Below are positions 1 to 64,000 of a stretch of DNA of 64,000 bases, piece by piece. The notes below the pieces were generated by a model. The model searched no databases. It was not told where the DNA came from and saw only the letters and a program-made list of their open reading frames with translations. Both the position numbers and the translations under genes were made by a program. This DNA comes from Natronomonas salsuginis. GTDB taxonomy: Archaea > Halobacteriota > Halobacteria > Halobacteriales > Haloarculaceae. The stretch is taken from positions 62,001 to 126,000 of the forward strand of contig NZ_QKNX01000001.1 of assembly GCF_005239135.1 (NCBI RefSeq), in the 5' to 3' direction. How positions within the stretch are numbered: position 1 is the first letter of the stretch; each line of letters starts with the position of its first letter.

Positions 1-1
1 G

Positions 2-226
2 CTCGAAACGCTCACGGATCGCGCGCTCGACCGCGGCTTCGACGTCGATTTCCTCGATACCAAGCCGTTTCTTCGGACCGCGACGGATCTCGCGGAAATC
101 CTCGTTCGGGTCCGAACTCGGTCGAAAGCGGAGGCGATCGTCCCGCCACACCTCGCGTCGTGGGTCGCCGACTCGGACCTTGCGGTGACGGCCCACGCCG
201 ACGGGTCCCTGACGCTCCGTCGATAA
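2..226 (+). CDS. C-terminal part of an unidentified protein
   Basis: An open frame enters from the left edge and stops with TAA at 224-226, giving the last 74 residues of a protein whose start lies outside the window. Third codon positions are GC-rich and the composition is typical of the neighbours, so it looks like a real gene end. The visible part has an alternating hydrophobic/charged pattern and ends in a basic LTLRR tail. No motif that I recognise is present, so no function is assigned. Confidence 0.55.
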   Translation, partial: LETLTDRALDRGFDVDFLDTKPFLRTATDLAEILVRVRTRSKAEAIVPPHLASWVADSDLAVTAHADGSLTLRR

Positions 227-267
227 CCGACAGATCTTATACGGTGTCGGCGACAATCTCGTGACGT

Positions 268-349
268 GGTGGGATGGCAGAGTGGACTATTGCGTCTGCC
301 TTGAAAGCAGATGGCGCAAGCCTCCTGGGTTCGAATCCCAGTCCCACCG
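268..349 (+). tRNA. tRNA-Ser (UGA anticodon)
   Basis: The acceptor stem GGTGGGA (268-274) pairs with TCCCACC (342-348), followed by discriminator G349. The anticodon stem TCTGC/GCAGA (295-299 and 307-311) encloses loop CTTGAAA, placing anticodon TGA at 302-304. A long variable arm with a 3-bp stem (GGC-GCAA-GCC) is typical of serine tRNAs. The T stem CTGGG/CCCAG (325-329 and 337-341) with loop TTCGAAT is perfect. CCA is not encoded. A TATA-like CTTATAC lies about 30 bases upstream, the usual spacing for an archaeal tRNA promoter. Confidence 0.94.
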
Positions 350-546
350 TTGCTGTCTCGTTAGTTGTGGATTCGAGCCCTGAGAGTCGCAGCCCCGAGC
401 GAAGCGAGGGGATCGTCTCTCTCCGGTTCGAATCCCAGTCCCACCGTCGCTGTCTCGTTAGCTGTGGATTCGAGCCCTGAGAGTCGCAGCCCCCGAGCGA
501 AGCGAGGGGGATCGTCTCTCTCCGGTTCGAATCCCAGTCCCACCGT
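328..546 (+). repeat. Tandem copies of the tRNA-Ser 3' tail
   Basis: The last 23 bases spanning the T loop, acceptor strand and discriminator of tRNA-Ser (328-350) recur exactly at 425-447 and 524-546. They are embedded in a tandem unit of about 97-99 bp. The two full units differ by a few substitutions and by one extra base in each of a C-run and a G-run. Duplicated tRNA 3' ends are the usual scar of site-specific integration (att sites), but tandem slippage could also give this. The copies lack the 5' half and cannot be tRNAs. No integrase is nearby, and the remaining 547-629 holds only the promoter region of the next gene. Confidence 0.85.
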
Positions 547-629
547 CTCTCGACGTACGGCTGACGTACCACGGCCACAAATCGGCCCCCGGCACGGACT
601 TTATCACCGCTGAATCCGTACTATCGGCC

Positions 630-2606
630 GTGAGTACGCGAACGAGCGCCCTCGATGACCTCATCTTCGGCGTCGACATCCAAAGCGGCGATATCCGCGG
701 TGACGCACCCGCATACGCCGTCGTCGCCTACGACGGGGAGTCGATCGACCGGGACGTCGTTTCGTTGCGGAAACTGCACCGCCGCATCGACGGCGAGCAG
801 CCGGCGATCGTCGCGACGGACAACACCTTCGAGCTGGCCGAAGACAAAGCCGCACTCGTCCACTTCCTGCGGGGACTTCCTTCCGGAACGAAACTCGTGC
901 AGGTGACCGGCGACGAACGGCCGGAGCCGCTCTCTCGGGTCGCCGCCCGACACGGCGTTCCCTACGGCAAGGCGCCGATGAAGGAGGCCGAGGCGGCCGC
1001 CAGACTCGCGGCGCGAAACGTCGGCTACGAGGTCTCGGCGTTCACGAACACGACGACCGTCAAGGTCTCCCGAGGGCGCTCGACGGGGAGCGGCGGGTGG
1101 AGCGAGGACCGATTTACGCGCCGCATCCACGGCTCGGTCAAGACGACTGCCCGAGATGTCGAATCGAAACTCGACGAGGCCGCACTGGAGTACGAGCGCG
1201 AGGTGACCGAGAAGTACGGCGGCTACTCGCGGGCCGTCTTCGAGGTCGAGGCGACGCCCGACGAGATCCCTGTCTCGGCGCGCCGGTCCGGCGACACCCG
1301 CATCGAGATCGAGCGCGAGCGCCGCGACGGGATCGAGTACCGCCCGCTCGCGAAGCGGCGCGATCACGTCGTGGTCGGCATCGATCCCGGCACGACCACG
1401 GCGGTCGCGCTGACCGATCTCGACGGGACGGTGCTCGACGTGTGGTCGAGCCGAACCGCCGACACCGCGACCGTGATCGAGTGGATCATCGAACACGGTC
1501 GACCGATCGTCGTCGCGGCCGACGTCGAACCGATGCCCGAGACCGTCGAGAAGATCCGTCGGAGCTTCGACGCGGCGGGGTGGATCCCCCAGCGCGATCT
1601 CTCGGTGGACAAGAAGCTCCATCGGACGCGCGAGGAGGCCTACGACAACGATCACGAGCGGGACGCGATGGCCGCCGCGCTGTTCGCCTTCGACGACCAC
1701 GAGGATCAGTTCGAACGGATCGCTGCGAAGGTCCCACCGCAGTTCGATCGCGGGGAGGTCATCGCCCGTGTCGTTGCCGGCGAGGAGAGCGTCGAGGCCG
1801 TCTTGAATGCGATGCGCGACGATGACGACTCCGAGGAGGAATCGACGGCGCACGATCCTCGCGAGCTGACCGACGAGGAGCGAACGATCAAGCGGCTCAA
1901 GACGAGGGTCGAACGGCTCGAAGGGCACGTCGATCGGTTGAACGACACCGTCTCGCGGAAGGACGACCGGATCGCCGAGCTGGAGTCAGAACTGTCGGAC
2001 GCCCGTCGCGAGGAGCGCCGCGAGGCCAGAGAGCGCCGCGAGGTGACGCGACTGGAGCGCGAGACCGAGCGTCTCAAACGCGAGCTCGCCGAGGAGGAGG
2101 GGAAAAACGAACGCCTCGACGACAAACTGGAGCGGCTCAAGGAGCTGTGGAAGCTCGATCACTCGAACTTCGCGGACGTGGCGGAAAAAAAGCGCGGGCT
2201 CGTTTCGGTCAAGCCGATCGAGCAGTTCACCAAGGACGCCATCGAGCGCGCCGACGACGCCTACGGGATCGCCCCTGACGACGTGATCTATCTTCGCGAC
2301 GCGAGTGGTGCGGGTCGAGAGACGGCCGAGCAACTGGCGGCGTACGAACCGCGCGTCGTGCTCCGCGACGGTGGCCTCTCCGAGCAGGCCGACGAGATCC
2401 TCTTCGAACACGGGATTCCGGTCGGCCCCGCCTCGGACGTGTCCATCCAGGAGATCGACGAACTCGCGGTGGCTCGCGAGCGCGAGGTCGAGGCGGTCAT
2501 CGAGGCGTGGCGCGACCGCGCCGAGGAGCGCCGACGCGACCGGAAAGCGGCCGAGATCGACCAACTGATCAGCGAACACCGGGCCCGAAACCCCGAGGAG
2601 AGCTGA
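630..2606 (+). CDS. DUF460 family RNase H-fold protein with coiled coil
   Basis: This 658-residue protein starts at GTG 630. It has the layout of the archaeal DUF460 family. An N-terminal domain is followed by an RNase H-like segment near residues 245-350 containing VVVGIDPGTTTAVAL, with an Asp early in the first strand as in RuvC/YqgF-type folds. A very charged coiled coil spans roughly 415-515 (runs of ERLERE-type heptads), and a C-terminal domain follows. The family is widespread in archaea and suspected of a nucleic-acid role, but its biochemical function is not established. It stands alone, downstream of the tRNA-Ser tail repeats. The GTG start fits the preceding noncoding stretch, and no other in-frame start lies close by. 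Confidence 0.85.
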   Translation: MSTRTSALDDLIFGVDIQSGDIRGDAPAYAVVAYDGESIDRDVVSLRKLHRRIDGEQPAIVATDNTFELAEDKAALVHFLRGLPSGTKLVQVTGDERPEPLSRVAARHGVPYGKAPMKEAEAAARLAARNVGYEVSAFTNTTTVKVSRGRSTGSGGWSEDRFTRRIHGSVKTTARDVESKLDEAALEYEREVTEKYGGYSRAVFEVEATPDEIPVSARRSGDTRIEIERERRDGIEYRPLAKRRDHVVVGIDPGTTTAVALTDLDGTVLDVWSSRTADTATVIEWIIEHGRPIVVAADVEPMPETVEKIRRSFDAAGWIPQRDLSVDKKLHRTREEAYDNDHERDAMAAALFAFDDHEDQFERIAAKVPPQFDRGEVIARVVAGEESVEAVLNAMRDDDDSEEESTAHDPRELTDEERTIKRLKTRVERLEGHVDRLNDTVSRKDDRIAELESELSDARREERREARERREVTRLERETERLKRELAEEEGKNERLDDKLERLKELWKLDHSNFADVAEKKRGLVSVKPIEQFTKDAIERADDAYGIAPDDVIYLRDASGAGRETAEQLAAYEPRVVLRDGGLSEQADEILFEHGIPVGPASDVSIQEIDELAVAREREVEAVIEAWRDRAEERRRDRKAAEIDQLISEHRARNPEES

Positions 2607-2740
2607 TCGATCCCCGTGTGCGCAACCCTGGGACGTACGGCGTCCGGTGGTTCTCGTGTTGTTCTCCTCGGCTATCTGCTGGTGCTCGTGAACGAAGCCG
2701 CCCCTATCGAAACGCGATAACCACACGTAGAGCTATTCAA

Positions 2741-3364
2741 CTGTCTGACGCCCGTCTCCGGTGTACGAACCGACGCGGTTTCGTCGCGCTCGTCGGGACC
2801 ACGTCCATCGCCGGGTGTGCCAGGCCGCTAGACGACGACGCGCCCGGGCAGCTCCGACTGGCCGTGCGCAACGAGCGGCCCGAACCGGTCTCGGTACGGG
2901 TGGTCGTTACCGGCGACGACGGAACGGTGTACGACGAGGAGGCCGACTCGATCGCGCGTGGCGTCGCACGCTCTTTCGAGGTCGAGGTCGGATCGACTGG
3001 TCGCCACGAGGTGACCGTCTCCCACGACGACTGGCGCGGACAACTCGCGTGGGACACCGGGACGTGTGCCTGCTTCGAGGGTACCGTCGTCGTCACGCCC
3101 GACAGTATCGACGCCGCCGGCGAATGTGTCGAACAGCGCTACGGCGTTCGATCCGGTATCGATCAGCCCCGTCCCACCGGCTCACCGCTCGAGAACGACC
3201 TGGACAGCGTTGGCGTTCCGGAGAGCGCGATCGCGACCGCAGCGAGACCGAACGCGACGACGCCCGCGAGGCCGACCGGGCTCGCGACGAGTTCGCCGAG
3301 CACCGCGTCGTCAGTCGCAGCGTACGCGACGACGAATCCCGCAGCGCCATTGAACACACCGTGA
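2741..3364 (+). CDS. Putative Tat-type lipoprotein with no clear start or stop
   Basis: The frame contains a recognisable export signal, NRRGFVALVGTTSIAGC: twin arginines, a hydrophobic stretch and a lipobox ending in Cys. About 130 residues with a beta-rich look follow (VRNERPEPVSVRVVVTG). No ATG or GTG precedes the signal in frame until 2507, inside the previous gene. The nearest upstream candidates are CTG at 2741 or ATT at 2735, so the given start is a guess. The frame also has no stop near its natural end: it runs to 3364, about 200 bases antisense into the convergent CPBP gene. Both oddities suggest a frameshift, a lost start codon or a decaying gene. If expressed it would be a lipid-anchored surface protein of unknown role. 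Confidence 0.45.
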   Translation: MSDARLRCTNRRGFVALVGTTSIAGCARPLDDDAPGQLRLAVRNERPEPVSVRVVVTGDDGTVYDEEADSIARGVARSFEVEVGSTGRHEVTVSHDDWRGQLAWDTGTCACFEGTVVVTPDSIDAAGECVEQRYGVRSGIDQPRPTGSPLENDLDSVGVPESAIATAARPNATTPARPTGLATSSPSTASSVAAYATTNPAAPLNTP

Positions 3365-4029
3365 ACGAGCGCCGCCGCGATCGCCGACTCGGCGCGGACG
3401 ACGACGTACGTGTACACCGGCGAAAACGAGACGCAGGCGACCGTCATGGCGACCACGCCGACCGTCGGAAACGACGGATAGTTGTACCCCGCGACGATCA
3501 CCGGCGCGTGCCAGATTCCCCAGAGTGCCCCGATCCCGACGGAAGCCTTCCAAAATCCCAACGGAGCCAACTCCCACAGCAGGTAGCCGCGCCAGCCGAA
3601 CTCCTCGCCGAACGCGAAGAGCGCGTTCACCGTTGTTCCGAGCGCGAGGACGAGTCCGAACGTCACGGCCACGCCGGGCAGTCCCGCCGGCAACGCGACG
3701 CCCGGCAACGGATCGACCGTCGGATCGAATCCCACGCCGGGTACGGCGACTGCAAGGGGCAGCGTCACCCCCACCAGCGGGAGAGCGACCACGGCTGAGG
3801 CCGCGAGGCATCGAGCCCGACCGATTCTGAGGCCGACGTCCGACAGCGGAATCCCCCGAGTGAGACAGACGACGAGCCCCGCGACCATCGGCGAGAACAT
3901 GTAGATCGGTGCGAGCGCGATCGGGCTGATCTCGATGGCTCGCGAGACGAGCGTGAGCCCGACTGCGGCGGCGGCGAGCACACCAACGAAGAGAGTCAGG
4001 CGGTTCGGATTCGGATTTGGACGCGTCAT
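3163..4029 (-). CDS. CPBP family intramembrane metalloprotease
   Basis: This 288-residue polytopic membrane protein (about eight hydrophobic segments) carries the three signature motifs of the CPBP/Abi family: EEFGWRGYLL, GIWHAP and HGVFN. These supply the Glu and His residues of the membrane-embedded active site. In eukaryotes the family processes CAAX prenyl proteins; in prokaryotes its substrates are mostly unknown. The frame is open far upstream, but the segment before the ATG at 4029 is arginine-rich shadow sequence, so this ATG is preferred. It follows a small membrane protein gene by about 20 bases on the same strand, so the two are probably co-transcribed. Confidence 0.86.
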   Translation of the reverse strand: MTRPNPNPNRLTLFVGVLAAAAVGLTLVSRAIEISPIALAPIYMFSPMVAGLVVCLTRGIPLSDVGLRIGRARCLAASAVVALPLVGVTLPLAVAVPGVGFDPTVDPLPGVALPAGLPGVAVTFGLVLALGTTVNALFAFGEEFGWRGYLLWELAPLGFWKASVGIGALWGIWHAPVIVAGYNYPSFPTVGVVAMTVACVSFSPVYTYVVVRAESAIAAALVHGVFNGAAGFVVAYAATDDAVLGELVASPVGLAGVVAFGLAAVAIALSGTPTLSRSFSSGEPVGRG

Positions 4030-4049
4030 GTGGGCGCTCCGGTGTGCGG

Positions 4050-4487
4050 TTACTGCGACAGGTACCAGCCGAATAAAAGTGGCGAGCAAAGCAGGGTGAG
4101 CGGAACGGCGATCCAGACCCGTCCGGCCAGAACGTCGTACTGCCCGATCGTCGCCGAAACCGGCGTCCCCTCGACGTATCCGACGACGAACTCGAAACCG
4201 ACCGTGAGCACGGTCCACAGCATCCCGACGAACACGAGCTCCCCATACGCGTACTCGATCGGAGTCCACCGAAAGTAGAGCGCCGAAATACCCCCGATCG
4301 CCACGACCAACAGCCCCGTGCTCAGGACGTGCGCGGCGTACTCGTCCATACGGGGGATCAGTAGTAGCTCTCGAACCCCGCCGTTGAGAACCGCGACGAC
4401 GGCCATGACGACCCAGACGGCGAGCGGATAGCCGAACGTGTGTGCCCGAACCCCCACCTGTAGCCAGCTCAGCGGAGCCATACTCAC
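4050..4487 (-). CDS. Four-helix membrane protein of unknown function
   Basis: The 145-residue product has four clear hydrophobic segments, for example PLAVWVVMAVVAVLNGG and IAVPLTLLCSPLLFGWYL, separated by short charged loops. I do not recognise a named family. It lies just upstream of the CPBP protease gene on the same strand with a 20-base gap, suggesting an operon and perhaps a shared membrane role. A slightly shorter start at the second Met (third residue) is equally possible. Confidence 0.7.
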   Translation of the reverse strand: MSMAPLSWLQVGVRAHTFGYPLAVWVVMAVVAVLNGGVRELLLIPRMDEYAAHVLSTGLLVVAIGGISALYFRWTPIEYAYGELVFVGMLWTVLTVGFEFVVGYVEGTPVSATIGQYDVLAGRVWIAVPLTLLCSPLLFGWYLSQ

Positions 4488-4614
4488 CCTTCCCTCGCGG
4501 CGGTACGAAAAAACGGTGTGGGTCGTTTGCAGTCCCCAGGAACGCCACCGCGAGTTCGCGGGGTTCGGCGGGCGGTTAGCGCCCCGGTCGTGGGGCGGAC
4601 GCTGGCGAACCGGC

Positions 4615-5679
4615 TCAGGCCGCAGTCCGATGGTCGATGGGATCTTCGAGTTCCCCCATCACCGATTCGAGCACGTCGGTCGCAGTGAGCAGTCCGACCG
4701 CCTCGCCGCCTTCGAGGACGAGCGCAAGTTCCTGCTCTTCGGCCTGAAACTGATCGAACGCATCGCTTGCGTTCGTCTCCGCCGCCATCGTCATCGGCGG
4801 CGTGGCGATCGCCGCGAACGACAGCTCACCCGAACGCAGGTCCTCGAAGTGGTCGATGATCGACGGGGCGTACACGGTCCCCTCGAAGTCGGTCAGCGTC
4901 TCACCGACGAGCGGAAACCGGGTGTGCGGCGTGTTTCGAATCCGTTCGAAGTTTTCCTCGGGAGCGCTCGTCGTCGAGAGGGCGACGATGTCGTCGGCCG
5001 GAACGATGATCTCGTCGATCGGGAGTTCGCCCACGTCGAGCGCGCTGAGCACCTCTTCGCGCCGCTCCTCGGGGAGTTCGCCCTCCTCTAAGAGCGAGTT
5101 GAGACGGGTTCGCAACTGCGCGCGCGATTCGAGGACGTCCTCCTCGGTTTCGAGCCACGCGCCGGTCATCTCGATGCCGAACAGCTTGAGCGTGGCCTTG
5201 GCGATCCAATCGCCGAGCGTGATGAGCGGCGAGATGAGCCGGTTGAACCAGTACAACGGAGCCGCACCGTAGCGACAGACCAGCCGAGAACGCTCGACGC
5301 CCAGGTAGGTCGGCGTCTGCTCGCCATGGGTGAGATGCAAGAGGTTGATGATCGCGAACGCGATGAGTGCGCCGGCCCCGATCGAGGCGAGCGGCGTGTC
5401 GGTAAAGTACGGCTCGAACAGGGCAGCCAGCGCCGGTTCGGCCACGATCCCGACCGCGATGCTCGACGCCGTGATGCCGACCTGACACGTCGTCAGGTAG
5501 ATCTCCAGATTCTGCGTCATCTCCCATGCCCGCTCTAGGGCCGCGTTTCCGTCAATGAACTCCTGTTTGCTGAACTGACGGGCACGAGTCAGCGCGAACT
5601 CGATAGCGACGAAGAAGCCGTTCGTCAAGATGAGAGCGAGACCAGCGATCAAGCGAAGGCCGAGTTCGATCGGGGTCAT
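4615..5679 (-). CDS. CNNM/DUF21 transmembrane protein with CBS domains (hemolysin-C-like family)
   Basis: The 354-residue protein begins with a DUF21/CNNM transmembrane domain (residues 1 to about 190; typical start with NGFFVAIEFALTRAR) followed by a CBS-domain pair (about 205-340). The C-terminal CorC/HlyC domain found in many relatives is absent. Members are linked to magnesium or other divalent cation transport; bacterial ones were first named hemolysin C. The ATG at 5679 is preferred because the membrane domain begins right after it. A decayed antitoxin tail lies immediately upstream (5689-5799), marking the edge of an accessory islet. Confidence 0.88.
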   Translation of the reverse strand: MTPIELGLRLIAGLALILTNGFFVAIEFALTRARQFSKQEFIDGNAALERAWEMTQNLEIYLTTCQVGITASSIAVGIVAEPALAALFEPYFTDTPLASIGAGALIAFAIINLLHLTHGEQTPTYLGVERSRLVCRYGAAPLYWFNRLISPLITLGDWIAKATLKLFGIEMTGAWLETEEDVLESRAQLRTRLNSLLEEGELPEERREEVLSALDVGELPIDEIIVPADDIVALSTTSAPEENFERIRNTPHTRFPLVGETLTDFEGTVYAPSIIDHFEDLRSGELSFAAIATPPMTMAAETNASDAFDQFQAEEQELALVLEGGEAVGLLTATDVLESVMGELEDPIDHRTAA

Positions 5680-5688
5680 GGTGCCTCG

Positions 5689-5799
5689 CTACTTACTCTC
5701 GAAGTAAATACGCACGGAAGTCCGCTGATTTTGGGTGACATCTGGGCCGGGGCTTTCGGGACGATCGATCGCCTCGCGAAAGTCTCGCTGTGGGCCATC
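5689..5799 (-). pseudogene. Relic C-terminus of a DUF433-like antitoxin
   Basis: Read on the minus strand, this stretch encodes DFREAIDRPESPGPD before continuing to a TAG at 5689-5691. The same motif ends the intact antitoxin 600 bases away (HFRESIDRPEGVDPD). At DNA level, 17 bases at 5755-5771 match 6377-6393 exactly. No start codon and no N-terminal antitoxin domain can be found upstream, so this is read as the remnant of an older paralogous toxin-antitoxin unit. The remainder of 5800-5907 shows nothing I can assign. Confidence 0.5.
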
Positions 5800-5907
5800 C
5801 ACGCTCCACGAGCCGAGGATTTGGTTGCGTGACAGGGACGAGTTACTGACGAATTCGCCGATACCGTTGTCGGTGCAATAGCGATGTGTTTCCAGTAATG
5901 CGAGATA

Positions 5908-5959
5908 TACGCCCGGAACACTACCGGGTGAAAATCTACTAGTAGGCTCTGTGGAAGTG
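5908..5959. repeat. Palindromic repeat, copy 1
   Basis: This is a 52-bp element starting TACGCCCGGAACACTA. It holds two inverted repeats: CCCGG-aacacta-CCGGG and the perfect palindrome CTACTAGTAG. It matches copy 2 (7270-7321) at about 46 of 52 positions. It lies 47 bases past the stop codon of the DUF5615 toxin, on that gene's 3' side. Confidence 0.8.
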
Positions 5960-6006
5960 TATTAGATGATTTGAGGTGCTTAAACTTGTGAAATCAACGT
6001 CTCTGC

Positions 6007-6351
6007 TCAAACCCATGGATCGAGTTCCTCACGTCCACCGAACGAATTTCGACTCTGGTACGCGTCGGTCATTGTAATAAGACCGGCTGCAACCTGGTAC
6101 GCAGGCATCGTATCGTCGTAGAGGAGAACGAGACCAGCGTGAGCCTCTGGTGATAATCCGCCGAAATCTTTCACGTCACTCGTCACGATAATCAGTTCGT
6201 GGTCTCGGGCATACGGAAGGACATCGGCTTCATCGTCAGCCCCTTGCCAGAGCGCGTCACGGACGTGCTCGGCGTAGATCCCTTCCTTCTCCAAATACGT
6301 CGCCGTCTTCGGATCGATGTTCTCATCCAGTAGAAAGCGCCACCCGCTCAT
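6007..6351 (-). CDS. DUF5615 family PIN-like toxin
   Basis: The 114-residue protein contains the family opening FLLDENIDPKTATYLEKEG, with the early Asp, then IIVTSDVKDFGG, which supplies a second acidic cluster. DUF5615 proteins have a compact PIN-like fold and are predicted RNases acting as toxins. The antitoxin gene immediately upstream ends TGA at 6353-6355; this ATG begins one base later, so the pair is translationally coupled. An alternative ATG at 6363 would overlap the antitoxin by 11 bases. The nuclease role is inferred from the family and from the pairing with DUF433. Confidence 0.85.
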   Translation of the reverse strand: MSGWRFLLDENIDPKTATYLEKEGIYAEHVRDALWQGADDEADVLPYARDHELIIVTSDVKDFGGLSPEAHAGLVLLYDDTMPAYQVAAGLITMTDAYQSRNSFGGREELDPWV

Positions 6352-6352
6352 T

Positions 6353-6646
6353 TCAGGCGGCATCGGGATCGACGCCTTCGGGACGATCGATCGATTCGCG
6401 GAAATGTTCCATGGCGTCGTCGCGCTCCTCTGTTACCTCACGCATCTCTCGTGGGTGGTCGTGGTAGTACGCCAGCGCGTGATACACGTCGGCCACGTCG
6501 AGATCGTACCGATCGGCAACAGCCTCGGGGTCTTCCCCGCGTTCTTCGACGAGGGCGTACACCTGACGGACGCTGATCCGGCGGCCACGCACGTGCGGTT
6601 CGCTTATGAGATCGCGTGCGATCCGTCGGGAATCTCCCTCGGACAT
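6353..6646 (-). CDS. DUF433 family antitoxin
   Basis: The 97-residue protein carries the DUF433 helix-turn-helix core: ISEPHVRGRRISVRQVYALVEERGEDPEAVADRYDLDVADVYHAL in outline, about residues 14-60. An acidic, helical C-terminus follows that probably wraps the toxin. DUF433 proteins are known partners of DUF5615 and other PIN-like toxins and usually bind their own promoter. The start at 6646 gives a normal family length. Its C-terminal motif is echoed by a relic fragment at 5689-5799. Confidence 0.85.
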   Translation of the reverse strand: MSEGDSRRIARDLISEPHVRGRRISVRQVYALVEERGEDPEAVADRYDLDVADVYHALAYYHDHPREMREVTEERDDAMEHFRESIDRPEGVDPDAA

Positions 6647-6779
6647 ACCTACACGTTGCTGCTACTCCCGCAAAAGCATACTGCTGACTGGGATGTTGAG
6701 ATATGAAGAATACACAAATCATTCTTAATGAGTTGATTTCAACTCGAATACGCTGAGTCAGCCGTTCGGTGAAGTCTGC

Positions 6780-6965
6780 TTATTGCTCAGCAGATTTCAT
6801 CGCATCCCAAAGAAAACCAACCCCACTGAGAGCAACACCCCCTCCAAAAATGACATAGAACAGAGACCAAGTTAGACTATCCTGTGTGAAAGCAGTAGCC
6901 GCTTGAATTAGACCTAATACAATCATTCCAATTGCAAGGAATTTCCGAGTTTGTACTGACATCAT
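6780..6965 (-). CDS. Small two-helix membrane protein
   Basis: The 61-residue product has two hydrophobic segments (FLAIGMIVLGLIQAATAF and WSLFYVIFGGGVALSGVGFLW), a short acidic loop and a charged C-terminus. Its codons are markedly AT-richer than the rest of the window, suggesting recent acquisition. It sits between the two toxin-antitoxin pairs on the same strand. No named family is recognised; single or paired short membrane helices are common cargo of archaeal mobile islets. Confidence 0.6.
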   Translation of the reverse strand: MMSVQTRKFLAIGMIVLGLIQAATAFTQDSLTWSLFYVIFGGGVALSGVGFLWDAMKSAEQ

Positions 6966-7361
6966 AACTGATGCCTAGGCCGCTTTATCAAAAACGCACC
7001 GTGAGACTACTCGGTGTATCCCCTATACCGATTGATCTAGCTGGCGGATCATATAACCCACCTAAGACGAGCATTAAATCATAGGGCTAGTATAGAATAT
7101 GCGAGTGCATATGTTCCGCCGGGAGACATCATCCCAATCATCCATTGTCAGCTATTCGTCGATAATACGATGGTAGAACAGCTCTCGGTAGGTATCTTGA
7201 TTAACCCCTACCTCAGCAGAAATAATTTTGATATTATTCAAAAATATTTCTCATAACATACTGAAAATGTACGCCCGGAACACTACCGGGCGCGAATCTA
7301 CTAGTAGGCTCGACGGAAGTGAAATTGGGTGTTAGAGGCCTTCTATCCGTCGGAAAGACTA
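6966..7361. other. AT-rich noncoding stretch between toxin-antitoxin units
   Basis: No credible gene is seen here on either strand. Base composition drops well below the window average, with runs such as GATATTATTCAAAAATA near 7230. The only structured feature is the palindromic repeat at 7270-7321, 40 bases from the stop of the DUF3368 toxin. The sequence probably came in with the neighbouring units. Confidence 0.6.
7270..7321. repeat. Palindromic repeat, copy 2
   Basis: This is the second 52-bp copy. It has the perfect 6-bp stem GCCCGG-aacacta-CCGGGC and the palindrome CTACTAGTAG. Like copy 1 it lies just 3' of a minus-strand toxin gene (the DUF3368 stop is at 7362). It is 1362 bases from copy 1 in the same orientation. 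Confidence 0.8.
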
Positions 7362-7850
7362 CTAATCGGCTTCAGAGAGAATCTTTTCGTACAAGTCATC
7401 AGAAATCCAGAATCCAACTTCACGGAGGGCCTCCAGTTCGTGCTCCAGGTTCACTACGCCGGTCTTTGCTCCGCGAAGCAGAATGCCGATCACGCCCGTG
7501 ACGTTCAGGTCGTGTCTGCGGGCGACGCGCCGTCCGTCGCGCTCGTCGAGGAGCACGAGGTCGGCATTCTGCTCGACAGCACAGCAAATCGCCGCTGTCT
7601 CACCGAGGTCGAGTTCGTGGAAGAGTTCCACGAACAAGTCCGAGCGTTCCACCTCCACGAGATGTAGAAGTCCGTCGTCGCGCAACTCACGGAGCGCCTC
7701 CAGTCCATCTTCCCCATCGGTAAGTTCGTTCCAAACCTGCTGTGGAACCGTAACCTCGGAGAACTGCGATTCGAGGAGCTCAAGCCGCTCGATGAGTGCG
7801 AGATTCAGGAGTGGCGACGTGTCAGAAACGACCAGCCCGCTATCGGGCAT
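7362..7850 (-). CDS. DUF3368 family PIN-domain toxin
   Basis: The 162-residue PIN protein begins with VVSDTSPLLNLALI (first catalytic Asp). It has a central acidic residue in LDLGETAAI and LVLLDERDGRRVA (further Asp/Glu ligands), then TGVIGILL, as in DUF3368 proteins. These are Mg-dependent RNase toxins. The ATG at 7850 overlaps the last 11 bases of the UPF0175 antitoxin gene, so translation is coupled. The open frame extends upstream, but that part is the antitoxin gene in another frame. Confidence 0.88.
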   Translation of the reverse strand: MPDSGLVVSDTSPLLNLALIERLELLESQFSEVTVPQQVWNELTDGEDGLEALRELRDDGLLHLVEVERSDLFVELFHELDLGETAAICCAVEQNADLVLLDERDGRRVARRHDLNVTGVIGILLRGAKTGVVNLEHELEALREVGFWISDDLYEKILSEAD

Positions 7851-8085
7851 AGTCGAGGTCTTCTTCGAGTTCCTGTTCGCCGTAGTGTCGGGCGATTTCA
7901 CGCTCGCCGAGGAGTTCCTGAAACTCCCGTTTCGACATCTCCGCCAACGTACGGGCTTTCCCGAACGAGAGGATATCACGGGCGTACAGCGAGACGGCCA
8001 GCTCCCGCTTCATGGCGAGCGAGCGCTCTCCTTCCGGGAGCTGTAACGCCTCGTAGACGTCGTCGTCAATCTCGATTGTCGCCAT
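7840..8085 (-). CDS. UPF0175 family antitoxin
   Basis: This 81-residue protein shows the UPF0175 pattern: MATIEIDDDVYEAL, then ELAVSLYARDILSFGKARTLAEMSKREFQELLGERE, then an acidic tail. The family has a ribbon/helix DNA-binding core and is a known partner of DUF3368 PIN toxins. The gene overlaps the toxin start by 11 bases. Copy 3 of the local repeat lies 88 bases before its ATG. Confidence 0.88.
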   Translation of the reverse strand: MATIEIDDDVYEALQLPEGERSLAMKRELAVSLYARDILSFGKARTLAEMSKREFQELLGEREIARHYGEQELEEDLDYAR

Positions 8086-8435
8086 ACTCGATGTAGGCGT
8101 ACGCGATTCTTGAGTGTTTGGCTAGGGCTTCCAAGCGGGCGACGTGTAAAGCGGGCGCTGCAAAAGGTCGATGTACGCCCGGAACACTAACGTCCGACCT
8201 CACTCCAGGCGGCGTGCCACGGTCGGTCGGCTAACCCTCGTGCCGGGCGGGAGACGCGACGCGTCTCCGATTGCCGAAGCGGCGTGAACCGCTGCGGCGG
8301 GCGTATCACACACCTGGGTTCTCCGAGGTTTCATCGCCGCCCGAAGGGGCTGCTCGATCGGGGACTGATGGTGTGTACCCGAACGTACCTCCTCGAGGCC
8401 TAATCCTCTTTCGGCATGGGGCGACTCCGTCGGGG
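8086..8435. other. Noncoding stretch with hairpin and repeat copy 3
   Basis: Between the UPF0175 antitoxin and the next gene I see no convincing protein gene. A minus-strand frame ending at 8200 (...TVARRLE) could be a short protein or a fragment. Features visible are the repeat copy at 8174-8189 and a near-perfect hairpin GGAGACGCGACGCGTCTCC near 8250. The frame end at 8200 sits 10 bases 5' of repeat copy 3 on the minus strand, the same arrangement as at the two toxin genes. Confidence 0.5.
8174..8189. repeat. Palindromic repeat, partial copy 3
   Basis: The first 16 bases of the element, TACGCCCGGAACACTA, are present exactly and in the same orientation. The right arm and the CTACTAGTAG palindrome are missing. 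It marks the right edge of the toxin-antitoxin islet. Confidence 0.7.
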
Positions 8436-9794
8436 TTAGACCGAGTACGCGTCCTCGAACACCTGTGCGTACCGGCCGTTTCGGTGGCCGAACTTTCGCC
8501 ACGTGTACGCCGCAAAGAGCTTCGTGCCGGCCCAACCGCTTTGGAGCGCCTCGCGTGGACGGATCCCGTCAGCGCTGACGATGTTCCCGGCGAGTCCGAA
8601 CAGCCGGTCCCAGTCATCCGGTTCGTACCCATCGACCATGTCGGCGAAGATGCAGTTCCGCCGTATTTCGGACCCGATCGCCCGGTGCCACTCCGCGTTG
8701 TACGCACGCATCGCACCGAGCGCGGCGAGTCGCCCGGCGATCGCCCCGGTTCGGATCGCGACGTGGTCACCTCCCTCGTGGAACGCGGAGGTAGCACCCA
8801 TCGCCCCGCCGACGATCGCCACGTTCGCCCGCGTCGGCGATTCGATCGGCCGAGTCGAGGAGATCGGGTACGTCTCGGTCCCGCGGGCTTTGCCGCGGTC
8901 CTCGAGGATCGGGAAGTCGTCGAGCTCGTACTCGGGGTACACCGTCTCGATCAGCCGTTCGAGATAGACGCGACCCTGTGGGATTCGCTCGTCCTCGGGC
9001 CGGAGCAGTCGGTAGCTGTCGCGGTGCTCGACCGAGTCGATGTCGAGATCGATCGGCATCGTCAGGCCGATCCTGGCGACCGAACCGTCGTTCGGGAACA
9101 CCCACGGGTACGCCGTGTGACCGGGCATGTACCCCCACCAGAACTTGATCCGGTCGTTCTCGAACAGCTCCTCGGGCATCTCCCGGTACTCCTGGTAGGC
9201 GATGTGATTCGTTCGGCGGGTTTCGAGCCGTTCCATCCGGTCGTCGGGGAGCCAGCGCTCGATGACGCGCCCCGTGATCGTCCGCTGTGGGCCGTCGGCG
9301 AGGATGAGGTGGTCGGCCTCGATCTCCGTTCCGTCGCGGAGGGTCAGCGTGTGGGAGGGCGCGCCGGTCAGCTCTGACTCGACGTCCGCGACCGAGGTTC
9401 CGACCCGGTACTCCGCGCCCGCACTCTCGGCGCGCTCGCGGAGCCAATCGTCGAACCGCGCGCGGTGCATCGTGAACCCGAAGTTCGGGTACGTGGCGTC
9501 GATCCCCGTCTCGGTCAACTCCAGCGTCTCCGAGGGACCGATGAACTCCGCCGCGTGGAGTTCTCGGTGTTTGACGTGCTCGGGGATGGGCTCGCCGAGG
9601 TCCATGATGTCGACCCAGTAGTCGAGGATCCCGGCCGCGTCCGTCGAGTCTGGGCCGAGGCCCTCTCTGTCGGCCCGCGGGACACCCTTTTCGATGACGA
9701 CGGTGTCGGCACCCTCGCTGGCGGCCGCGTAGCCGGCCGACGAACCGGCCGGTCCCCCGCCGACGATGGCGACGTCTACGTGGTTCATATCCAT
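8436..9794 (-). CDS. FAD-dependent oxidoreductase of the geranylgeranyl reductase family
   Basis: This 452-residue flavoprotein opens with the dinucleotide-binding motif VDVAIVGGGPAGSSAGYAA and an acidic strand end (VVIEKG). A middle stretch around DHLILADGPQRT and a late FAD motif (ANVAIVGGAMGATSAFHEGGDHVAIRTG) follow. This is the architecture of digeranylgeranylglycerophospholipid reductases, which saturate the isoprenoid chains of archaeal lipids. Several paralogues usually exist per haloarchaeon, so the exact substrate is open. A TATA-like TTAAAA at 9814-9819 lies 22-28 bases before two possible ATG codons (9794 and 9788), so the mRNA is probably leaderless. Confidence 0.82.
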   Translation of the reverse strand: MDMNHVDVAIVGGGPAGSSAGYAAASEGADTVVIEKGVPRADREGLGPDSTDAAGILDYWVDIMDLGEPIPEHVKHRELHAAEFIGPSETLELTETGIDATYPNFGFTMHRARFDDWLRERAESAGAEYRVGTSVADVESELTGAPSHTLTLRDGTEIEADHLILADGPQRTITGRVIERWLPDDRMERLETRRTNHIAYQEYREMPEELFENDRIKFWWGYMPGHTAYPWVFPNDGSVARIGLTMPIDLDIDSVEHRDSYRLLRPEDERIPQGRVYLERLIETVYPEYELDDFPILEDRGKARGTETYPISSTRPIESPTRANVAIVGGAMGATSAFHEGGDHVAIRTGAIAGRLAALGAMRAYNAEWHRAIGSEIRRNCIFADMVDGYEPDDWDRLFGLAGNIVSADGIRPREALQSGWAGTKLFAAYTWRKFGHRNGRYAQVFEDAYSV

Positions 9795-9850
9795 TTCCGC
9801 GACCCGCTGGGGCTTAAAACGATTGAACGAAACTCGGTCGCGTCCGTCGG

Positions 9851-10387
9851 TCAGTACGACGGCGACTCCTCGCGGACGCCCTCGCGCTTGTTCAGCACGC
9901 GCGCGAACACGAAGAGCGCGTCCGAGAGGCGGTTGAGGTAGGTGACGGCGGCGTCGTTGACGGGTTCGTCGGCGGCCAACGCGACCGCCCGGCGCTCGGC
10001 GCGTCGACAGACTGCCCGCGCGTGGTGGAGTCTCGCGCCCACGTCGCTTCCGCTGGGGAGGATGAAGTTCTGGAGCGGTTCGAGTTCTTCGTCGAACCCG
10101 TCCATCCATTCTTCGAGCGATTCGACGTGGCGTGCCTCGATGTGTGGGGACTCCTCGTCCTCGGCGTCGGGGTTCGAGAAGTCCGCCTGAATGATGTGGA
10201 GGTGGTTTTGGATCGCGCCGAGTCGTTCGTCCACGTCGTCGTAGCCCGACGGGCGCGTCAGCCCGATGAGACTGTTCACCTCGTCGACGGTTCCGTACGC
10301 CTCGATTCGGGGGCTCGTCTTGGAGATCCGCGACATGTCTCGGAGGTCGGTCATCCCCTCGTCGCCGCGGCCGGTGTATATTTTCAT
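9851..10387 (-). CDS. pduO: PduO-type ATP:cob(I)alamin adenosyltransferase
   Basis: The 178-residue protein starts MKIYTGRGDEGMTDLRDMSRISK, the PduO-family nucleotide-binding opening. It has the conserved EAYGTVDEVNSLIG helix, then FILPSGSDVGARLHHARAVCRRAERR and DAAVTYLNRLSDALFVFAR. It transfers the adenosyl group of ATP to reduced cobalamin or cobinamide to make coenzyme B12, a late step in cobamide synthesis or salvage. Length is normal for the family. The ATG at 10387 directly precedes the conserved first strand. Neighbours are not B12 genes. Confidence 0.92.
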   Translation of the reverse strand: MKIYTGRGDEGMTDLRDMSRISKTSPRIEAYGTVDEVNSLIGLTRPSGYDDVDERLGAIQNHLHIIQADFSNPDAEDEESPHIEARHVESLEEWMDGFDEELEPLQNFILPSGSDVGARLHHARAVCRRAERRAVALAADEPVNDAAVTYLNRLSDALFVFARVLNKREGVREESPSY

Positions 10388-10430
10388 GACTGCTCGGGGG
10401 TTCGGGCCGCAGTGATGTAAAACCGTGCGG

Positions 10431-10640
10431 CTACTCACCGCTCGGATCATCCTCGCCCTCGTCTGTCGGTCGGATGAAGAGATACGCGAAGACGCCGAAC
10501 GCGGCACCGAGCGCGAGTCCCCACCGAACGCCCGTCTCGATATCGCCGATCAGTATGCCGCCGATCAGCATGAGGGCGAACGCGAGCGTGAAGAACGTCG
10601 CCGCGCGGATCGGGCCCTCGGAGACGAGTCCGTCGGCCAT
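10431..10640 (-). CDS. Small two-helix membrane protein
   Basis: The 69-residue protein has two hydrophobic helices (ATFFTLAFALMLIGGILIG and WGLALGAAFGVFAYLFI) and an acidic tail. It is nine bases downstream of the acyl-CoA dehydrogenase gene on the same strand, so it is probably co-transcribed with it. No named family is recognised. Confidence 0.7.
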   Translation of the reverse strand: MADGLVSEGPIRAATFFTLAFALMLIGGILIGDIETGVRWGLALGAAFGVFAYLFIRPTDEGEDDPSGE

Positions 10641-10649
10641 CGAACGACG

Positions 10650-11804
10650 TTAGAAGCCTTTGCCCTGCAGCTCGCGAGCGATGATCATCTTCTGTATCTC
10701 CGTCGTCCCCTCGTAGATCTGCGTGATCTTTGCGTCCCGGTAGAGCCGTTCAACGTCGAAGTCGTTGACGTAGCCCGCGCCACCGTGGATCTGCAGCGCC
10801 TCGTTGGCGACCTCGACCGCGACCCTGGAGGCGAACTCCTTCGCCATGGAGGCCAGCGTCGTGTTCGGCGCACCGCCCTCGTCGACCTCCCAGGCGGATT
10901 TCAGCGTCAGGTTGCGCGCCGCTTCGGTGTTGGTGTGCATCTCCGCGAGTTTGTGTTGGATCGCTTGGAGGTCGCCGATCGGCCGGCCGAACTGCTCGCG
11001 CTCTTGGGCGTACTCCAGCGCGCGCTCGGCGGCTCCCTTCGCGATCCCGACGCCCTGCGCCGCGACGCCGGTTCGAGTCGCGTCGAAGAAGTTCATCTGC
11101 TGGAGGAAGCCGGCGTCGGCCGTCCCGATCAGGTTCTCCTCGGGGACCCGGACGCCGTCGAGGATGAGTTCAGCGGTGTCGGAGGCGCGAATCCCCATCT
11201 TTCCGGTGATCTTCTCGGCTTCGAAGCCGTCCCGGTCGGCTTCGACGACGATCTGCGAGAAGCCGTTGTACCGACCCTCCGCCTCGGGATTCGTCTTGCA
11301 GAACACCACGAAGAAATCACCGACCGTCCCGTTGGTGATCCACATTTTGTTGCCATTGATCACCCATTCGTCGCCGTCCTTCTCGGCGTGCGTGCTCACG
11401 CTCGACACGTCGGAACCGGTGTCCGGCTCCGAGATCGCCGCCCCCGAGATGGCCTCGCCCATCGCCACCGGCTCCAAGAACCGCTCCTTTTGCTCGTCGG
11501 TGCCGTACTCGACGATCGCCTCCGTGCCGAAACTCGCTGCCATGATCGACAGCGCGATCCCCGGATCGGCCGCGAATAGCTCCTCGGCGATGAGCACCGA
11601 ATCGACCGAGTCGTAGCCGGCCCCGCCGTACTCCATCGGGATCGTCACGCCACACAGCCCCATCTCCGCGGCCGCGTCCACGATCTCGCGTGGGAACTTC
11701 TCCTCGACGTCGTACTCGCGGGCGTTCGGGCGAACCTCGTTGTCGGCAAAGCGCCGAACTTCCTCTTTCAACTGCTGTTGCTCGTCCGTAAGGCCGAACT
11801 CCAT
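10650..11804 (-). CDS. Acyl-CoA dehydrogenase
   Basis: This 384-residue flavoenzyme matches the family from end to end. It has an N-terminal helical domain (LTDEQQQLKEEVRRFADNEV), the FAD-contact strand AISEPDTGSDVSSV and MWITNG. The C-terminal region contains YRDAKITQIYEGTTEIQ, whose Glu near residue 365 is the usual catalytic base. It oxidises acyl-CoA to trans-2-enoyl-CoA, passing electrons to electron-transfer flavoprotein. The gene is divergent from a dehydrogenase-hydratase fusion that would carry out the next two steps of beta-oxidation, which supports a shared pathway and possibly a shared regulator. Confidence 0.95.
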   Translation of the reverse strand: MEFGLTDEQQQLKEEVRRFADNEVRPNAREYDVEEKFPREIVDAAAEMGLCGVTIPMEYGGAGYDSVDSVLIAEELFAADPGIALSIMAASFGTEAIVEYGTDEQKERFLEPVAMGEAISGAAISEPDTGSDVSSVSTHAEKDGDEWVINGNKMWITNGTVGDFFVVFCKTNPEAEGRYNGFSQIVVEADRDGFEAEKITGKMGIRASDTAELILDGVRVPEENLIGTADAGFLQQMNFFDATRTGVAAQGVGIAKGAAERALEYAQEREQFGRPIGDLQAIQHKLAEMHTNTEAARNLTLKSAWEVDEGGAPNTTLASMAKEFASRVAVEVANEALQIHGGAGYVNDFDVERLYRDAKITQIYEGTTEIQKMIIARELQGKGF

Positions 11805-12030
11805 GCGTTCAACACCGGAGCGGCATCACATAACACTTCGCATCAAAAATAACATAAACTAAAACATCGTTCAAACAGTTGGTTTGTTGTACCACCCAAT
11901 CAGGCCATCGAGATGAGTCCGCGGTTAGCTTTATTCGGCTGCTATCAGTCATTTTGACGGTCGTGTGGGCTGTTACACACGAAGAGGGAAACGTTGAAAC
12001 AGGTTCCGAGTGAGGGATAAAACGCTAACA
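11805..12030. promoter_or_regulatory. Divergent promoter region of a beta-oxidation pair
   Basis: This 226-base gap separates the divergent acyl-CoA dehydrogenase and 3-hydroxyacyl-CoA dehydrogenase/hydratase genes. It is AT-rich compared with its flanks, with ATAAA-type elements on both sides. It contains the inverted repeat CAAAC-agttg-GTTTG at 11872-11886, a candidate operator for a regulator of both genes. No protein gene is seen. Confidence 0.5.
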
Positions 12031-13998
12031 ATGGAAATCGACGACATCGAGACAATCGCGGTACTCGGGGCCGGCAACATGGGCCACGGCATCGCGGAGG
12101 TCGCCGCCCTCGCGGGGTACAGCGTCAATCTGCGGGACATCAAAGAGGAGTTCGTCCAGAACGGCTACGAACAGATCGAGTGGTCCCTCGAAAAGCTGGC
12201 CGAGAAGGACATCATCTCCGACAAGAAGGCCGAGAGCGCGCTAGAGAACGTCTCGCCGTACGTCGGCATCGAGGCGGCCGTCGGTGACGCCGACTTCGTC
12301 ATCGAAGCCGTCCCCGAGAAGATGGAGATCAAAAAAGACGTCTACGACGACGTCGAGAAGCATCTTCCCGACCACGCGATCATCGCGTCGAACACGTCGT
12401 CGCTTTCTATCACCGATCTCTCAGAGCAGACGAACCGACCCGAGAAGTTCTGCGGGATGCACTTTTTCAACCCGCCGGTACAGATGCAGTTAGTCGAAGT
12501 CATCTCGGGCGGTCACACGGCCGACGAGACGCTCGACGTGACCGAGGCGCTGGCAGAGGACTTGGATAAGACGCCCGTCCGCGTTCGCAAGGACTCCCCC
12601 GGGTTCATCGTCAACCGAATCCTCGTTCCGCTGATGAACGAGGTCTGTTGGATGGTCTCCGAGGACGATGCGACTGTCGCCGAGATCGACTCGACGACAA
12701 AGTTTGACATGGGCCTCCCGATGGGCGTCTTCGAACTTAGCGACATGACCGGTCACGACATCACCTACCACGTGCTGGAGTACATGCACGAGGTACTCGG
12801 CGATGTCTACGAACCGGCACCGTTCCTCGAAGAGCTCATCGAGGAAGAGCGCTACGGGAAGAAATCCGGCCGCGGCGTGTACGACTACGAGGATGGTGAC
12901 GGTGTCGATATCCCGGCGGACGCGGGACGCGAGGATATCGCCACCCGACTCATCGCGCTGATGGCCAACGAGGTCGGCAACCTCGTCGGCGACGACGTCT
13001 CACACCCCGCCGCGATCGACGAGGCAGTCATGCTAGGTGCTGGCTTCCCGGACGGCCCGGCGAAGATCGCCGACGACGCGGGACTCGAGACGCTCGTCGA
13101 GACGCTCGAATCGCTCCACGACGAAACTGGCCACCCGCGATTCGAGGTCTCCGACGGACTTCGGGAGGCCGCCGAACGGGGCGGCTTCTTCGGTGGCGAG
13201 TCCGGCGACGACCTCGAGTTCACCAACATCGAGGTTCGGTATCCAGGGGACATGGTCGGTCAGATCGTCCTCGACCGCGAGGCTCGGATGAACACGATCA
13301 ACCCCGAGCTGCTCGAGGAGTTCGAAGCCGCCGTCGACACGCTCGAAGCGGACGACGAGGTGCGGGCCATCCTCATCACGGGGAAGGGCGACCGCGCGTT
13401 CTCTGCCGGGGCCGACGTCACGTCGATGGCCGGCAACGCCGAGCCGATCGACGCGATCGAACTCTCGCGGAAGGGCCAACGGACGTTCGGCAAACTGGAG
13501 GAGTGCGACGTGCCGGTCGTCGCCGGCATCGACGGCTTCGCGCTGGGCGGCGGCTTCGAACTCGCGCTCGCGTGCGACTTCCGTCTCGCCTCCGCACGCT
13601 CCGAGCTCGGCACCCCCGAGCACAACCTCGGCTTGCTCCCCGGCTGGGGCGGCACCCAACGGCTCGGGCGCATCGCCGGCTTCGGCCGCGCGAAGGAGAT
13701 CATCTTCACCGCCGAGCGATACGACGCCGAGACGATGTACGACTACGACGTCGTCACCGAGGTCGTCGACAACGACGCCTTCGACGAGCGCGTTCACGAG
13801 TTCGCCGCGGATCTCGCCGGCGGCCCGCCGATCTCCCAGAAGCTCACGAAACGCGCGATGATCTACGGCTGGGAGGACATCGACGCCGGCCTCGAACTTG
13901 AAGCGCAGGCGTTCGGCCACCTGATGCACACCGACGATCTCACGGAGGGGATCACGGCGTTCATGGGCGACGACGAGCCGGAGTTCGAGGGCAAATAG
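12031..13998 (+). CDS. 3-hydroxyacyl-CoA dehydrogenase / enoyl-CoA hydratase fusion
   Basis: This 655-residue two-domain enzyme carries the dehydrogenase first. The NAD motif VLGAGNMGHG has GxGxxG at residues 13-18, MHFFNPP contains the catalytic His, and two C-terminal dehydrogenase segments reach about residue 390. The crotonase domain follows, with an oxyanion-hole region FSAGADVT, then ALGGGFELALACD and TPEHNLGLLPGWGGTQ, each providing a catalytic Glu. It would hydrate enoyl-CoA and oxidise the 3-hydroxyacyl-CoA. The domain order is the reverse of bacterial FadB. ATG 12031 is chosen over an in-frame GTG at 12010 because it starts directly at the first conserved strand. Confidence 0.93.
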   Translation: MEIDDIETIAVLGAGNMGHGIAEVAALAGYSVNLRDIKEEFVQNGYEQIEWSLEKLAEKDIISDKKAESALENVSPYVGIEAAVGDADFVIEAVPEKMEIKKDVYDDVEKHLPDHAIIASNTSSLSITDLSEQTNRPEKFCGMHFFNPPVQMQLVEVISGGHTADETLDVTEALAEDLDKTPVRVRKDSPGFIVNRILVPLMNEVCWMVSEDDATVAEIDSTTKFDMGLPMGVFELSDMTGHDITYHVLEYMHEVLGDVYEPAPFLEELIEEERYGKKSGRGVYDYEDGDGVDIPADAGREDIATRLIALMANEVGNLVGDDVSHPAAIDEAVMLGAGFPDGPAKIADDAGLETLVETLESLHDETGHPRFEVSDGLREAAERGGFFGGESGDDLEFTNIEVRYPGDMVGQIVLDREARMNTINPELLEEFEAAVDTLEADDEVRAILITGKGDRAFSAGADVTSMAGNAEPIDAIELSRKGQRTFGKLEECDVPVVAGIDGFALGGGFELALACDFRLASARSELGTPEHNLGLLPGWGGTQRLGRIAGFGRAKEIIFTAERYDAETMYDYDVVTEVVDNDAFDERVHEFAADLAGGPPISQKLTKRAMIYGWEDIDAGLELEAQAFGHLMHTDDLTEGITAFMGDDEPEFEGK

Positions 13999-14053
13999 CC
14001 ACTCTCGCACTCGGCCGAAACGGTCAACAGAGGTCGACGCGTACCGGCGACCA

Positions 14054-14314
14054 ATGGTCGGCTCCCGCACACTGACCGCCCTCGTCGGGATCGTCGGGAG
14101 TCTCGCGTTGAGCGTGCTCCTGTACGCCTACACCGACTCACTTCTGTTTTTTCTGTTCGTCCCGTTCATCCCGTTCCTGTTCGCGCGTCGCGACGAGGGG
14201 ACCAATCGACCGCCCATTCGCGAGTGCTCACGATGTGAATTCACCACGCGAAACCCCGAGTTCGAGTACTGTCCCCGGGACGGGAGCCGGTTGTACGAGC
14301 GGACTGACAACTGA
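14054..14314 (+). CDS. Small membrane protein with zinc-ribbon-like tail
   Basis: The 86-residue protein has an N-terminal hydrophobic part spanning two helices (LTALVGIVGSLALSVLLYAY and LLFFLFVPFIPFLFA). A cytosolic tail follows with CSRCEF and a third Cys in YCPRDGSRLYE. This resembles a degenerate zinc ribbon with three visible cysteines. No specific function can be assigned. Confidence 0.7.
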   Translation: MVGSRTLTALVGIVGSLALSVLLYAYTDSLLFFLFVPFIPFLFARRDEGTNRPPIRECSRCEFTTRNPEFEYCPRDGSRLYERTDN

Positions 14315-14334
14315 GTCGGTCGTCTCTGTCCCGG

Positions 14335-14904
14335 CTACTGGAGCGCGTCGATCGCGCCATCGGCACTCAACACCGTCGCGAACTCCCCGCGCAACTGTGC
14401 CAGCGCCGTCCGGTGGATCGTCGCGGCGTCGAACCGCTCCTCGCCGAGCGAGCGCGGGAACGTCGCGGTCGCGTCCGAGACGACGAAGACGTCGAAGCCG
14501 CGATTTTCTGCCATCCGCACCGTCGTTGAAACGCAATGGTCGGTCGTCAACCCGCAGACGACGAGCGTGTCGTATCCCCGCTCGCGCAGCCACGGTTCGA
14601 GCTCCGTGTCGACGAACGCCCCGTTGACTCGCTTGACGAACTCGGGTTCGTCCCCCTGTGGGTGGAGCCCCCGTTTGAATCCGAACCCCGGCTCCTCGCC
14701 CCGGAGCGGCGAGTCGGGCTCGGTCGAATCGTGTCTCACGTGAGCCACCGGGAGCCCGCGTTCGCGCCACGCAGACAGGAGCCGTCTCGCGGTCGACTCG
14801 GCGTCGAGGTTGTTCCGCTCTCCCCAGCCAGGGTCGTCGAAGCCCCGTTGGAAATCGACGAGCGTCAGAACCGGCGACCCGGCCGCGAGCGTCGGCTCAG
14901 GCAT
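14335..14904 (-). CDS. Isochorismatase-family cysteine hydrolase
   Basis: The 189-residue protein has the family triad in order: Asp in [10 protein letters not shown], Lys in [10 protein letters not shown], and the nucleophilic Cys in [17 protein letters not shown]. The cis-peptide-type GLTTDHC motif is typical. Members include nicotinamidases and N-carbamoyl hydrolases; the substrate cannot be told from sequence. The ATG at 14904 overlaps the last 8 bases of the upstream YqcI/YcgG-family gene, so the two form a translationally coupled operon. A TTG nine bases further upstream is less likely. Confidence 0.87.
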
Positions 14905-15721
14905 GCGGCTCAACGGCCTCCCGCTCGTCGATCAACAGCGTAGACTTCGGATGCTCGCGGGTGACGTTGATTGGACATACGTCGGGTGCCTGGCGCTCGT
15001 CCGCCGACAACATATACTGCGGCCACTCGCGATCGCCCTCGACGCCCCAATCGCCGAGGTCGGCGTGGGGGCAGACGCCATCGTACTCGCCGAGTCGGTC
15101 CTGGATGACCTCTCTGGCGTGTTGGCCGGCGACCGTATCGGCGGTCACGTTCAGGCTCTCGAACAGCGCTCGGGGCTGGAATGTGATCTCGAGGCCGATC
15201 GGGCAGTAGCGACTCTTTCGAGCCCCGTAAAAGGGCGCTCGGCAGGTCGGGAACATCGGCTCGCCGCCGAACGAAAACTCCCATCGCGAGTCGTCGGGGT
15301 CGGTCGGGATGGCGTCCGGCCACGGCTTTGGATCGTGAACGTGGAGGAACTGCAGGATGTGCCACAGCGCGTCGTGATAGTCGGCCTCGGACAGCTCGCG
15401 TTCGGGCGGTTTGAAGAAGGTGACGAGCGACGCCCGATCGCTGTGCTGTCGCCAGCTGTCGAGGTACTCGAGGAGCGTCTCTCCGAGGTCGAGGAGGGCG
15501 TCTTTGTCCGTCATCGACGGAACGGCGGTGTACAGCGGGTCGCCGTTGGCCACCGACTCCACGCCGAAAAAGCACGGAAACGGCGAGCCGTTTCGCGTGC
15601 CCAACAGCCCCTCGCGAAAGGACGACCAGTGCGCTCGGACCCACGGTGGAGCGCTCCCGGACTCGACTCGGGCCTCGAGTTCCGCCTGCGTCCGCAGCTC
15701 GCCGACGACGGGATCGGTCAT
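14897..15721 (-). CDS. YqcI/YcgG family protein
   Basis: The 274-residue protein shows the hallmarks of the YqcI/YcgG family. These are [18 protein letters not shown] near residue 50, [15 protein letters not shown], a central [18 protein letters not shown] with conserved Cys, and [14 protein letters not shown]. The family is spread among bacteria and haloarchaea, and its activity is not established. The overlap with the isochorismatase-like gene downstream suggests the two act together. Confidence 0.82.
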
Positions 15722-15835
15722 TGTCGCCTAGACGTCCGCTGTTCGCATTTATCCAACGGTTTCGGCAGCATCGTCGGACTGTTCGATCGGGCGCGGCGAC
15801 GAGCGTTTATCTTCGTGCGTCTCGTAACTGAGCGT

Positions 15836-16120
15836 ATGCCAGAAGAAGTCCTATTTAAATCGGAAGGCTCAATGTCCCGTTCGGAGATCGCCTCGTATCT
15901 GCGAACCGTCGCGGATTCGCTCGACGCCGGCAAGTCGATCACCCTGACGGCGGGCGATCAGTCGGTGACCATGGAGCCACCCGCCCGGCCGACGTTCGAG
16001 GTCAAAGCCGAGCGCGAGGGTCCGACCGACGGCGCGGGTGAACTGAGCGTCGAATTCGAGCTGGAGTGGGACGAGGACGGCGGGGACGGCGCGACCGGTG
16101 GCGAACTGTCGATCGAATAG
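15836..16120 (+). CDS. Amphi-Trp domain protein
   Basis: The 94-residue acidic protein matches the small amphi-Trp domain family: EEVLFKSEGSMSRSEIASYLRTVADSLDAG, then VTMEPPARPTFEVKAE and an ELEW motif with its conserved Trp. The function of the domain is unknown. A TATA-like GCGTTTATC is centred 28 bases before ATG 15836, so the mRNA is leaderless. The same frame is open far upstream, but this Met is where family homology begins. Confidence 0.8.
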   Translation: MPEEVLFKSEGSMSRSEIASYLRTVADSLDAGKSITLTAGDQSVTMEPPARPTFEVKAEREGPTDGAGELSVEFELEWDEDGGDGATGGELSIE

Positions 16121-16439
16121 ACCCCGTATCTCCGGCTCGAATATTGCGTTCGTGAGCGGTCGTATCGCGCTCGTTGGCGACCGCGTATAAGTGGACGCGA
16201 GATCCCTGAGCTGGTTCCGATCGAGATTTAAAAACTATTGTGAGGAGCGTGCGTCGCCGCCGCAGTCGATTGTATTTAAATAGTGCCCGAATCTGATTTA
16301 AATAGTATATAAATGAATACCCGTCTGGTTTACCGATCCACCAGTCGCGTGTATAAACCCATCCGCCACATATATAAAAAAACTGTCAGCGTGACCGACC
16401 CGCCCGTCGACCCCGCTCGATCTTGGTACGATGGCCCTC
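16121..16439. promoter_or_regulatory. AT-rich gap with an array of TATA-like elements
   Basis: This stretch lies between the ends of two convergent genes (amphi-Trp protein and Hsp20), where no promoter is needed. Yet it holds at least six TATA-like boxes: TTTAAAAA (16227), TATTTAAATA (16273), ATTTAAATAG (16296), TATATAAAT (16306), TATAAA (16352) and TATATAAAAAAA (16371). The 11-mer ATTTAAATAGT occurs twice with a 22-base step (16274 and 16296). No ORF with family resemblance is seen. It may drive a noncoding or antisense RNA. Confidence 0.5.
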
Positions 16440-16826
16440 TCACTCGATCTCGATTCGATGGCTGATCTTCTCGGCCGCATCCTCGGCGGGGAGACGGATT
16501 TCGAGCACCCCGTTGCGGTAGGTAGCCTCGATGTCCGCTTCGTCCACGTCTCCGGGGAGTCTGAGCTGTTCGTGGACGCTTCTGCTCCACGCTTCGCCGT
16601 CGTCGGATCCCTCGTGGAGCGCCTCGATCGTCAGAACGCCGTCGTCGAATCGGAGGTCAATCTCGGACGTCTCGAACCCTGGAAGATCCGCGTGGACGAC
16701 GTAGCCATCCCCGTCGATCTCGGTGCGAACGGGGATGGACCGCCCGTAGCCGACGTCGAAGTGACTCTCGGACATGGCGTGTCGCATCTCTTCGAACAGG
16801 CGGTTCATCTCGTCGAGTACGGTCAT
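16440..16826 (-). CDS. Hsp20/alpha-crystallin family small heat-shock protein
   Basis: The 128-residue protein has the alpha-crystallin core: VRTEIDGDGYVVHADLPGFETSEIDLRFDDGVLTIEA, ending in the conserved ATYRNGVLEIRLP. Such proteins hold unfolding proteins as oligomers without ATP. A TATAAA at 16849-16854 is centred about 26 bases before the ATG at 16826, which favours this leaderless start. The upstream ATG at 16835 would be only 17 bases from the box. Confidence 0.9.
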   Translation of the reverse strand: MTVLDEMNRLFEEMRHAMSESHFDVGYGRSIPVRTEIDGDGYVVHADLPGFETSEIDLRFDDGVLTIEALHEGSDDGEAWSRSVHEQLRLPGDVDEADIEATYRNGVLEIRLPAEDAAEKISHRIEIE

Positions 16827-16948
16827 TCGTTTCATGACTATCGATCCGTATAAAGGGGCGCTCGGAGGTTAAATATCGCTGGACGCGTGATAGCAAATCG
16901 CCGCCGGCTGTCCGTCACCCTCCCGTTTCGGCCCCTCGCGGTACCATA

Positions 16949-17602
16949 ATGACCTTGTCGTTCCGCATGGATCTCTCTACTGTGACCCCCTCGCTCACCT
17001 CCCTCGCTCCGATACCGGCCGTCGCGCCCGGAACGTGGCGGCTCGCCCGCGTCCCGCTGATTCTCGCCGTCCCGCTGCTCGTCGTGAGCCCGCCGCTCGC
17101 GATCGGCTGTCTTCTCGCGGCGGCGATCACGCTGTGGTTTCACCGCGATCCCCGGCGCTCGCCGCCGCCGTCGGGCGTCGTCGCCCCGGCCGACGGACGC
17201 GTCTCCGCCGTTCGCCGAGAGGGCGACCGCGTCCGCATCGCGGTGTTCATGAACGTCACCGACGTGCACGTGAACCGCGCTCCCGACGCCGGCACTGTCG
17301 AGGCGGTCGAACACACGCCGGGAAAACACCTGCCCGCATTCAGTAAGGAGTCAGAGCGCAACGAGCGCGTCCAGATCGACTGCGGCGCGTACGAGGTGAC
17401 GCTCATTGCCGGGGCCGTCGCCCGCCGCATCCATCCGTACGTCGAGTCCGGCGACGAACTCGATCGCGGCGATCGGATCGGCCACATCTCGTTCGGCTCG
17501 CGAGCCGACGTGCTTCTCCCCTCGTCGTACGACCTCGACGACGTCCGGGTTCGGGAGGGCCAGCGCGTTCACGCGGGTGAGACGGTGGTCGCGTCGGCGT
17601 GA
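16949..17602 (+). CDS. Archaetidylserine (phosphatidylserine-type) decarboxylase
   Basis: The 217-residue protein has a hydrophobic N-terminal anchor (VPLILAVPLLVVSPPLAIG). It then has the decarboxylase core APADGRVSAV, FMNVTDVHVNRAP, GKHLPAFSKESERNER and RIGHISFGSRADVLLP. In the last motif the Ser of FGS corresponds to the self-cleavage site that forms the pyruvoyl cofactor. In haloarchaea this enzyme makes archaetidylethanolamine and is needed for archaeosortase-dependent lipid anchoring of surface proteins. The partner synthase is not adjacent here. An ATG at 16967 is an alternative start. Confidence 0.88.
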   Translation: MTLSFRMDLSTVTPSLTSLAPIPAVAPGTWRLARVPLILAVPLLVVSPPLAIGCLLAAAITLWFHRDPRRSPPPSGVVAPADGRVSAVRREGDRVRIAVFMNVTDVHVNRAPDAGTVEAVEHTPGKHLPAFSKESERNERVQIDCGAYEVTLIAGAVARRIHPYVESGDELDRGDRIGHISFGSRADVLLPSSYDLDDVRVREGQRVHAGETVVASA

Positions 17603-17615
17603 GCGACACCGCGGC

Positions 17616-19118
17616 TCACTCGTACACTGTCGGTCGGAACGTGATACCCGTGATCTCGAAGCGGGTTCCGCCCTCCTCGGATTCCGTGAGGTCGATCGTC
17701 CACCCGTGACCCACGAAGATCTGTTTGACGATGTTCAAGCCGAACCCGGTGTTGTTCGCGTTCGTGGTGTATCCCGATTCGAACACCTTCTCGCGCGTGT
17801 CCTCGGGGATCCCCTGCCCCGTGTCCTCGACGTAAATGCCGCCCTCCATCGTGCCGACGCGGACCGTCAGATCGCCGTTCGTGTGCTCGATCGCGTTCGC
17901 AAAGAGGTTCTCGAACGCCTGCTGGAGCGCGCTCGGGTCGGCGTCGAGTTCGCGCGAATCGACGATGTGTAACTCCGCCCGCTCGGTCTCTGTGCCGACC
18001 ATCCCCCAGGCGCGCTCGGCCACGTCTTTGAGCGGTACCTGCTCCGTTCCGTCGACCGTGCGCTCGTGTTCCGCCATCATCAGCACGCGATCGACCAGCG
18101 AGTCGATGCGTTCGATCGCCCGCTTGATCCGTTCGAGGTGTTCGTCGTCGTCGGTCTCCTCGTACAGCATCATCGAGTTGGACGCGACGCTGAGGGGGTT
18201 TCTGATGTCGTGTGCGATGACCTTCCGCATGTCCTTGAGCCGTTCGTTCTGCTGTTCGAGCTCGCGCTCGCGCTGTTTCAGCGCCGAAATGTCCCGAGCG
18301 TTGGCGACGAACCCGTCGATGAGGTCGTCTTCGAACATGTTCTTTCCGCGCACTTCCAAGAGGACGTAATCGTCATCCGCCGTTTTGAACCGGCTCTCGA
18401 TGACCGGTTCCTTCTCGGGGTTCTCGATGGCGTCGAAAAACTCCTCCATCGCGTGTTTTCTGTCGTCGACGGGCATGTAATCGAAGGCGCATTCGCCGAT
18501 GAGTTCTCGCTGTTCGTAGCCGAGAATCTCCTCACAGACCGGCGAGATGTACCCGAATCGGCATTGCGAGTTGACGATGGCGAGCATGTCCGTCGAGTTC
18601 GTCACCAGTTTGCTGAACTTCTGCTGGGACAGTTTGAGCTGTTCGCGCGCCTCGTACTGCTTGAACGCGTTGGCGATTCGATTCGCCAAAAGCGAGTACT
18701 GGCTGGAATCGGTCCCCTTCTGGAGATAATCGTTCACGCCGTTCGAGATGGCTTTGCTCGCGATCTCCTCGGAGCCTTTCCCGGTGAAGAGGATGAACGG
18801 GATCTCGTAGTGCTCCTCTCGAACGGCCTCGAGGAATTCGAGGCCGTTCATCTGTGGCATGTCGTAATCGCTGACGATCACGTCGATGGTCTCCGTCCGG
18901 AGTCGGTCGAGAGCGTCCTCTGCATTCGGCTCGGCCTCGACGACGAACTCGTCTCGCTCCCGTTTGAGAAACGACGCCGTCAGATCCAGCAGGTCCGGAT
19001 CGTCGTCGACGACGAGAACCGTTATCTCCGCTTGGGCCCCGATGCCAACGAAGATCGGTGCGAGATCGTCGTCTGCCCCATTCCCATCCGAGATCGCGGT
19101 TTCGTAGATACCCTTCAT
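17616..19118 (-). CDS. Hybrid sensor histidine kinase (receiver-PAS-HisKA-HATPase)
   Basis: The 500-residue protein has four modules in order. The receiver (about 20-140) shows VVDDDPDLL, the phospho-acceptor Asp in VIVSDYDMPQMNG, and Lys in LFTGKGSEE. A PAS domain lies at about 160-280. The HisKA helix has its H-box HDIRNPLSV, and the HATPase domain (about 390-490) has an N-box FENLFANAIEH, VEDTGQGIP and TGFGLNIVK. It probably relays a signal to a separate response regulator not present here. The ATG at 19118 sits in an ATGA overlap with the stop of the upstream unknown gene, so the two are co-translated. The open frame further upstream is shadow sequence. Confidence 0.92.
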   Translation of the reverse strand: MKGIYETAISDGNGADDDLAPIFVGIGAQAEITVLVVDDDPDLLDLTASFLKRERDEFVVEAEPNAEDALDRLRTETIDVIVSDYDMPQMNGLEFLEAVREEHYEIPFILFTGKGSEEIASKAISNGVNDYLQKGTDSSQYSLLANRIANAFKQYEAREQLKLSQQKFSKLVTNSTDMLAIVNSQCRFGYISPVCEEILGYEQRELIGECAFDYMPVDDRKHAMEEFFDAIENPEKEPVIESRFKTADDDYVLLEVRGKNMFEDDLIDGFVANARDISALKQRERELEQQNERLKDMRKVIAHDIRNPLSVASNSMMLYEETDDDEHLERIKRAIERIDSLVDRVLMMAEHERTVDGTEQVPLKDVAERAWGMVGTETERAELHIVDSRELDADPSALQQAFENLFANAIEHTNGDLTVRVGTMEGGIYVEDTGQGIPEDTREKVFESGYTTNANNTGFGLNIVKQIFVGHGWTIDLTESEEGGTRFEITGITFRPTVYE

Positions 19119-19753
19119 CTCCCCGTACGCTCCAGAATGAATTCGTAGTACGGCACCAGCACCTCGATGCCCTGCTCCCAGTGTCGTTTGGTGTTCATGT
19201 CGTGTAACTCCGAGGCGAGCACGTACCGCATCGGCTCCGGCCCCGGTCCAGATCGTCCCCCCCGTCGTTTCTGTGGGTATTCGGGATCCCCTATCGCCGC
19301 GCGGATCTCGTACATCTGCGCTCGCTGGTAGGGCGACCAGTAGTCGCCGCCGGCCTTGTGCTGACGCCACGCCTCGACCTTGTTGGTGGCGTAGTGTTGC
19401 TCTGCACCGACGACGTGTGCCCGCTGTCGGAGGCACGATGAAACCCGACTGTAGTCGGCATCGAGTATTCGCTCCTCGCTGATCTCGCCGCCGGTCAGAC
19501 ACCGAAATTCGACGTCGTCCTTCGCCCAGAGCGCGTCGATGAGCGCCGTCGACGCGAGCTCAATATCCTCGTCGTCGAGATGGGGGAACTGGAGTTCGTC
19601 TACCCGTCGACACGCCTCGATCGCCCGCTGGCGTTCGCCCTCGTCGTGCGCCCGGAATACGTGAGCCAACCCAATCGCCATCTCCCTAGCGGTCGATCGT
19701 CGGTCCGCGTCCCCCCGACCACCGTCGCCTTCGTCGATTTGTTGGCTATCCAT
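19115..19753 (-). CDS. Unknown haloarchaeal protein coupled to a histidine kinase
   Basis: This 212-residue protein is mainly helical and highly charged. It has two Cys only (FRCLTGG and SSCLRQRAHV) and Trp/Tyr-rich stretches (WRQHKAGGDYWSPYQRAQMYEIRAAIGD). No known domain is recognised. Its stop overlaps the start of the hybrid kinase (ATGA at 19115-19118), so the product is probably a partner, such as a sensor input or regulator. TTTATAAA at 19778-19785 is centred 28 bases before ATG 19753, placing the operon promoter. Confidence 0.65.
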   Translation of the reverse strand: MDSQQIDEGDGGRGDADRRSTAREMAIGLAHVFRAHDEGERQRAIEACRRVDELQFPHLDDEDIELASTALIDALWAKDDVEFRCLTGGEISEERILDADYSRVSSCLRQRAHVVGAEQHYATNKVEAWRQHKAGGDYWSPYQRAQMYEIRAAIGDPEYPQKRRGGRSGPGPEPMRYVLASELHDMNTKRHWEQGIEVLVPYYEFILERTGR

Positions 19754-19777
19754 TCTGTTTGTTATAATGACACATGG

Positions 19778-19785
19778 TTTATAAA
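19778..19785 (-). promoter_or_regulatory. TATA box of the unknown protein-kinase operon
   Basis: The palindromic TTTATAAA is centred about 28 bases before the ATG at 19753, the normal position for a leaderless haloarchaeal transcript. It lies in a 241-base gap that also holds AT-rich sequence (TTATATTCCTATAATTG near 19940) for the plus-strand gene at 19995. Confidence 0.65.
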
Positions 19786-19994
19786 GCTTTGCGCCTGCGA
19801 CCGCACGTACCTACCGAAAACGACGCGACCCGTCGACGAAAACCCGGCGACAGCGCCCGGGTCAGCCGTCCAGCGCTCGGATGAACGCGAGGGTGGGCCG
19901 CTCGGTACGGGAATGTATGTTTAACCACAAGACATTTCCTTATATTCCTATAATTGTATGGTGGGTGCTGCAATGCGGGGCGCTCGAACCAACC

Positions 19995-20138
19995 ATGATG
20001 GACCCTGAATACGACCCGAACGCGGAGAATCCGTACGAATGCTTCATGTGTGGAACGGCCATCGAGGCTCGAAACAATCCGGACTCATGCCCGAACTGCG
20101 GTGGGGAGATGCGAAACCGGCTCATCCCGGTTGAATAG
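19995..20138 (+). CDS. Rubrerythrin-like zinc-ribbon microprotein
   Basis: The 47-residue protein is a compact zinc ribbon: [28 protein letters not shown], with two CxxC pairs about 18 residues apart. Such rubrerythrin-like small proteins are common in haloarchaea and probably bind zinc or iron. The gene ends two bases before the glutamate dehydrogenase start, so it leads that operon. A second ATG directly follows the first. Confidence 0.8.
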
Positions 20139-20140
20139 CG

Positions 20141-21460
20141 ATGGATGCACACGCTGGCGGTGAGCGGTCGTCGAGCGATGGTGACGCGGCGGCGGGATCG
20201 ACGTCCGAGTCCACGTCCGCATCGGAATCGGCGCTCGAAACCGCGAGACGACAACTCGACAGAGCGGCAGGCTATCTCGAATTGGATCCGAATGTCGTCG
20301 AGCGGCTCCACCACCCGACCAAGGTGGAAGAGGTGACGATCCCAGTCGAGCGCGACGACGGGACCGTCGAGGTGTTCACCGGCTATCGCGCACAACACGA
20401 CAGCGTCAACGGTCCCTACAAGGGCGGGCTCCGGTATCACCCCGACGTCACTCGGGACGAATGCGTCGGGCTCGCGATGTGGATGACGTGGAAGTGCGCC
20501 GTGATGGGCCTCCCGTTCGGTGGAGCTAAAGGGGGTATCGCGGTCGACCCGAAGCAACTGTCCGGCGACGAGAAAGAGCGTCTGACGAGACGGTTCACCC
20601 AGGAGATACGAGGGATCATCGGTCCGACGCGTGACATTCCCGCCCCCGACATGGGAACCGACGCACAGACCATGGCGTGGTTGATGGACGCCTATTCGAT
20701 GCAGGAGGCGGAGACGATACCCGGCGTCGTCACCGGCAAACCGCCGATAATCGGCGGTAGCGAGGGGCGCGAGGAGGCCCCCGGTCGAAGCGTCGCGATC
20801 GTCGCCCGCGAGGCCTGTGCGTACGACGATCGATCGCTGACCGAGACGACCGTCGCCGTCCAGGGGTACGGCAGCGTCGGCGCGAACGCCGCTCGACAAC
20901 TGGACGAGTGGGGCGCCTCAGTCGTGGCGATCAGCGACGTGAACGGTGCGATGTACGATCCTGACGGGATCGACGTCGCGTCGGTGCCCTCACACGACGA
21001 GGAACCGGAAGCCGTCACGCGCTACGCGGACACCGTCATCTCGAACGACGACCTGCTCGAACTCGACGTCGACGTGTTGATCCCCGCCGCAATCGGCAAC
21101 GTGATTACCACCGAAAACGCCGACGAGGTACGGGCACCCATCATCGTCGAGGGTGCGAACGGCCCGGTGACCTCGGGTGCTGACGAGATGCTCGCCGAAC
21201 GGGACGTGGCCGTGATCCCGGATATCCTGGCGAACGCCGGCGGCGTCACGGTCAGCTACTTCGAGTGGCTCCAAGACATCAACCGCCGCTCGTGGTCGCT
21301 CGACCGCGTCAACGAGGAGCTCGAAACCGAGATGCTCGAGGCGTGGCGCGCCGTCCGCCACACCTTCGACGAGCGCGATCTCACCTGGCGAGAGGCCGCC
21401 TACATCGTGGCGCTTTCGCGGGTCGCCGCCGCACACGAAGCTCGCGGTCTGTGGCCGTGA
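20141..21460 (+). CDS. gdhB: Glutamate dehydrogenase (Glu/Leu/Phe/Val family)
   Basis: The 439-residue enzyme has the glutamate-binding segment [14 protein letters not shown] and the catalytic Lys in [10 protein letters not shown]. Asp in [10 protein letters not shown] and the Rossmann motif [17 protein letters not shown] follow. It interconverts glutamate and 2-oxoglutarate with ammonia. The first 30 or so residues are a Ser/Thr/Asp-rich extension. Haloarchaea carry several paralogues, so NAD or NADP preference cannot be set here; the symbol is tentative. The preceding zinc-ribbon gene is two bases away. Confidence 0.93.
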
Positions 21461-21550
21461 GCTGACCGGAGAGACGACTGCGCCGACAGCGGTGGGGATA
21501 CACCTTTTTCATTCGGTGATGTGTGTGCGAGTACGGATCACCCGACGAGC

Positions 21551-22267
21551 ATGAAAGACGCTATCCGACACAACTTCGATCTGAGTCCCGACGCCTACGG
21601 CGAGTACGAACGGATGACCGGTCGGTTCGGGACGCTCGCCGACCGACTGTACGAGGCGATGCGCGCGCGGTCCTCAACGCCGATCCGGAGCTACCTCGAC
21701 GCGGGTGCCGGCTCCGGCATCAGCACGCGGCGGCTCCTCGCGTCCGGCTGCTCCCCCGTCGCGTTAGATCTCAGTCGGTCGATGCTCCTGGAGAACCCGG
21801 CCGACCACCGCGTGCAGGCGGATTTCGATACCCTCCCGTTCGCGGCCGATACGTTCGACGCCGTCGCCTTCACCGCCTCCCTGTTCTTGACGCCGGAGCC
21901 GGACCGGGCCGCGCGCGAGGCCCGCCGGGTACTGCGTTCCGGCGGGGTCGTCGGCGCCGTCGCTCCCATCGGCTGGACGGCGACGGACGGGTCGGACGTG
22001 TTCGAACCGCTCGATCGCCAGTCGCGGTCGCCGACCGGTGCGGAGGCGGTCGGCGACGCGCTCCGACTGTCGTTTTCGGTCGAACACGGTCGGTGGACGT
22101 TCGAGACGACGGCGGAGAATCTGCGGGCGCTCCACGCGATCCCCGCGATGGCCGCTCGCCTCTATCCCCGACTCTCCCCGAAAGAGCGGATCGAGCGGGC
22201 GCAGACGCTTCTCGCCGATGTCGACGGACCGCTCGAACAGCACTGGCGGTGGTTCGTGGGCGTGTAA
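21551..22267 (+). CDS. Class I SAM-dependent methyltransferase
   Basis: The 238-residue protein has the SAM-binding motif YLDAGAGSGISTRRLL (motif I), an acidic strand end (VALDLS) and the post-motif VQADFDTLPFAADTFDAVAFTASLF. VLRSGGVVGAVAPIGW then matches UbiE-like enzymes. The substrate is unknown. ATG 21551 is used; an in-frame GTG at 21521 would add ten residues. Confidence 0.85.
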   Translation: MKDAIRHNFDLSPDAYGEYERMTGRFGTLADRLYEAMRARSSTPIRSYLDAGAGSGISTRRLLASGCSPVALDLSRSMLLENPADHRVQADFDTLPFAADTFDAVAFTASLFLTPEPDRAAREARRVLRSGGVVGAVAPIGWTATDGSDVFEPLDRQSRSPTGAEAVGDALRLSFSVEHGRWTFETTAENLRALHAIPAMAARLYPRLSPKERIERAQTLLADVDGPLEQHWRWFVGV

Positions 22268-22301
22268 CGCTCGTCACGCCTCCCGGCCAGCCTCGCCACC
22301 C

Positions 22302-23120
22302 TCAGGACGCCACCTTCTCGATCTCACCCTTGAGAGCCGCGGTGTCGAAGCCGTGATCCGGCCGAAGCCCGACGAAGTCGAGGAAGTCGCGCGCCTCGAG
22401 GAGCACGTCGGCCGAGTACGATTCAAGGGCTGCCTCGACGGCGGAACTCACCCCGATGTGTGGCTCCAGAGAAGCGAGCGCACAGGCGATGTCGTACGCT
22501 TTGGCGTCGCCGATGGCCTCGTCGCTGACGCGGGTCGCATCGATGAAATACAGCGTCTCGACGCCGTCGGCGTCCGGTGCCACCAAGACGTTCTCCGCTC
22601 GGAGGTCGCCGTGTGCGAGTCCGGCCTCGTGCATCGACGCGAGGTTGGAAAACAGCGTCGGTGCGAACGACCGAACCGCATCGGCCGACAGTTCGTCGAG
22701 CGTCCGGAACGCGGCCAGATACTCCAACACCAACACGCCGACCCCCTCGAACTCGAACGCTTCGATCGGCTCGGGCGCGGCGATCCCGAGCTCGCGGATG
22801 TGCGCCGTCGCGTCGAGTTCGTGCTCGGCCATCTCGATCGGGGTGGAGAACCGTTCGAAAAACCCTTCCGTCCCCGAGGAGAACGCGCCGATGTTCCGCC
22901 CGGTCGTCAACAGCGCGTGGACGAAGGTGTGCTGTTCGGCGATGATCTTCACGAACCACCGCTCGTTCACGACGCAGGGGACCGAAAGCCAGTTGTCGGC
23001 GTCGAGTCGCTCCACCTCGACTGCCTCCGAGGGGTCACCGAAGCGACGACAGACTTCGGCCGCGACCGCCGAGACCCGCGACTTCGGAACGCTCGCCTGG
23101 AGGAGTCGGCGGATGGCCAT
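22302..23120 (-). CDS. Protein-kinase-like fold protein (RIO/InaA type)
   Basis: The 272-residue protein keeps kinase landmarks. There is a VKII strand likely holding the ATP-binding Lys, an LVLEYL hinge, the catalytic loop LAHGDLRAENVL (H-x-D-x4-N), and FIDATR in place of the DFG metal motif. It resembles small atypical kinases related to RIO and lipopolysaccharide kinases. Whether it phosphorylates a protein or a small molecule is unknown. The start at 23120 begins with the first conserved helix. Confidence 0.78.
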   Translation of the reverse strand: MAIRRLLQASVPKSRVSAVAAEVCRRFGDPSEAVEVERLDADNWLSVPCVVNERWFVKIIAEQHTFVHALLTTGRNIGAFSSGTEGFFERFSTPIEMAEHELDATAHIRELGIAAPEPIEAFEFEGVGVLVLEYLAAFRTLDELSADAVRSFAPTLFSNLASMHEAGLAHGDLRAENVLVAPDADGVETLYFIDATRVSDEAIGDAKAYDIACALASLEPHIGVSSAVEAALESYSADVLLEARDFLDFVGLRPDHGFDTAALKGEIEKVAS

Positions 23121-23234
23121 ACGACACCGTGTAGCCGTTCGCGCGTAATAAGCTGTGGCCAATCGTCCGGCGACAACGGTGTGGCCCACCGGCCGACCAC
23201 AACCCCTATCGGGTCGGCCGACCTGCCGAGTTCC

Positions 23235-23681
23235 ATGAGCTATCGGACGTTCGCCGACGTGACGGTCGGCGACACCATCGATTGCGGGACGGCCTCCGTC
23301 ACCCGCGAGGAGATACTCGAGTTCGGCGCGCGATACGACCCGTTGGACATTCACACCGACCCGACCGCCGCCACCGAGACGCCGTTCGGCGACGTGATCG
23401 CGAGCGGAATCCACACGTTCGCGCTGACGCAACCGCCCGTGGTCGAACACTTCTACGCGAACTCCGATCTGGTCGCGGCCGGACACATCAAGGAGCTCCG
23501 GCTGCCGGCCCCCGTTCGCCCCGGCGACACGCTCGCCGTTTCGCTCGACGTCGTGGACAAACGGACCTCCGTCGCTTCCGACGGCCGAGGCGTCGTCACG
23601 ACCCGTCGAACCGCGACGGTCGACGGAGAAAGGGTCTTCGAGATGCAAAACGACTCCGTCTGGTCGGTCCCCGAGGAGTGA
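23235..23681 (+). CDS. MaoC-like hot-dog (R)-specific enoyl-CoA hydratase
   Basis: The 148-residue single hot-dog protein contains the MaoC signature. YDPLDIHTDP supplies the Asp/His pair, FGDVIASGIHTFALTQ follows, and LRLPAPVRPGDTL is the typical third segment. It would hydrate trans-enoyl-CoA to the R-3-hydroxy form, as in polyhydroxyalkanoate or fatty-acid routes. Its promoter region is shared with the divergent kinase-like gene. Confidence 0.85.
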   Translation: MSYRTFADVTVGDTIDCGTASVTREEILEFGARYDPLDIHTDPTAATETPFGDVIASGIHTFALTQPPVVEHFYANSDLVAAGHIKELRLPAPVRPGDTLAVSLDVVDKRTSVASDGRGVVTTRRTATVDGERVFEMQNDSVWSVPEE

Positions 23682-23710
23682 GCGCACGGACAAACGTTGT
23701 CCCCCCGCGA

Positions 23711-25183
23711 TCAGTCGTCCGCGACGCTCGCGCGCACGTCGCCGATGTCGGGCCGGGTGACCTCGCGATCAGTCGATTCGTCCTCGATGTCGTACGGGTA
23801 TTCGCCCGTGACGCAGCCGAGACAGAGATCGGCTCGCGACCTTTCGAGCGCCTCGGCGACGGCGTCGATCGAGAGGTACGCGAGTGAGTCGGCCCCGACG
23901 GTCTCACATATCGCCTCAGTGTCCCGCCCGGCGGCGATCAGTTCCTCCCTCGACGCCATGTCGATCCCCATGTAGCAGGGGGCGACGATCGCGGGCGCGC
24001 CGATCCGCATGTGGACCGACTCGGCCCCCACGTCGTTGAGCAGGTCGACGAGCTGCGTCGAAGTCGTTCCGCGGACGATCGAGTCGTCGATGACGGTGAC
24101 GGTTCGCCCCTCGACGACGTCCTTGATCGGATTGAGCTTGAGCCGGACGGCGCGCTCGCGGGCGTCCTGCGTCGGCATGATGAACGTCCGGCCGACGTAG
24201 CGGTTCTTCATCAGCCCCTCGGCGAACTCCACGTCCGAGCCGTCGGCCTGGGCGGCCTCGGCGTACCCCGACGCGAACGCTCGCCCCGAGTCCGGAACCG
24301 GCAACACGACATCGCTCTCGACGCCGGACTCCTCCCAGAGCTTGCGGCCGAGTTCGCGCCGAACGTCGTAGACGAGACTCCCGTCGATGCGCGAGTCCGG
24401 CCGAGCGAAGTAGACGTGCTCGAAGAAGCAGTGGGCCGTCCGCTCCCGTTCGACGAGCTGGTAGGAATCGAAGCCGGCTCCGTCTTCGTCGAGGACGACG
24501 AGTTCGCCGGGGCGAACGTCGCGGACGAGTTCACCGTCGAGCACGTCGATCGCGGCGGATTCGGAGGTGAGGATGTACCCGTCGTCGAGTTCGCCGATAC
24601 AGAGCGGTCGGTTACCCTGCGGGTCGCGGACGCCGAGGACCGTGTCGTCGTGGGCGATCGTGAGCGCGTACGAGCCGTGAATCCGGTCCATCGTTCGCTT
24701 GACCGCCCGAATGAGATCGGCCTCGAGCAGGTTTCGCGCGAGATCGTGGGCGATCACCTCGGTGTCGCCGTCGCTCGTGAACGCGTGGCCGTTCGCGGCG
24801 AGTTCGTCGCGCAGCTCGTCGGTATTGACGAGGTTGCCGTTGTGGCTCAAGCCGAGCGAGCCGGATTTGAACGACACCGAGAACGGCTGCGCGCAACTGG
24901 CGTTGACGCTGCCTGCCGTCGGATAGCGGACGTGTCCGACGCCGGTCGACCCCTTCAGCGACTCCAGATCCTCCTCGTCGAAGGCGTCGCCGACCAGCCC
25001 CATCTCGACGTGGCTGTGCTGTTGGAACCCGTCGTGGGTGACGATCCCCGCGGACTCTTGTCCCCGGTGTTGCAGCGCATACAGCGCGTAGTACAGCGGC
25101 TGTGCCGCGTCTCGCCCGTCCAACGAGACGCCGACCACGCCGCATTTCTCCGTCGGCCCATCCGAGTGCCGCCCGTCTGGCAT
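23711..25183 (-). CDS. purF: Amidophosphoribosyltransferase
   Basis: The 490-residue enzyme has the N-terminal glutaminase nucleophile in EKCGVVG (Cys14, normally exposed by propeptide removal), LQHRGQESAGI, and VGHVRYPTAGS. The PRPP-binding loop VTVIDDSIVRGTTS lies in the phosphoribosyltransferase domain. It transfers the glutamine amide to PRPP, the first step of purine synthesis. Cysteines near CLGCVTGEYPY could belong to the Fe-S ligands known in the Bacillus-type enzyme. The ATG at 25183 is preferred over a TTG nine codons upstream. Confidence 0.97.
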   Translation of the reverse strand: MPDGRHSDGPTEKCGVVGVSLDGRDAAQPLYYALYALQHRGQESAGIVTHDGFQQHSHVEMGLVGDAFDEEDLESLKGSTGVGHVRYPTAGSVNASCAQPFSVSFKSGSLGLSHNGNLVNTDELRDELAANGHAFTSDGDTEVIAHDLARNLLEADLIRAVKRTMDRIHGSYALTIAHDDTVLGVRDPQGNRPLCIGELDDGYILTSESAAIDVLDGELVRDVRPGELVVLDEDGAGFDSYQLVERERTAHCFFEHVYFARPDSRIDGSLVYDVRRELGRKLWEESGVESDVVLPVPDSGRAFASGYAEAAQADGSDVEFAEGLMKNRYVGRTFIMPTQDARERAVRLKLNPIKDVVEGRTVTVIDDSIVRGTTSTQLVDLLNDVGAESVHMRIGAPAIVAPCYMGIDMASREELIAAGRDTEAICETVGADSLAYLSIDAVAEALERSRADLCLGCVTGEYPYDIEDESTDREVTRPDIGDVRASVADD

Positions 25184-25346
25184 ACCTAGCGGTGGGAGGT
25201 CCAACGACAAAAACCCACTCCATCGTGCGTGATGGCACGATCAACAAGCGTCAATTAATGCACGTTCGTGCACATATATCGGGGGCGAGCGATGGCGGCA
25301 CCGCTCTCCGTTCGAGTGTCGAACGAGAACATCGACGATCGAAGCG

Positions 25347-25520
25347 TTATTCGCCCTGCTTGGACTGCCAGGCGTACCCACGGCGCTTGGCGGTCTTGCC
25401 GAACCCGCAGGACGCACAGACCTTCTTTCTCGAGTGGTAGGACTTCTCGCCGCAGCGTCGACACTTGACGTGCGTCGTCTTGTTCTTCTTCCCTTGGCTT
25501 GGGGTCCCAGCGCCGGTCAT
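25347..25520 (-). CDS. rpl37e: Ribosomal protein L37e (eL37)
   Basis: The 57-residue basic protein reads [20 protein letters not shown], then [17 protein letters not shown] and AKRRGYAW. The four cysteines form the zinc finger of eL37, a large-subunit protein. The start overlaps the LSm stop (ATGA at 25517-25520), the usual archaeal gene pair. The gene is too short to show up in simple ORF searches but the identity is clear. Confidence 0.97.
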
Positions 25521-25702
25521 GGTTGTATCGAGACGACGTTATCGCCGCGGATAATGGTTACGTTGTCGTTCTCCTCCAACACGAGGTTCATGTGCTGGTC
25601 GTAGCCCGAGAGCACGCCTTCGTACACGGTGTCGCCCTTCAGCGTGACGCGTACGTCGTCTCCGAGCGTCTCCTCGAGAACGTCGAGCGGACGGCTTGTC
25701 AT
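25517..25702 (-). CDS. LSm (Sm-like) RNA-binding protein
   Basis: The 61-residue protein carries both Sm motifs: [29 protein letters not shown] (Sm1) and [12 protein letters not shown] (Sm2, with the Arg-Gly pair). It forms a heptameric ring that binds U-rich RNA. Its coupling with L37e is conserved across archaea. A TATAAA at 25727-25732 is centred 28 bases before the ATG, giving a leaderless mRNA. Confidence 0.96.
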
Positions 25703-25726
25703 ATAAATACCGGCACGCGCGAACCG

Positions 25727-25732
25727 TATAAA
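25727..25732 (-). promoter_or_regulatory. TATA box of the LSm-L37e operon
   Basis: GTATAAACG on the plus strand reads as a TATA box for the minus-strand operon, centred about 28 bases before the LSm ATG. This is the normal haloarchaeal spacing. Confidence 0.7.
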
Positions 25733-25755
25733 CGCACCGACCCGTCGCGCTCCCC

Positions 25756-26820
25756 CTACAGGTCGACGCCGAACGGCGCGAACTCGTCGAGTCGAACCGC
25801 CGTCGCCGCGAGCAGCGCCGCCGCCGAGTCGAGATCGTCCCGATCGACGACCTCGACGGGCGTGTGCATGTACCGGTTCGGGATCCCCAGGTTGAGCGAG
25901 GGGATCCCACCGCGCGACGTGTAAAAGGCGTCGGCGTCGGTGCCGGTGCGGGTCCCCGCGGCCGCCAACTGGAGGTCGATCTCCGAGTCGGCCGCCACCG
26001 CCCGGACGGCGTCGACGATCGCCGGGTGGTTCGCGCTCCCGCGAGCGACGACCGGCCCGCCCCCCAACTCGACGTCGCTCCCCCGGACGCTCGGCGAGTC
26101 CGGGTGGTCGGTCGCGTGGGTGACGTCGACCGCGACGACGGCGTCCGGCTCCAGTTCGAAGCCGACCATCTGCGCGCCCCGCAGGCCGAGTTCCTCCTGC
26201 ACGGTCGAGATCGCGTACACCGTCGCATCAGGATCTGTCTCGACCGCCCGTCGAAACGCCTCCGCGGCCGTCCAGGTACCGACTCGGTTGTCCATCCCCC
26301 GCGCCGCGAGCCGGCCGTCGGTGAGCTCCGTGATCTCGGTGTTGAGCGTCACCGGGTCACCGACGTCGACCAGCGCTCGGGCGTCGTCGCCCTCCTCGAC
26401 GCCGATGTCGACGTGCTGTTCGGCGATCTCGTCGTACGTCTCGTCGTCCGACTTTCGGAGGTGGATCGCGACCTGCCCGATGACGCCGTCGACCGGCCCG
26501 TCGTCGGTGTGCACGGTGACGTGTTGCCCGCGGGTGACGGTCCGGTCCGAGCCGCCGATCCGCGAGAGCTGCAAGAACCCCTCGTCGGTGATCGCTCTGA
26601 CCATCATACCGATCTCGTCGCCGTGACCCGTGATGGCGATGCTTGGCCCGTCAGGGGCTCCCTCGTGGACGGCGACGGCGTTCCCGTAGGCGTCCGTCCG
26701 CGTCTCGTCGGCGTACTCGGAGACGTACGACAGCCAGCGACGCTGGCCGACTGTCTCGAATCCGGAGGGCGTCGATACCGAGAGAAGATCCCTCAAAAAC
26801 GACCGCTGCGTTTCGTCCAT
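25756..26820 (-). CDS. M42 family aminopeptidase
   Basis: The 354-residue protein fits the M42 (TET aminopeptidase) family. It has metal-ligand His/Asp in GHGDEIGMMV, LAARGMDNRVG with the bridging Asp, and the catalytic Glu pair in STVQEELGLRGA. Asp in VAVDVTHATD and a final His in GIPNRYMHTPVEVV complete the site. It cleaves N-terminal residues from peptides as a large tetrahedral complex, downstream of the proteasome. The ATG at 26820 gives the standard N-terminus. Confidence 0.94.
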   Translation of the reverse strand: MDETQRSFLRDLLSVSTPSGFETVGQRRWLSYVSEYADETRTDAYGNAVAVHEGAPDGPSIAITGHGDEIGMMVRAITDEGFLQLSRIGGSDRTVTRGQHVTVHTDDGPVDGVIGQVAIHLRKSDDETYDEIAEQHVDIGVEEGDDARALVDVGDPVTLNTEITELTDGRLAARGMDNRVGTWTAAEAFRRAVETDPDATVYAISTVQEELGLRGAQMVGFELEPDAVVAVDVTHATDHPDSPSVRGSDVELGGGPVVARGSANHPAIVDAVRAVAADSEIDLQLAAAGTRTGTDADAFYTSRGGIPSLNLGIPNRYMHTPVEVVDRDDLDSAAALLAATAVRLDEFAPFGVDL

Positions 26821-26924
26821 ACAGTGGGGTCGGCCCCCGAATACATGAACGTCTCGGCGGCGATCACTCCCCACCTGTCGAGAACCGTCGATCGATATAA
26901 CACGCTCCGGAGAGAACGTGTGCT

Positions 26925-27188
26925 ATGGTCGAGTTCACCTTCCTCGAACTGCACTTCGAGAACTCGGATCTGACCGCGAACGCCCCGTACAGCCACGGCG
27001 AAAAGAACGTGGACGCGAGCGACGAACCGCCGGCCGAGGAGTCCGCCTCGGGTTCGAAGAAGAGGCCGGTCCTCGCGCTCTTGATCGGCCTGTGTTTCAG
27101 CGTCGCCGTCGCCTACCTCGTCCGAAAGCGCGTGTTCGCGGGCGGGGAGGACGACGTGGTTGACGAAGAAGACGCGATTCCCGTCTAG
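26925..27188 (+). CDS. Small single-pass membrane protein
   Basis: The 87-residue protein has an aromatic N-terminus (MVEFTFLELHFENSDL), an acidic linker, and one transmembrane helix (VLALLIGLCFSVAVAYLV). Basic residues follow the helix, then an acidic tail. A TATA-like GATATAAC is centred about 28 bases upstream, so the mRNA is leaderless. Function unknown. Confidence 0.72.
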   Translation: MVEFTFLELHFENSDLTANAPYSHGEKNVDASDEPPAEESASGSKKRPVLALLIGLCFSVAVAYLVRKRVFAGGEDDVVDEEDAIPV

Positions 27189-27277
27189 ACGCCGCCCGCT
27201 CAGCCGCCGCTGCGAGCCGATTCCGCACCAAGTTCGAGTGCCGGAAGAGCTTTGTCGCGCGGTCAGCTACTTCCCCT

Positions 27278-28228
27278 GTGAACCTGTTTCGCGCCGCCCG
27301 CGCCGTCGCCGGATCGGACGGCGACGGCCCGGTCGACTGGACCGCCGTCGGGGCCGCAGCCCACGCCGCGACCGATCCCGGCGACCTCTCGCTCTCGCCA
27401 GCCGAACGCGACGGATACGCCGACGACGTCGCGGACGCGAGGGCCAGTATCCGGGCCGCGGCGGGCGTCGACTTCGACCTCCCCGAGACGATCGAGGTCC
27501 AGAACCGACACCACTGGATCGACGCGAACATCGAGACGTTCCGTCGGCTGCTCGCGCCGCTCGAGGGGCAGGTGACGCTCGCCCCCGCCCTCGCTCGGAC
27601 CGCGAACACCGGCTCGATGGCCGTGACGCTCGGCTTTCTGGCCAACAACGTCCTCGGGCAGTACGACCCGCTGTTGCTCGGCGACGGGGATGACGACCAC
27701 GGCCTCTACTTCGTCCACCCCAACATCGTTGCGGTCGCCGACGCTCTCGACGTCGATCACGATCGATTCCGGCGGTGGATCGCCTTTCACGAGGTCGCCC
27801 ACGCTGCGGAGTTCGACAGCGCGCCGTGGCTCGCACCGCATCTGGAGTCGAGCATGGAACACGCCGTCTCCGAGCTCGCCGCCGGTCGGTTCGATCGCCG
27901 GGCGCTCGACGACCTCAACGTGACGATGACCGCCGTCGAGGGGTACGCTGAACTCGTCATGGACCGCGCGTTCGACGAGGAGTACGCCGATCTGCGCGAA
28001 AAGCTCGACGAGCGACGGGGGAACGTCGGCCCCGTCTCGAGGATCATCCGACGGCTGCTCGGGATCGGGCGGAAACGCCGCCAGTACGAGCGCGGCAAGG
28101 GCTTCTTCGACGCGGTCGCCGACGAGCGCGGCGTCGCCGGGGCCGCCGTCGTCTGGGAACGCCAAGAGAACCTGCCGACCGACGCGGAGTTGGACGACCC
28201 AGACGCGTGGCTTCGACGAGTTTCGTGA
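27278..28228 (+). CDS. Zinc-dependent metalloprotease (DUF2342-like)
   Basis: The 316-residue protein carries the HExxH motif in WIAFHEVAHAAEF and a downstream AVEGYAELVMDRAF helix whose Glu could be the third zinc ligand. It matches the DUF2342 family of putative metalloproteases common in actinobacteria and haloarchaea, sometimes listed as coenzyme F420 biosynthesis-associated. The start is GTG 27278. Substrate unknown. Confidence 0.8.
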   Translation: MNLFRAARAVAGSDGDGPVDWTAVGAAAHAATDPGDLSLSPAERDGYADDVADARASIRAAAGVDFDLPETIEVQNRHHWIDANIETFRRLLAPLEGQVTLAPALARTANTGSMAVTLGFLANNVLGQYDPLLLGDGDDDHGLYFVHPNIVAVADALDVDHDRFRRWIAFHEVAHAAEFDSAPWLAPHLESSMEHAVSELAAGRFDRRALDDLNVTMTAVEGYAELVMDRAFDEEYADLREKLDERRGNVGPVSRIIRRLLGIGRKRRQYERGKGFFDAVADERGVAGAAVVWERQENLPTDAELDDPDAWLRRVS

Positions 28229-28359
28229 ACACCGGCTCGATTTAGTTATCAATTTTTGAGGTGTTTCGAAGGGTGAGCGATACAGCCCGCGTCTCGCTCT
28301 CATCTATTTAGGTGGCGATTAAAAATTATAACTGTACCTCCCCTCACCCCCTACGACCG

Positions 28360-28725
28360 TTACTCGGCTTTGAAGTGCGGCGTAACGTACCCGTCGTCGT
28401 CCTCGTCGAAGCCGGCGAGTCCGACGCGCGAGCCGATCCCGACGTCCTGATCGACGAGCCGACCCAACACCCGGGCGTCGCCGAGCTGGACGACGGCGAC
28501 CTGGTAGCCGCGCTGGTCGATCCCGATCGGCGGGACGTTGATCGTCGTCTCGGTGTAGACGGTGCCGCTCGTCGGCAGCTCGATTGTTTCGAGCTCTCTC
28601 GATCCGCAGTGCGGGCACGCCGCCTTCGGTGCGCCGAGCGTGGCGTCGCAGCCGCCGCACGCTTGTCCGAGCAGTTCGCCGTCTTCGAGGGCCTCGCTCC
28701 ACGCTCTGTGTGTCAGATCGCTCAT
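28360..28725 (-). CDS. Zinc-ribbon/OB-fold protein (DUF35 family)
   Basis: The 121-residue protein has a rubredoxin-like zinc ribbon (QACGGCDATLGAPKAACPHCGS), then an OB-fold (GTVYTETTINVPPIG). DUF35 proteins partner with thiolase-like enzymes and help hold or channel acyl-CoA. Its start overlaps the stop of the thiolase-domain gene (ATGA at 28722-28725), the classic pairing. Family members work with acetoacetyl-CoA thiolase and HMG-CoA synthase in archaea. The 130 bases downstream are AT-rich, with no gene. Confidence 0.92.
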   Translation of the reverse strand: MSDLTHRAWSEALEDGELLGQACGGCDATLGAPKAACPHCGSRELETIELPTSGTVYTETTINVPPIGIDQRGYQVAVVQLGDARVLGRLVDQDVGIGSRVGLAGFDEDDDGYVTPHFKAE

Positions 28726-29888
28726 TGTCGTGCCTCCATGACGCTGACGACGGTCGTCGCCGAATCGCCGCCGAGGTTGTGCGCGACGCCTCGCTCGACG
28801 CCCCCGAGCTGGCGCTCGCCCGCGTCGCCACGGATCTGTTCGGTGAGCTCGACGATCTGGGCGGTCCCGGTCGCGCCGATCGGGTGGCCCTTCGCCTTCA
28901 GGCCGCCGGAGGGGTTGATCGGGATGTCGCCGTCGCGGGCGGTTCGGCCCTCCTCGGCGGCGACGCCGCCCTGGCCGTCCTCGACGAGGCCGAGCGCTTC
29001 GATCGCGAGGATCTCCGCGCCCGTGAAGCAGTCGTGGACCTCGGCGAACTCCATCGCGTCGGCGGTGGTGTCGGCCTGCTCGTACGCCTGTGCGGCCGCG
29101 TCGCGGGCCGCCTGCGTGACACCGATCTCCGCCTTGTCGCCGATCGGGATCACGTCGGTCGCGTGGCCGACGCCAGAGACGTCGACCGGCGCGTCGTAGG
29201 ACGCGGCGGCGTCCTCGGAGACGACGACGACCGCGCTTGCGCCGTCGGAGAACGGACAGCAGTCCATGAGCCGGAACGGGTCGGCGATCACGGGGCTGTT
29301 GAGGGCCTCTTCGACCGTCACTTCCTTGCCGAAGTGAGCGTTGGGGTTCAACGCGCCGTTTCCGTGGTTCTTCACCGCGACGTGAGCGAGTTGCTCCTCC
29401 GTCGTCCCGTGGACGTGCATGTGCCGTTTCGTCAACAGCGCGAAGACGGCGGGGAACGTCAGCCCGGTCGGCTGTTCGTACTGGCGGTGGGAGGCGGAGC
29501 CGAAGATCCGCGTCATCTCGGGCGTGTCCTTGCCTGTCTTGGGGGTACATCGCTCGGTTCCGCCGACGAGAACGACGTCGTGAACGCCGGCCTCGACGGC
29601 CTCGACGGCGTTCTTGAAGGCGTTCGAGGAGGTCGCACACGCGTCCTCGAAGCGCTGGACCGGGATCCCGGACATGCCGACGTGAGCGGCGATCTTCGGG
29701 CCGAGGTGCGTCTCGTTCTCCGTCGACCCGCCCATCGCGTTCCCGAAGTAGAGGGCGTCGATATCCCCGGGCGAAACCCCCGCGTCGTCGAGCGCCGCGA
29801 AGGCGGCCTCGTCGAAGAGCTCTTGCATCGGTGTGTCGTGAACGCTGAACTTCGTCATGCCGGCGCCGACCACGGCTGCTCGTGGCAT
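28722..29888 (-). CDS. Thiolase-domain protein (acetyl-CoA acetyltransferase / SCP2-thiolase type)
   Basis: The 388-residue protein has the thiolase fold: AAVVGAGMTKF at the start, the active-site Cys in EDACATSSNAF, His in EVHDCFTG, and the C-terminal NPSGGLKAKGHPIGATG. It is of the archaeal SCP2-like class that works with a DUF35 protein, here the coupled downstream gene. Likely reactions are Claisen condensation to acetoacetyl-CoA, feeding mevalonate, or thiolytic cleavage. GTTATAATC at 29910-29918 lies 27 bases before the ATG. Confidence 0.92.
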   Translation of the reverse strand: MPRAAVVGAGMTKFSVHDTPMQELFDEAAFAALDDAGVSPGDIDALYFGNAMGGSTENETHLGPKIAAHVGMSGIPVQRFEDACATSSNAFKNAVEAVEAGVHDVVLVGGTERCTPKTGKDTPEMTRIFGSASHRQYEQPTGLTFPAVFALLTKRHMHVHGTTEEQLAHVAVKNHGNGALNPNAHFGKEVTVEEALNSPVIADPFRLMDCCPFSDGASAVVVVSEDAAASYDAPVDVSGVGHATDVIPIGDKAEIGVTQAARDAAAQAYEQADTTADAMEFAEVHDCFTGAEILAIEALGLVEDGQGGVAAEEGRTARDGDIPINPSGGLKAKGHPIGATGTAQIVELTEQIRGDAGERQLGGVERGVAHNLGGDSATTVVSVMEARQ

Positions 29889-29950
29889 GCGTACACGTGG
29901 ACATCTCCGGTTATAATCGATACGGATTCGCGCCGCTCTCGCTCGGGCGA

Positions 29951-30187
29951 TCAGCGCCGGTAGCGATGTCCCCCGGCCGGCGCGATATCTTCGGCGCTCG
30001 GAAACAGGTACCACACCAGCGCACCACCGACGAGCAGCCCCACGAGCACTGTCACGCCGACGAGTTCGAGCGGGGCTCCCCCCTGAATCGAGATCATTCC
30101 CGCCGACAGACCGACGAGTAGGACCACGCCGACCTTCGCCCATCTGAGCGTCTGCCTTCGATCGTCGTCCGTGATCGGGTCGACCAC
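29951..30187 (-). CDS. Small two-helix membrane protein
   Basis: The 78-residue protein starts at GTG 30187, whose G is also the last base of the TAG stop of the upstream NTF2-like gene, so translation is coupled. Two helices are visible (WAKVGVVLLVGLSAGMISI and ELVGVTVLVGLLVGGALVWYLF), followed by an acidic-basic tail. No known family. Confidence 0.7.
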   Translation of the reverse strand: MVDPITDDDRRQTLRWAKVGVVLLVGLSAGMISIQGGAPLELVGVTVLVGLLVGGALVWYLFPSAEDIAPAGGHRYRR

Positions 30188-30594
30188 TACCGGGTCCCTC
30201 CGGGCGCGGAGACGTGCATGCCGACGAAGCGCCACGGAGTACCGATTCCGTCGTCGCCCGTTTGGGCTTCGGCGCGACGCTCGATCGTCCCGCTCCACCG
30301 GCTGTCGAACTCGTACTCGGTCCCGTCCTCGAGGTCGGTCCACGCCATGAGCACGTCGTCGGAGAACCACGCGTGCTCGTCACGCTCGGTCACGACGAGC
30401 CGCGAACTCTCGACTCGCCAGTCCGTCGTCGTCTCGCTCTGCGCCGTGAGCCCCTCACGAACCTCGTTATAGCCGGTCAGCCGCTCGCCGATCCCGAACT
30501 TCACGACCGACTCCTCGCGGGCGAAAAACGGCGACAGCGGGTCGCCAGTTCGGAGTGCGTCGTAGTACGCTCGGACGGTCGATTCGGCGTCCAT
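30187..30594 (-). CDS. NTF2/SnoaL-like protein
   Basis: The 135-residue protein opens with AESTVRAYYDALRTGDPLSPFFA, the helical cone of the NTF2-like fold. It continues with strands ending in TPWRFVGMHVS. Members are small-molecule-binding or isomerase-like proteins with many roles; none can be chosen here. It overlaps by one base with the next gene. Confidence 0.78.
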   Translation of the reverse strand: MDAESTVRAYYDALRTGDPLSPFFAREESVVKFGIGERLTGYNEVREGLTAQSETTTDWRVESSRLVVTERDEHAWFSDDVLMAWTDLEDGTEYEFDSRWSGTIERRAEAQTGDDGIGTPWRFVGMHVSAPGGTR

Positions 30595-30712
30595 GGCCCG
30601 GCTTCGGAGCGCTCGAACTTACCGCTACTGGATGACACGGCTTCGCCGTTCGTCTCCGGGCGGCGACTGGTCACTCCGTAACGGTGATACGCCCGCTCTC
30701 TCCAGTGACGCC

Positions 30713-31528
30713 ATGGAACGACACACGGAGCTCTCGAACGACCACCTCGACGTCCGGCTCTCGGCCGACGAACTCGTCGTTCAGGCGCGGATCGACCGCC
30801 CCGAGCGGCGAAACGCGCTGAGCGAGCTGGTGATCGACGGGCTGCTCTCGGTCTTCGAGTTCGCCGACGGGGCCCCCGTCCGAGTCGTCGTCGTTCGGGG
30901 GACGGACGGCGTCTTTTGCGCCGGCGGCGACATCGAATCCATGGCGGGGGCCATCGGCGAGGACGCGACGACCCACCGTCGGGAGTTCGAGGGGATGAAA
31001 CGGTTGATCGAGGGCGCGGTCGACACCGCCGCCCTCACCGTCGCCGCTGTCGAGGGGTACTGTCTCGCCGGCGGGATGGGGCTCGCCGCCGCCTGTGATG
31101 TGATCGTCGCGAGCGAGGACGCGACGTTCGGCACGCCCGAGGCGAAGATCGGGCTGTTCCCGGCGCAGGCGCTCGTTCCGATCATGCGGACCGTCACCGA
31201 AAAGCGGGCGCTCAAACTGCTTTTCACGGGCGAGCACATCGACGCGGCGACCGCTCACGAGATCGGCTTCGTCACGGATCTAGTCGCCGCGGATCGGTTC
31301 GACGAGAACCTCGATTCGATCGTCGACGACCTCACTTCTCCCTCACCCGCGCTCATCGCGCTCGGGAAGGAGGCGTTCTACAACCAGCGGGAGATGGGCT
31401 TTCGGGAGGCGCTCGACTACATGCACGACGCCGTCACGCTCATCTCGATGAGCGACGAGGCCGAAGCCGGGATCGAGGCGTTTCTCGACGACACGGAACC
31501 GGACTGGAAGGGTCGTCCCGAAGAGTGA
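30713..31528 (+). CDS. Enoyl-CoA hydratase/isomerase family protein lacking one catalytic Glu
   Basis: The 271-residue crotonase-fold protein has the oxyanion-hole motif FCAGGDIESM and TPEAKIGLFPAQ, which keeps the second catalytic Glu. The helix that normally has Glu (GGGxEL) here reads LAGGMGLAAACD, with Gly instead. Strict hydratase activity needs both acids, so this is more likely an isomerase, hydrolase or decarboxylase-type crotonase. ATG 30713 begins the conserved region. Confidence 0.87.
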   Translation: MERHTELSNDHLDVRLSADELVVQARIDRPERRNALSELVIDGLLSVFEFADGAPVRVVVVRGTDGVFCAGGDIESMAGAIGEDATTHRREFEGMKRLIEGAVDTAALTVAAVEGYCLAGGMGLAAACDVIVASEDATFGTPEAKIGLFPAQALVPIMRTVTEKRALKLLFTGEHIDAATAHEIGFVTDLVAADRFDENLDSIVDDLTSPSPALIALGKEAFYNQREMGFREALDYMHDAVTLISMSDEAEAGIEAFLDDTEPDWKGRPEE

Positions 31529-31552
31529 CGCGCCTCGCCTCGCCGGGCGCGC

Positions 31553-34204
31553 TCAATCGGCCCACTCGAGCATCCGGTCGTAGAACGGCACGCTTTCGAG
31601 CGCGCGCCGATCGCCCACGAGGACGAGCGCCTTCTTCGCTCTCGTGAGCGCGACGTTGACCCGGCGGTAATCATCGAAGATTGGACTCGTTAGCTCCCCG
31701 GTCGCCACGAACGAGATGACGATGACCTCCTTCGCGGAGCCCTGAAACCGATCGACCGTATCGACGGTGGCGTCGGAGAGGCGGCGGGTAATCTCGGCGA
31801 CCTGCGCTCGGAACGGGGCGATGACGCCGATGTCGTCGGGATCGACGCCCGAAGCGACGAACGATTCGACAATCGAGGCGACGCGGTCGGCCTCGATCGC
31901 GTTGGTATTGCCCGTCGCGGTTCCGTCGGGATCGACGAAGGCGACGCCGCCAGATAGCTCGGGCGGAAGCGCGTCCGGGTCGACGCCGTCGAGGTCGGCG
32001 AGCCGCTGGGCCGCGACCTCGGCGTTCGCGGGGCGCAACTCCCCGTCGTAGAACTCCTGACTCGAAAAGTATTGCACGCGCTGGCTCATCCGGTACTGCC
32101 GGTCGAGCATCACCGCCGCCTCGGGGGCCTGTTCGATCAGACGTTCGAACAGCGATCGTCGGAGGTCGTTCTCGGCCCTGACGACCGGTGGGAGCTGTTG
32201 GTGGTCGCCGACCAGGACGAACCGCTCGGAGAGCGTCGTCGGGAGGAAGGTTCCGGGTTCGGTAAGCTGGCCCGCTTCGTCGACGACCGCGACGTCGAAC
32301 GACTGGGACTTGAGCACCCGCGAGCCGCACGCGGCGGTCGTCGCAGCGATTACGTCCGCGTTCGATAGCGCCGCGGCGCGCTCCTCGGGGTCACCGGTTC
32401 GTTCGAGCCGGTACTTTTGCATGTCCTCGCGGACGCCCGTCTCCGAGCCCCACCGGACCACGTCGGAGAACCCCTGCGATTCGAGCGCCTCGACGGCGTT
32501 GTCGACGGCGCGGTTGGTGAACGCCGAGAGCAACACCCGGTCGCCGCGCTCGACGAGCGCTCGTACGGTTCGCGCGAGCGTGTACGTCTTCCCGGTCCCC
32601 GGCGGGCCGTGGATCAGCGCGAAGTCGTCCGCGGTGACCGCGGCGTTGACCGCGGCGTTCTGGGCCTCGTTGTTGTCGATGTACTCACGGCGGTCGCCGG
32701 AAAACGACGGCTCGCGTCGGTCGAAGAGCACATCCTTTCGATCGGCGTCCCCGGTGAGTATCGCGTCGTGCAACGCGGTCAGCTGGCGATCGACGCCGAT
32801 CTCCGATGGATACTGATCCAGCCGACGCAGTTCGATCGGCTCGTCGGCGACGACGACGATCTCCTCGCCGAGTTCCGTGATCGTCGCGAGCTCGGCCATC
32901 CCCCGCGTCGGGTGGCCGTCGCTCGCGAGGGCGCGGTCGCCCTCCCGAAGCTTCGAGACCGCGTCCGTGGTTCGGCGCGCGCGAAGCTCCCAGCGCCCGC
33001 CCGAGATCGGCGTTCTGTCGACCGGTTCGAGGTCGACCAGCGCCCGGTCGTCGTCGGCCCGTTCCCTGGGCGATTGCTCCCAGAGCTTCCGATACTGTGC
33101 GTGGACCTCGCGCCGTTCCTCCTCGATCGCCCGGTAGAACCGCTCGAAGTACGCCCGTTCCTCCTCGGGTAGCGGCCGGCCCATCTGTCCGGCCTTCGAC
33201 TCCTGCCCGAGTCGTCCGGCGACGACCATGCACGTGTCGCGCTCGAAGCAGTACTCGCAGTTCGCCCCGGCCTCGAACCCCGTCGGCACCGACAGGTCGT
33301 ACTCGGCGGCGGCGATCTCGTTTCGCACCCGGAGGACGTACTTCAAGAAGCCGGGACCGATCGAGAACTCCTTGGCCGGTGAGAGGTCGCCGGAAGCGTC
33401 GCTTCTATCCAGCGCCGTATTCTTCGTGTACAACAGCGTCCCCGTACCGGGCGCGCTCTCTATGTCGTCAGCCAACAGCAGGGCGTAGCAGGTCGCCTGC
33501 ACCTTGTCGTGGAATCGCGGGTCGCGCTTGAGGTTCTTGCCCGTCTTCAGTTCGACCGGCATCCCCCGACGAACGGCATCGGCCCGGCCCTTGATCCCGA
33601 ACCGCTCGGAGATGAGCGTCTGCTCGGAGCGCCACGAGTCCTCGCCGAAGCGGCCCTGCTGGAGCCACCCCTCGATCGCTGCGGCGTTCTGTCTGACGTC
33701 GTCGGCGACGCCGTCGGCCGTCTCGCCGAGCAACCCGAGATCGAGCGCCGCCTCCGACACCCGCTCGTCGATGCTGTCGTCGATATCCCGGCCGCGGAGC
33801 AGGTCGCCGAACACGTCGTGGACGACGGTCCCCTTGACCACGGGGTACTTGAGCGGGAGCCCCGTGATCTTGTTCAGATAGTAGATCCGCGGACACTGGA
33901 CCCAGCCGCGAACGTCGGTCACGTCGACGAGGAAGTCCGGTTCGACGACGACCGCGGACGCGCCGGTCGTCGAGTACTGCGTTTCGCCGTTGAACTCCCG
34001 CTCTTGGAGGTCCGTGGCGAGCAGTTCCATCCCCGGTTCGAGGACTGTCGCGGTTTCGGTCCACTTGCCCCACAGCGTCAGCCGAATCGGATCGCCCGCG
34101 CCGCGTTCGGGACGAAGCGTGACCTCGGCGAGATCGCTCGTTCCGCGACTCGTCTCGACCGTTCGGGACTCCCCCACTTCGAGGACCGGTCCACGCAGAT
34201 TCAC
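31553..34204 (-). CDS. dna2: Dna2-like nuclease-helicase
   Basis: The 883-residue protein combines three parts. An OB-like N-terminal region (about 1-95) comes first. A RecB/Cas4-type nuclease (about 100-340) follows, with CPRIYYL, PVELKTGK and late cysteines in NCEYCFERDTC. These make a four-Cys iron-sulfur cluster around the nuclease. Last is a superfamily 1B helicase with Walker A IHGPPGTGKTYT, VVDEAGQ, and C-terminal motifs RQYRMSQ, DTVDRFQGS and VNVALTRAKK. This is the Dna2 plan, acting in Okazaki-fragment and end processing. It is read as a single intact gene. Confidence 0.92.
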   Translation of the reverse strand: MNLRGPVLEVGESRTVETSRGTSDLAEVTLRPERGAGDPIRLTLWGKWTETATVLEPGMELLATDLQEREFNGETQYSTTGASAVVVEPDFLVDVTDVRGWVQCPRIYYLNKITGLPLKYPVVKGTVVHDVFGDLLRGRDIDDSIDERVSEAALDLGLLGETADGVADDVRQNAAAIEGWLQQGRFGEDSWRSEQTLISERFGIKGRADAVRRGMPVELKTGKNLKRDPRFHDKVQATCYALLLADDIESAPGTGTLLYTKNTALDRSDASGDLSPAKEFSIGPGFLKYVLRVRNEIAAAEYDLSVPTGFEAGANCEYCFERDTCMVVAGRLGQESKAGQMGRPLPEEERAYFERFYRAIEEERREVHAQYRKLWEQSPRERADDDRALVDLEPVDRTPISGGRWELRARRTTDAVSKLREGDRALASDGHPTRGMAELATITELGEEIVVVADEPIELRRLDQYPSEIGVDRQLTALHDAILTGDADRKDVLFDRREPSFSGDRREYIDNNEAQNAAVNAAVTADDFALIHGPPGTGKTYTLARTVRALVERGDRVLLSAFTNRAVDNAVEALESQGFSDVVRWGSETGVREDMQKYRLERTGDPEERAAALSNADVIAATTAACGSRVLKSQSFDVAVVDEAGQLTEPGTFLPTTLSERFVLVGDHQQLPPVVRAENDLRRSLFERLIEQAPEAAVMLDRQYRMSQRVQYFSSQEFYDGELRPANAEVAAQRLADLDGVDPDALPPELSGGVAFVDPDGTATGNTNAIEADRVASIVESFVASGVDPDDIGVIAPFRAQVAEITRRLSDATVDTVDRFQGSAKEVIVISFVATGELTSPIFDDYRRVNVALTRAKKALVLVGDRRALESVPFYDRMLEWAD

Positions 34205-34300
34205 GTCTATCCTACCCGAGCGTCCTCGGGAGAAAAACGCTGTCGGTCATCCCCTCTCAAAACCCGATACCTTCTTTTTCCTCTCGCCGAAATAAGGGGT

Positions 34301-34849
34301 ATGCGCGTCCGCGACTGGCAGGACATACTCGAAGACGTCGTAGAATCGGGCGCCGAATCAAGCGACTGGCGAGCCGTGTCCGGGGACCGACGCGGTGGCG
34401 TCGGCGAAGATCTGTTCATCGGCCACCCCTCGGTCGGCGTCTTCCAGCTCAAGACCTTCGCGAAGAACCCCTACGAGGTTCAGGGCGTCGGCTCGCGCGT
34501 CGCTCGAAAAATCGACGACGACCTCGAGCCGCTGTTCCCCGAAGCCGACAGCGCCGGCCGCTTCGGCGTCAACCGTGGCGTCGGAGACTCCGACGAGGCG
34601 AAAGCGCGCGCCAAGCGACTCGAAACCGTCCTCGAAACGCACGCCGACGCGCCGACCACGGGAGACGCGCTCTTCGAGGACGTGATGGACGCCCTCGATA
34701 GCCCGGCGTTCGGGCCGATGGAGTACGACATGTACGATCGCCCGGCCCGACTCGACCAGCTCTCGGACACCTTCGAGGAAGCCGAAGCGCTCCTCTCGAG
34801 CGAACTCGACGATCTCATCGAGGAGGACGTGGGGCGCGGGTTCCACTAG
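34301..34849 (+). CDS. Conserved haloarchaeal protein of unknown function
   Basis: The 182-residue acidic protein starts MRVRDWQDILEDVVESG. It has GEDLFIGHPSVGVFQLKTFAKNPY followed by a helical, Glu-rich C-terminus. No catalytic motif is seen. Codon use matches core genes. Its start lies about 96 bases from the divergent Dna2 gene, so the two may share a control region. Confidence 0.72.
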   Translation: MRVRDWQDILEDVVESGAESSDWRAVSGDRRGGVGEDLFIGHPSVGVFQLKTFAKNPYEVQGVGSRVARKIDDDLEPLFPEADSAGRFGVNRGVGDSDEAKARAKRLETVLETHADAPTTGDALFEDVMDALDSPAFGPMEYDMYDRPARLDQLSDTFEEAEALLSSELDDLIEEDVGRGFH

Positions 34850-35194
34850 CGGCGTTGAGCGGTGATATACACGCACAGCCGTCCGGATAAACCCCACGCC
34901 AAACACGAGCTTCTGGACGCGATCGATGCGCAGTTTTGTGAGTGCCCTCGGGGCGTCGATCGAGGGCGTCGTCGCTGGATCGCAGCCGAGAACCGACCGT
35001 CGTTTCATCGACTCTTCGATCGCCATCGGCCAACAACATTAATGTAATAATAGTTCGTGGCATATGTTGCATGGCAGGGATGGGCAGTTATCATACGCCG
35101 CGCGGTTGTCCGCAAGAGGACCCCGTTTCTTTCACCGGTATAGATTGGTAATGTCTAGCAAGGATTTATATACGACGGGGGCGGACGGGTATAC
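34850..35194. other. Intergenic stretch with AT-rich promoter-like segment
   Basis: The first 180 bases show nothing coherent. From about 35030 it turns AT-rich (ATTAATGTAATAATAG), followed by a possible 26-codon ORF and a small stem-loop (GTCC-gcaaga-GGAC). At 35165 lies the clear TATA box TTTATATA of the next gene. A small RNA or microprotein is possible. Confidence 0.5.
35071..35151 (+). CDS. Possible 26-residue microprotein
   Basis: The frame reads MAGMGSYHTPRGCPQEDPVS and a short rest, ending TAA. An AT-rich element TAATAATAG at 35045-35053 is centred about 22-26 bases before the ATG, which would fit a leaderless message. Only position and promoter support it; no homology is recognised. 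Confidence 0.25.
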   Translation: MAGMGSYHTPRGCPQEDPVSFTGIDW

Positions 35195-35350
35195 ATGGTA
35201 GAACAAACCACACCCTACGAGTACGGAGACGTCGAACTGGAAGCCGTCGGGGAGAACCCGCCCCACGAACAGCAACACGGTGCCGACATGGTCATCGTCG
35301 ACGGATCGACGATGAGCTACAGGAGCTACGCGAAGATCGAGACGGAGTAG
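35195..35350 (+). CDS. Small acidic protein of unknown function
   Basis: The 51-residue protein (MVEQTTPYEYGDVELEAVGE then a His/Asp stretch and SYRSYAKIETE) has a strong leaderless promoter: TTTATATA at 35165-35172 is centred 27 bases before the ATG. Regular codon use and promoter support a real gene. Function unknown. Confidence 0.65.
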   Translation: MVEQTTPYEYGDVELEAVGENPPHEQQHGADMVIVDGSTMSYRSYAKIETE

Positions 35351-35439
35351 CCCGCTCGGGCCGACGTCAGTTGGCCCGGTTCCGGTCGCCGACGACGGCC
35401 GGGGCGAATTTAAGACGCCGCGCGACGAACACCTAGCTT

Positions 35440-36693
35440 ATGGAGTACGACGACTTCCTCGACGAGTCGTACGAACCGACCGAGGACAACCTCGTGTGCG
35501 CGTTCCGTCTGGTTCCGGGTGCGGGATTGTCCGCGGCCGACGCGGCGGCGCGGGTCGCCTCCGAGAGCTCGAACGGGACGTGGGCGGCGCTGTCGCCCGA
35601 TTCGGACGTCCGGCGATACTCCGCGACTGCGTTCGACATCTCCGGCGTCGGCGAACACGGGTTCGACGTCCGCGTCGCGTACCCGCTCGAACTGTTCGAA
35701 GAGGGGAGTCTCCCGCAGATCCTCTCCTGTATCGCCGGGAACATCTTGGGCATGAAGGCGGTCGAGACGATCCGGTTGCTCGACTGTGCGTGGCCCGAAG
35801 CGCTCGTCCAGTCGTTCCCCGGTCCGCAGTTCGGCTCCGGCGTCCGGAGCGAACTGCTCGACGCCGCGGATCGACCGCCGCTCGCCACCGTCCCGAAGCC
35901 GAAGGTCGGGCTGTCGACCGCCGAGCACGCACAGGTCGGTTACGAGGCGTGGGTCGGCGGCGTCGACCTCCTAAAAGACGACGAGAACCTCACGGACCAG
36001 TCGTTCAATCCCTTCGAACAGCGGGTCGTCGAATCGCTCGAGGCGAGGGACCGCGCAGAGGATGAAACCGGCGAGCGAAAGGAGTACCTGATAAACATCA
36101 CCGCCGAGACGGACGAAATGGTTCGACGCGCCGAGTTCGTCGCCGACCACGGCGGCTCCTTCGTGATGGTCGACATCGTCACGGCCGGCTGGAGCGCCCT
36201 GCAGACGGTTCGTCGGCGGACCGAGGACCTCGGCGTGGCGATCCACGCCCACCGCGCGATGCACGCCGCCTTCGATCGCCTCCCACAGCACGGCGTCTCG
36301 ATGCGCTGTCTCGCCCAGTTCGCCCGGCTGGCGGGCGTCGACCACATTCACACCGGTACGGCCGGACTCGGAAAGCTCGAAAACGAGGACACGGCGGGGA
36401 TCAACGCCTGGCTTCGATCGGACCTGTACGGGCTCAACGACGTCCTCCCGGTCGCCTCCGGCGGGCTGCATCCGGGGATCGTCGATCAGTTACTCGACGC
36501 GCTCGGTCCAGATATCATGGTTCAGGCGGGCGGCGGTATCCACGGCCACCCAGACGGAACTGAAGCCGGCGCACGCGCGCTCCGGGCGAGCGTCGAGGCG
36601 TACCGCGACGGGGAGTCCCTACAGTCGCGGGCGAAATCGGTCCCCGAACTCGAAACCGCACTCGACGCGTGGGGCACCGAGGGACCGCGCTGA
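35440..36693 (+). CDS. rbcL: Type III ribulose-bisphosphate carboxylase large subunit
   Basis: The 417-residue protein keeps the RuBisCO active site: Lys153/Lys155 in VPKPKVG, and the carbamylated Lys179 with metal ligands Asp181/Glu182 in GVDLLKDDENL. The His motif IHAHRAMHAAF, loop-6 Lys in GLGKLENED, SGGLHP and AGGGIHGHPDG follow. Its short length and sequence style match archaeal type III enzymes. These fix CO2 onto ribulose-1,5-bisphosphate made from nucleoside monophosphates in the AMP pathway, not the Calvin cycle. AMP phosphorylase and ribose-1,5-bisphosphate isomerase genes are not seen nearby. Confidence 0.96.
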   Translation: MEYDDFLDESYEPTEDNLVCAFRLVPGAGLSAADAAARVASESSNGTWAALSPDSDVRRYSATAFDISGVGEHGFDVRVAYPLELFEEGSLPQILSCIAGNILGMKAVETIRLLDCAWPEALVQSFPGPQFGSGVRSELLDAADRPPLATVPKPKVGLSTAEHAQVGYEAWVGGVDLLKDDENLTDQSFNPFEQRVVESLEARDRAEDETGERKEYLINITAETDEMVRRAEFVADHGGSFVMVDIVTAGWSALQTVRRRTEDLGVAIHAHRAMHAAFDRLPQHGVSMRCLAQFARLAGVDHIHTGTAGLGKLENEDTAGINAWLRSDLYGLNDVLPVASGGLHPGIVDQLLDALGPDIMVQAGGGIHGHPDGTEAGARALRASVEAYRDGESLQSRAKSVPELETALDAWGTEGPR

Positions 36694-36709
36694 CGGACCT
36701 TCCGTCGCC

Positions 36710-37402
36710 TCAGCCGTCGAGGTGGACCTCGACACCGCGTCGCTCGAGCTCCGCGGCGAACGCCTCGACGTCGGTTTCGATCGGCTCGAACGTGTCGTAG
36801 TGGATCGGGACGACGAGATCAGGCTCGAGCGCCGCCGCGAGATCGGCCGCCTCGTGTCGGTTCATGGTAAACGTGCCGCCGATCGGCGGGCAGAAGACGT
36901 CGATGTCGAGGCGCGCGTGGCCGTCCAACACGTCGGTGTCACCGGGGCAATACACCGACACGCCGTCGACCGTGACGTGGAAGCCACAGCCGAGCCCCTT
37001 CGGATGATACGGCTCGCCGTTTTCGCGGACGTGTGGGCCGTCCGGCTCGTTGTACGCCGCGGTGGTCCTGACGATCGCATCGCCGACCGCGATGTCGGCT
37101 TCGGCGTCGACGCGCCGAACATCGAACGGCAGGTCGGCCAAGCGTTCGACGTCGCGGTCGATCCGGTGGGGATTGATCCCCTCGAAGGCGACGATCGTGG
37201 CGTCATCGTCGGCAACCGCCCGAATGCCGTTCGTGTCGTAGTGGTGCTCGTGCGTCACGCAGACGACGTCCCCGTCGCCCCCGTCGTAGCCGTCCAAGAC
37301 GCCGTAGCGCCCCGGGTCGACGTAGACGACAGGCCCGTCACCCGCGACTCGAAGCGTCGCGTAGCCAAGCCACGAGACGCTCACGCCATCGTATTCGATC
37401 AT
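36710..37402 (-). CDS. UPF0173-type metal-dependent hydrolase (metallo-beta-lactamase fold)
   Basis: The 230-residue protein has the compact beta-lactamase-fold metal motif VTHEHHYD, Asp in VYCPGDTDV, and a final His in VVPIHYDTFEPI. SWLGYATLRV at the start is typical of UPF0173. The reaction is unknown. Convergent with the RuBisCO gene. Confidence 0.88.
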   Translation of the reverse strand: MIEYDGVSVSWLGYATLRVAGDGPVVYVDPGRYGVLDGYDGGDGDVVCVTHEHHYDTNGIRAVADDDATIVAFEGINPHRIDRDVERLADLPFDVRRVDAEADIAVGDAIVRTTAAYNEPDGPHVRENGEPYHPKGLGCGFHVTVDGVSVYCPGDTDVLDGHARLDIDVFCPPIGGTFTMNRHEAADLAAALEPDLVVPIHYDTFEPIETDVEAFAAELERRGVEVHLDG

Positions 37403-37439
37403 GGTCGGCGTAGGGTATCCGTCGATACAAACCCGACGA

Positions 37440-39092
37440 TCACTCGACGAGTCGCTCGACTCGTTCGAGGTCTTCGGCGTCATCCGGATCTTTGTCCTCG
37501 CGAACGCTCACGAACCGCGGGAATCGGAGCGCGTACCCGGACGAGTACGTCGGCGAGCGCTGGATTTCCTCGTAGCCGACCTCGAAGACGATCGCCGGTT
37601 CGATCTCGACCTCGGTTCCCGACTCCGAGCGAACGTACGGATCGAGCCGTTCGTGAAGCTCCTCGAGCTTCTCGTCCGTGATTCCCGTGGCGACCTTGCC
37701 GATCGTTCGGTACTCCTCACCGTCGCGAACCGAGAGCAGAAACGTCCCGAGCAGGTTCGCTCGACGTCCCTCCCCCCACTCCGCGCCCGTGACGATCACG
37801 TCGAGCGTCTCCACGTCGGGTTTTCGCTTCAGCCAGTTCTTTCCACGGTTCCCGGGCGTGTACGCGGACGCCGGGTCTTTCAGCATGATCCCCTCGTGGC
37901 CGGCCGCCAACGCCGACGCTTCGAGATCGGCAATTTCCTCGGGAGCGTCGGTCAGCCGAATCGTCGAGATTTCGCCGTCGAAGACCGTCCGCAATCGGTC
38001 GTGCCGGTCGACGAACGGCGCGTCGAGTAGGTCCGCACCGTCCGCGTGGAGGCAATCGAATGCGCGGAGTTCGACCGTCACGTCCTCGCGGGTCGCCTGG
38101 ATATCGTGTTTCCGGCGAAACCGACGAAGCACGTCCTGAAACGGTCGCGGGCTCCCGTCCCCGTCGATCGCGACGACCTCACCATCGAGGATCGCGGGGA
38201 CGTCGAGTGCGCGTTCGACGGTCCGAACGATCTCGGGCAACGGGTCCGTCACGTCCTCCAGATTCCGCGAGAACAGCCGAACCGTCTCGCCGTCGTAGTG
38301 GACCTGCACTCGCGCCCCGTCGAACTTCGTCTCGACCGCCGCGCGCTCCCACGCGTCGAGGGCGTCGAGGGCGGTCCCCGCCTGTGCCAACATCGCCTTG
38401 ACCGGCCGGCCGACCGCCAATCGGATATCGTTCAACCCGCTCTCGCCCCCATCGCGTGCGGTTTCAGCCACGAGACCGCAGTCGTTCGAAACCTGGAGTG
38501 CGCGCTCGACGGCCTCGGTGGACACGTCGAAGGCCGCGGCGATCCCGTCACGAACTGCCCCCTCGCCGACGCCGATCCGCATGTCTCCCAGCACGAGACG
38601 GGCGAGAAAGCGAGCCTCGGTCGGTTCACAGCGGTTGAACAGGCCGAATAAGGTGTCGAGTTTGGTGTCGGTGCTGCCGCTCCCCGCTGCCGCCGCGAGG
38701 CTTCGCAGTTCCGCGTCGACGCGTTCGACCGTGAGCGTGTCGTCGTCGTTCCCGCCCCCGAACGCGGCCAATCCCCGTTGCCCCCCGAGATCCAACGCCT
38801 CCGCGACGCCGCCGATCTCGCCGACGGTCGCAAGTCGTGACTCGATGTCCCCGGACGTCACGTTCGGTCCGGCCGCCTTCGCGAGTGCCTCGTAGCACAG
38901 CGCCGGGCCGATGTCGAGTTTCGTCCCGTCGTTGGCGGGGAACACCCGGCCCTGTACGAATCGCGCGACGACATCGAGTGAGCCCTCCGCGTCATCGAGG
39001 AGGGCCGCCACGAGTTCGACGGTCTCCAAATCCGCCGACTCCGATTCGATCGCCGCGGCCCGGTCGGCGAACGTCGCGAACTCCATGGACAT
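37440..39092 (-). CDS. lig: ATP-dependent DNA ligase
   Basis: The 550-residue protein has the archaeal/eukaryotic ligase plan. A DNA-binding N-terminal domain leads to the adenylated Lys256 in ETKFDGARVQVH. Motifs follow in AILDGEVVAID, AFDCLHADG, HEGIMLKDP and NWLKRKP, and the OB domain ends the chain. It seals nicks in replication and repair. ATTAAAT at 39117-39123 lies 28 bases before ATG 39092, supporting this start over ATG 39086. Confidence 0.96.
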   Translation of the reverse strand: MSMEFATFADRAAAIESESADLETVELVAALLDDAEGSLDVVARFVQGRVFPANDGTKLDIGPALCYEALAKAAGPNVTSGDIESRLATVGEIGGVAEALDLGGQRGLAAFGGGNDDDTLTVERVDAELRSLAAAAGSGSTDTKLDTLFGLFNRCEPTEARFLARLVLGDMRIGVGEGAVRDGIAAAFDVSTEAVERALQVSNDCGLVAETARDGGESGLNDIRLAVGRPVKAMLAQAGTALDALDAWERAAVETKFDGARVQVHYDGETVRLFSRNLEDVTDPLPEIVRTVERALDVPAILDGEVVAIDGDGSPRPFQDVLRRFRRKHDIQATREDVTVELRAFDCLHADGADLLDAPFVDRHDRLRTVFDGEISTIRLTDAPEEIADLEASALAAGHEGIMLKDPASAYTPGNRGKNWLKRKPDVETLDVIVTGAEWGEGRRANLLGTFLLSVRDGEEYRTIGKVATGITDEKLEELHERLDPYVRSESGTEVEIEPAIVFEVGYEEIQRSPTYSSGYALRFPRFVSVREDKDPDDAEDLERVERLVE

Positions 39093-39146
39093 GTCTGTCG
39101 GATACCGAGAGCCCGTGATTAAATGATGCGAATCGACCGGCCGGCG

Positions 39147-39872
39147 TTACAGCACGTCGTCGAAGTCTTTGTGACCCTTGATATCGACGCCTTCGTCCGT
39201 GATCGTCGCGAGGAACACGCCGTTACCGGAGCCAGTGTCGCGTTCGACGGCCGCCTTGATGCCCGACGCGGCGACTCGCTTCGCCTCCTCGTTGGTCATG
39301 TCGTCCTCGTACTCCCGTTCGAGCGTGCCGTACGCGACCGTGAGTCCGGAGCCGGTGATCGTGTAATCGTCTTTCATCACGCCGCCCGCGGGATCGATCG
39401 AGTAGACGTGGTGTCCCTCGTCGTCGACGCCGCCGAGGATCGGGTTGATCGCGAAGAACGGACCGCCGCGGGCGAAGTTCCCCGCGAGCGTCGCGAGCGC
39501 GCTGATCGGGATGTCCTCGCCGCGGCGAGCCTCATAGAGGTTGACCTCTGCTCGCAGCGATCGGATGAACGACTGGGCACCGCCGACGCTGCCGACGAGT
39601 GTCAACGCACCGGTCGGGTGGATCTGCTCGACCTTCTGAACGTCCTTGTTCGAGACGAAGCGACCGCCCAGGGACGCGCGCATGTCCGTCGCAATGACGA
39701 CGCCTTCGGTCGTAGAGATCCCGATCGTCGTCGTCCCCGTCTTGTTGACGGTGTCGAGGTCGTCGACCGAGAGGTCGTTCGAGGGAACCTCTCCGAGTTC
39801 GGGCTCGTACGGCGAGCGTGTGTGATCCTGTCCGGTACGCGGCAGGGAGGAATCCGGTTGTCGCATTATCAT
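39147..39872 (-). CDS. psmB: Proteasome beta subunit
   Basis: The 241-residue precursor has a 46-residue propeptide ending TG, then the mature catalytic start TTTIGISTTEGVVIATD (Thr47). It continues with the Asp of ATDMRAS, SVGGAQSF and YTITGSGL. It forms the two inner rings of the 20S proteasome. A TATA-like GATAAAAC lies 22-28 bases before two possible starts (39872 and 39866). The small membrane protein at 39906 is just upstream. Confidence 0.96.
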   Translation of the reverse strand: MIMRQPDSSLPRTGQDHTRSPYEPELGEVPSNDLSVDDLDTVNKTGTTTIGISTTEGVVIATDMRASLGGRFVSNKDVQKVEQIHPTGALTLVGSVGGAQSFIRSLRAEVNLYEARRGEDIPISALATLAGNFARGGPFFAINPILGGVDDEGHHVYSIDPAGGVMKDDYTITGSGLTVAYGTLEREYEDDMTNEEAKRVAASGIKAAVERDTGSGNGVFLATITDEGVDIKGHKDFDDVL

Positions 39873-39905
39873 ATTGTACAGACCGACGCTGATAAAACCT
39901 TCCGG

Positions 39906-40079
39906 TTACCGCTCCGAAGCTCGTCGGTGCGCGGTTTCGAACCGCTCGACGAGCCTCCCGATCGGGAGCGAGATGCCGGCGCGGTTCGCCACGAGCGCGA
40001 CCGGCAGGAGGACGATGCCGAGGACGATGCTGAACTGGTACAGCGCGAACACCGATGCCCGGTACAGGTGTGTTGCCAT
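39906..40079 (-). CDS. Small single-helix membrane protein
   Basis: The 57-residue protein (MATHLYRASVFALYQFSIVL then GIVLLPVALVANRAG) has one or two closely spaced hydrophobic segments and a basic C-terminal tail. It is upstream of psmB on the same strand with a 33-base gap. TATATA at 40108-40113 is a likely promoter. Codon use is normal. No function known. Confidence 0.65.
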   Translation of the reverse strand: MATHLYRASVFALYQFSIVLGIVLLPVALVANRAGISLPIGRLVERFETAHRRASER

Positions 40080-40384
40080 CGTACCGCGTTGGGAACAAGT
40101 GGAAAGATATATACTTTCCGTTCACCGTCGATTTTCGAATGTCGAATTTTATGCGGGTAGCGGGCCTTTAGCACCGATTTCATATTTAGTTGTAGTTCAC
40201 GCAATTGGATCGTACATCCGACGGTTCGCTCCCGGATTACGCGGGTACGTCCGGGCGTCGATACGCATAACTTATGACGATAATGGACGTCACGTGCGCG
40301 GCTCTGGATCACGAGATCTGCGACGCCCCCACACAGCGGCACCGAAACAATAGGGATATCCGTCGGGCTTCGTTTCGTTGGAAC
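40080..40384. other. Divergent intergenic region
   Basis: This holds the promoters of the small membrane protein (TATATA near 40110) and of the UPF0212 gene. Nothing coding is apparent. AT-rich parts include ATTTCATATTTAGTTG near 40177 and CATAACTTATGACGATAATG near 40266. Confidence 0.5.
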
Positions 40385-40753
40385 ATGAGTAACTATCTCG
40401 TTGCGATGGAAGCCGCGTGGTTGGTCCGCGATGTCGAGGCGATCGACGACGCCATCGGCGTGGCGGTGAGCGAGGCCGGTAAACGGCTCAATCAGGCCGA
40501 TATGGACTACGTCGAAGTCGAGGTCGGTTCGACGCCGTGTCCGGCCTGTGGTGAACCATTCGATTCGGCGTTTATCGCCGCCGATACGGCGCTCGTTGGA
40601 TTGGGGCTCGAGATGAAAGTGTTCAACGCCGACAGCGAACAACACGCCTCGCGTATCGCAAAGAGCGAGATCGGCGGCGCGCTGCGAGACATTCCGCTGA
40701 AGATAGTCCAGACGTTCGACACCGGCGATGCGGACGAGGACGAAGACGCCTAA
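40385..40753 (+). CDS. UPF0212/DUF555 family protein
   Basis: The 122-residue protein matches the archaeal UPF0212 (DUF555) family. It reads [33 protein letters not shown], a [12 protein letters not shown] motif with one CxxC, and [12 protein letters not shown] near the end. The family is nearly universal in euryarchaea but its role is unknown. Confidence 0.9.
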
Positions 40754-40770
40754 CGACTGCGGAGAGCACT

Positions 40771-41319
40771 TTAGGAGACGTGGGCGGCGACGTCCGCCTC
40801 AGTGATGATTCCGCGTAACTGACCGTCGACGACGACCATCACCGCGTCCTGGTGGTTGAGATGGGCATTCACTTCGTCCAGCGTGGCGCCCGGCTCGACG
40901 GTCGTGATCGCCTCGCGCATGGCGTCAGCAACCGGCAACTCTCCGGCGTTATCCCGATCCAGTTGTCGGATATCCGAGTTGGAGATGATCCCCTGCGGCC
41001 GGCCATCTCGAACGACCGGCAGCTGCGAGTACCCCTCCTTTACCATCACGTCGATCGCCTCCCGGACGCTGTCGTCCGGCGCCACGTGAATCACGCCCTC
41101 ATGCATGATGTCGCCGGCGTGTATCACCGCGCTCTCGGCCTCGTCGAGGGCAGTGACGATCCGCCGGAGCGTCGAAAGCCGCGGGTCGACGTCACCGCCC
41201 TCGATTCGGGCGATAAGCGGCTGCGAGACGTCCGCGCGCTCGGCTAGCTCGCTCTGTGTCAGTTCCAACGCCGTCCGACGCTCCTTGAGATCGGCGGGTG
41301 TCGGCAGATCCATTCCCAT
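40771..41319 (-). CDS. HTH (XRE-type) regulator with CBS-domain pair
   Basis: The 182-residue protein begins with an XRE-like helix-turn-helix (LKERRTALELTQSELAERADVSQPLIARIEGG). Two CBS domains follow (about 65-120 and 125-180; SQLPVVRDGRPQGIISNSDI). CBS pairs usually bind adenosine nucleotides, so it probably regulates transcription by energy or nucleotide state. A TATA-like element (TTTGTATA on the coding strand) is about 25 bases before ATG 41319. Confidence 0.9.
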   Translation of the reverse strand: MGMDLPTPADLKERRTALELTQSELAERADVSQPLIARIEGGDVDPRLSTLRRIVTALDEAESAVIHAGDIMHEGVIHVAPDDSVREAIDVMVKEGYSQLPVVRDGRPQGIISNSDIRQLDRDNAGELPVADAMREAITTVEPGATLDEVNAHLNHQDAVMVVVDGQLRGIITEADVAAHVS

Positions 41320-41476
41320 ATTCGGTAATTACCTCGAGTTATACAAAAGCCTTCCCCCGGCCGCACCTTTATATACGAATCGGCGGCCAGATCCCCCGTG
41401 ACGTGACGAATCGTGGTCGGCCCCCGAGGCGGGAGCGCGGGGCAGGGTCGACCAATCCGGCGCCCCGTCTGTTCGC

Positions 41477-42457
41477 TTACAGCTTCAGTCCGCGGATCGA
41501 AACGCCGCTGCCGGACTCGACGCGTCCGATGATCCGTGCGTCGTCGAGCTCGTCGGAGACCGACTCGGCGTCCGCTTCGGGGAGCGCGGCGACGAACCCG
41601 GTGCCCATGTTGAACGTGCGGTGCATCTCCTCGTCCATGACACCGCCTTCCTCCTGGATGAACTCGAACACCGGCTGCGGCTCGAAGGGATCATCGACGA
41701 CGTAGCGGTTCTCACCCATCCGCTCCAGATTCGTCCAGCCGCCGCCGGTGATATGTGCGGCCGCGTGCGTCTCGACCGCCTGGAGCGGACCGAGCACGTC
41801 CCGGTAGATCCGCGTCGGTTCGAGCAACACCTCACCGACCGTCCGATCCTCGTCGTACGGGAACGGGTCCGTGTACTCGTGGTTCTGCGTCGCGGCCTCT
41901 CGTGCAAGCGTCAACCCGTTCGAGTGGATCCCCGACGATGGAACCCCGACCAGCCGGTCGCCGTCTCGGGCTTCACCGTCGAATAGCTCGGCTTCGGTGG
42001 CCAGTCCGGCACAGGCTCCTGCGAGATCTAACCCGCGGATCACTTCGGGCATGACGGCGGTCTCGCCGCCGACGAGCGCGACCTCGGCGCGTTCGGCACC
42101 GGCGGCGAGGCCCTCGCCGACTCGCTCTGCGATCACGTCGTCCGGCGTCTCGACCGCGAGGTAATCGACGAACGCGACCGGCGTGACCCCGGCCGCGACG
42201 AGATCGTTCGCGTTCATCGCGATACAGTCGATGCCGATCGTGGAGTAGTCTCCGATGGCCTCGGCGACGAGCAGTTTCGTCCCGACGCCGTCGGTCGCGA
42301 GCGCCAGATATCGGCCGCCAATATCGATGAGGCCGGCGTAATCCCCTTCAAATTCGCCGACCGCGCCAATCAGCGCCGCGGTGGCGGCCTCGCTCTCGTC
42401 GATGTCGACGCCGGTCGCGGCGTAGGTCAGCCCCTCATCGGGGTTTTCGTCGCTCAT
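41477..42457 (-). CDS. purM: Phosphoribosylformylglycinamidine cyclo-ligase
   Basis: The 326-residue enzyme has the PurM opening TYAATGVDIDESE, then ATDGVGTKLLVA, DCIAMNANDLVAAG, VGGETAVMPEV and AHITGGGWTNL. It closes the imidazole ring to make AIR in purine synthesis. Normal length. A poly-A element GCAAAAACGCG about 27 bases upstream (42480s) is the probable TATA box. purF lies 16 kb away. Confidence 0.96.
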   Translation of the reverse strand: MSDENPDEGLTYAATGVDIDESEAATAALIGAVGEFEGDYAGLIDIGGRYLALATDGVGTKLLVAEAIGDYSTIGIDCIAMNANDLVAAGVTPVAFVDYLAVETPDDVIAERVGEGLAAGAERAEVALVGGETAVMPEVIRGLDLAGACAGLATEAELFDGEARDGDRLVGVPSSGIHSNGLTLAREAATQNHEYTDPFPYDEDRTVGEVLLEPTRIYRDVLGPLQAVETHAAAHITGGGWTNLERMGENRYVVDDPFEPQPVFEFIQEEGGVMDEEMHRTFNMGTGFVAALPEADAESVSDELDDARIIGRVESGSGVSIRGLKL

Positions 42458-42510
42458 ACTTCATCCGGTGGCCGACCGGAGCAAAAACGCGTCGGTTGGT
42501 ACCGTCGCGG

Positions 42511-43161
42511 TCAAAAGCTCGGAAAGCCGACGACAAGGATCGCTCCGATCGCCACGAGCGCCGAGCCAACAAACGTAGCGCCGAACACCGGCTTGCTCCA
42601 CGACATGACCGATTTCCCGTCCAGCGGCCCGAACGGGAGCATGTTGAACGTCGCGAGAAAGGCGTTGATTAGCACGCCGAGTTGCCCGACCTGCCCGACG
42701 AAGCCGTCGAACACGAGTAGCGGGAGAAACACCGCGACGAGCGCAACGTTCGTCAGCGGGCCGGCGACCGATACCAGCCCGCTCTGTCGCTGCGTGATCC
42801 GCCCGCGGTGGTACACCGCCCCCGGCGCGGCGAACAGGAACCCGGCGAACGCCGCACCGATACACAGCGCGAGCATCTGATAGTCGGCTTTGAACGATGC
42901 GACCTGGCCGAATCGGACCGCGACGACCTTGTGAGCGAGCTCGTGGAGCAAGAATCCGACGCCGACGGTTAACATACTGACGAGGAAGACGCGGGCGAAA
43001 AGCGGAGTGAGTATCGCGCCGGTGATATCCGGAAACACGCTCCGCCCGGTCGAGACGAGAATGAACACGCCGAACGCGATTCCGAGAGCGATCCACGCGA
43101 CCGCGAGATCTCGGATCTCGTCCGGATAAAACCGGATCCCATCGATACGAATCGCGCTCAT
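42511..43161 (-). CDS. M50 (site-2 protease-like) membrane metalloprotease
   Basis: The 216-residue polytopic protein has the zinc motif LLHELAHKV in a membrane helix. A later Asp-bearing segment NMLPFGPLDGKSVMSW matches the NPxxDG-like ligand region. It would cleave substrates within the membrane. The ATG overlaps the stop of the TraB-family gene (ATGA at 43158-43161), so they are co-translated. Confidence 0.9.
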   Translation of the reverse strand: MSAIRIDGIRFYPDEIRDLAVAWIALGIAFGVFILVSTGRSVFPDITGAILTPLFARVFLVSMLTVGVGFLLHELAHKVVAVRFGQVASFKADYQMLALCIGAAFAGFLFAAPGAVYHRGRITQRQSGLVSVAGPLTNVALVAVFLPLLVFDGFVGQVGQLGVLINAFLATFNMLPFGPLDGKSVMSWSKPVFGATFVGSALVAIGAILVVGFPSF

Positions 43162-44663
43162 CGAAGCACCTCGGTGAGTATCTCGAGGCTGTTGCGGGCC
43201 GCTTCGAGCATGAGGCGTGCGACGCCGCCGGCCCCCTCGATTCCCGAGCCGGCAAAGAGGTACGGCAACAACACCGTCGCGAACAGAACGCTGCCGATGA
43301 AGCTCCCCACGTTGGTCAACGCAACGATGATAATGAGCTTGAACAGCGGGACTGCGGTGAGGTCGTCCCAAAGCTGTCTGAGCGGCGCCTCCTCGTCGGA
43401 CATGATCTCGTTGAGTGTCGCGATATCCCCGACGTTGACGTCGAGGTAACGCAACTCGACGTAGCCAGCGAACCAGCCGGGAGCCAACAGCGGATTGACG
43501 CTCGTCAGCCACGCGATGCCCCCGCCGACGCCCGCCGACTGCCAGTGCGCGCCGGCGAGTTTGGCCAGGCCGAACGCGAGGACACCGTTGATGAGGAACC
43601 ACGCGGCGAACAGCCGAAAGAGCAGTTCGCTCGACGCGCCTTCGACGCCGGTGTACGTCGCGATCGCCAACAGCACGAAGAACACGAGAAAGCCGAGGGT
43701 AAACAGGTAGCCGAACGTCTTGTACAGCGAGATTCGGCTCCCGGACGATCGTCCCGTGATCGAGTCCATCGTCGGCAGCAGCGACGGCGAGTCCAGATAC
43801 CGTTCGATGCCGTCTTTGTGTCCCGCCCCGACGATGGCGACGATGTCGTGTCCTTGGTCGCGCAGGGCGACGAGCTGGTGGGCGATGTAGGCGTCCCGCT
43901 CGTCGATGAGCGCTTCCGCACCTCCAGGGGAGAACCGGCGGAACTCTTCCATCATTGCGCCCACGACGTCGGTGTCGGTCATCCGGTCGATATCGATCTC
44001 CTGGAGGTCGTCCTCCGCAGGTGCGAGCCACTCCAGCGCGAGGACGATCCCCCCGCCGAGCAGCAGTCCGAGCGTGAGCGCGACGAGGAGCGTATCGACG
44101 ATGCCGACCAAGAATCCGGAGCCGAGCGCCTCGGGGACGATGAATGGGCCCCCGACCGCCCCGGCGAGTATCGAGAGGACGAGCGCGATGCCGAGGCCGA
44201 CGCCCAGCCCGAGCTCGCGCGGGTCGCCCAGCCCGACGGCGAGGCTCCCGGCGAGTTTGAGCTTTTCGACGAACGAGAGCCGCGCCCAGAACCGCTGAAT
44301 CGTGACCTGAATGTCCCGATCGACCAACGCGACGTTGAGGTCGAGCGCTTCTGCCGTGTCGATCGCGGCTTTCATGTCCGCTCCCGGTTCGATATCGAAC
44401 CGGTCGCCCAAACGCGCCTGGACGTACGAGAGCATCCAGTACGCGAGGAACTGATAGACAGTGTTCCCCTTCAGCAGATCGCCCGCGTCCAGATCCTCCG
44501 GCGTCTCGCCGCGGATTTGGCGATATCGCCCCTCGTCGAGCTCGACGGCGACGATGTCCGGACGCTCCTCGTCGATGACCGACTCGACCTCCTCGACGCT
44601 GGCCTCCGAAACGTGGGCTGTCCCGACGACCCGAACCGACCCCGATTCGGCGTCCCTACTCAT
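43158..44663 (-). CDS. TraB/PrgY family membrane protein
   Basis: The 501-residue protein has an N-terminal TraB/Tiki-like domain (about 1-250). It reads VRVVGTAHVSEASVEEVESVI, VAVELDEGRY, and later IVAIVGAGHKDGIERYL. A C-terminal half with several transmembrane helices follows. TraB proteins shut down peptide pheromones in enterococci and have a putative metalloprotease fold. It is coupled with an M50 protease gene, suggesting a joint role in membrane proteolysis or signal-peptide handling. Confidence 0.9.
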   Translation of the reverse strand: MSRDAESGSVRVVGTAHVSEASVEEVESVIDEERPDIVAVELDEGRYRQIRGETPEDLDAGDLLKGNTVYQFLAYWMLSYVQARLGDRFDIEPGADMKAAIDTAEALDLNVALVDRDIQVTIQRFWARLSFVEKLKLAGSLAVGLGDPRELGLGVGLGIALVLSILAGAVGGPFIVPEALGSGFLVGIVDTLLVALTLGLLLGGGIVLALEWLAPAEDDLQEIDIDRMTDTDVVGAMMEEFRRFSPGGAEALIDERDAYIAHQLVALRDQGHDIVAIVGAGHKDGIERYLDSPSLLPTMDSITGRSSGSRISLYKTFGYLFTLGFLVFFVLLAIATYTGVEGASSELLFRLFAAWFLINGVLAFGLAKLAGAHWQSAGVGGGIAWLTSVNPLLAPGWFAGYVELRYLDVNVGDIATLNEIMSDEEAPLRQLWDDLTAVPLFKLIIIVALTNVGSFIGSVLFATVLLPYLFAGSGIEGAGGVARLMLEAARNSLEILTEVLR

Positions 44664-44760
44664 TGTCGACACGAGTCGGGCGAGCGGTTTACGTGTATCG
44701 GGACGGACTGCGCCGTCCGGCGGCCGAAGAACCTTGGTATCGGCCGCCGTCGTGGTCCCC

Positions 44761-45240
44761 ATGGCAACACTGTCGGATTCGATGACCGAAATGACCGAAA
44801 TACTACTGCCGAACGAGACGAACACGCTCGGACGCGCGCTCGGTGGCACGGTACTTCACTGGATGGACATCTGCGCGGCCGTTGCTAGCATGCGCTTTGC
44901 GGGTCACCAGTGCGTGACGGCCTCGATGGATCACGTCGATTTCGTCACTCCGATCGATCTGGGTGAAGTCGCCGTCATCGAGGGGTACGTGTTCGGGGCC
45001 AATCGGACGAGCATCGACGTTCGCGTCGATGTCCATGCCGAGGATCCGACGGCCGGGAACCGACGCCTCGCCACGACCTCGTTTTTCACGTTCGTCGCGC
45101 TCGACGACGAGGGGCGTCCGACGCCCGTGCCGGAGCTCGAATGCCCGACGGAGGCCGAAGCAGCCCTCCGGGAGGAAGCCGTCGAGGCTCGTCACAAACA
45201 ACTCCGTCAGGTCACGGAGCGAATCGGCGACTCAGGGTGA
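44761..45240 (+). CDS. Acyl-CoA thioesterase (hot-dog fold)
   Basis: The 159-residue protein matches the cytosolic acyl-CoA hydrolase (YciA/BACH) type: PNETNTLGRALGGTVLHWMDICAAVASMRF, SMDHVDFVTPIDLGEVAVI and FTFVALDDEGRPTPVP. It hydrolyses acyl-CoA to free acid and CoA. Normal length. Confidence 0.9.
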   Translation: MATLSDSMTEMTEILLPNETNTLGRALGGTVLHWMDICAAVASMRFAGHQCVTASMDHVDFVTPIDLGEVAVIEGYVFGANRTSIDVRVDVHAEDPTAGNRRLATTSFFTFVALDDEGRPTPVPELECPTEAEAALREEAVEARHKQLRQVTERIGDSG

Positions 45241-45250
45241 CCGTCCACGG

Positions 45251-45676
45251 CTAGCGGACCACCGTCACCGGAACCGGCGATCGACGGACGACCGTCTCGG
45301 CGACGCTGCCGAGCAGGATTCGCGAGAAGCCGTCGCGCCCGTGACTACCGATGACGACGGCGTCGATGTCCTCCGTCTCGATGTATTCGACGATCGCGTT
45401 CGCGGGCGGGCCGACGACGACCTCCGTCTCGACGTCGGCCTCGGTCTCGATCGCGGCGGCCGCATTCTCCAGTAACTCTTCCGCCGACGACTCCGCCTGC
45501 TCGTACCACTCCTCCCAGTATCCGGCGAGCGCCGCCTCCGGTGCCGCGCTGTACCCCGCCTCGACGAAGTCCAGCACGTGCAACAGAACGAGGTCGTCGC
45601 CGGGGTGTTGCGTCACCGCGTACTCCAACGCCGCGTCGGCCTGTTCGGAGCCATCGTAGGGAACCAGTATTCGCAT
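45251..45676 (-). CDS. Universal stress protein (UspA family)
   Basis: The 141-residue protein has the Usp fold: MRILVPYDGSEQADAALEYA, an ATP-binding type motif VIGSHGRDGFSRILLGSVAETVVRRS and PVTVVR. TTAA at 45701-45704 is 26 bases before ATG 45676, giving a leaderless mRNA; a TTG three codons upstream is unlikely. Confidence 0.93.
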   Translation of the reverse strand: MRILVPYDGSEQADAALEYAVTQHPGDDLVLLHVLDFVEAGYSAAPEAALAGYWEEWYEQAESSAEELLENAAAAIETEADVETEVVVGPPANAIVEYIETEDIDAVVIGSHGRDGFSRILLGSVAETVVRRSPVPVTVVR

Positions 45677-45804
45677 ACGCGACAATGTTCGGCCACCGCT
45701 TTAAGTGTTGCAGACAATCCCACACGGTGAAACCCGTGTACCGCGATTATGTCTGCTGAGTGACAATCAGCTGTTTTATCCGAACAGCGATCATACTAGG
45801 TCCC

Positions 45805-46656
45805 GTGTACAGGGCGTGTGTGATCCTCCTCGTCGTTCTCACCGGATGTTCCGGGGTCGGTTTCGATTCGGACAGCCCGACGGACAGATCGGTCGAGCCG
45901 GTGACGCCGGTCCCGGTCCCGGCGGCTGACCCTGCAACGCTTCGGACCTCCGGAATCGACGACGACGGCGTCTCGGATCCGGCGGCACTCGCCACCGCAC
46001 ACGGCCAGTGGCTCGCGAACCGATCGTACACGCTCACCTCGAACCAGACCGTTCGGTACGAGAACGGTACCGTCCGCTCTCAATACACGGTGCACCTCCG
46101 CCTCACGGAGGACCGAACGTATCACGCCGCAGTCCGCACGGGCGGCGTCGACGGTCCGAAGGTGCTGGGCGAACCGCCCGCGTACGCGGAGTTCTGGTCC
46201 GATCGCGAGACGTACGTTCGGGCGTTCGGCGAGCCCGATCCGCGGTACAACGAGTTCTCTCCCACCGCCTCGGGCGTGGGGACATGGTACTTTTGGGCGA
46301 TGACCGGATCGTTCACGTTCCGGATGACTCCGGGCGTCATGATCCAATCGAGCTTCAGCGAGGTTCCCACCCGAATCGAGACGCGTCGGATTGAGGCAGG
46401 GGTCCCGCGATATCGACTGACGAGCCCCGAGCCGACGACGGCCAGTCTCCCGTTTCCGGATGCCGTCCCGGCACGAAACGTCTCGCTCACGGCCGAAGTC
46501 GACGGGACCGGGTTGGTCAGACAGCTCCGACTCGACTATCGCGGACGGATCGACGAGGAGCCGGTGGTCGTGACCCGGAGGATCTCGTATACGAACGTCG
46601 GGAGCACCGACGCGGACCGCCCCGAGTGGTTCGACGAAGCGGCGGACTCGACGTGA
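45805..46656 (+). CDS. Haloarchaeal lipoprotein of unknown function
   Basis: The 283-residue protein has a short signal peptide with lipobox (MYRACVILLVVLTGCSG), then an acidic, beta-rich extracellular domain. The rest has a repeated pattern of Thr/Ser and Tyr-rich strands (YRLTSPEP, LRLDYRGRIDEEPV). GTG 45805 is 28 bases after a TTTTAT element (45774-45779), so it is leaderless with a GTG start. The in-frame upstream ATG at 45760 would precede this box. Confidence 0.75.
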   Translation: MYRACVILLVVLTGCSGVGFDSDSPTDRSVEPVTPVPVPAADPATLRTSGIDDDGVSDPAALATAHGQWLANRSYTLTSNQTVRYENGTVRSQYTVHLRLTEDRTYHAAVRTGGVDGPKVLGEPPAYAEFWSDRETYVRAFGEPDPRYNEFSPTASGVGTWYFWAMTGSFTFRMTPGVMIQSSFSEVPTRIETRRIEAGVPRYRLTSPEPTTASLPFPDAVPARNVSLTAEVDGTGLVRQLRLDYRGRIDEEPVVVTRRISYTNVGSTDADRPEWFDEAADST

Positions 46657-46690
46657 GAGGCTTTTATTTTCCGGGGGACTACGGGACGGT

Positions 46691-47143
46691 ATGGGACTGA
46701 ACGTCGATCCGCCGGCACCTCCGAAACTCCCCCGTCACGACGCTGACGAGTACGACGACGTGGAAGTGCTGGGAAGCGACTACCGCCGTGCGGAACTTGA
46801 AGCGTTTCTCGAGAACGGCGCCTGGGTGGAAGCCTTCGAAGCGTGGGCGGAGACGACCGATCTCGACGCCGACGAGTTCGCGATCGCCGAGGACCTCGGT
46901 ATGTTCGACGCGTTCGATTTCTTCTGGGACGACTTCGCCGATCGCGTCGGCTATCACGCTCCCGGCATCCCCGAGGATTGGAAGGAGCGAAATCTCCACC
47001 CCGAACTCACGTCGTGGAACACAGTCTCCGGAATCAACGCGGCGATGGCCGAGTTCGGCGACACGGTGAGCCGCACGCTAAAAACGGAATACGTCGACTG
47101 GGAAGCGGAGTACGAGGCCCCGGACGATCTCCCCGACTTCTGA
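46691..47143 (+). CDS. Conserved haloarchaeal protein of unknown function
   Basis: The 150-residue, very acidic protein has a Trp/Phe-rich middle (WVEAFEAWAETTDLDADEF and FDFFWDDFADRVGYHAPG). Sequence CTTTTATTTT at 46661-46670 is centred 26 bases before ATG 46691. No named domain is recognised. Confidence 0.7.
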   Translation: MGLNVDPPAPPKLPRHDADEYDDVEVLGSDYRRAELEAFLENGAWVEAFEAWAETTDLDADEFAIAEDLGMFDAFDFFWDDFADRVGYHAPGIPEDWKERNLHPELTSWNTVSGINAAMAEFGDTVSRTLKTEYVDWEAEYEAPDDLPDF

Positions 47144-47244
47144 TCGCTCAGCTCGCCCGTACGGCAGCAGTTTCGACTGCGTGATGACGACATCGTCGCG
47201 ACGCGGATCGACGGCGCATGGTTGAATACGGTCGGGAACGATCG

Positions 47245-47451
47245 ATGGGTATGAGCGTAGAAATCGCCCCACCGATGCGGCGACGCTGCGAACGCTGTGG
47301 ACGGACGGACGAGTGGAATGAGACGGCCGATAACTGGGTTATCGCCGAGGAAGACGGGGAGCGTCTGGTCGGAAACATCCACTGTATCCACGAGTGGGAC
47401 ATCAACGGCCGGTACAATCCCGTCACCGGCCAATCGAACGGCGAGGACTGA
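47245..47451 (+). CDS. HEWD-motif small zinc-binding protein
   Basis: The 68-residue protein has RRRCERCGRTDEWNE (CxxC) and then NIHCIHEWDINGRYNP, containing the HEWD motif that names this haloarchaeal family. Possible ligands are two cysteines, then Cys/His. ATG 47245 or 47251 fits the family start better than ATG 47218. Function unknown. Confidence 0.78.
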   Translation: MGMSVEIAPPMRRRCERCGRTDEWNETADNWVIAEEDGERLVGNIHCIHEWDINGRYNPVTGQSNGED

Positions 47452-47540
47452 GAAATGCGGCCGCCGACCGTGCGTTTCGCCGCTTTCCGGCGGTCGATGG
47501 GGACGCGTCATCGATCTCGCCCGACGGTGCGCCCCCAACG

Positions 47541-47852
47541 ATGAGTTCGATCGTCACCGCGTACGTGACCGCCCCGTCTGAGTTCGCTTCGGAACTCGCC
47601 GAAGCGCTGGTCGACGAGCGGTTGGCCGCCTGTGTCAACCACTTCGAGTGCCGATCGACGTACCGGTGGGACGGGGAGGTCGTCCACGACGACGAGGTCG
47701 TGCTTTTGATCAAAACGACCGCCGATCGGTACGGAGCCGTCGAGTCCCGCGTCGAGACGATCCACCCGCACGAGGTTCCCTGCATCGAGCGATTCGACGC
47801 GCGTGACGCGTTCGCCCCGTTCGCAGACTGGGTCGAAGACAGCGTCGAATAG
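47541..47852 (+). CDS. cutA: CutA divalent-cation tolerance protein
   Basis: The 103-residue protein has the CutA trimer core: TAYVTAPSEFASELAEALVDERLAACVNHF, the strand YRWDGEVVHDDEVVLLIKTTADRY, and IHPHEVPCI. CutA is very widely conserved and linked to copper tolerance in E. coli, though the mechanism is unclear. Normal length. Its partner copper genes lie about 3 kb downstream. Confidence 0.95.
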   Translation: MSSIVTAYVTAPSEFASELAEALVDERLAACVNHFECRSTYRWDGEVVHDDEVVLLIKTTADRYGAVESRVETIHPHEVPCIERFDARDAFAPFADWVEDSVE

Positions 47853-47855
47853 CGT

Positions 47856-48890
47856 CTAGACGCCGGAAATCGGCGGCGACCAGCCGTGTCGCTCCGCGAC
47901 GAAATCGATGAATCCGGGGAACTCGTGTTCGTGGCCCAGTATCTCGGCGGCGAATGCGGACTCCGGTTGGTCCGAGAAGCCGCCGGAACCGACCATTCGA
48001 CGCAGCACTTCCTCGATCTCGGCCGAACTATCGGCGAAGGCGTCGATGAACGCTTCCGGCGTATCACCGAAGCGATCCCCGAACGCGTCCCTCGCGTCCG
48101 CGTAGGCGTCAGCCAACCAGCGCTCCCGGTGGTTTTGATACGCGTCTTCGTACGCCGAGTGAAGCGTTTCGAACTCGCCGGCGGTGAGTGGATCGGTCGC
48201 CGAGAGGAACGTGACGAACGTGGCTGCAGCCCGTTTCGCCGCCGGATCGTTCGGGTCCGTGCTCGGGAATCGGCGTTCGTCGAGCGGTTCGACGGCGGCG
48301 TTCGGCGAGGTCGAAACGGCCACGGCGTGCGTCCCGTCGGGCTTCGTGCGGACGTACGCGGTGTACTGGAACCGTTCGTGACGGAACTGCCGGACGACGT
48401 CGTCGCCGTGACTGCCGCCGAGTCGTCCGTACCACCGCTCGACCCCGAGCTCGGCGAGCGGCGGCGTAAACGAGGTCGGCGAGAAGACGAGGTCCACCAG
48501 TTCGACGCCGGTCAGTCGCGGCGTACAGGGGATCGCGGCGAGCTCCTTCAGCACCCGCCGTCGGTTGTCACCGAGTCGGGCGCTTCGGCCGCACGACTCA
48601 CAAACGACGCTCCGACCGGTCGTCGGATGTTCGGGGGTGACGGTCGGAACGTGATCGCCGACGGGGACGTCCGGTAGCTCGTACTGTCCGCAAGGGATCG
48701 CGGCGAGTTCCTTCAACGCCCGCCGGATCGGGCCTTCGGCCGTGACCGAGTACGGAACGGTTACCCCGCAGGACTCACACCGAACGAAACGCTCGCGTGA
48801 ATACAGGGAGGGCGTGTGGCCGCGAGCGACGAGTGTCGGGTCGACATCGAAATCCCGGAGCGTCGTCGATCGGGCGTCCTGCGTTGCCAT
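47856..48890 (-). CDS. Protein with duplicated CxxC module, unknown function
   Basis: The 344-residue protein has an unusual tandem unit in its first 125 residues. CESCG (Cys38/Cys41) is followed by RRALKELAAIPC (Cys67). Then CESCG (Cys97/Cys100) is followed by RRVLKELAAIPC (Cys122). This gives three Cys per repeat and looks like a duplicated metal-binding element. The rest is a helical acidic domain with no recognised family. TATAAAAA at 48913-48920 is centred 26 bases before ATG 48890. It is divergent from the FlaD/E-like gene. Confidence 0.75.
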   Translation of the reverse strand: MATQDARSTTLRDFDVDPTLVARGHTPSLYSRERFVRCESCGVTVPYSVTAEGPIRRALKELAAIPCGQYELPDVPVGDHVPTVTPEHPTTGRSVVCESCGRSARLGDNRRRVLKELAAIPCTPRLTGVELVDLVFSPTSFTPPLAELGVERWYGRLGGSHGDDVVRQFRHERFQYTAYVRTKPDGTHAVAVSTSPNAAVEPLDERRFPSTDPNDPAAKRAAATFVTFLSATDPLTAGEFETLHSAYEDAYQNHRERWLADAYADARDAFGDRFGDTPEAFIDAFADSSAEIEEVLRRMVGSGGFSDQPESAFAAEILGHEHEFPGFIDFVAERHGWSPPISGV

Positions 48891-49023
48891 GTCGGGGCGT
48901 TCGACACCACGTATAAAAACGGTGTCCACGATGTGCGGTTCTGTTTCGAACACTGAAACCACCCGAACACACCGCTCGAAATCGAGCCGGCGTTTATACG
49001 CACCGTCGTCGAACCATCGTGTC

Positions 49024-49923
49024 ATGACCGGCCGACTGAACCCCCGCCGATACGATCTGGGCGAGCTTCGAGATGCGGTTCGGAAGCCGCCCCGCGAGCG
49101 CACAGTCGGCGACTCCGCCGCGAACACCGACCGCGGTGCTGCTCGGTCGCCTCGCGACCGATCGTCTCACGCCTCCGAAGACGCCGGCCGAACGGTCCCG
49201 GTCGAGCCGATCACCGAGACGCGACCTCCCGAAGCCGCGACCGACGCGTCTCGGCCACGGTCATCGGACGACTCGGAAGCGTCGATAGAAAACCGGTCGC
49301 GGCCGGCGTCCGGCGGTGCCAGCGATAGATCGGCCGTTCGCGGAACCGGTCCGATGTCCGATTCTCACTCGAGGGAGCCGTCCGGAGACAGCACAGCACG
49401 GACCGCGAACCGAACGCCGCCCGCGGACGCCGCCGACGTCGAGGCGTACCTTCGCTCGCGTCATCAACGCCGAGCCGACGGACGTACCGCCCAGGAGGTG
49501 CAGCGGGACTCGGATCGTCGACCGTCCCGCGGAGATGCCCGAAACGGCGACCGGGAGCAGCGGGCCGAGTCCGCGTCGGCCGAGTTCAACCGGACACCGA
49601 ACGCGACAGCGCTGTTGGCTGAGCTATCCGGGCCGGCGGTTTCAAAGCCGTATCTCGATCGACTCCCGGACGCGTACACCGCACAACTCGAGATCTTCGA
49701 GTGGCTCGAGTGGATGCTCGCTGCCACCGGTCACGACGGGACGCTGACCGCTCTCGCGTACTACGAATCGATCGGATGGCTCTCCGAGCGGAGTCGGGAG
49801 GCGTTGGAGGACGTCGTCGCCGGGCTGTCAGCGCCGCAGGCGACGGGGCAAACGCTCAGTATCGACGATCACCGCGAGAGTCTCGTACACGTCGCCCGAC
49901 TCGCGGGCAGACTCCGCCAGTAA
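49024..49923 (+). CDS. Stand-alone FlaD/E-like archaellum accessory domain protein
   Basis: The 299-residue protein has a long disordered, Ser/Arg/Asp-rich N-terminal part (about 15-185). A C-terminal domain follows: KPYLDRLPDAYTAQLEIFEW, LEWMLAATGHDGTLTALAYYESIGWLS. This matches the archaellum FlaD/FlaE cytosolic domain. Those proteins normally sit in archaellum operons and form the cytosolic ring. Here no other archaellum gene is nearby. Its start lies 28-30 bases after a TTTATACG box. Confidence 0.8.
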   Translation: MTGRLNPRRYDLGELRDAVRKPPRERTVGDSAANTDRGAARSPRDRSSHASEDAGRTVPVEPITETRPPEAATDASRPRSSDDSEASIENRSRPASGGASDRSAVRGTGPMSDSHSREPSGDSTARTANRTPPADAADVEAYLRSRHQRRADGRTAQEVQRDSDRRPSRGDARNGDREQRAESASAEFNRTPNATALLAELSGPAVSKPYLDRLPDAYTAQLEIFEWLEWMLAATGHDGTLTALAYYESIGWLSERSREALEDVVAGLSAPQATGQTLSIDDHRESLVHVARLAGRLRQ

Positions 49924-49924
49924 G

Positions 49925-50189
49925 TCACTCGGCCGCACACCGATTTGGACCGAGCTCCAGCTCGCACGATTGAGTCGTTGCGTTCGAGGCCCGTGGCGGC
50001 GGTGAACGTATCGAGATCGAACTCGTGGTCCGGCTTGTACACGAACTGGATCGCATCGGCCAGTCGCCACCCCTCGAAGTTCTCGTCGTCACGCGTGTCG
50101 ACGAGTTCGAACGTCTCCTCACCGTCGATGAGCCGTTTGAGCTGTTCGGCTGAGATATCCGTCGGCAGGGACGCTGTCGAATCTCCCAT
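49925..50189 (-). pseudogene. Truncated rhodanese-like gene
   Basis: The frame starts MGDSTASLPTDISAEQLKRL and has the rhodanese opening (FELVDTRDDENFEGWRLADA) to NDSIV near 49980. There the expected catalytic-loop Cys is out of frame: the +1 frame reads CELELGPNRCAAE and then stops at 49925. In the original frame the rest is unrelated arginine-rich sequence running under the FlaD/E-like gene. A frameshift and loss of the C-terminal third are indicated. Confidence 0.6.
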
Positions 50190-50260
50190 ACGGACGCTTT
50201 CGGGGGCGCGATATCAATCGCTGTGGCGACACCGGGCCGAGCGTTTCGTCCCGATGCGGT

Positions 50261-52825
50261 TCAGCTCCCCAGTGCGGCGAAGGGGCGAAGCAAGAGCGGG
50301 ACGTACTCCCGACTCGGCTCGTACGCGGCGAACGCGAGGCTGTTCGACATGACCGAAACGCTCGATGCGGCCATCGCCGCGCCGGCGAGTGCGGGATTGA
50401 GCAGTCCGAGCGAGGCGACGGGGATGAGCACCGCGTTGTACCCCAGCGCCCAGAAGAGATTCTGTCGGATCTTCGACAGCGTCGCCTCCGAGATCCGAAT
50501 GGCCTTGAGCACGTCCGCGGGATCCGAGCGCATCAGCGTCACGTCGGCGGCCTCCATCGCGACGTCGGTTCCCGAGCCGATGGCGACGCCGATATGCGCC
50601 GTCGTGAGCGCGGGCGCGTCGTTGACCCCGTCGCCGACCATCATCGCCCGGGTTCCGTCGGCCTGTATCGACTCGATCACGTCGGCCTTCTCGTCCGGGA
50701 GCACCTCGGAGCGGACGCGCTCGGTCGGAATGCCGACCTCCGCGGCGACCGCCGACGCGGTTCGATCGTTGTCCCCAGTCAGCATGTACACCTCGTAACC
50801 TCGGTCGTGGAGCGCCGAAACGGTCGCCTTCGCGCTCTCGCGGACCGTGTCCGCCGTCGCGACGACGCCGATCACGTCCCCGTCGAGCGCGACGAGCATC
50901 GCCGTCTTCCCCTCCCCTTCGAGCCGCTCCATGGTCTCCGTCGCGGGCGTCGAGTCGATTCTGCGGTCGTCGAGCAACGCGCGATTCCCGACGAGCACGT
51001 CGCCGTGCTCGGTGGTCGCTTCGACCCCCTTGCCGGGGACGTTCTCGAACGTCTCGACCGTCGCGAGGTCGATACCGTGCTCGTCGGCCCCGCGGACGAT
51101 GGCTTCCCCGAGCGGGTGTTCGGAGCCGGATTCGGCGCTCGCCGCGACGGCCAGCACGAACGACTCGTCGACCGCCTGTGCGGCGACCGCACCGCCGTCG
51201 GCTCGCACGTTGCGCTCGACGGGTTCGACGTCGGTCAACTGCATCTCGCCCTCGGTGAGCGTCCCCGTCTTGTCGAAGACGACGGCGTCCGTCTCGCGGA
51301 CGCGCTCGAGCACGTCGCCGCCCTTGAACAGGACGCCGTTCTTCGCCGAGATCGTCGAGCCGACCATCGTCGCCGCGGGCGTCGCGAGCCCGAGCGCGCA
51401 GGGACAGGCGATCAGGACGGCCGACGCGAACACGATCATCGAGAACTCGAAGATCGGAACGCCGCCCACGATCGGGCCGCCACCGACCTGTCCGATCGGC
51501 AACTGACCGACGATCGAGTACAGTTGGCTCGGGAACGCGTACCAGAGCGCGGCCCAGACGACGGCGTTGACGATCACCGCCGGAACGAAGTAGCCGCTGA
51601 CGCGGTCGACCTGCCGCTGGATGTCCGGCTGCCTGGATTGGGCCTCCTTGACCCGGCGGACGATCTGTTGGATCGCGGTATCCTCGCCGACCTTCGTCGC
51701 CTCGACGAGCAGGACGCCGTTCTCGTTCACCGTCGAGCCGACGACCTCGTCTCTCGGCGACTTCTCGACGGGGACGGACTCGCCGGTCAGCATCGACTCG
51801 TCGACGGCCGACTCCCCCTCGGCGACGATCCCGTCGGTTGGGATCCGCTCCCCGGGTCGGATCTTCATAACGTCGCCGACCTCGACGTCCGACAGCGGTA
51901 CCGTCCGCTCTTCGCCTTCTCGGATCACGACCGCCTCGTCGGCCTCCATCCGGAGCAACTCCCGCAGGGCGTCGGACGCCGTGGCCTTCGAGCGCGCTTC
52001 GAGCCAGTTGCCGACCGTGATGAACCAGAGGATGAACGCGACGGCCTCGAAGTAGAGATCGCCGGTGATCAGCCCGAAGACGACCGCCGCGCTGAACAGG
52101 TAGCCGGCGCTCGACCCGGTCGCTACGAGCGTGTCCATGTTCGCGGTCCGGTTTTTCACCGCTTTGTACGCGCCGACCAGGAACTCCCGGCCGAGCGTCG
52201 CCATCAGCACCGTCGCGAATCCGAACTGCACCCACCCAAACGGGATCGAACCGATCGACTCCGGATGCGAAAGCGGAGTGAACATCGCCACCATCAGGTA
52301 GACGAACGGCAACGCGAGCACGCCGCCCCCGACGACGAGTCGACGCTGCTTTCGCAGTTCGCGCTCCGCGGCGGTCTCGCCCTCGGCGTCGCTGCCGTCG
52401 TCTTCGTCTCGGTGCATCGGCTCGTACCCCGACTCCTCGATCGCGTCGTAGGCGTCCTCGAGCGAGAACGACTCCGGATTGTACTCGACGGTCGCCTCGT
52501 CGGTCGCGTAGTTCACGTCGGCCCGGAGCACGCCCGGAAGTTCCGCGAGAGCGTCGGACACCGTCTTCGAGCACGTCGAGCAGTGCATACCCGAGACGGC
52601 GATCGTTCGCGTCTCGCGTCGGGGATCGTATCCCGACTCCTCGATCGCTGTGTAGATCTCCGAGAGCGGCACGTCCGTGGGATCGTACTCGACGGTCGCC
52701 TCGTCGGTCGCGTAGTTCACCGACGCGTCGACGACCCCGTCGAGTGATTCGACCGCGTCGGCGACGGTCTCCGAACACGTCGAACAGTGCATCCCGCCGA
52801 CGCCGATGCGTTCACGTCTGATCAT
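50261..52825 (-). CDS. copA: Copper-exporting P-type ATPase
   Basis: The 854-residue P1B-ATPase starts with two heavy-metal-associated domains (GMHCSTC at Cys14/17 and again at Cys82/85). It has about eight transmembrane helices with the [10 protein letters not shown] ion-channel motif, the phosphorylation Asp in [23 protein letters not shown] and [10 protein letters not shown]. The CPC motif and the HMA pair indicate Cu(I) export. It is divergent from the CopZ-type chaperone gene, and a TRASH-domain regulator follows. ATG 52825 gives a natural N-terminus. Confidence 0.96.
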
Positions 52826-52976
52826 GGACGTACGTACGGCTTCCACATTGATTGGGTTTGTCGTTTAGAATATTCGATACGATCGCGCAGATACTTTGGT
52901 TTCAAATATCGAAGGCGACTTCGACCGGATCACCGAAAGCACAATCGACAAAACCGTCCCCCGCGTACGAGAACGC

Positions 52977-53174
52977 ATGTCCACGACACTAACGGTGAGC
53001 GGGATGGCCTGTGACGGCTGTGAACGAAACGTCGAGGAGGCGGTCGAATCGGTTCCGGGAGTCGAGCGGGTCGACGCGGACCACGACGCGGGACGCGTCA
53101 CCGTCGAGGGCGACGCCGACGTCGACACACTCGTGTCGGCCATCGACGAGGCCGGCTACGAAGCCACCGCCTAG
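52977..53174 (+). CDS. copZ: CopZ-like copper chaperone
   Basis: The 65-residue single heavy-metal-associated domain reads TTLTVSGMACDGCERNVEEAVESVPGV, with the metal CxxC in MACDGC. It would carry Cu(I) to CopA. It lies divergent from copA and is followed by the regulator gene on the opposite strand. A TATA-like GACAAAACC is centred about 27 bases before ATG 52977. Confidence 0.92.
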   Translation: MSTTLTVSGMACDGCERNVEEAVESVPGVERVDADHDAGRVTVEGDADVDTLVSAIDEAGYEATA

Positions 53175-53183
53175 AGGCCGACC

Positions 53184-53774
53184 TTACGCACCCTCGCTGA
53201 GTTCTTCGTACCGCTCCTCGAAGCGCGCCCGACAGGACCCACAGCAGAACTCGTACCGCTCACCGTCGATGACGGCGCTGACGCCCTCGGCGGTGACGCT
53301 GTTGCCGCACTCGACGCACTCGAGCCCGAGCGTCGCCTCCCCCAGGGCGGGATGCCAGTCGGACGCGACGAGCGGCGTGACGTCGACGGACTCGATAGCT
53401 TTCGTCTCGAACGCGGGTTGCAGCGGGGATTCGATGTCCGCGTCCGGGAACGTACCGACCACCAACAGCCGCCCCTCGGCGGTCACGAACACGTGTTCGA
53501 CACCAGTAACGTCGGTGAGCGCCTCCCTCACGGCCGTCGACTCTCCCGGCGTGACGACCAGCGTTATCGCGACGCGAACGCCCTCACGAAGTCGCGATCG
53601 GTCGACGTTCACGGTGAACCGCTCGATGACGCCCAACTCTCGAAGCCTGTCGACGCGATCGCTCACCGCCGGCGGCGAGAGATCGACTGTCTCCGCGAGC
53701 TGCTTGTAGGACGCGCGGCCGTCGTCGAGCAGAAGTCGGAGCAGTTCGCGGTCGGTTTCGTCCAGTTCCCGCAT
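53184..53774 (-). CDS. Lrp/AsnC-type regulator with TRASH metal-sensing domain
   Basis: The 196-residue protein has a winged HTH (ELDETDRELLRLLLDDGRASYKQLAETVDLSPPAVSDRV), an Lrp-type effector domain, and a C-terminal TRASH domain. The TRASH cysteines are LECVECGNSV and FCCGSCRARF. Such proteins respond to copper and regulate copA in haloarchaea (VNG1179C type in Halobacterium). A TTTTGAA box is about 26 bases before the ATG. Confidence 0.93.
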   Translation of the reverse strand: MRELDETDRELLRLLLDDGRASYKQLAETVDLSPPAVSDRVDRLRELGVIERFTVNVDRSRLREGVRVAITLVVTPGESTAVREALTDVTGVEHVFVTAEGRLLVVGTFPDADIESPLQPAFETKAIESVDVTPLVASDWHPALGEATLGLECVECGNSVTAEGVSAVIDGERYEFCCGSCRARFEERYEELSEGA

Positions 53775-53900
53775 ACGATCCACTTTCGTGTCGCGTTCAA
53801 AAGGATTGTCGACCCGCTGCCCGCGGCCGTTGCCCTGCTTTTTAGCCGCCGAACCGAAGCGCGCCGACGGCGTTAGGTTCGGGGGGGCAGTATCGGAACT

Positions 53901-54395
53901 ATGGACGATCACACCCGCGACGAGTCCGTCGGGCCACCGATCTCCGGTACCCCGGCCGGGTGGGACGCCGACCGCGGCCCGTCGAACGGGTGGGAGCACG
54001 GCACCCTCCGCCGGGCGACGATCCACGGCGTCCGGCTGTTCAACTCGAGCGCATATCACGAATCGCACGACTGCTTCGAGGCAGAGTGGTACAACTATGG
54101 CCGCGGGACGACTGAGAGCGCCTTCCTCCACGGGATGGTGCAGGTCGCTGCCGGGGCGTACAAGCACGTGGAATTCGAGAACGACGACGGGATGCGGTCG
54201 CTGTTCGAGACCGCGTTGCAGTACCTCCACGGCGTCCCGCGTGATTTCTACGGTGTCGATCTCCCGGACGTCCGAACGACGCTCACGAACGCGCTCCGCG
54301 ATCCGACGGTCGTCGACGGCTGGGCGATCACGCTCGACGGGACGCGACCGACGGCGCGCGAGATCGATTACGAATACGCCGCCGAGCTAGAATAG
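53901..54395 (+). CDS. DUF309 family protein
   Basis: The 164-residue protein has the DUF309 helical core: [33 protein letters not shown] and [15 protein letters not shown]. The conserved HE..HD.xE pattern might bind a metal, but the family's role is unknown. Confidence 0.88.
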
Positions 54396-54682
54396 ACCGG
54401 GCGACCGAACCGACCGGTTCCGCTACAGGTCTTTGGCGATGCCCCGAAGCCCGTTCATCCGTTCGCGTTGCGTTCGTATCCCGTCGACGCTCATCACGTC
54501 GGCCAGCCGGCTGTTCGGTACCCATTGTGCGTTTGCAGAGGTAGGCCCCGTTTGGATGTGTCGGCGTGAGAGCCGGCGATTCGCCCTGTTCTCCGAACGA
54601 GACGCCCATCTCCTGCGAATCGTCCTCCCCCGGACCGAAACCGGTGGCTTAAATCCCATGAGGGTGTTATGCCGAACTGCGT
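54396..54682. other. Gap before tRNA-Leu
   Basis: A minus-strand frame (54423-54659) ends with a plausible coding stretch (NSRLADVMSVDGIRTQRERM) whose codons have GC-rich third positions. Its first half looks random. It may be the tail of a lost gene; nothing firmer can be said. GCTTAAATC near 54648 is the likely tRNA promoter. Confidence 0.4.
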
Positions 54683-54766
54683 GCGAGGGTAGCCAAGCCC
54701 GGAAACGGCGGCGGACTCAAGATCCGCTCCTGTAGAGGTCCGTGGGTTCAAATCCCTCCCCTCGCA
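54683..54766 (+). tRNA. tRNA-Leu (CAA anticodon)
   Basis: Acceptor GCGAGGG (54683-54689) pairs with CCCTCGC (54759-54765), discriminator A54766. The anticodon stem GCGGA/TCCGC holds loop CTCAAGA, anticodon CAA (Leu, codon UUG). A long variable arm (class II) is present. The T stem GTGGG/CCCTC has one T-T mismatch with loop TTCAAAT. CCA is not encoded and no intron is seen. Confidence 0.9.
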
Positions 54767-54953
54767 TGGCGAGGCGCGAACGAAGAGAGCGCCTCGGATG
54801 CGAAACGGCGAACTCGAGTGAGCCGTGAAGCGCATCGTCGGGGTCCACCCCCGTGATGCGGGAAGACCGCTCTCGGAGCGGCTTTCCCTCGCAACAACTC
54901 TCCATCGTTCGAGAGCCGCCGCTATGCGCTGGGAACCGCTCCACCGCTAGCGG

Positions 54954-55271
54954 CTACGACAACCGCTCGGCGAGCGCGTCGAACCGACGTGAGTGTCTAC
55001 ACTCTCGCCGTATCGTCGCCGACTCGCTGTATCGATAGCCGTCGTCGTCGAGGTACAGGACGGCCCCTTCGTGACGACCGGCTTCGGGGAGTACGTTCGG
55101 ATCGACGACGCGTTGATCGGTCGTCTCCCCGGATTCCGCGAGGAGTAACACGGCGTAGTCGCTACCGAGTCGGTCCACGACGGCGGTTCGACCGGAATTC
55201 GAGTCCGCGACCGTCACCACGACGAGCAGTACGAGGACGGCGAGGAGCACGCCGACGAGCATGTATCGCAT
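54954..55271 (-). CDS. DUF3006-like membrane-anchored protein
   Basis: The 105-residue protein has a single N-terminal transmembrane helix (YMLVGVLLAVLVLLVVVTVA). A short domain of DUF3006 type follows: TAVVDRLGSDYAVLLLAESGE, then VLPEAGRHEGAVLYLDD. DUF3006 is a small beta domain of unknown role found in haloarchaea and firmicutes. A start at the internal ATG is possible. Confidence 0.7.
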   Translation of the reverse strand: MRYMLVGVLLAVLVLLVVVTVADSNSGRTAVVDRLGSDYAVLLLAESGETTDQRVVDPNVLPEAGRHEGAVLYLDDDGYRYSESATIRRECRHSRRFDALAERLS

Positions 55272-55318
55272 CGAGACGGGATGGCCCCGTCATGGTATAT
55301 AAACGGTCGTCCCGGACG

Positions 55319-55582
55319 TCAGTTCTCGGCTCGATCGACGTCAGCAACTATGCCGGCGGTTTGCCACCCGTCGTCAGTCTCTTTCCCCGCGACGAGCGGG
55401 TCGTCCTCGCCGTCGGTCACGAGGCGGTACGTCGTGCCATCGCCGTCAGTTCCCTCCGCTTGGAAGGCCTCCTGAAAGAACTCCGCGGATCGCATCTCGA
55501 GGACGACCGTGGACCCATCGTCGAACGTGAGCCGCACGTCTCGGGGCGTGATGTTGTGGATACGCTTTGCGAGCGTGTGCAT
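55319..55582 (-). CDS. Conserved haloarchaeal protein of unknown function
   Basis: The 87-residue protein is small and beta-rich: RDVRLTFDDGSTVVLEMRSAEFFQEAFQAEG, then TYRLVTDGEDDPLVAGKETDDGWQTAGIV. Codon use is regular and the gene is complete. No known domain. ATG 55582 is preferred over a frame extension of nine codons. Confidence 0.65.
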   Translation of the reverse strand: MHTLAKRIHNITPRDVRLTFDDGSTVVLEMRSAEFFQEAFQAEGTDGDGTTYRLVTDGEDDPLVAGKETDDGWQTAGIVADVDRAEN

Positions 55583-55647
55583 GTCCGTTCGGACACGCGG
55601 AACGGACAAATCGGTGGCGCTTTGACACCGGGGGCGCCCAATCGAGT

Positions 55648-56448
55648 ATGGACACGGGTACGCGCGCCGATACCGCGCTCCGGGCGGCCGAGGCCGGGGC
55701 GGAACTCGCGGCCGAATCGTTCAGGGGAGAGCTCGTCGTCGAAACGAAATCACAGAAGACGGACGTCGTGACGCAGGCCGATCGGGACGCCCAGACGCGC
55801 GTTACGGAGGCGCTTCGCGAGGCGTTCCCCGGCGAGCCGATCGTCGGCGAGGAGGACGAGACGCCGAACACGGTCCCGGACGACGGGCCGGGGTGGATCA
55901 TCGACCCAATCGACGGGACGACGAACTTCGTCCGCGGGATCCAGGTGTGGACGACGAGCGTCGCGGCCACGGTCGACGGCGAACCGGTCGCCGGGGCGAC
56001 CGTCTGTCCCTCGCTTGGCGACACGTTCGTGCTCGATTCGGGAACGGCGTTCCGCAACGGAGAACGGATCTCGGTCAGCGATCGAACCGATCCGGAGGCG
56101 TTCGTCGTCGTCCCGACGCTCTGGTGGGAGTTCGACCGGCGCGAGGAGTACGCGGCCACCTGCCGCGGGATCGTCGAGTGCTTCGGGGACATGCGGCGGT
56201 TCGGCTCCGCACAGACCGAACTCGCGCTGTGTGCAAGCGGTGCCGTCGACGCCGTCGTGACGAACGTTCGTGGGCATCCGTGGGATACGGTCACCGGGGT
56301 CGGTCTGATCGAGGCGGCGGGTGGTACCGTAACCGACGTGCACGGCGAGCCGTGGCGACACGACAGCCGAGGACTCGTCGCCTCGAACGGGGCGGCACAC
56401 GACGTCGTCCTCGACGCCGTTTCCCAAGCCGAGACGGTCGCACGATAG
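55648..56448 (+). CDS. Inositol monophosphatase family phosphatase
   Basis: The 266-residue protein has the metal-binding sites: IVGEEDET, IDPIDGTTNFVRGI and a variant PWDTVTGVGLIEAAGG. Family members hydrolyse inositol-1-phosphate, fructose-1,6-bisphosphate or related sugar phosphates. The preceding Met-rich leader is dropped because ATG 55648 starts at the first helix. Confidence 0.9.
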   Translation: MDTGTRADTALRAAEAGAELAAESFRGELVVETKSQKTDVVTQADRDAQTRVTEALREAFPGEPIVGEEDETPNTVPDDGPGWIIDPIDGTTNFVRGIQVWTTSVAATVDGEPVAGATVCPSLGDTFVLDSGTAFRNGERISVSDRTDPEAFVVVPTLWWEFDRREEYAATCRGIVECFGDMRRFGSAQTELALCASGAVDAVVTNVRGHPWDTVTGVGLIEAAGGTVTDVHGEPWRHDSRGLVASNGAAHDVVLDAVSQAETVAR

Positions 56449-56506
56449 TGTATCCCGGGCGCCGTCGACCGGAAACGTGAAACCGCGCTGGGCCGGGAAC
56501 TTCCGT

Positions 56507-57640
56507 ATGGAGTTACCCGATGGAATCGATCCGGCTCGCGCGTGGCTCGCGGCGTTTCTCGGCGGACTCGTCGTCGTCGCTACCGCCGCGGTCGCCTTCC
56601 CCCGTCGCGTCTACGACGGATTCCTGTGGCGGTATTTTTGGGGCCCCGTCGACGCCGACGCACACGGCGCGACGTGCGCCGTCAGAGCCGGCGGCGCGAC
56701 AGAACGGCTCTACTCGCAGACGGCCTGTTCGGCCGCTGACGGGGTCTCCGCCGTCCCCGGTTACACGACCGTCTCGACCGCCAGCTACGCCATCGTTCTG
56801 GTGTTCATGCTCGTCGGTGTGTTGCTGTTGCTCCGGCGGTTGAACGTCCGACTGACGCCGCAGTTCTACGTCGCGCTACTGCCGTACATGCTCCTTGGCG
56901 GTGCGCTTCGGGTCGTCGAGGACACGAACGTCGCCTTCCTCCGCGCCGACGCTGGGATGTTGCTCCCGTACCCGCCGGTCGCGCTGATCATCAGCCCGTT
57001 CATCTACTTCGTGATGTTCGCGTTCACGCTCGCCGCGCTCGTGTTCGTGTTCCTCCTGTCGCGGCGCGGCGTCCTCGACGAGTACGAACCGTCTCTCGCG
57101 GCCATCGGCGCCGTCTCCCTTTCGGCGACGATCGGCTGGCTTCTGTACATCTCGGCGACGTCAGACATCGTCGACTTCGTCCCGGCCGTCACGATCATCA
57201 CGCTCGGCGGCGCGACGCTCATCGCTGCGGTCTTCTGGTGGGCGAGCGAGCGATACGCGCCGGTGATAAACGAGGGAACGGGCTACATCGGCGCGCTGAT
57301 CGTCTGGGGACACAGCGTCGACGGGATCGCGAACGTGTTGAGCCTCGATTGGACCGACGCGCTGGGGGTCAGCGTGACATACAGCTCGAAACACGTCGTC
57401 AACGAGGCGACGGTCCGGATCACGGAGGGCCTGCAACCGGCGTGGCTCTCGGAGGCGATCGGCACCGCGTGGCCGTTCCTTTTGATCAAGGTCGCCGCCG
57501 CCATCTTCGTCGTCTGGGTGTTCAACGACGAGATCTTCGATGACAGCCCCCGATACGCGTATCTCCTCCTTATCGCCATTCTCGCGGTCGGACTCGGCCC
57601 CGGAACGCGAGATATGATCCGGGCCACGTTGGCCATATAG
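56507..57640 (+). CDS. DUF63 family membrane protein
   Basis: The 377-residue protein is polytopic with about eight to nine helices, for example ASYAIVLVFMLVGVLLLLRRL, YPPVALIISPFIYFVMFAFTLAALVFVF and WPFLLIKVAAAIFVVWVF. Motifs PYMLLGGALRVVEDT and GHSVDGIANVLSLDW match DUF63, an archaea-specific family of unknown function. The start is ATG 56507. Confidence 0.9.
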   Translation: MELPDGIDPARAWLAAFLGGLVVVATAAVAFPRRVYDGFLWRYFWGPVDADAHGATCAVRAGGATERLYSQTACSAADGVSAVPGYTTVSTASYAIVLVFMLVGVLLLLRRLNVRLTPQFYVALLPYMLLGGALRVVEDTNVAFLRADAGMLLPYPPVALIISPFIYFVMFAFTLAALVFVFLLSRRGVLDEYEPSLAAIGAVSLSATIGWLLYISATSDIVDFVPAVTIITLGGATLIAAVFWWASERYAPVINEGTGYIGALIVWGHSVDGIANVLSLDWTDALGVSVTYSSKHVVNEATVRITEGLQPAWLSEAIGTAWPFLLIKVAAAIFVVWVFNDEIFDDSPRYAYLLLIAILAVGLGPGTRDMIRATLAI

Positions 57641-57736
57641 CCCTCCGAACCACGATTTGAGCCCGTATTCGCCGAACGTCTCGGTGTCGCCGTCGAATGA
57701 TTTTTACTACCACCTGCCGCACATTCGAGACGACTT

Positions 57737-57985
57737 ATGGTAGACAAAGACGACCTTCGCCAGCAGATGATCGAGGCGTTCGAGGGTGCCGACTACCCGA
57801 TCAATAGTCCGATGGATCTCGTTCCCGCGCTCCCGCAGGGGCCGGGGACGAAGTTCGAATCCGGCGACTTCTCGATGACCGCGATGGAACTCAACACGAA
57901 ACTCGGCGGCGACTTCCCCTACGACTCCGTCGACGCATTCGTCGATGACGTCGTGGAGCAACTCGAAGCGCAGGATCTGCTGTAG
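57737..57985 (+). CDS. MTH865-like domain protein
   Basis: The 82-residue protein (LRQQMIEAFEGADYPINSPMDLVPALPQGPGTKFESGDFSMTAMEL in outline) matches the MTH865 family. This is a small helical domain first solved from a methanogen, with no known activity. ATTTTTAC near 57700 is the likely promoter. Confidence 0.85.
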   Translation: MVDKDDLRQQMIEAFEGADYPINSPMDLVPALPQGPGTKFESGDFSMTAMELNTKLGGDFPYDSVDAFVDDVVEQLEAQDLL

Positions 57986-58053
57986 ACGGCTTCCGCCACT
58001 CGCTCTTTCGGCGGCGTCCGACTGTATTGGGCGGGCGAAGCCGAACGCTATTC

Positions 58054-59058
58054 TTAGACGATCTCCGCGAGCGTGACCACTTCGGCGATGTTGCCGCCGT
58101 ATTCCGCCGTCCGTCGGATACTTTCGAGAACTTGCCCGTGTAGATAGTTGTCGTCTCCCTTGGCCTCGTAGAGGTCCCGATCGAGCGTTTCGACCCGCTC
58201 GACGACGCCGTCGAGTCGGTGAAGCGCCGTCTCCGTCTCGCCGTCGATCGCCGTCCGAACCACGTGTCGTGCGTCCGTGGCGATCGACTCGAACTGCGCT
58301 TCGAGATCGGCGTTCGGCGGCTCGCCCTGTCGGATCGCAATGTCGGCGATTCGCTCGGCGTGGTCACCGATCCGTTCGAGCTGTCTCGCGGTTCGAAACC
58401 GCGTGAATGCGACTTTTCGCCCCGTTTGGAGTTTATCGATCTCACGCACGTCCGTCAGCGCCCGATAGAACTGCCGACTGACGAGCGCGAAGAGGCGGTC
58501 CGCGTCGTTATCGCGAGAGACGACGTGTCGAGCTAGCTCCTCGCTCTCGTCGTTGCCCCCGAGAACCGCACGGATCGCGTTCTCGTGCATCGATAGCGCG
58601 ATCCGCCGAAGCTGGTCCACCGTGGCGTCCAAGGAGATCTCTGCCGGATCGAGGAGGCTCCGGGCGACGATCTCGTGATCGCTCTCCGTCGAGATTTCGA
58701 TCCCGACGAGTCGCGTGATCGACTCGCTCGCGATTCTGCGCTCTGTCGAGTCGAACCCCGTCTCGGAGTCGATGACGACCTCGTCGGCCCCCGCTGCGTA
58801 GGCGGCTTCGATCCACCCCGACAGCGCCTCACCGCCGACGGCATCGACGTTGATCGATGCGCGCCGAATCGGCACGTCGGCGTCCGGCCGGGCAACGACC
58901 AGACGATCGTCGAACGGGTACAGGTGGAGCGGCGATCCGGAACCGATCTCGCGGTCGTTGGCCCACGCTTTCGGGATCGACACCGTGTACGTCGACCCAC
59001 CGGTCACCTGCACCTTCCGCTCGATCGGCCCGTTTCCGTTCGTGATCGTTCCCGTCAT
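58054..59058 (-). CDS. AbrB-domain PhoU-like phosphate regulator
   Basis: The 334-residue protein has an N-terminal AbrB/SpoVT-type domain (ERKVQVTGGSTYTVSIPKAWANDREI). A PhoU domain (about 130-330) follows with IGIEI, ARQLERIGDHAERIADIAI and EYGGNIAEVVTLAE. The combination suggests a DNA-binding phosphate-signalling regulator. It lies beside phoU on the same strand. Confidence 0.92.
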   Translation of the reverse strand: MTGTITNGNGPIERKVQVTGGSTYTVSIPKAWANDREIGSGSPLHLYPFDDRLVVARPDADVPIRRASINVDAVGGEALSGWIEAAYAAGADEVVIDSETGFDSTERRIASESITRLVGIEISTESDHEIVARSLLDPAEISLDATVDQLRRIALSMHENAIRAVLGGNDESEELARHVVSRDNDADRLFALVSRQFYRALTDVREIDKLQTGRKVAFTRFRTARQLERIGDHAERIADIAIRQGEPPNADLEAQFESIATDARHVVRTAIDGETETALHRLDGVVERVETLDRDLYEAKGDDNYLHGQVLESIRRTAEYGGNIAEVVTLAEIV

Positions 59059-59095
59059 CGTCAGTCGATCGACTCCGTGTTGTGAACTGTCATCG

Positions 59096-59761
59096 TCAGT
59101 AGATCAATCCCGTGTCGTGGTCCGTCATGTACACCGTTCGTGCGCAGATGTTCACCGCGTGGTCGCCGACCCGTTCGAGGTCGCGAACGGTCAACAGCAG
59201 CCGGGACACGTCGTCCATCACGTCCGCTTTCTCGCCGCCATACTCGGTCCGGAGCAGGTCCTCGACGACCAGCTCGCTCGCCTCAGTGCAGAGACGGTCG
59301 ATCTCGTCGTCTCGGTCGGCCACCTCGAGTGCTAGCGCCGAATCGTCGCGTTCGTACGCCGCCATCGCCTCCGCCACCATCCGTCCGGTTTCGTGGCCGA
59401 TGTGTGCGAGGTCGATTTCGGGATATCGCTCACGCTCGGCGTCGAGCGCGTATCCCGCGAGATTGGTCGCGAGATCGCCGATCCGTTCGAGGTCGGTGAC
59501 GATCTTGAACGACGCGGCGATGAATCGAAGATCACCCGCGACCGGTTGCTGGAGCGCGAACAGATCGATGCAGTCACCCTCGATATCGAGATACTGATGG
59601 TTGACGTCCCCGTCCCCGTCGATGACCTCCCCGGCGAGCGATTCGTTCTTCGTCTCCAGCGCTCGCAGCGCCGTGTCGTATCGGTCGATGACGAGGTCGC
59701 TCATCGAGACGACGTTTCGCCGAAGCGCGGAGAGCTGTTGTTGATACTCGCTTCGGGTCAT
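59096..59761 (-). CDS. phoU: PhoU phosphate signalling protein
   Basis: The 221-residue protein has two PhoU repeats: FIAASFKIVTDLERIGDLATNLAGYAL and LLLTVRDLERVGDHAVNICARTVYM, with the usual metal-binding Asp/Glu-His sets. It regulates phosphate uptake or the Pst transporter. It is 37 bases upstream of the AbrB-PhoU gene. Confidence 0.94.
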   Translation of the reverse strand: MTRSEYQQQLSALRRNVVSMSDLVIDRYDTALRALETKNESLAGEVIDGDGDVNHQYLDIEGDCIDLFALQQPVAGDLRFIAASFKIVTDLERIGDLATNLAGYALDAERERYPEIDLAHIGHETGRMVAEAMAAYERDDSALALEVADRDDEIDRLCTEASELVVEDLLRTEYGGEKADVMDDVSRLLLTVRDLERVGDHAVNICARTVYMTDHDTGLIY

Positions 59762-60058
59762 CGGTTAGCGTGCTCGTCTTTCCGTTCGCGATCGGTCCGA
59801 TCGCCGGTAGGTCGATCCCGATTGGTCGTAGACCATCGCGAAGTACTATCGATGACCGATATAAATTAGATGCTATGAGCACTGTAGAATCGGGTGTACC
59901 GATACGTTTGTCTCTAGCGTTCTATATACAACTCCATAGATTGCGATCCGATGGCGCATCCCGCCACGAGCGTAATACGATTGTCTTCGACGCTGCGCGA
60001 GCGGTATATACGTCTATATATCGTCGTTGTCGAGTAGATATTCCTATTACAATCGCTT
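59762..60058. promoter_or_regulatory. Divergent promoter region of phoU and a plus-strand gene
   Basis: This is an AT-rich 297-base gap with multiple TATA-like elements: GATATAAATTA near 59857, TTCTATATAC near 59920 and GTATATACGTCTATATATCG near 60003. The last pair of TATATA sequences sits 55 bases before ATG 60059. Regulation by phosphate is plausible from the neighbours but no P-box can be shown. Confidence 0.45.
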
Positions 60059-60880
60059 ATGTCCTGGTCGTCGGACCACTCGATCGACATGGCCACGTGT
60101 GCAAGCCCGACAAACCCTGACGACCGATTGGCCGAAGCGGTGGCCGAACTCCGACGGGAGCATCGGCGGACGGCAGACGAACTCGAAGCACTCCGAGGAT
60201 TCGAGGACCGGGTGCGAGCCATCCCCTCCGAGGAGCACACCGCGCGGTCCCGACCGGCGATCGGCGTCACGACCGCGACCGTCGGCACGACGACCGGACT
60301 CCAGCAGGTACAAGCGGCATACGAGTCGACGCTGATGAGCGTTCCGCACTACCTCGAGGAGTACGACGATACCTATCCAGAAAGCCTTGCAGAGGAGTTC
60401 TCGCCGGATATCGCCTCGGCACTGACCGACGGAACCGAATTCAACGGCCGATGTAAACGGGCCGTTCTGTCGGCGATTTCGACCTCCCAATCTGCCCGAA
60501 AGCTGCTGCTCGGTGTGACGGATCGCGAGCGTGACTCGATTCGGGCGGCCCAAGATGACATCGTGTCGCTGGCCGAGGAACTCGACGATCTTGAAGCCAT
60601 GTCATTCACCGAGGAAACGTTTGGTGCGCTCGATGCCTACCGTGCGCGTCTCGAGGTCATGCGAAATCGGTGTGGGGAGATATCCGACAGGCGGCAGCGC
60701 TCGATCTTCGATCAGCGCCGCATCCAGCGGCTCCCCTCGAACGTTCCGGACGTGACCGCGTATTTTTATCAGGACATGGATGTCGAGTATCCGGTTATGT
60801 CGATCGTCGCGGAACTGCTGAATCGCATCGGTGCCCTCCAAACGCGCGTCGAGCGCGAGATGGCGTTTTGCCACGGATAG
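60059..60880 (+). CDS. Coiled-coil haloarchaeal protein of the DUF7260 type
   Basis: The 273-residue protein has a helical N-terminal half (DRLAEAVAELRREHRRTADELEAL). A conserved middle follows (VQAAYESTLMSVPHYLEEYDDTYPESLAEEFSPDIASAL), then a long helical part. It resembles a haloarchaeal family of unknown function (DUF7260, assignment moderate). ATG 60059 or 60089 may be the start. It is divergent from phoU. Confidence 0.65.
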   Translation: MSWSSDHSIDMATCASPTNPDDRLAEAVAELRREHRRTADELEALRGFEDRVRAIPSEEHTARSRPAIGVTTATVGTTTGLQQVQAAYESTLMSVPHYLEEYDDTYPESLAEEFSPDIASALTDGTEFNGRCKRAVLSAISTSQSARKLLLGVTDRERDSIRAAQDDIVSLAEELDDLEAMSFTEETFGALDAYRARLEVMRNRCGEISDRRQRSIFDQRRIQRLPSNVPDVTAYFYQDMDVEYPVMSIVAELLNRIGALQTRVEREMAFCHG

Positions 60881-60881
60881 T

Positions 60882-60901
60882 CATCCCCTCCGAGTGGGGG
60901 T
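60882..60901 (+). terminator. Hairpin after the DUF7260-type gene
   Basis: ATCCCC and GGGGGT form a 6-bp stem with loop TCCGAGT immediately after the stop codon at 60880. Stable stems of this sort can help termination, though archaeal terminators rely mainly on T tracts. Confidence 0.35.
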
Positions 60902-60988
60902 GAAACGCAGTCCCAATCCCTTCGGTCCGTACCGATATATAGTCCTCTTAGTTCGTTTTAAACGTTCTCGCGGAACGCACTCGAACGT

Positions 60989-61684
60989 ATGATACCCTCA
61001 TTCCACCCGGACGTGAAAGCCGATCACCTCCGCGTCGATCTCTCGGGGTGGGCCGACGTCTACGTCGTCGGCGATGTTCACGGTTGTGCGGATGCGCTCG
61101 ATCGACTCCTCTCTGTCCTCGACATCACCGACGACGATCTCGTACTGTTCGTCGGCGATCTGATTCGAAAGGGTCCCGACAGCGCCGGGGTCGTTCGTCG
61201 GGTCCGCGCCGCAGACAACATGCGCAGCGTCCGCGGCAATAACGAGGAGAAGGTCCTCCGGGGCGAAAAGACAGTTCCCGGTTTGGACGATGACGACCTC
61301 ACGTGGCTCCGATCGCTGCCGGTCGCGATCAGCTGGGACGGCGGCCTGATCGTCCACGGCGGCGTCGATCCGCGGCGGCCCCTCCGCGAACACACGGTCG
61401 ACGACCTGCAGAACACCCGGTCGCTCGCCCCGGATGGTGGCTACGACGCCCCGTTCTGGTACGAACGATACGATCGGTCACCGCAGGTCTTTTTCGGCCA
61501 CACGGTATTGGACGCCCCCGTCGAGACCGAGTCGGCGATCGGGCTCGACACCGGCTGTGTGTACGGTGGGTCGCTCACCGCGTACGATCTGCGGCGTGAT
61601 CGGTTCCGCGACGTCCCCGCCCGACGTCCCGGACGGTCGCGCAGCGAGTCGAAGATCGTCACCAGATGTACCATCGCTGAGTGA
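60989..61684 (+). CDS. Calcineurin-like metallophosphoesterase (PP-type)
   Basis: The 231-residue protein has the five phosphoesterase motifs: YVVGDVHGCADALDRLL, FVGDLIRKGPDS, SVRGNNEEK, LIVHGGV and FFGHTVLD. It resembles ApaH/PrpE-type diadenosine polyphosphatases and serine/threonine phosphatases. The polyphosphate kinase gene starts two bases after its stop, so both are in one operon and may act in the same pathway. Confidence 0.9.
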   Translation: MIPSFHPDVKADHLRVDLSGWADVYVVGDVHGCADALDRLLSVLDITDDDLVLFVGDLIRKGPDSAGVVRRVRAADNMRSVRGNNEEKVLRGEKTVPGLDDDDLTWLRSLPVAISWDGGLIVHGGVDPRRPLREHTVDDLQNTRSLAPDGGYDAPFWYERYDRSPQVFFGHTVLDAPVETESAIGLDTGCVYGGSLTAYDLRRDRFRDVPARRPGRSRSESKIVTRCTIAE

Positions 61685-61685
61685 G

Positions 61686-64000
61686 ATGGACCGAACGGAA
61701 TCCGACGTTGACGCCGATACCGAAACCGACGTTGACGCCGATACCGAAACCGACGTTGACGCCGATACCGATGCTGAGCCTGCGTGCGTCGACGCCGACC
61801 GACCCGATACTGCGGAGGACGAACACAACGGGACCGACGCCGAACGGGTGCCCTCGGAGACGGCGGAAATTGCCCAGCGTAAGTTCGAAAACGGCGTCGC
61901 CGCTAGAACTCCACCGATCGACGAATCGCCCCCCGATTCCGACACTCCGCTCGAGTCCCCGGGGTGGTATCTCAATCGCGAGCTGTCCGAGCTGAGCTTC
62001 CAGTGGCGCGTCCTCCACGAGGCGCTCGACGACAGGAACCCACCGCTCGAACGGCTCCGGTTTCTCAGCATCCTGACCCGCAATATGGACGAGTTCTTCA
62101 TGAAGCGGATCGGGGGCCTCAAACAGCAACTCGCCGCCAACGTCACCGAGCCGACCGTCGACGGACGGACCCCGCAACAACAGTGGCAATCGGCGCTCGA
62201 CACCGCAGGGGAGATTTTCGAGACGCAGTCGGAATGCTTCGCCAACGACGTCCGTCCGTTGCTGTCCGACGCCGGGATCGAGATCGCAGATTACGCCGAC
62301 CTCTCGGACGCCGACGCCGAGCGACTGCGGTCGTACTTCGAGTCGTCCGTGTTGCCGACGCTGACGCCCTTGACGTTCGATCCGGCCCAGCCCTTCCCGT
62401 TCATCTCGAACCTCTCGTTGTCGCTCGCGGTACTCTCGCGTGGCGAGGACGGAAACGAGCGTTTTTCGCGGATCAAGATCCCCGCGAACCGACCGCGGCT
62501 CATCTCGGTTTCCGACCCCGGAACGCCACTGGAGTCGATCCCGCCCGGTCATCGCGTCGTCCCCATCGAAGACGTCATCGAGGGGAATCTCGACTTGCTC
62601 TTCCCGAACATCGAGATCCGTCACTCCTCGACGTTTCGAGTCACGCGGAACGCTGAGGTCAGACGAAACGAAGATGTCGCCGAGGGCCTCATCGACCGGA
62701 TCGAAGACGTACTCAGACAGCGCCGCTTCGCCACCGTCGTCCGCCTCGAAGTCACGGAACACGCTCCCGACCCGGTGCTCGATCTCCTCGTCGAACACCT
62801 CGACGTGGACGATTCGGAGGTGTTCCGACGCTCCGGTCCGCTCGCGCTGGGCGATTTCGCCGAACTGTGCGATCTGGAGTACCCGGAACTGACGCTCGAA
62901 CCGTGGCGGCCGAGACAGCACCCGCGGTTCGCCGGACTGTCGCCCGACTCGCCCGACGAGGTGTTCAAGTCGCTTCGGGAGCGTGACTGTCTGGTTCATC
63001 ACCCGTATCACTCGTTCAGCGAGACCGTTCAGACGTTTCTCGAGGCGGCAGCCCACGATCCGGACACGCTCGCGATCAAGGTCGCGGTCTACCGGACGGC
63101 TCCCGATTCGAAAGTCATCCGGAGTCTCATCGACGCGGCGAAAAACGGCAAGCAGGTCGCGGTCATGGTCGAACTCAAGGCCCGGTTCGACGAGGAGAAC
63201 AACCTCCGCTGGGTCAAACGGCTCGAAGAGGAGGGGATCCACGTCGCCTACGGGTCGATCGAACTCAAAACGCACAGCAAGGTCGCCCTCGCCGTCCGAG
63301 AGGAAGCAGAAAGCGTCCGGATCTACTCGCACGTCTCCAGCGGTAACTACCACTCAGGCACCGCGAAGGGGTACGTGGATCTGGGGCTGTTCACCGTCGA
63401 TCCGGACGTCGGTCAGGACCTCGTCCAGCTGTTCAACTCCTTCACCGGCCACTCGCGTCACGGTCGGTACCGGAAACTACTGGTCGCTCCCGAAACGCTC
63501 CGAACGCGACTGTACGAACTGATCGACCGCGAAACGGAGCGCGCCGAGGCGGGCGACGGCGGTCGAATCGTGGCCAAAATGAACGCGCTCGAGGATCCCG
63601 ACGTGGTCGAGAGACTCTACGGGGCGGGGTCTGCCGGGGTCGAAATAGATCTCATCGTGCGCGGTATCTGTCGGCTTCGGCCGGGGATTCCGGGGGTCAG
63701 CGATTCGATCCGCGTCCACAGCGTCGTCGGTCGGTTCCTCGAACATTCGAGGATCTTTCGCTTCGGCGAGGACGATCCGGCGTACTTCATCGGGTCGGCC
63801 GACTGGATGACGCGAAATCTCGACCGTCGAGTCGAAGCCGTTGCACCGGTGGAGGATCCGGAGCTTCGAACGGAACTCGATTCCATCCTCTCGATACTGC
63901 TGGCCGACAATCGAACGAGATGGACGATGCGACCGGACGGGAGCTACGTTCAACGGCGCCCTCGGCCGGACGAGCCGTCGCGGGGAACACAGAGTGTGTT
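61686..64000 (+). CDS. ppk1: Polyphosphate kinase 1, partial
   Basis: Residues 1 to about 771 are seen; the gene leaves the window without a stop. After a repetitive acidic N-terminal extension, motifs in order are NRELSELSFQWRVLHEA, SILTRNMDEFFMKRIGG, a middle region with IEDVIEGNLDLLF, and AVYRTAPDSKVIRSLIDAAKNGKQ. Then come YGSIELKTHSKVALAVR, whose His is probably the phosphorylated one, and SHVSSGNYHSGTAKGY. It polymerises the gamma-phosphate of ATP into polyphosphate. The first 60-90 residues are atypical. Confidence 0.95.
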   Translation, partial: MDRTESDVDADTETDVDADTETDVDADTDAEPACVDADRPDTAEDEHNGTDAERVPSETAEIAQRKFENGVAARTPPIDESPPDSDTPLESPGWYLNRELSELSFQWRVLHEALDDRNPPLERLRFLSILTRNMDEFFMKRIGGLKQQLAANVTEPTVDGRTPQQQWQSALDTAGEIFETQSECFANDVRPLLSDAGIEIADYADLSDADAERLRSYFESSVLPTLTPLTFDPAQPFPFISNLSLSLAVLSRGEDGNERFSRIKIPANRPRLISVSDPGTPLESIPPGHRVVPIEDVIEGNLDLLFPNIEIRHSSTFRVTRNAEVRRNEDVAEGLIDRIEDVLRQRRFATVVRLEVTEHAPDPVLDLLVEHLDVDDSEVFRRSGPLALGDFAELCDLEYPELTLEPWRPRQHPRFAGLSPDSPDEVFKSLRERDCLVHHPYHSFSETVQTFLEAAAHDPDTLAIKVAVYRTAPDSKVIRSLIDAAKNGKQVAVMVELKARFDEENNLRWVKRLEEEGIHVAYGSIELKTHSKVALAVREEAESVRIYSHVSSGNYHSGTAKGYVDLGLFTVDPDVGQDLVQLFNSFTGHSRHGRYRKLLVAPETLRTRLYELIDRETERAEAGDGGRIVAKMNALEDPDVVERLYGAGSAGVEIDLIVRGICRLRPGIPGVSDSIRVHSVVGRFLEHSRIFRFGEDDPAYFIGSADWMTRNLDRRVEAVAPVEDPELRTELDSILSILLADNRTRWTMRPDGSYVQRRPRPDEPSRGTQSV
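61704..61775 (+). repeat. 24-base tandem repeat within ppk1
   Basis: The unit GACGTTGACGCCGATACC plus six bases occurs at 61704-61727, 61728-61751 and 61752-61775 (last copy diverges over its final bases). It encodes three DVDADTET-type repeats in the acidic N-terminal extension of polyphosphate kinase. Confidence 0.85.

Follow-up and report, generated by a model that had tools for sequence, protein, structure and literature searches.

What a protein with a duplicated cysteine module might do beside an archaellum-type gene is the question raised by a locus of Natronomonas salsuginis, analysed here within a stretch of 64,000 nucleotides (the window). The gene of this twin-module protein (47856..48890, minus strand) is an uninterrupted open frame of 344 aa, and its translation agrees with the original prediction, made from the window's sequence, of two CESCG...RRxLKELAAIPC units at residues 38-67 and 97-122. 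The gene facing it, earlier described as FlaD/E-like, is a divergent 299-aa FlaD/E-domain gene (49024..49923, plus strand; PF04659, E=1.4e-23). Divergent leaderless promoters had likewise been proposed for the pair, and TATA-like boxes indeed lie at fitting distances from both start codons, TTTTTATA for the twin-module gene (48912..48919, minus strand) and TTTATA for the FlaD/E-like gene (48993..48998, plus strand). These boxes are found 22-29 bases 5′ of the twin-module ATG and 26-31 bases 5′ of the FlaD/E ATG, a spacing that would be expected for putative leaderless haloarchaeal promoters, and a TATA-like box stands at the same place as the window's in 6/11 family members. These 11 members, the window's included, are matched by a profile over nearly the whole protein length.

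The twin-module protein contains six cysteines, C38, C41, C67, C97, C100 and C122, and none besides. In the AlphaFold2 model, the modules are followed by a middle domain of five predicted strands and helices (residues 127-234; 48189..48512, minus strand) and by a C-terminal acidic, mostly helical part with a net charge of −16 (residues 235-344; 47859..48188, minus strand). Hydrophobic membrane segments are absent in all 11 family members. Structure prediction of the full protein, which had been suggested as a check, did give a model (mean pLDDT 66.8, with low confidence from about residue 301 on), but its fold matches were at noise level only (best Foldseek E 0.47, best Z 5.5), as were those of a separate N-terminal model (mean pLDDT 68.0; best E 1.2, best Z 3.2). 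Within that noise, the rows listed actin-capping protein, frataxin and DR_1245 for the middle domain and C1, BED-type and eIF5 chains for the modules.

Sequence libraries were equally silent. No Pfam match reached its cut-off in any member or single unit, NCBIfam held nothing near cut-off for the protein, PHROGs matches were weak and concerned families of unknown function (best E 0.007), PADLOC returned no family at E 0.1, and among PDB sequences no convincing match was found to the protein, the alignment or the module. A profile search with the module, also named beforehand as a check, reached no characterised zinc-finger family in Pfam, the best unit match being Zn_ribbon_PriA (E=0.0071), found in one unit and below cut-off. 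Several other candidates were rejected: zf_UBZ (best E=0.0043, in one protein of the genus g22, below cut-off); thymidylate synthase, judged a chance match (NCBIfam PRK13821, 17.6 bits against 576; PDB 3v8h, whose E=0.0029 weakened to E=0.13 with the alignment as query); and the KELAA motif (PF19311), a coincidence of name (7.9 bits against 23.4) for which a search of the genome itself gave 0 matches, an uninformative result as 14 control genomes also gave 0. The searches thus support the view that no characterised family in Pfam, NCBIfam, PHROGs, PADLOC or the PDB sequences and folds claims the protein, and the family is undescribed in these libraries; the absence of a match is, however, no demonstration of a new fold.

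The duplication of the module is solid at the profile level. Module 1 extends from H25 to C67 (H25, C38, C41, C67; 48690..48818, minus strand) and module 2 from H80 to C122 (H80, C97, C100, C122; 48525..48653, minus strand), and alignments of the two units match each other with E = 2.7e-9 (hhalign), H25 being paired with H80. AlphaFold2 predicts, at modest confidence, the same order in both: a His just before the first strand, two strands, the CxxCG, a third strand, a helix and the last Cys. Of 1000 shuffles of the window protein, 0 reached the similarity of its two units, whether the cysteines were fixed or free. With cysteines fixed, the counts per 1000 shuffles across the eight Natronomonas proteins, the window's among them, were 0 in four, 1 in one, and 13, 39 and 93 in the remaining three, and the repeat similarity is weaker in divergent relatives than in the window protein. 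The claim that the units are nearly identical accordingly holds for the window protein, where the helix stretches share 11/13 residues, and not for the other seven Natronomonas, where they share 2-7/13; the near-identity of the RRxLKELAAIPC helices is peculiar to the window's species. At the nucleotide level, the two helix-coding stretches (48690-48728 and 48525-48563 of the window) are identical at 31/39 bases, compared with 11-26/39 in the relatives, and look as if they had been recently homogenised in the window lineage, or are alike by chance.

Each unit had been read as a three-cysteine centre. All six cysteines are kept in 11/11 family members, including the three distant ones, which were left out of the count of invariant columns; H80 is likewise kept in 11/11 and H25 in 10/11, the exception being a plasmid-borne member in which an alignment gap at that position leaves H25 unplaced. 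The H-x12-C-x2-C spacing of unit 1 is constant in 10/11 members, and the eight Natronomonas proteins, with 16 units between them, share invariant columns of H, R, C, C, G, L and C. H88, a further candidate ligand that is invariant in the eight Natronomonas, was rejected on being lost in 3/3 members outside the genus. Given this conservation and the pairing of H25 with H80 in the profile alignment, each unit probably offers four candidate ligands (His-Cys-Cys-Cys), so that the three conserved cysteines stand and the three-cysteine centre probably does not. The pairing of H25 with H80 rests on conservation and position, since the flanks N-terminal to the CxxC, taken by themselves, show no significant similarity in the window protein (shuffle fraction 0.376); among the seven other Natronomonas, the corresponding fraction was 0.608 in one and between 0.004 and 0.076 in six, and the three distant members gave 0.36 to 0.89.

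The conserved His and Cys residues fit two putative His-Cys3 zinc sites. The suggestion of a new metal- or redox-active repeat is upheld in so far as a metal site would be compatible with the conserved cysteines, but the repeat appears to be of zinc-finger type and not an unprecedented centre. The identity of the metal should be read against a report on haloarchaeal CxxCG proteins, in which 5/14 purified proteins are described as zinc-free, three of these with another metal, and in which AlphaFold2 is said to mispredict which four-cysteine sites suit metal (PMC11241148).

Tandem fingers of this kind raise the possibility of a zinc-containing regulator or nucleic-acid binder, whose fingers would bind DNA or RNA, whose targets would be the motility genes and for which the gene neighbourhood would reflect only co-regulation. 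We consider this unlikely. Residues 1-125 are near neutral (window protein +2; range over the 11, +3 to −6) compared with −6 to −24 in the C-terminal part, yet 9/11 N-terminal parts are net negative. The sub-threshold Pfam matches do include zinc ribbons of the PriA type (E 0.007) and of TFIIB (PF08271; E=0.04, with 6/8 Natronomonas matching weakly, best E 0.038), but such matches are far under the curated cut-offs (13.9 bits against 29 for PF08271). Divergent promoters would suit autoregulation, whereas the N-terminal fold search, with its best Z of 3.2, offered nothing above noise.

The divergent FlaD/E gene that had been noticed is real, and around it lies a larger neighbourhood that was beyond the view of the original prediction. 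In all eight Natronomonas genomes with the gene, a HEWD gene adjoins it, with CutA too in four, and in 7/8 a FlaD/E-domain gene is divergent to it. The exception, G005, has no FlaD/E neighbour; there the divergent gene encodes a two-helix membrane protein and is followed by a thioredoxin-reductase-type gene. A run of FlaD/E, salactin and membrane-protein genes is present in 4/8 (G007, G017, G004, G006), three of which then have the reductase; the identity of salactin, an actin homologue, is given by PF25229 in the four genes scanned. In the window genome (G000) and G003, the salactin and membrane-protein genes are adjacent to each other elsewhere in the genome, and in G019 the membrane-protein gene is on another contig than the twin-module gene. 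In N. aquatica, a CheW gene lies ~5 kb from the twin-module gene.

A second genus, g22, places the gene in a chemotaxis setting. In 2/2 carriers, a membrane-protein gene is divergent to the twin-module gene, its product 37% identical to that of G005 (E=2e-28), and a protoglobin chemoreceptor gene lies downstream; CheB, CheA and CheR follow on the far side of the membrane-protein gene, past an undefined frame, with CheW further on. The undefined frame, between CheB and the membrane-protein gene, is at least ~120 aa long (L079:5695-6057). The gene is thus encoded with fla/arl-type or che genes in both genera, next to FlaD/E in 7/8 Natronomonas and in a che cluster in 2/2 g22 carriers, the exceptions being G005 for FlaD/E and the plasmid member, whose neighbours are a transposase and serine proteases. 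In a third genus (G033), an unbroken run comprises CheR, CheA, CheB, CheW, two FlaD/E genes, salactin and the membrane-protein gene, and the twin-module profile gives no match, indicating that the cassette exists without the gene. The cassette of FlaD/E, salactin and membrane protein was located at L118:4329-7960 (G033, adjoining CheR-CheA-CheB-CheW), L010:2366-9023 and L016:4554-9979.

Metal-handling genes also flank the locus in the window: on one side, past FlaD/E and a rhodanese-like frame, are a small HMA-like frame and a gene for a P-type ATPase that has two HMA domains (50261-53174), and on the other is CutA. In the stretches examined of the relatives (4.5 to 18 kb), the ATPase is near the gene only in G003 and G004.

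The membrane protein has two hydrophobic stretches in 10/10 aligned sequences. It may be 'PH-like', although Pfam assigns it no family. A single-sequence search of Natronomonas detected it in 8/8 genomes with the twin-module gene and 0/12 without (Fisher 8e-6, shared ancestry ignored). With a ten-sequence profile at E <= 0.01 over 146 genomes of the family, it was matched in 11/11 carriers and in 80/135 non-carriers (Fisher 0.007), the latter including one Natronomonas, G016; because the profile matches so many non-carriers, the single-query result overstates how tightly the membrane protein and the gene are tied. The profile's own ten sequences score at least 264 bits, as they must, the next (G033) scores 127 and all others at most 85, and in the plasmid carrier the match is on a different contig from the twin-module gene.

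The gene itself is thinly spread. It is present in 8/20 Natronomonas genomes, the window's included, and full-length profile searches at the level of the order and phylum turned up Natronomonas alone (5/293, 3/392 and 6/392 genomes), a result that does not demonstrate absence elsewhere, as each genome contributed 5 to 7 scored candidates and the three carriers outside Natronomonas apparently lay outside the sample. Those three, two genomes of g22 and Salinibaculum sp. KK48, were recovered family-wide with a module-only profile. The full-length g22 proteins are 42% identical to the window protein, and the KK48 protein, the most distant member, is 27% identical to it. The latter is encoded on plasmid unnamed2 and annotated 'hypothetical protein' (tblastn with the window protein: E=1e-17, 87% covered), the one record found among plasmids. 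On that plasmid (L086:9766-13056), two serine protease genes, of which the one tested has PF13365, and a small frame precede the twin-module gene, and an IS607 transposase gene follows it.

Such a distribution would suit cargo of a mobile element that hitchhiked into the locus and has no link to motility. Carriers number 11/146 genomes of the family (a count of known carriers and not an independent discovery, as the profile was built on the same 11 sequences), and they amount to 2/4 genomes of g22 and 1/2 of g14, the genus of the plasmid carrier. The plasmid copy adjoins a transposase, and G018, a Natronomonas relative in which the gene's profile gives no match, has the same locus otherwise intact, with CutA, FlaD/E and salactin in the same direction and ~100 bases between CutA and FlaD/E, meaning that the gene was either inserted in the others or lost in G018. 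We nevertheless regard cargo as rather improbable, given that the gene occupies the same place, from the HEWD/CutA side to FlaD/E, in 7/8 Natronomonas, and that a divergent membrane-protein partner is common to two genera. In addition, 22 pattern matches among viral contigs include no relative, and the PADLOC and PHROGs searches gave, respectively, nothing and weak matches only. A role of the protein in defence was rejected on the same PADLOC result.

A redox switch, in which the thiols would hold zinc only when reduced, the nearby thioredoxin-reductase-type enzyme would reset them and the oxidant state would be fed into taxis, seems improbable: a pyridine-nucleotide-disulphide oxidoreductase gene is next to the membrane-protein gene in 5/8 Natronomonas (G005, G007, G017, G004, G000) and the g22 genes have their protoglobin chemoreceptor neighbour, but the oxidoreductase gene is separated from the twin-module gene by 1 to 3.5 kb in four genomes, is far off in the window genome, lies ~5 kb away from the membrane-protein gene in G003 and did not appear in the 15 kb examined of either g22 carrier, and structural zinc sites have the same cysteines.

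Taking these observations together, we tentatively favour a zinc-stabilised soluble adaptor. Its N-terminus would form two tandem zinc-stabilised His-Cys3 fingers, and the β-sheet middle domain and acidic helical tail would complete a soluble cytosolic protein. Such an adaptor may act with the products of the two-helix membrane-protein, FlaD/E-domain and salactin genes at the chemotaxis/archaellum assembly, where it would probably dock one part to another and not catalyse a reaction. Speaking for this role are the conservation of Cys and His, the profile-level duplication, the same predicted order in both modules and the motility/taxis neighbourhood. Against it stand the 3/8 Natronomonas in which the membrane-protein gene is elsewhere (G000, G003, G019), the missing FlaD/E neighbour in G005, the plasmid member without motility neighbours and the G033 cassette without the gene.

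The company of salactin invites a further speculation. Salactin filaments are described as growing from the cell poles of Halobacterium and are proposed to help segregate DNA, and the salactin gene is reported to appear duplicated in 'Natromonas' (PMC10746226). ArlCDE is described as the archaellar switch and the docking site of CheF, an archaellar adaptor that forms polar foci (PMC9126983). Our literature search found no paper with both 'salactin' and 'archaellum'. We speculate, with little confidence, that in some haloarchaea a salactin filament, a FlaD/E switch-like protein, the membrane protein and a twin-finger zinc adaptor could form a polar module with the chemotaxis array. If true, the cytoskeleton would be physically coupled to the archaellum/taxis machinery, and the recurrence of a few-part cassette joining salactin and archaellum-type genes makes such a link testable.

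Comparison with known systems sets the modules apart, consistent with the original view that they lie outside known zinc ribbons, ferredoxins and rubredoxins. Like the TFIIB-type ribbon PF08271 and C4 ribbons, the modules have a CxxCG knuckle ending a predicted strand. The second CxxC of C4 ribbons, which have two per site, is missing in 11/11 members, and a lone Cys after the helix is present instead. Rubredoxin has two CxxC pairs and ferredoxin a four-Cys cluster motif, whereas each unit here has one CxxC and one lone Cys, and Pfam gives no such match. The C1 domain of the protein kinase C type, H-x12-C-x2-C ... C-x2-C ... H-x2-C ... C with two zincs, has in common with module 1 the H-x12-C-x2-C spacing (10/11 members), and the weak fold rows include C1 chains (Z 3.2, 42 residues, 2.5 Å, on the 68-pLDDT model). 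However, the modules are without the second CxxC within a unit, the second His and the final Cys of C1, leaving four ligand candidates against eight.

Closer to home, the haloarchaeal C(P)XCG zinc-finger micro-proteins HVO_2753 and HVO_0758 share CxxCG knuckles with the twin-module protein, but they are shorter than 70 aa and have four Cys per site. The twin-module protein, at 344 aa, has three Cys with one candidate His at each site and, unlike them, two further domains beyond its fingers. Of the two predicted fingers of HVO_2753, only one is described as binding zinc (PMC11241148). On its own, the twin-module protein would be an orphan zinc-finger-like family, and its interest lies mainly in its neighbourhood. 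It is there that the comparison with CheF applies: CheF is described as consisting of PH domains and a CheY-binding domain (PMC9126983), no sequence relation between the two was seen, and the likeness would be one of proposed role only, that of a soluble adaptor near ArlCDE.
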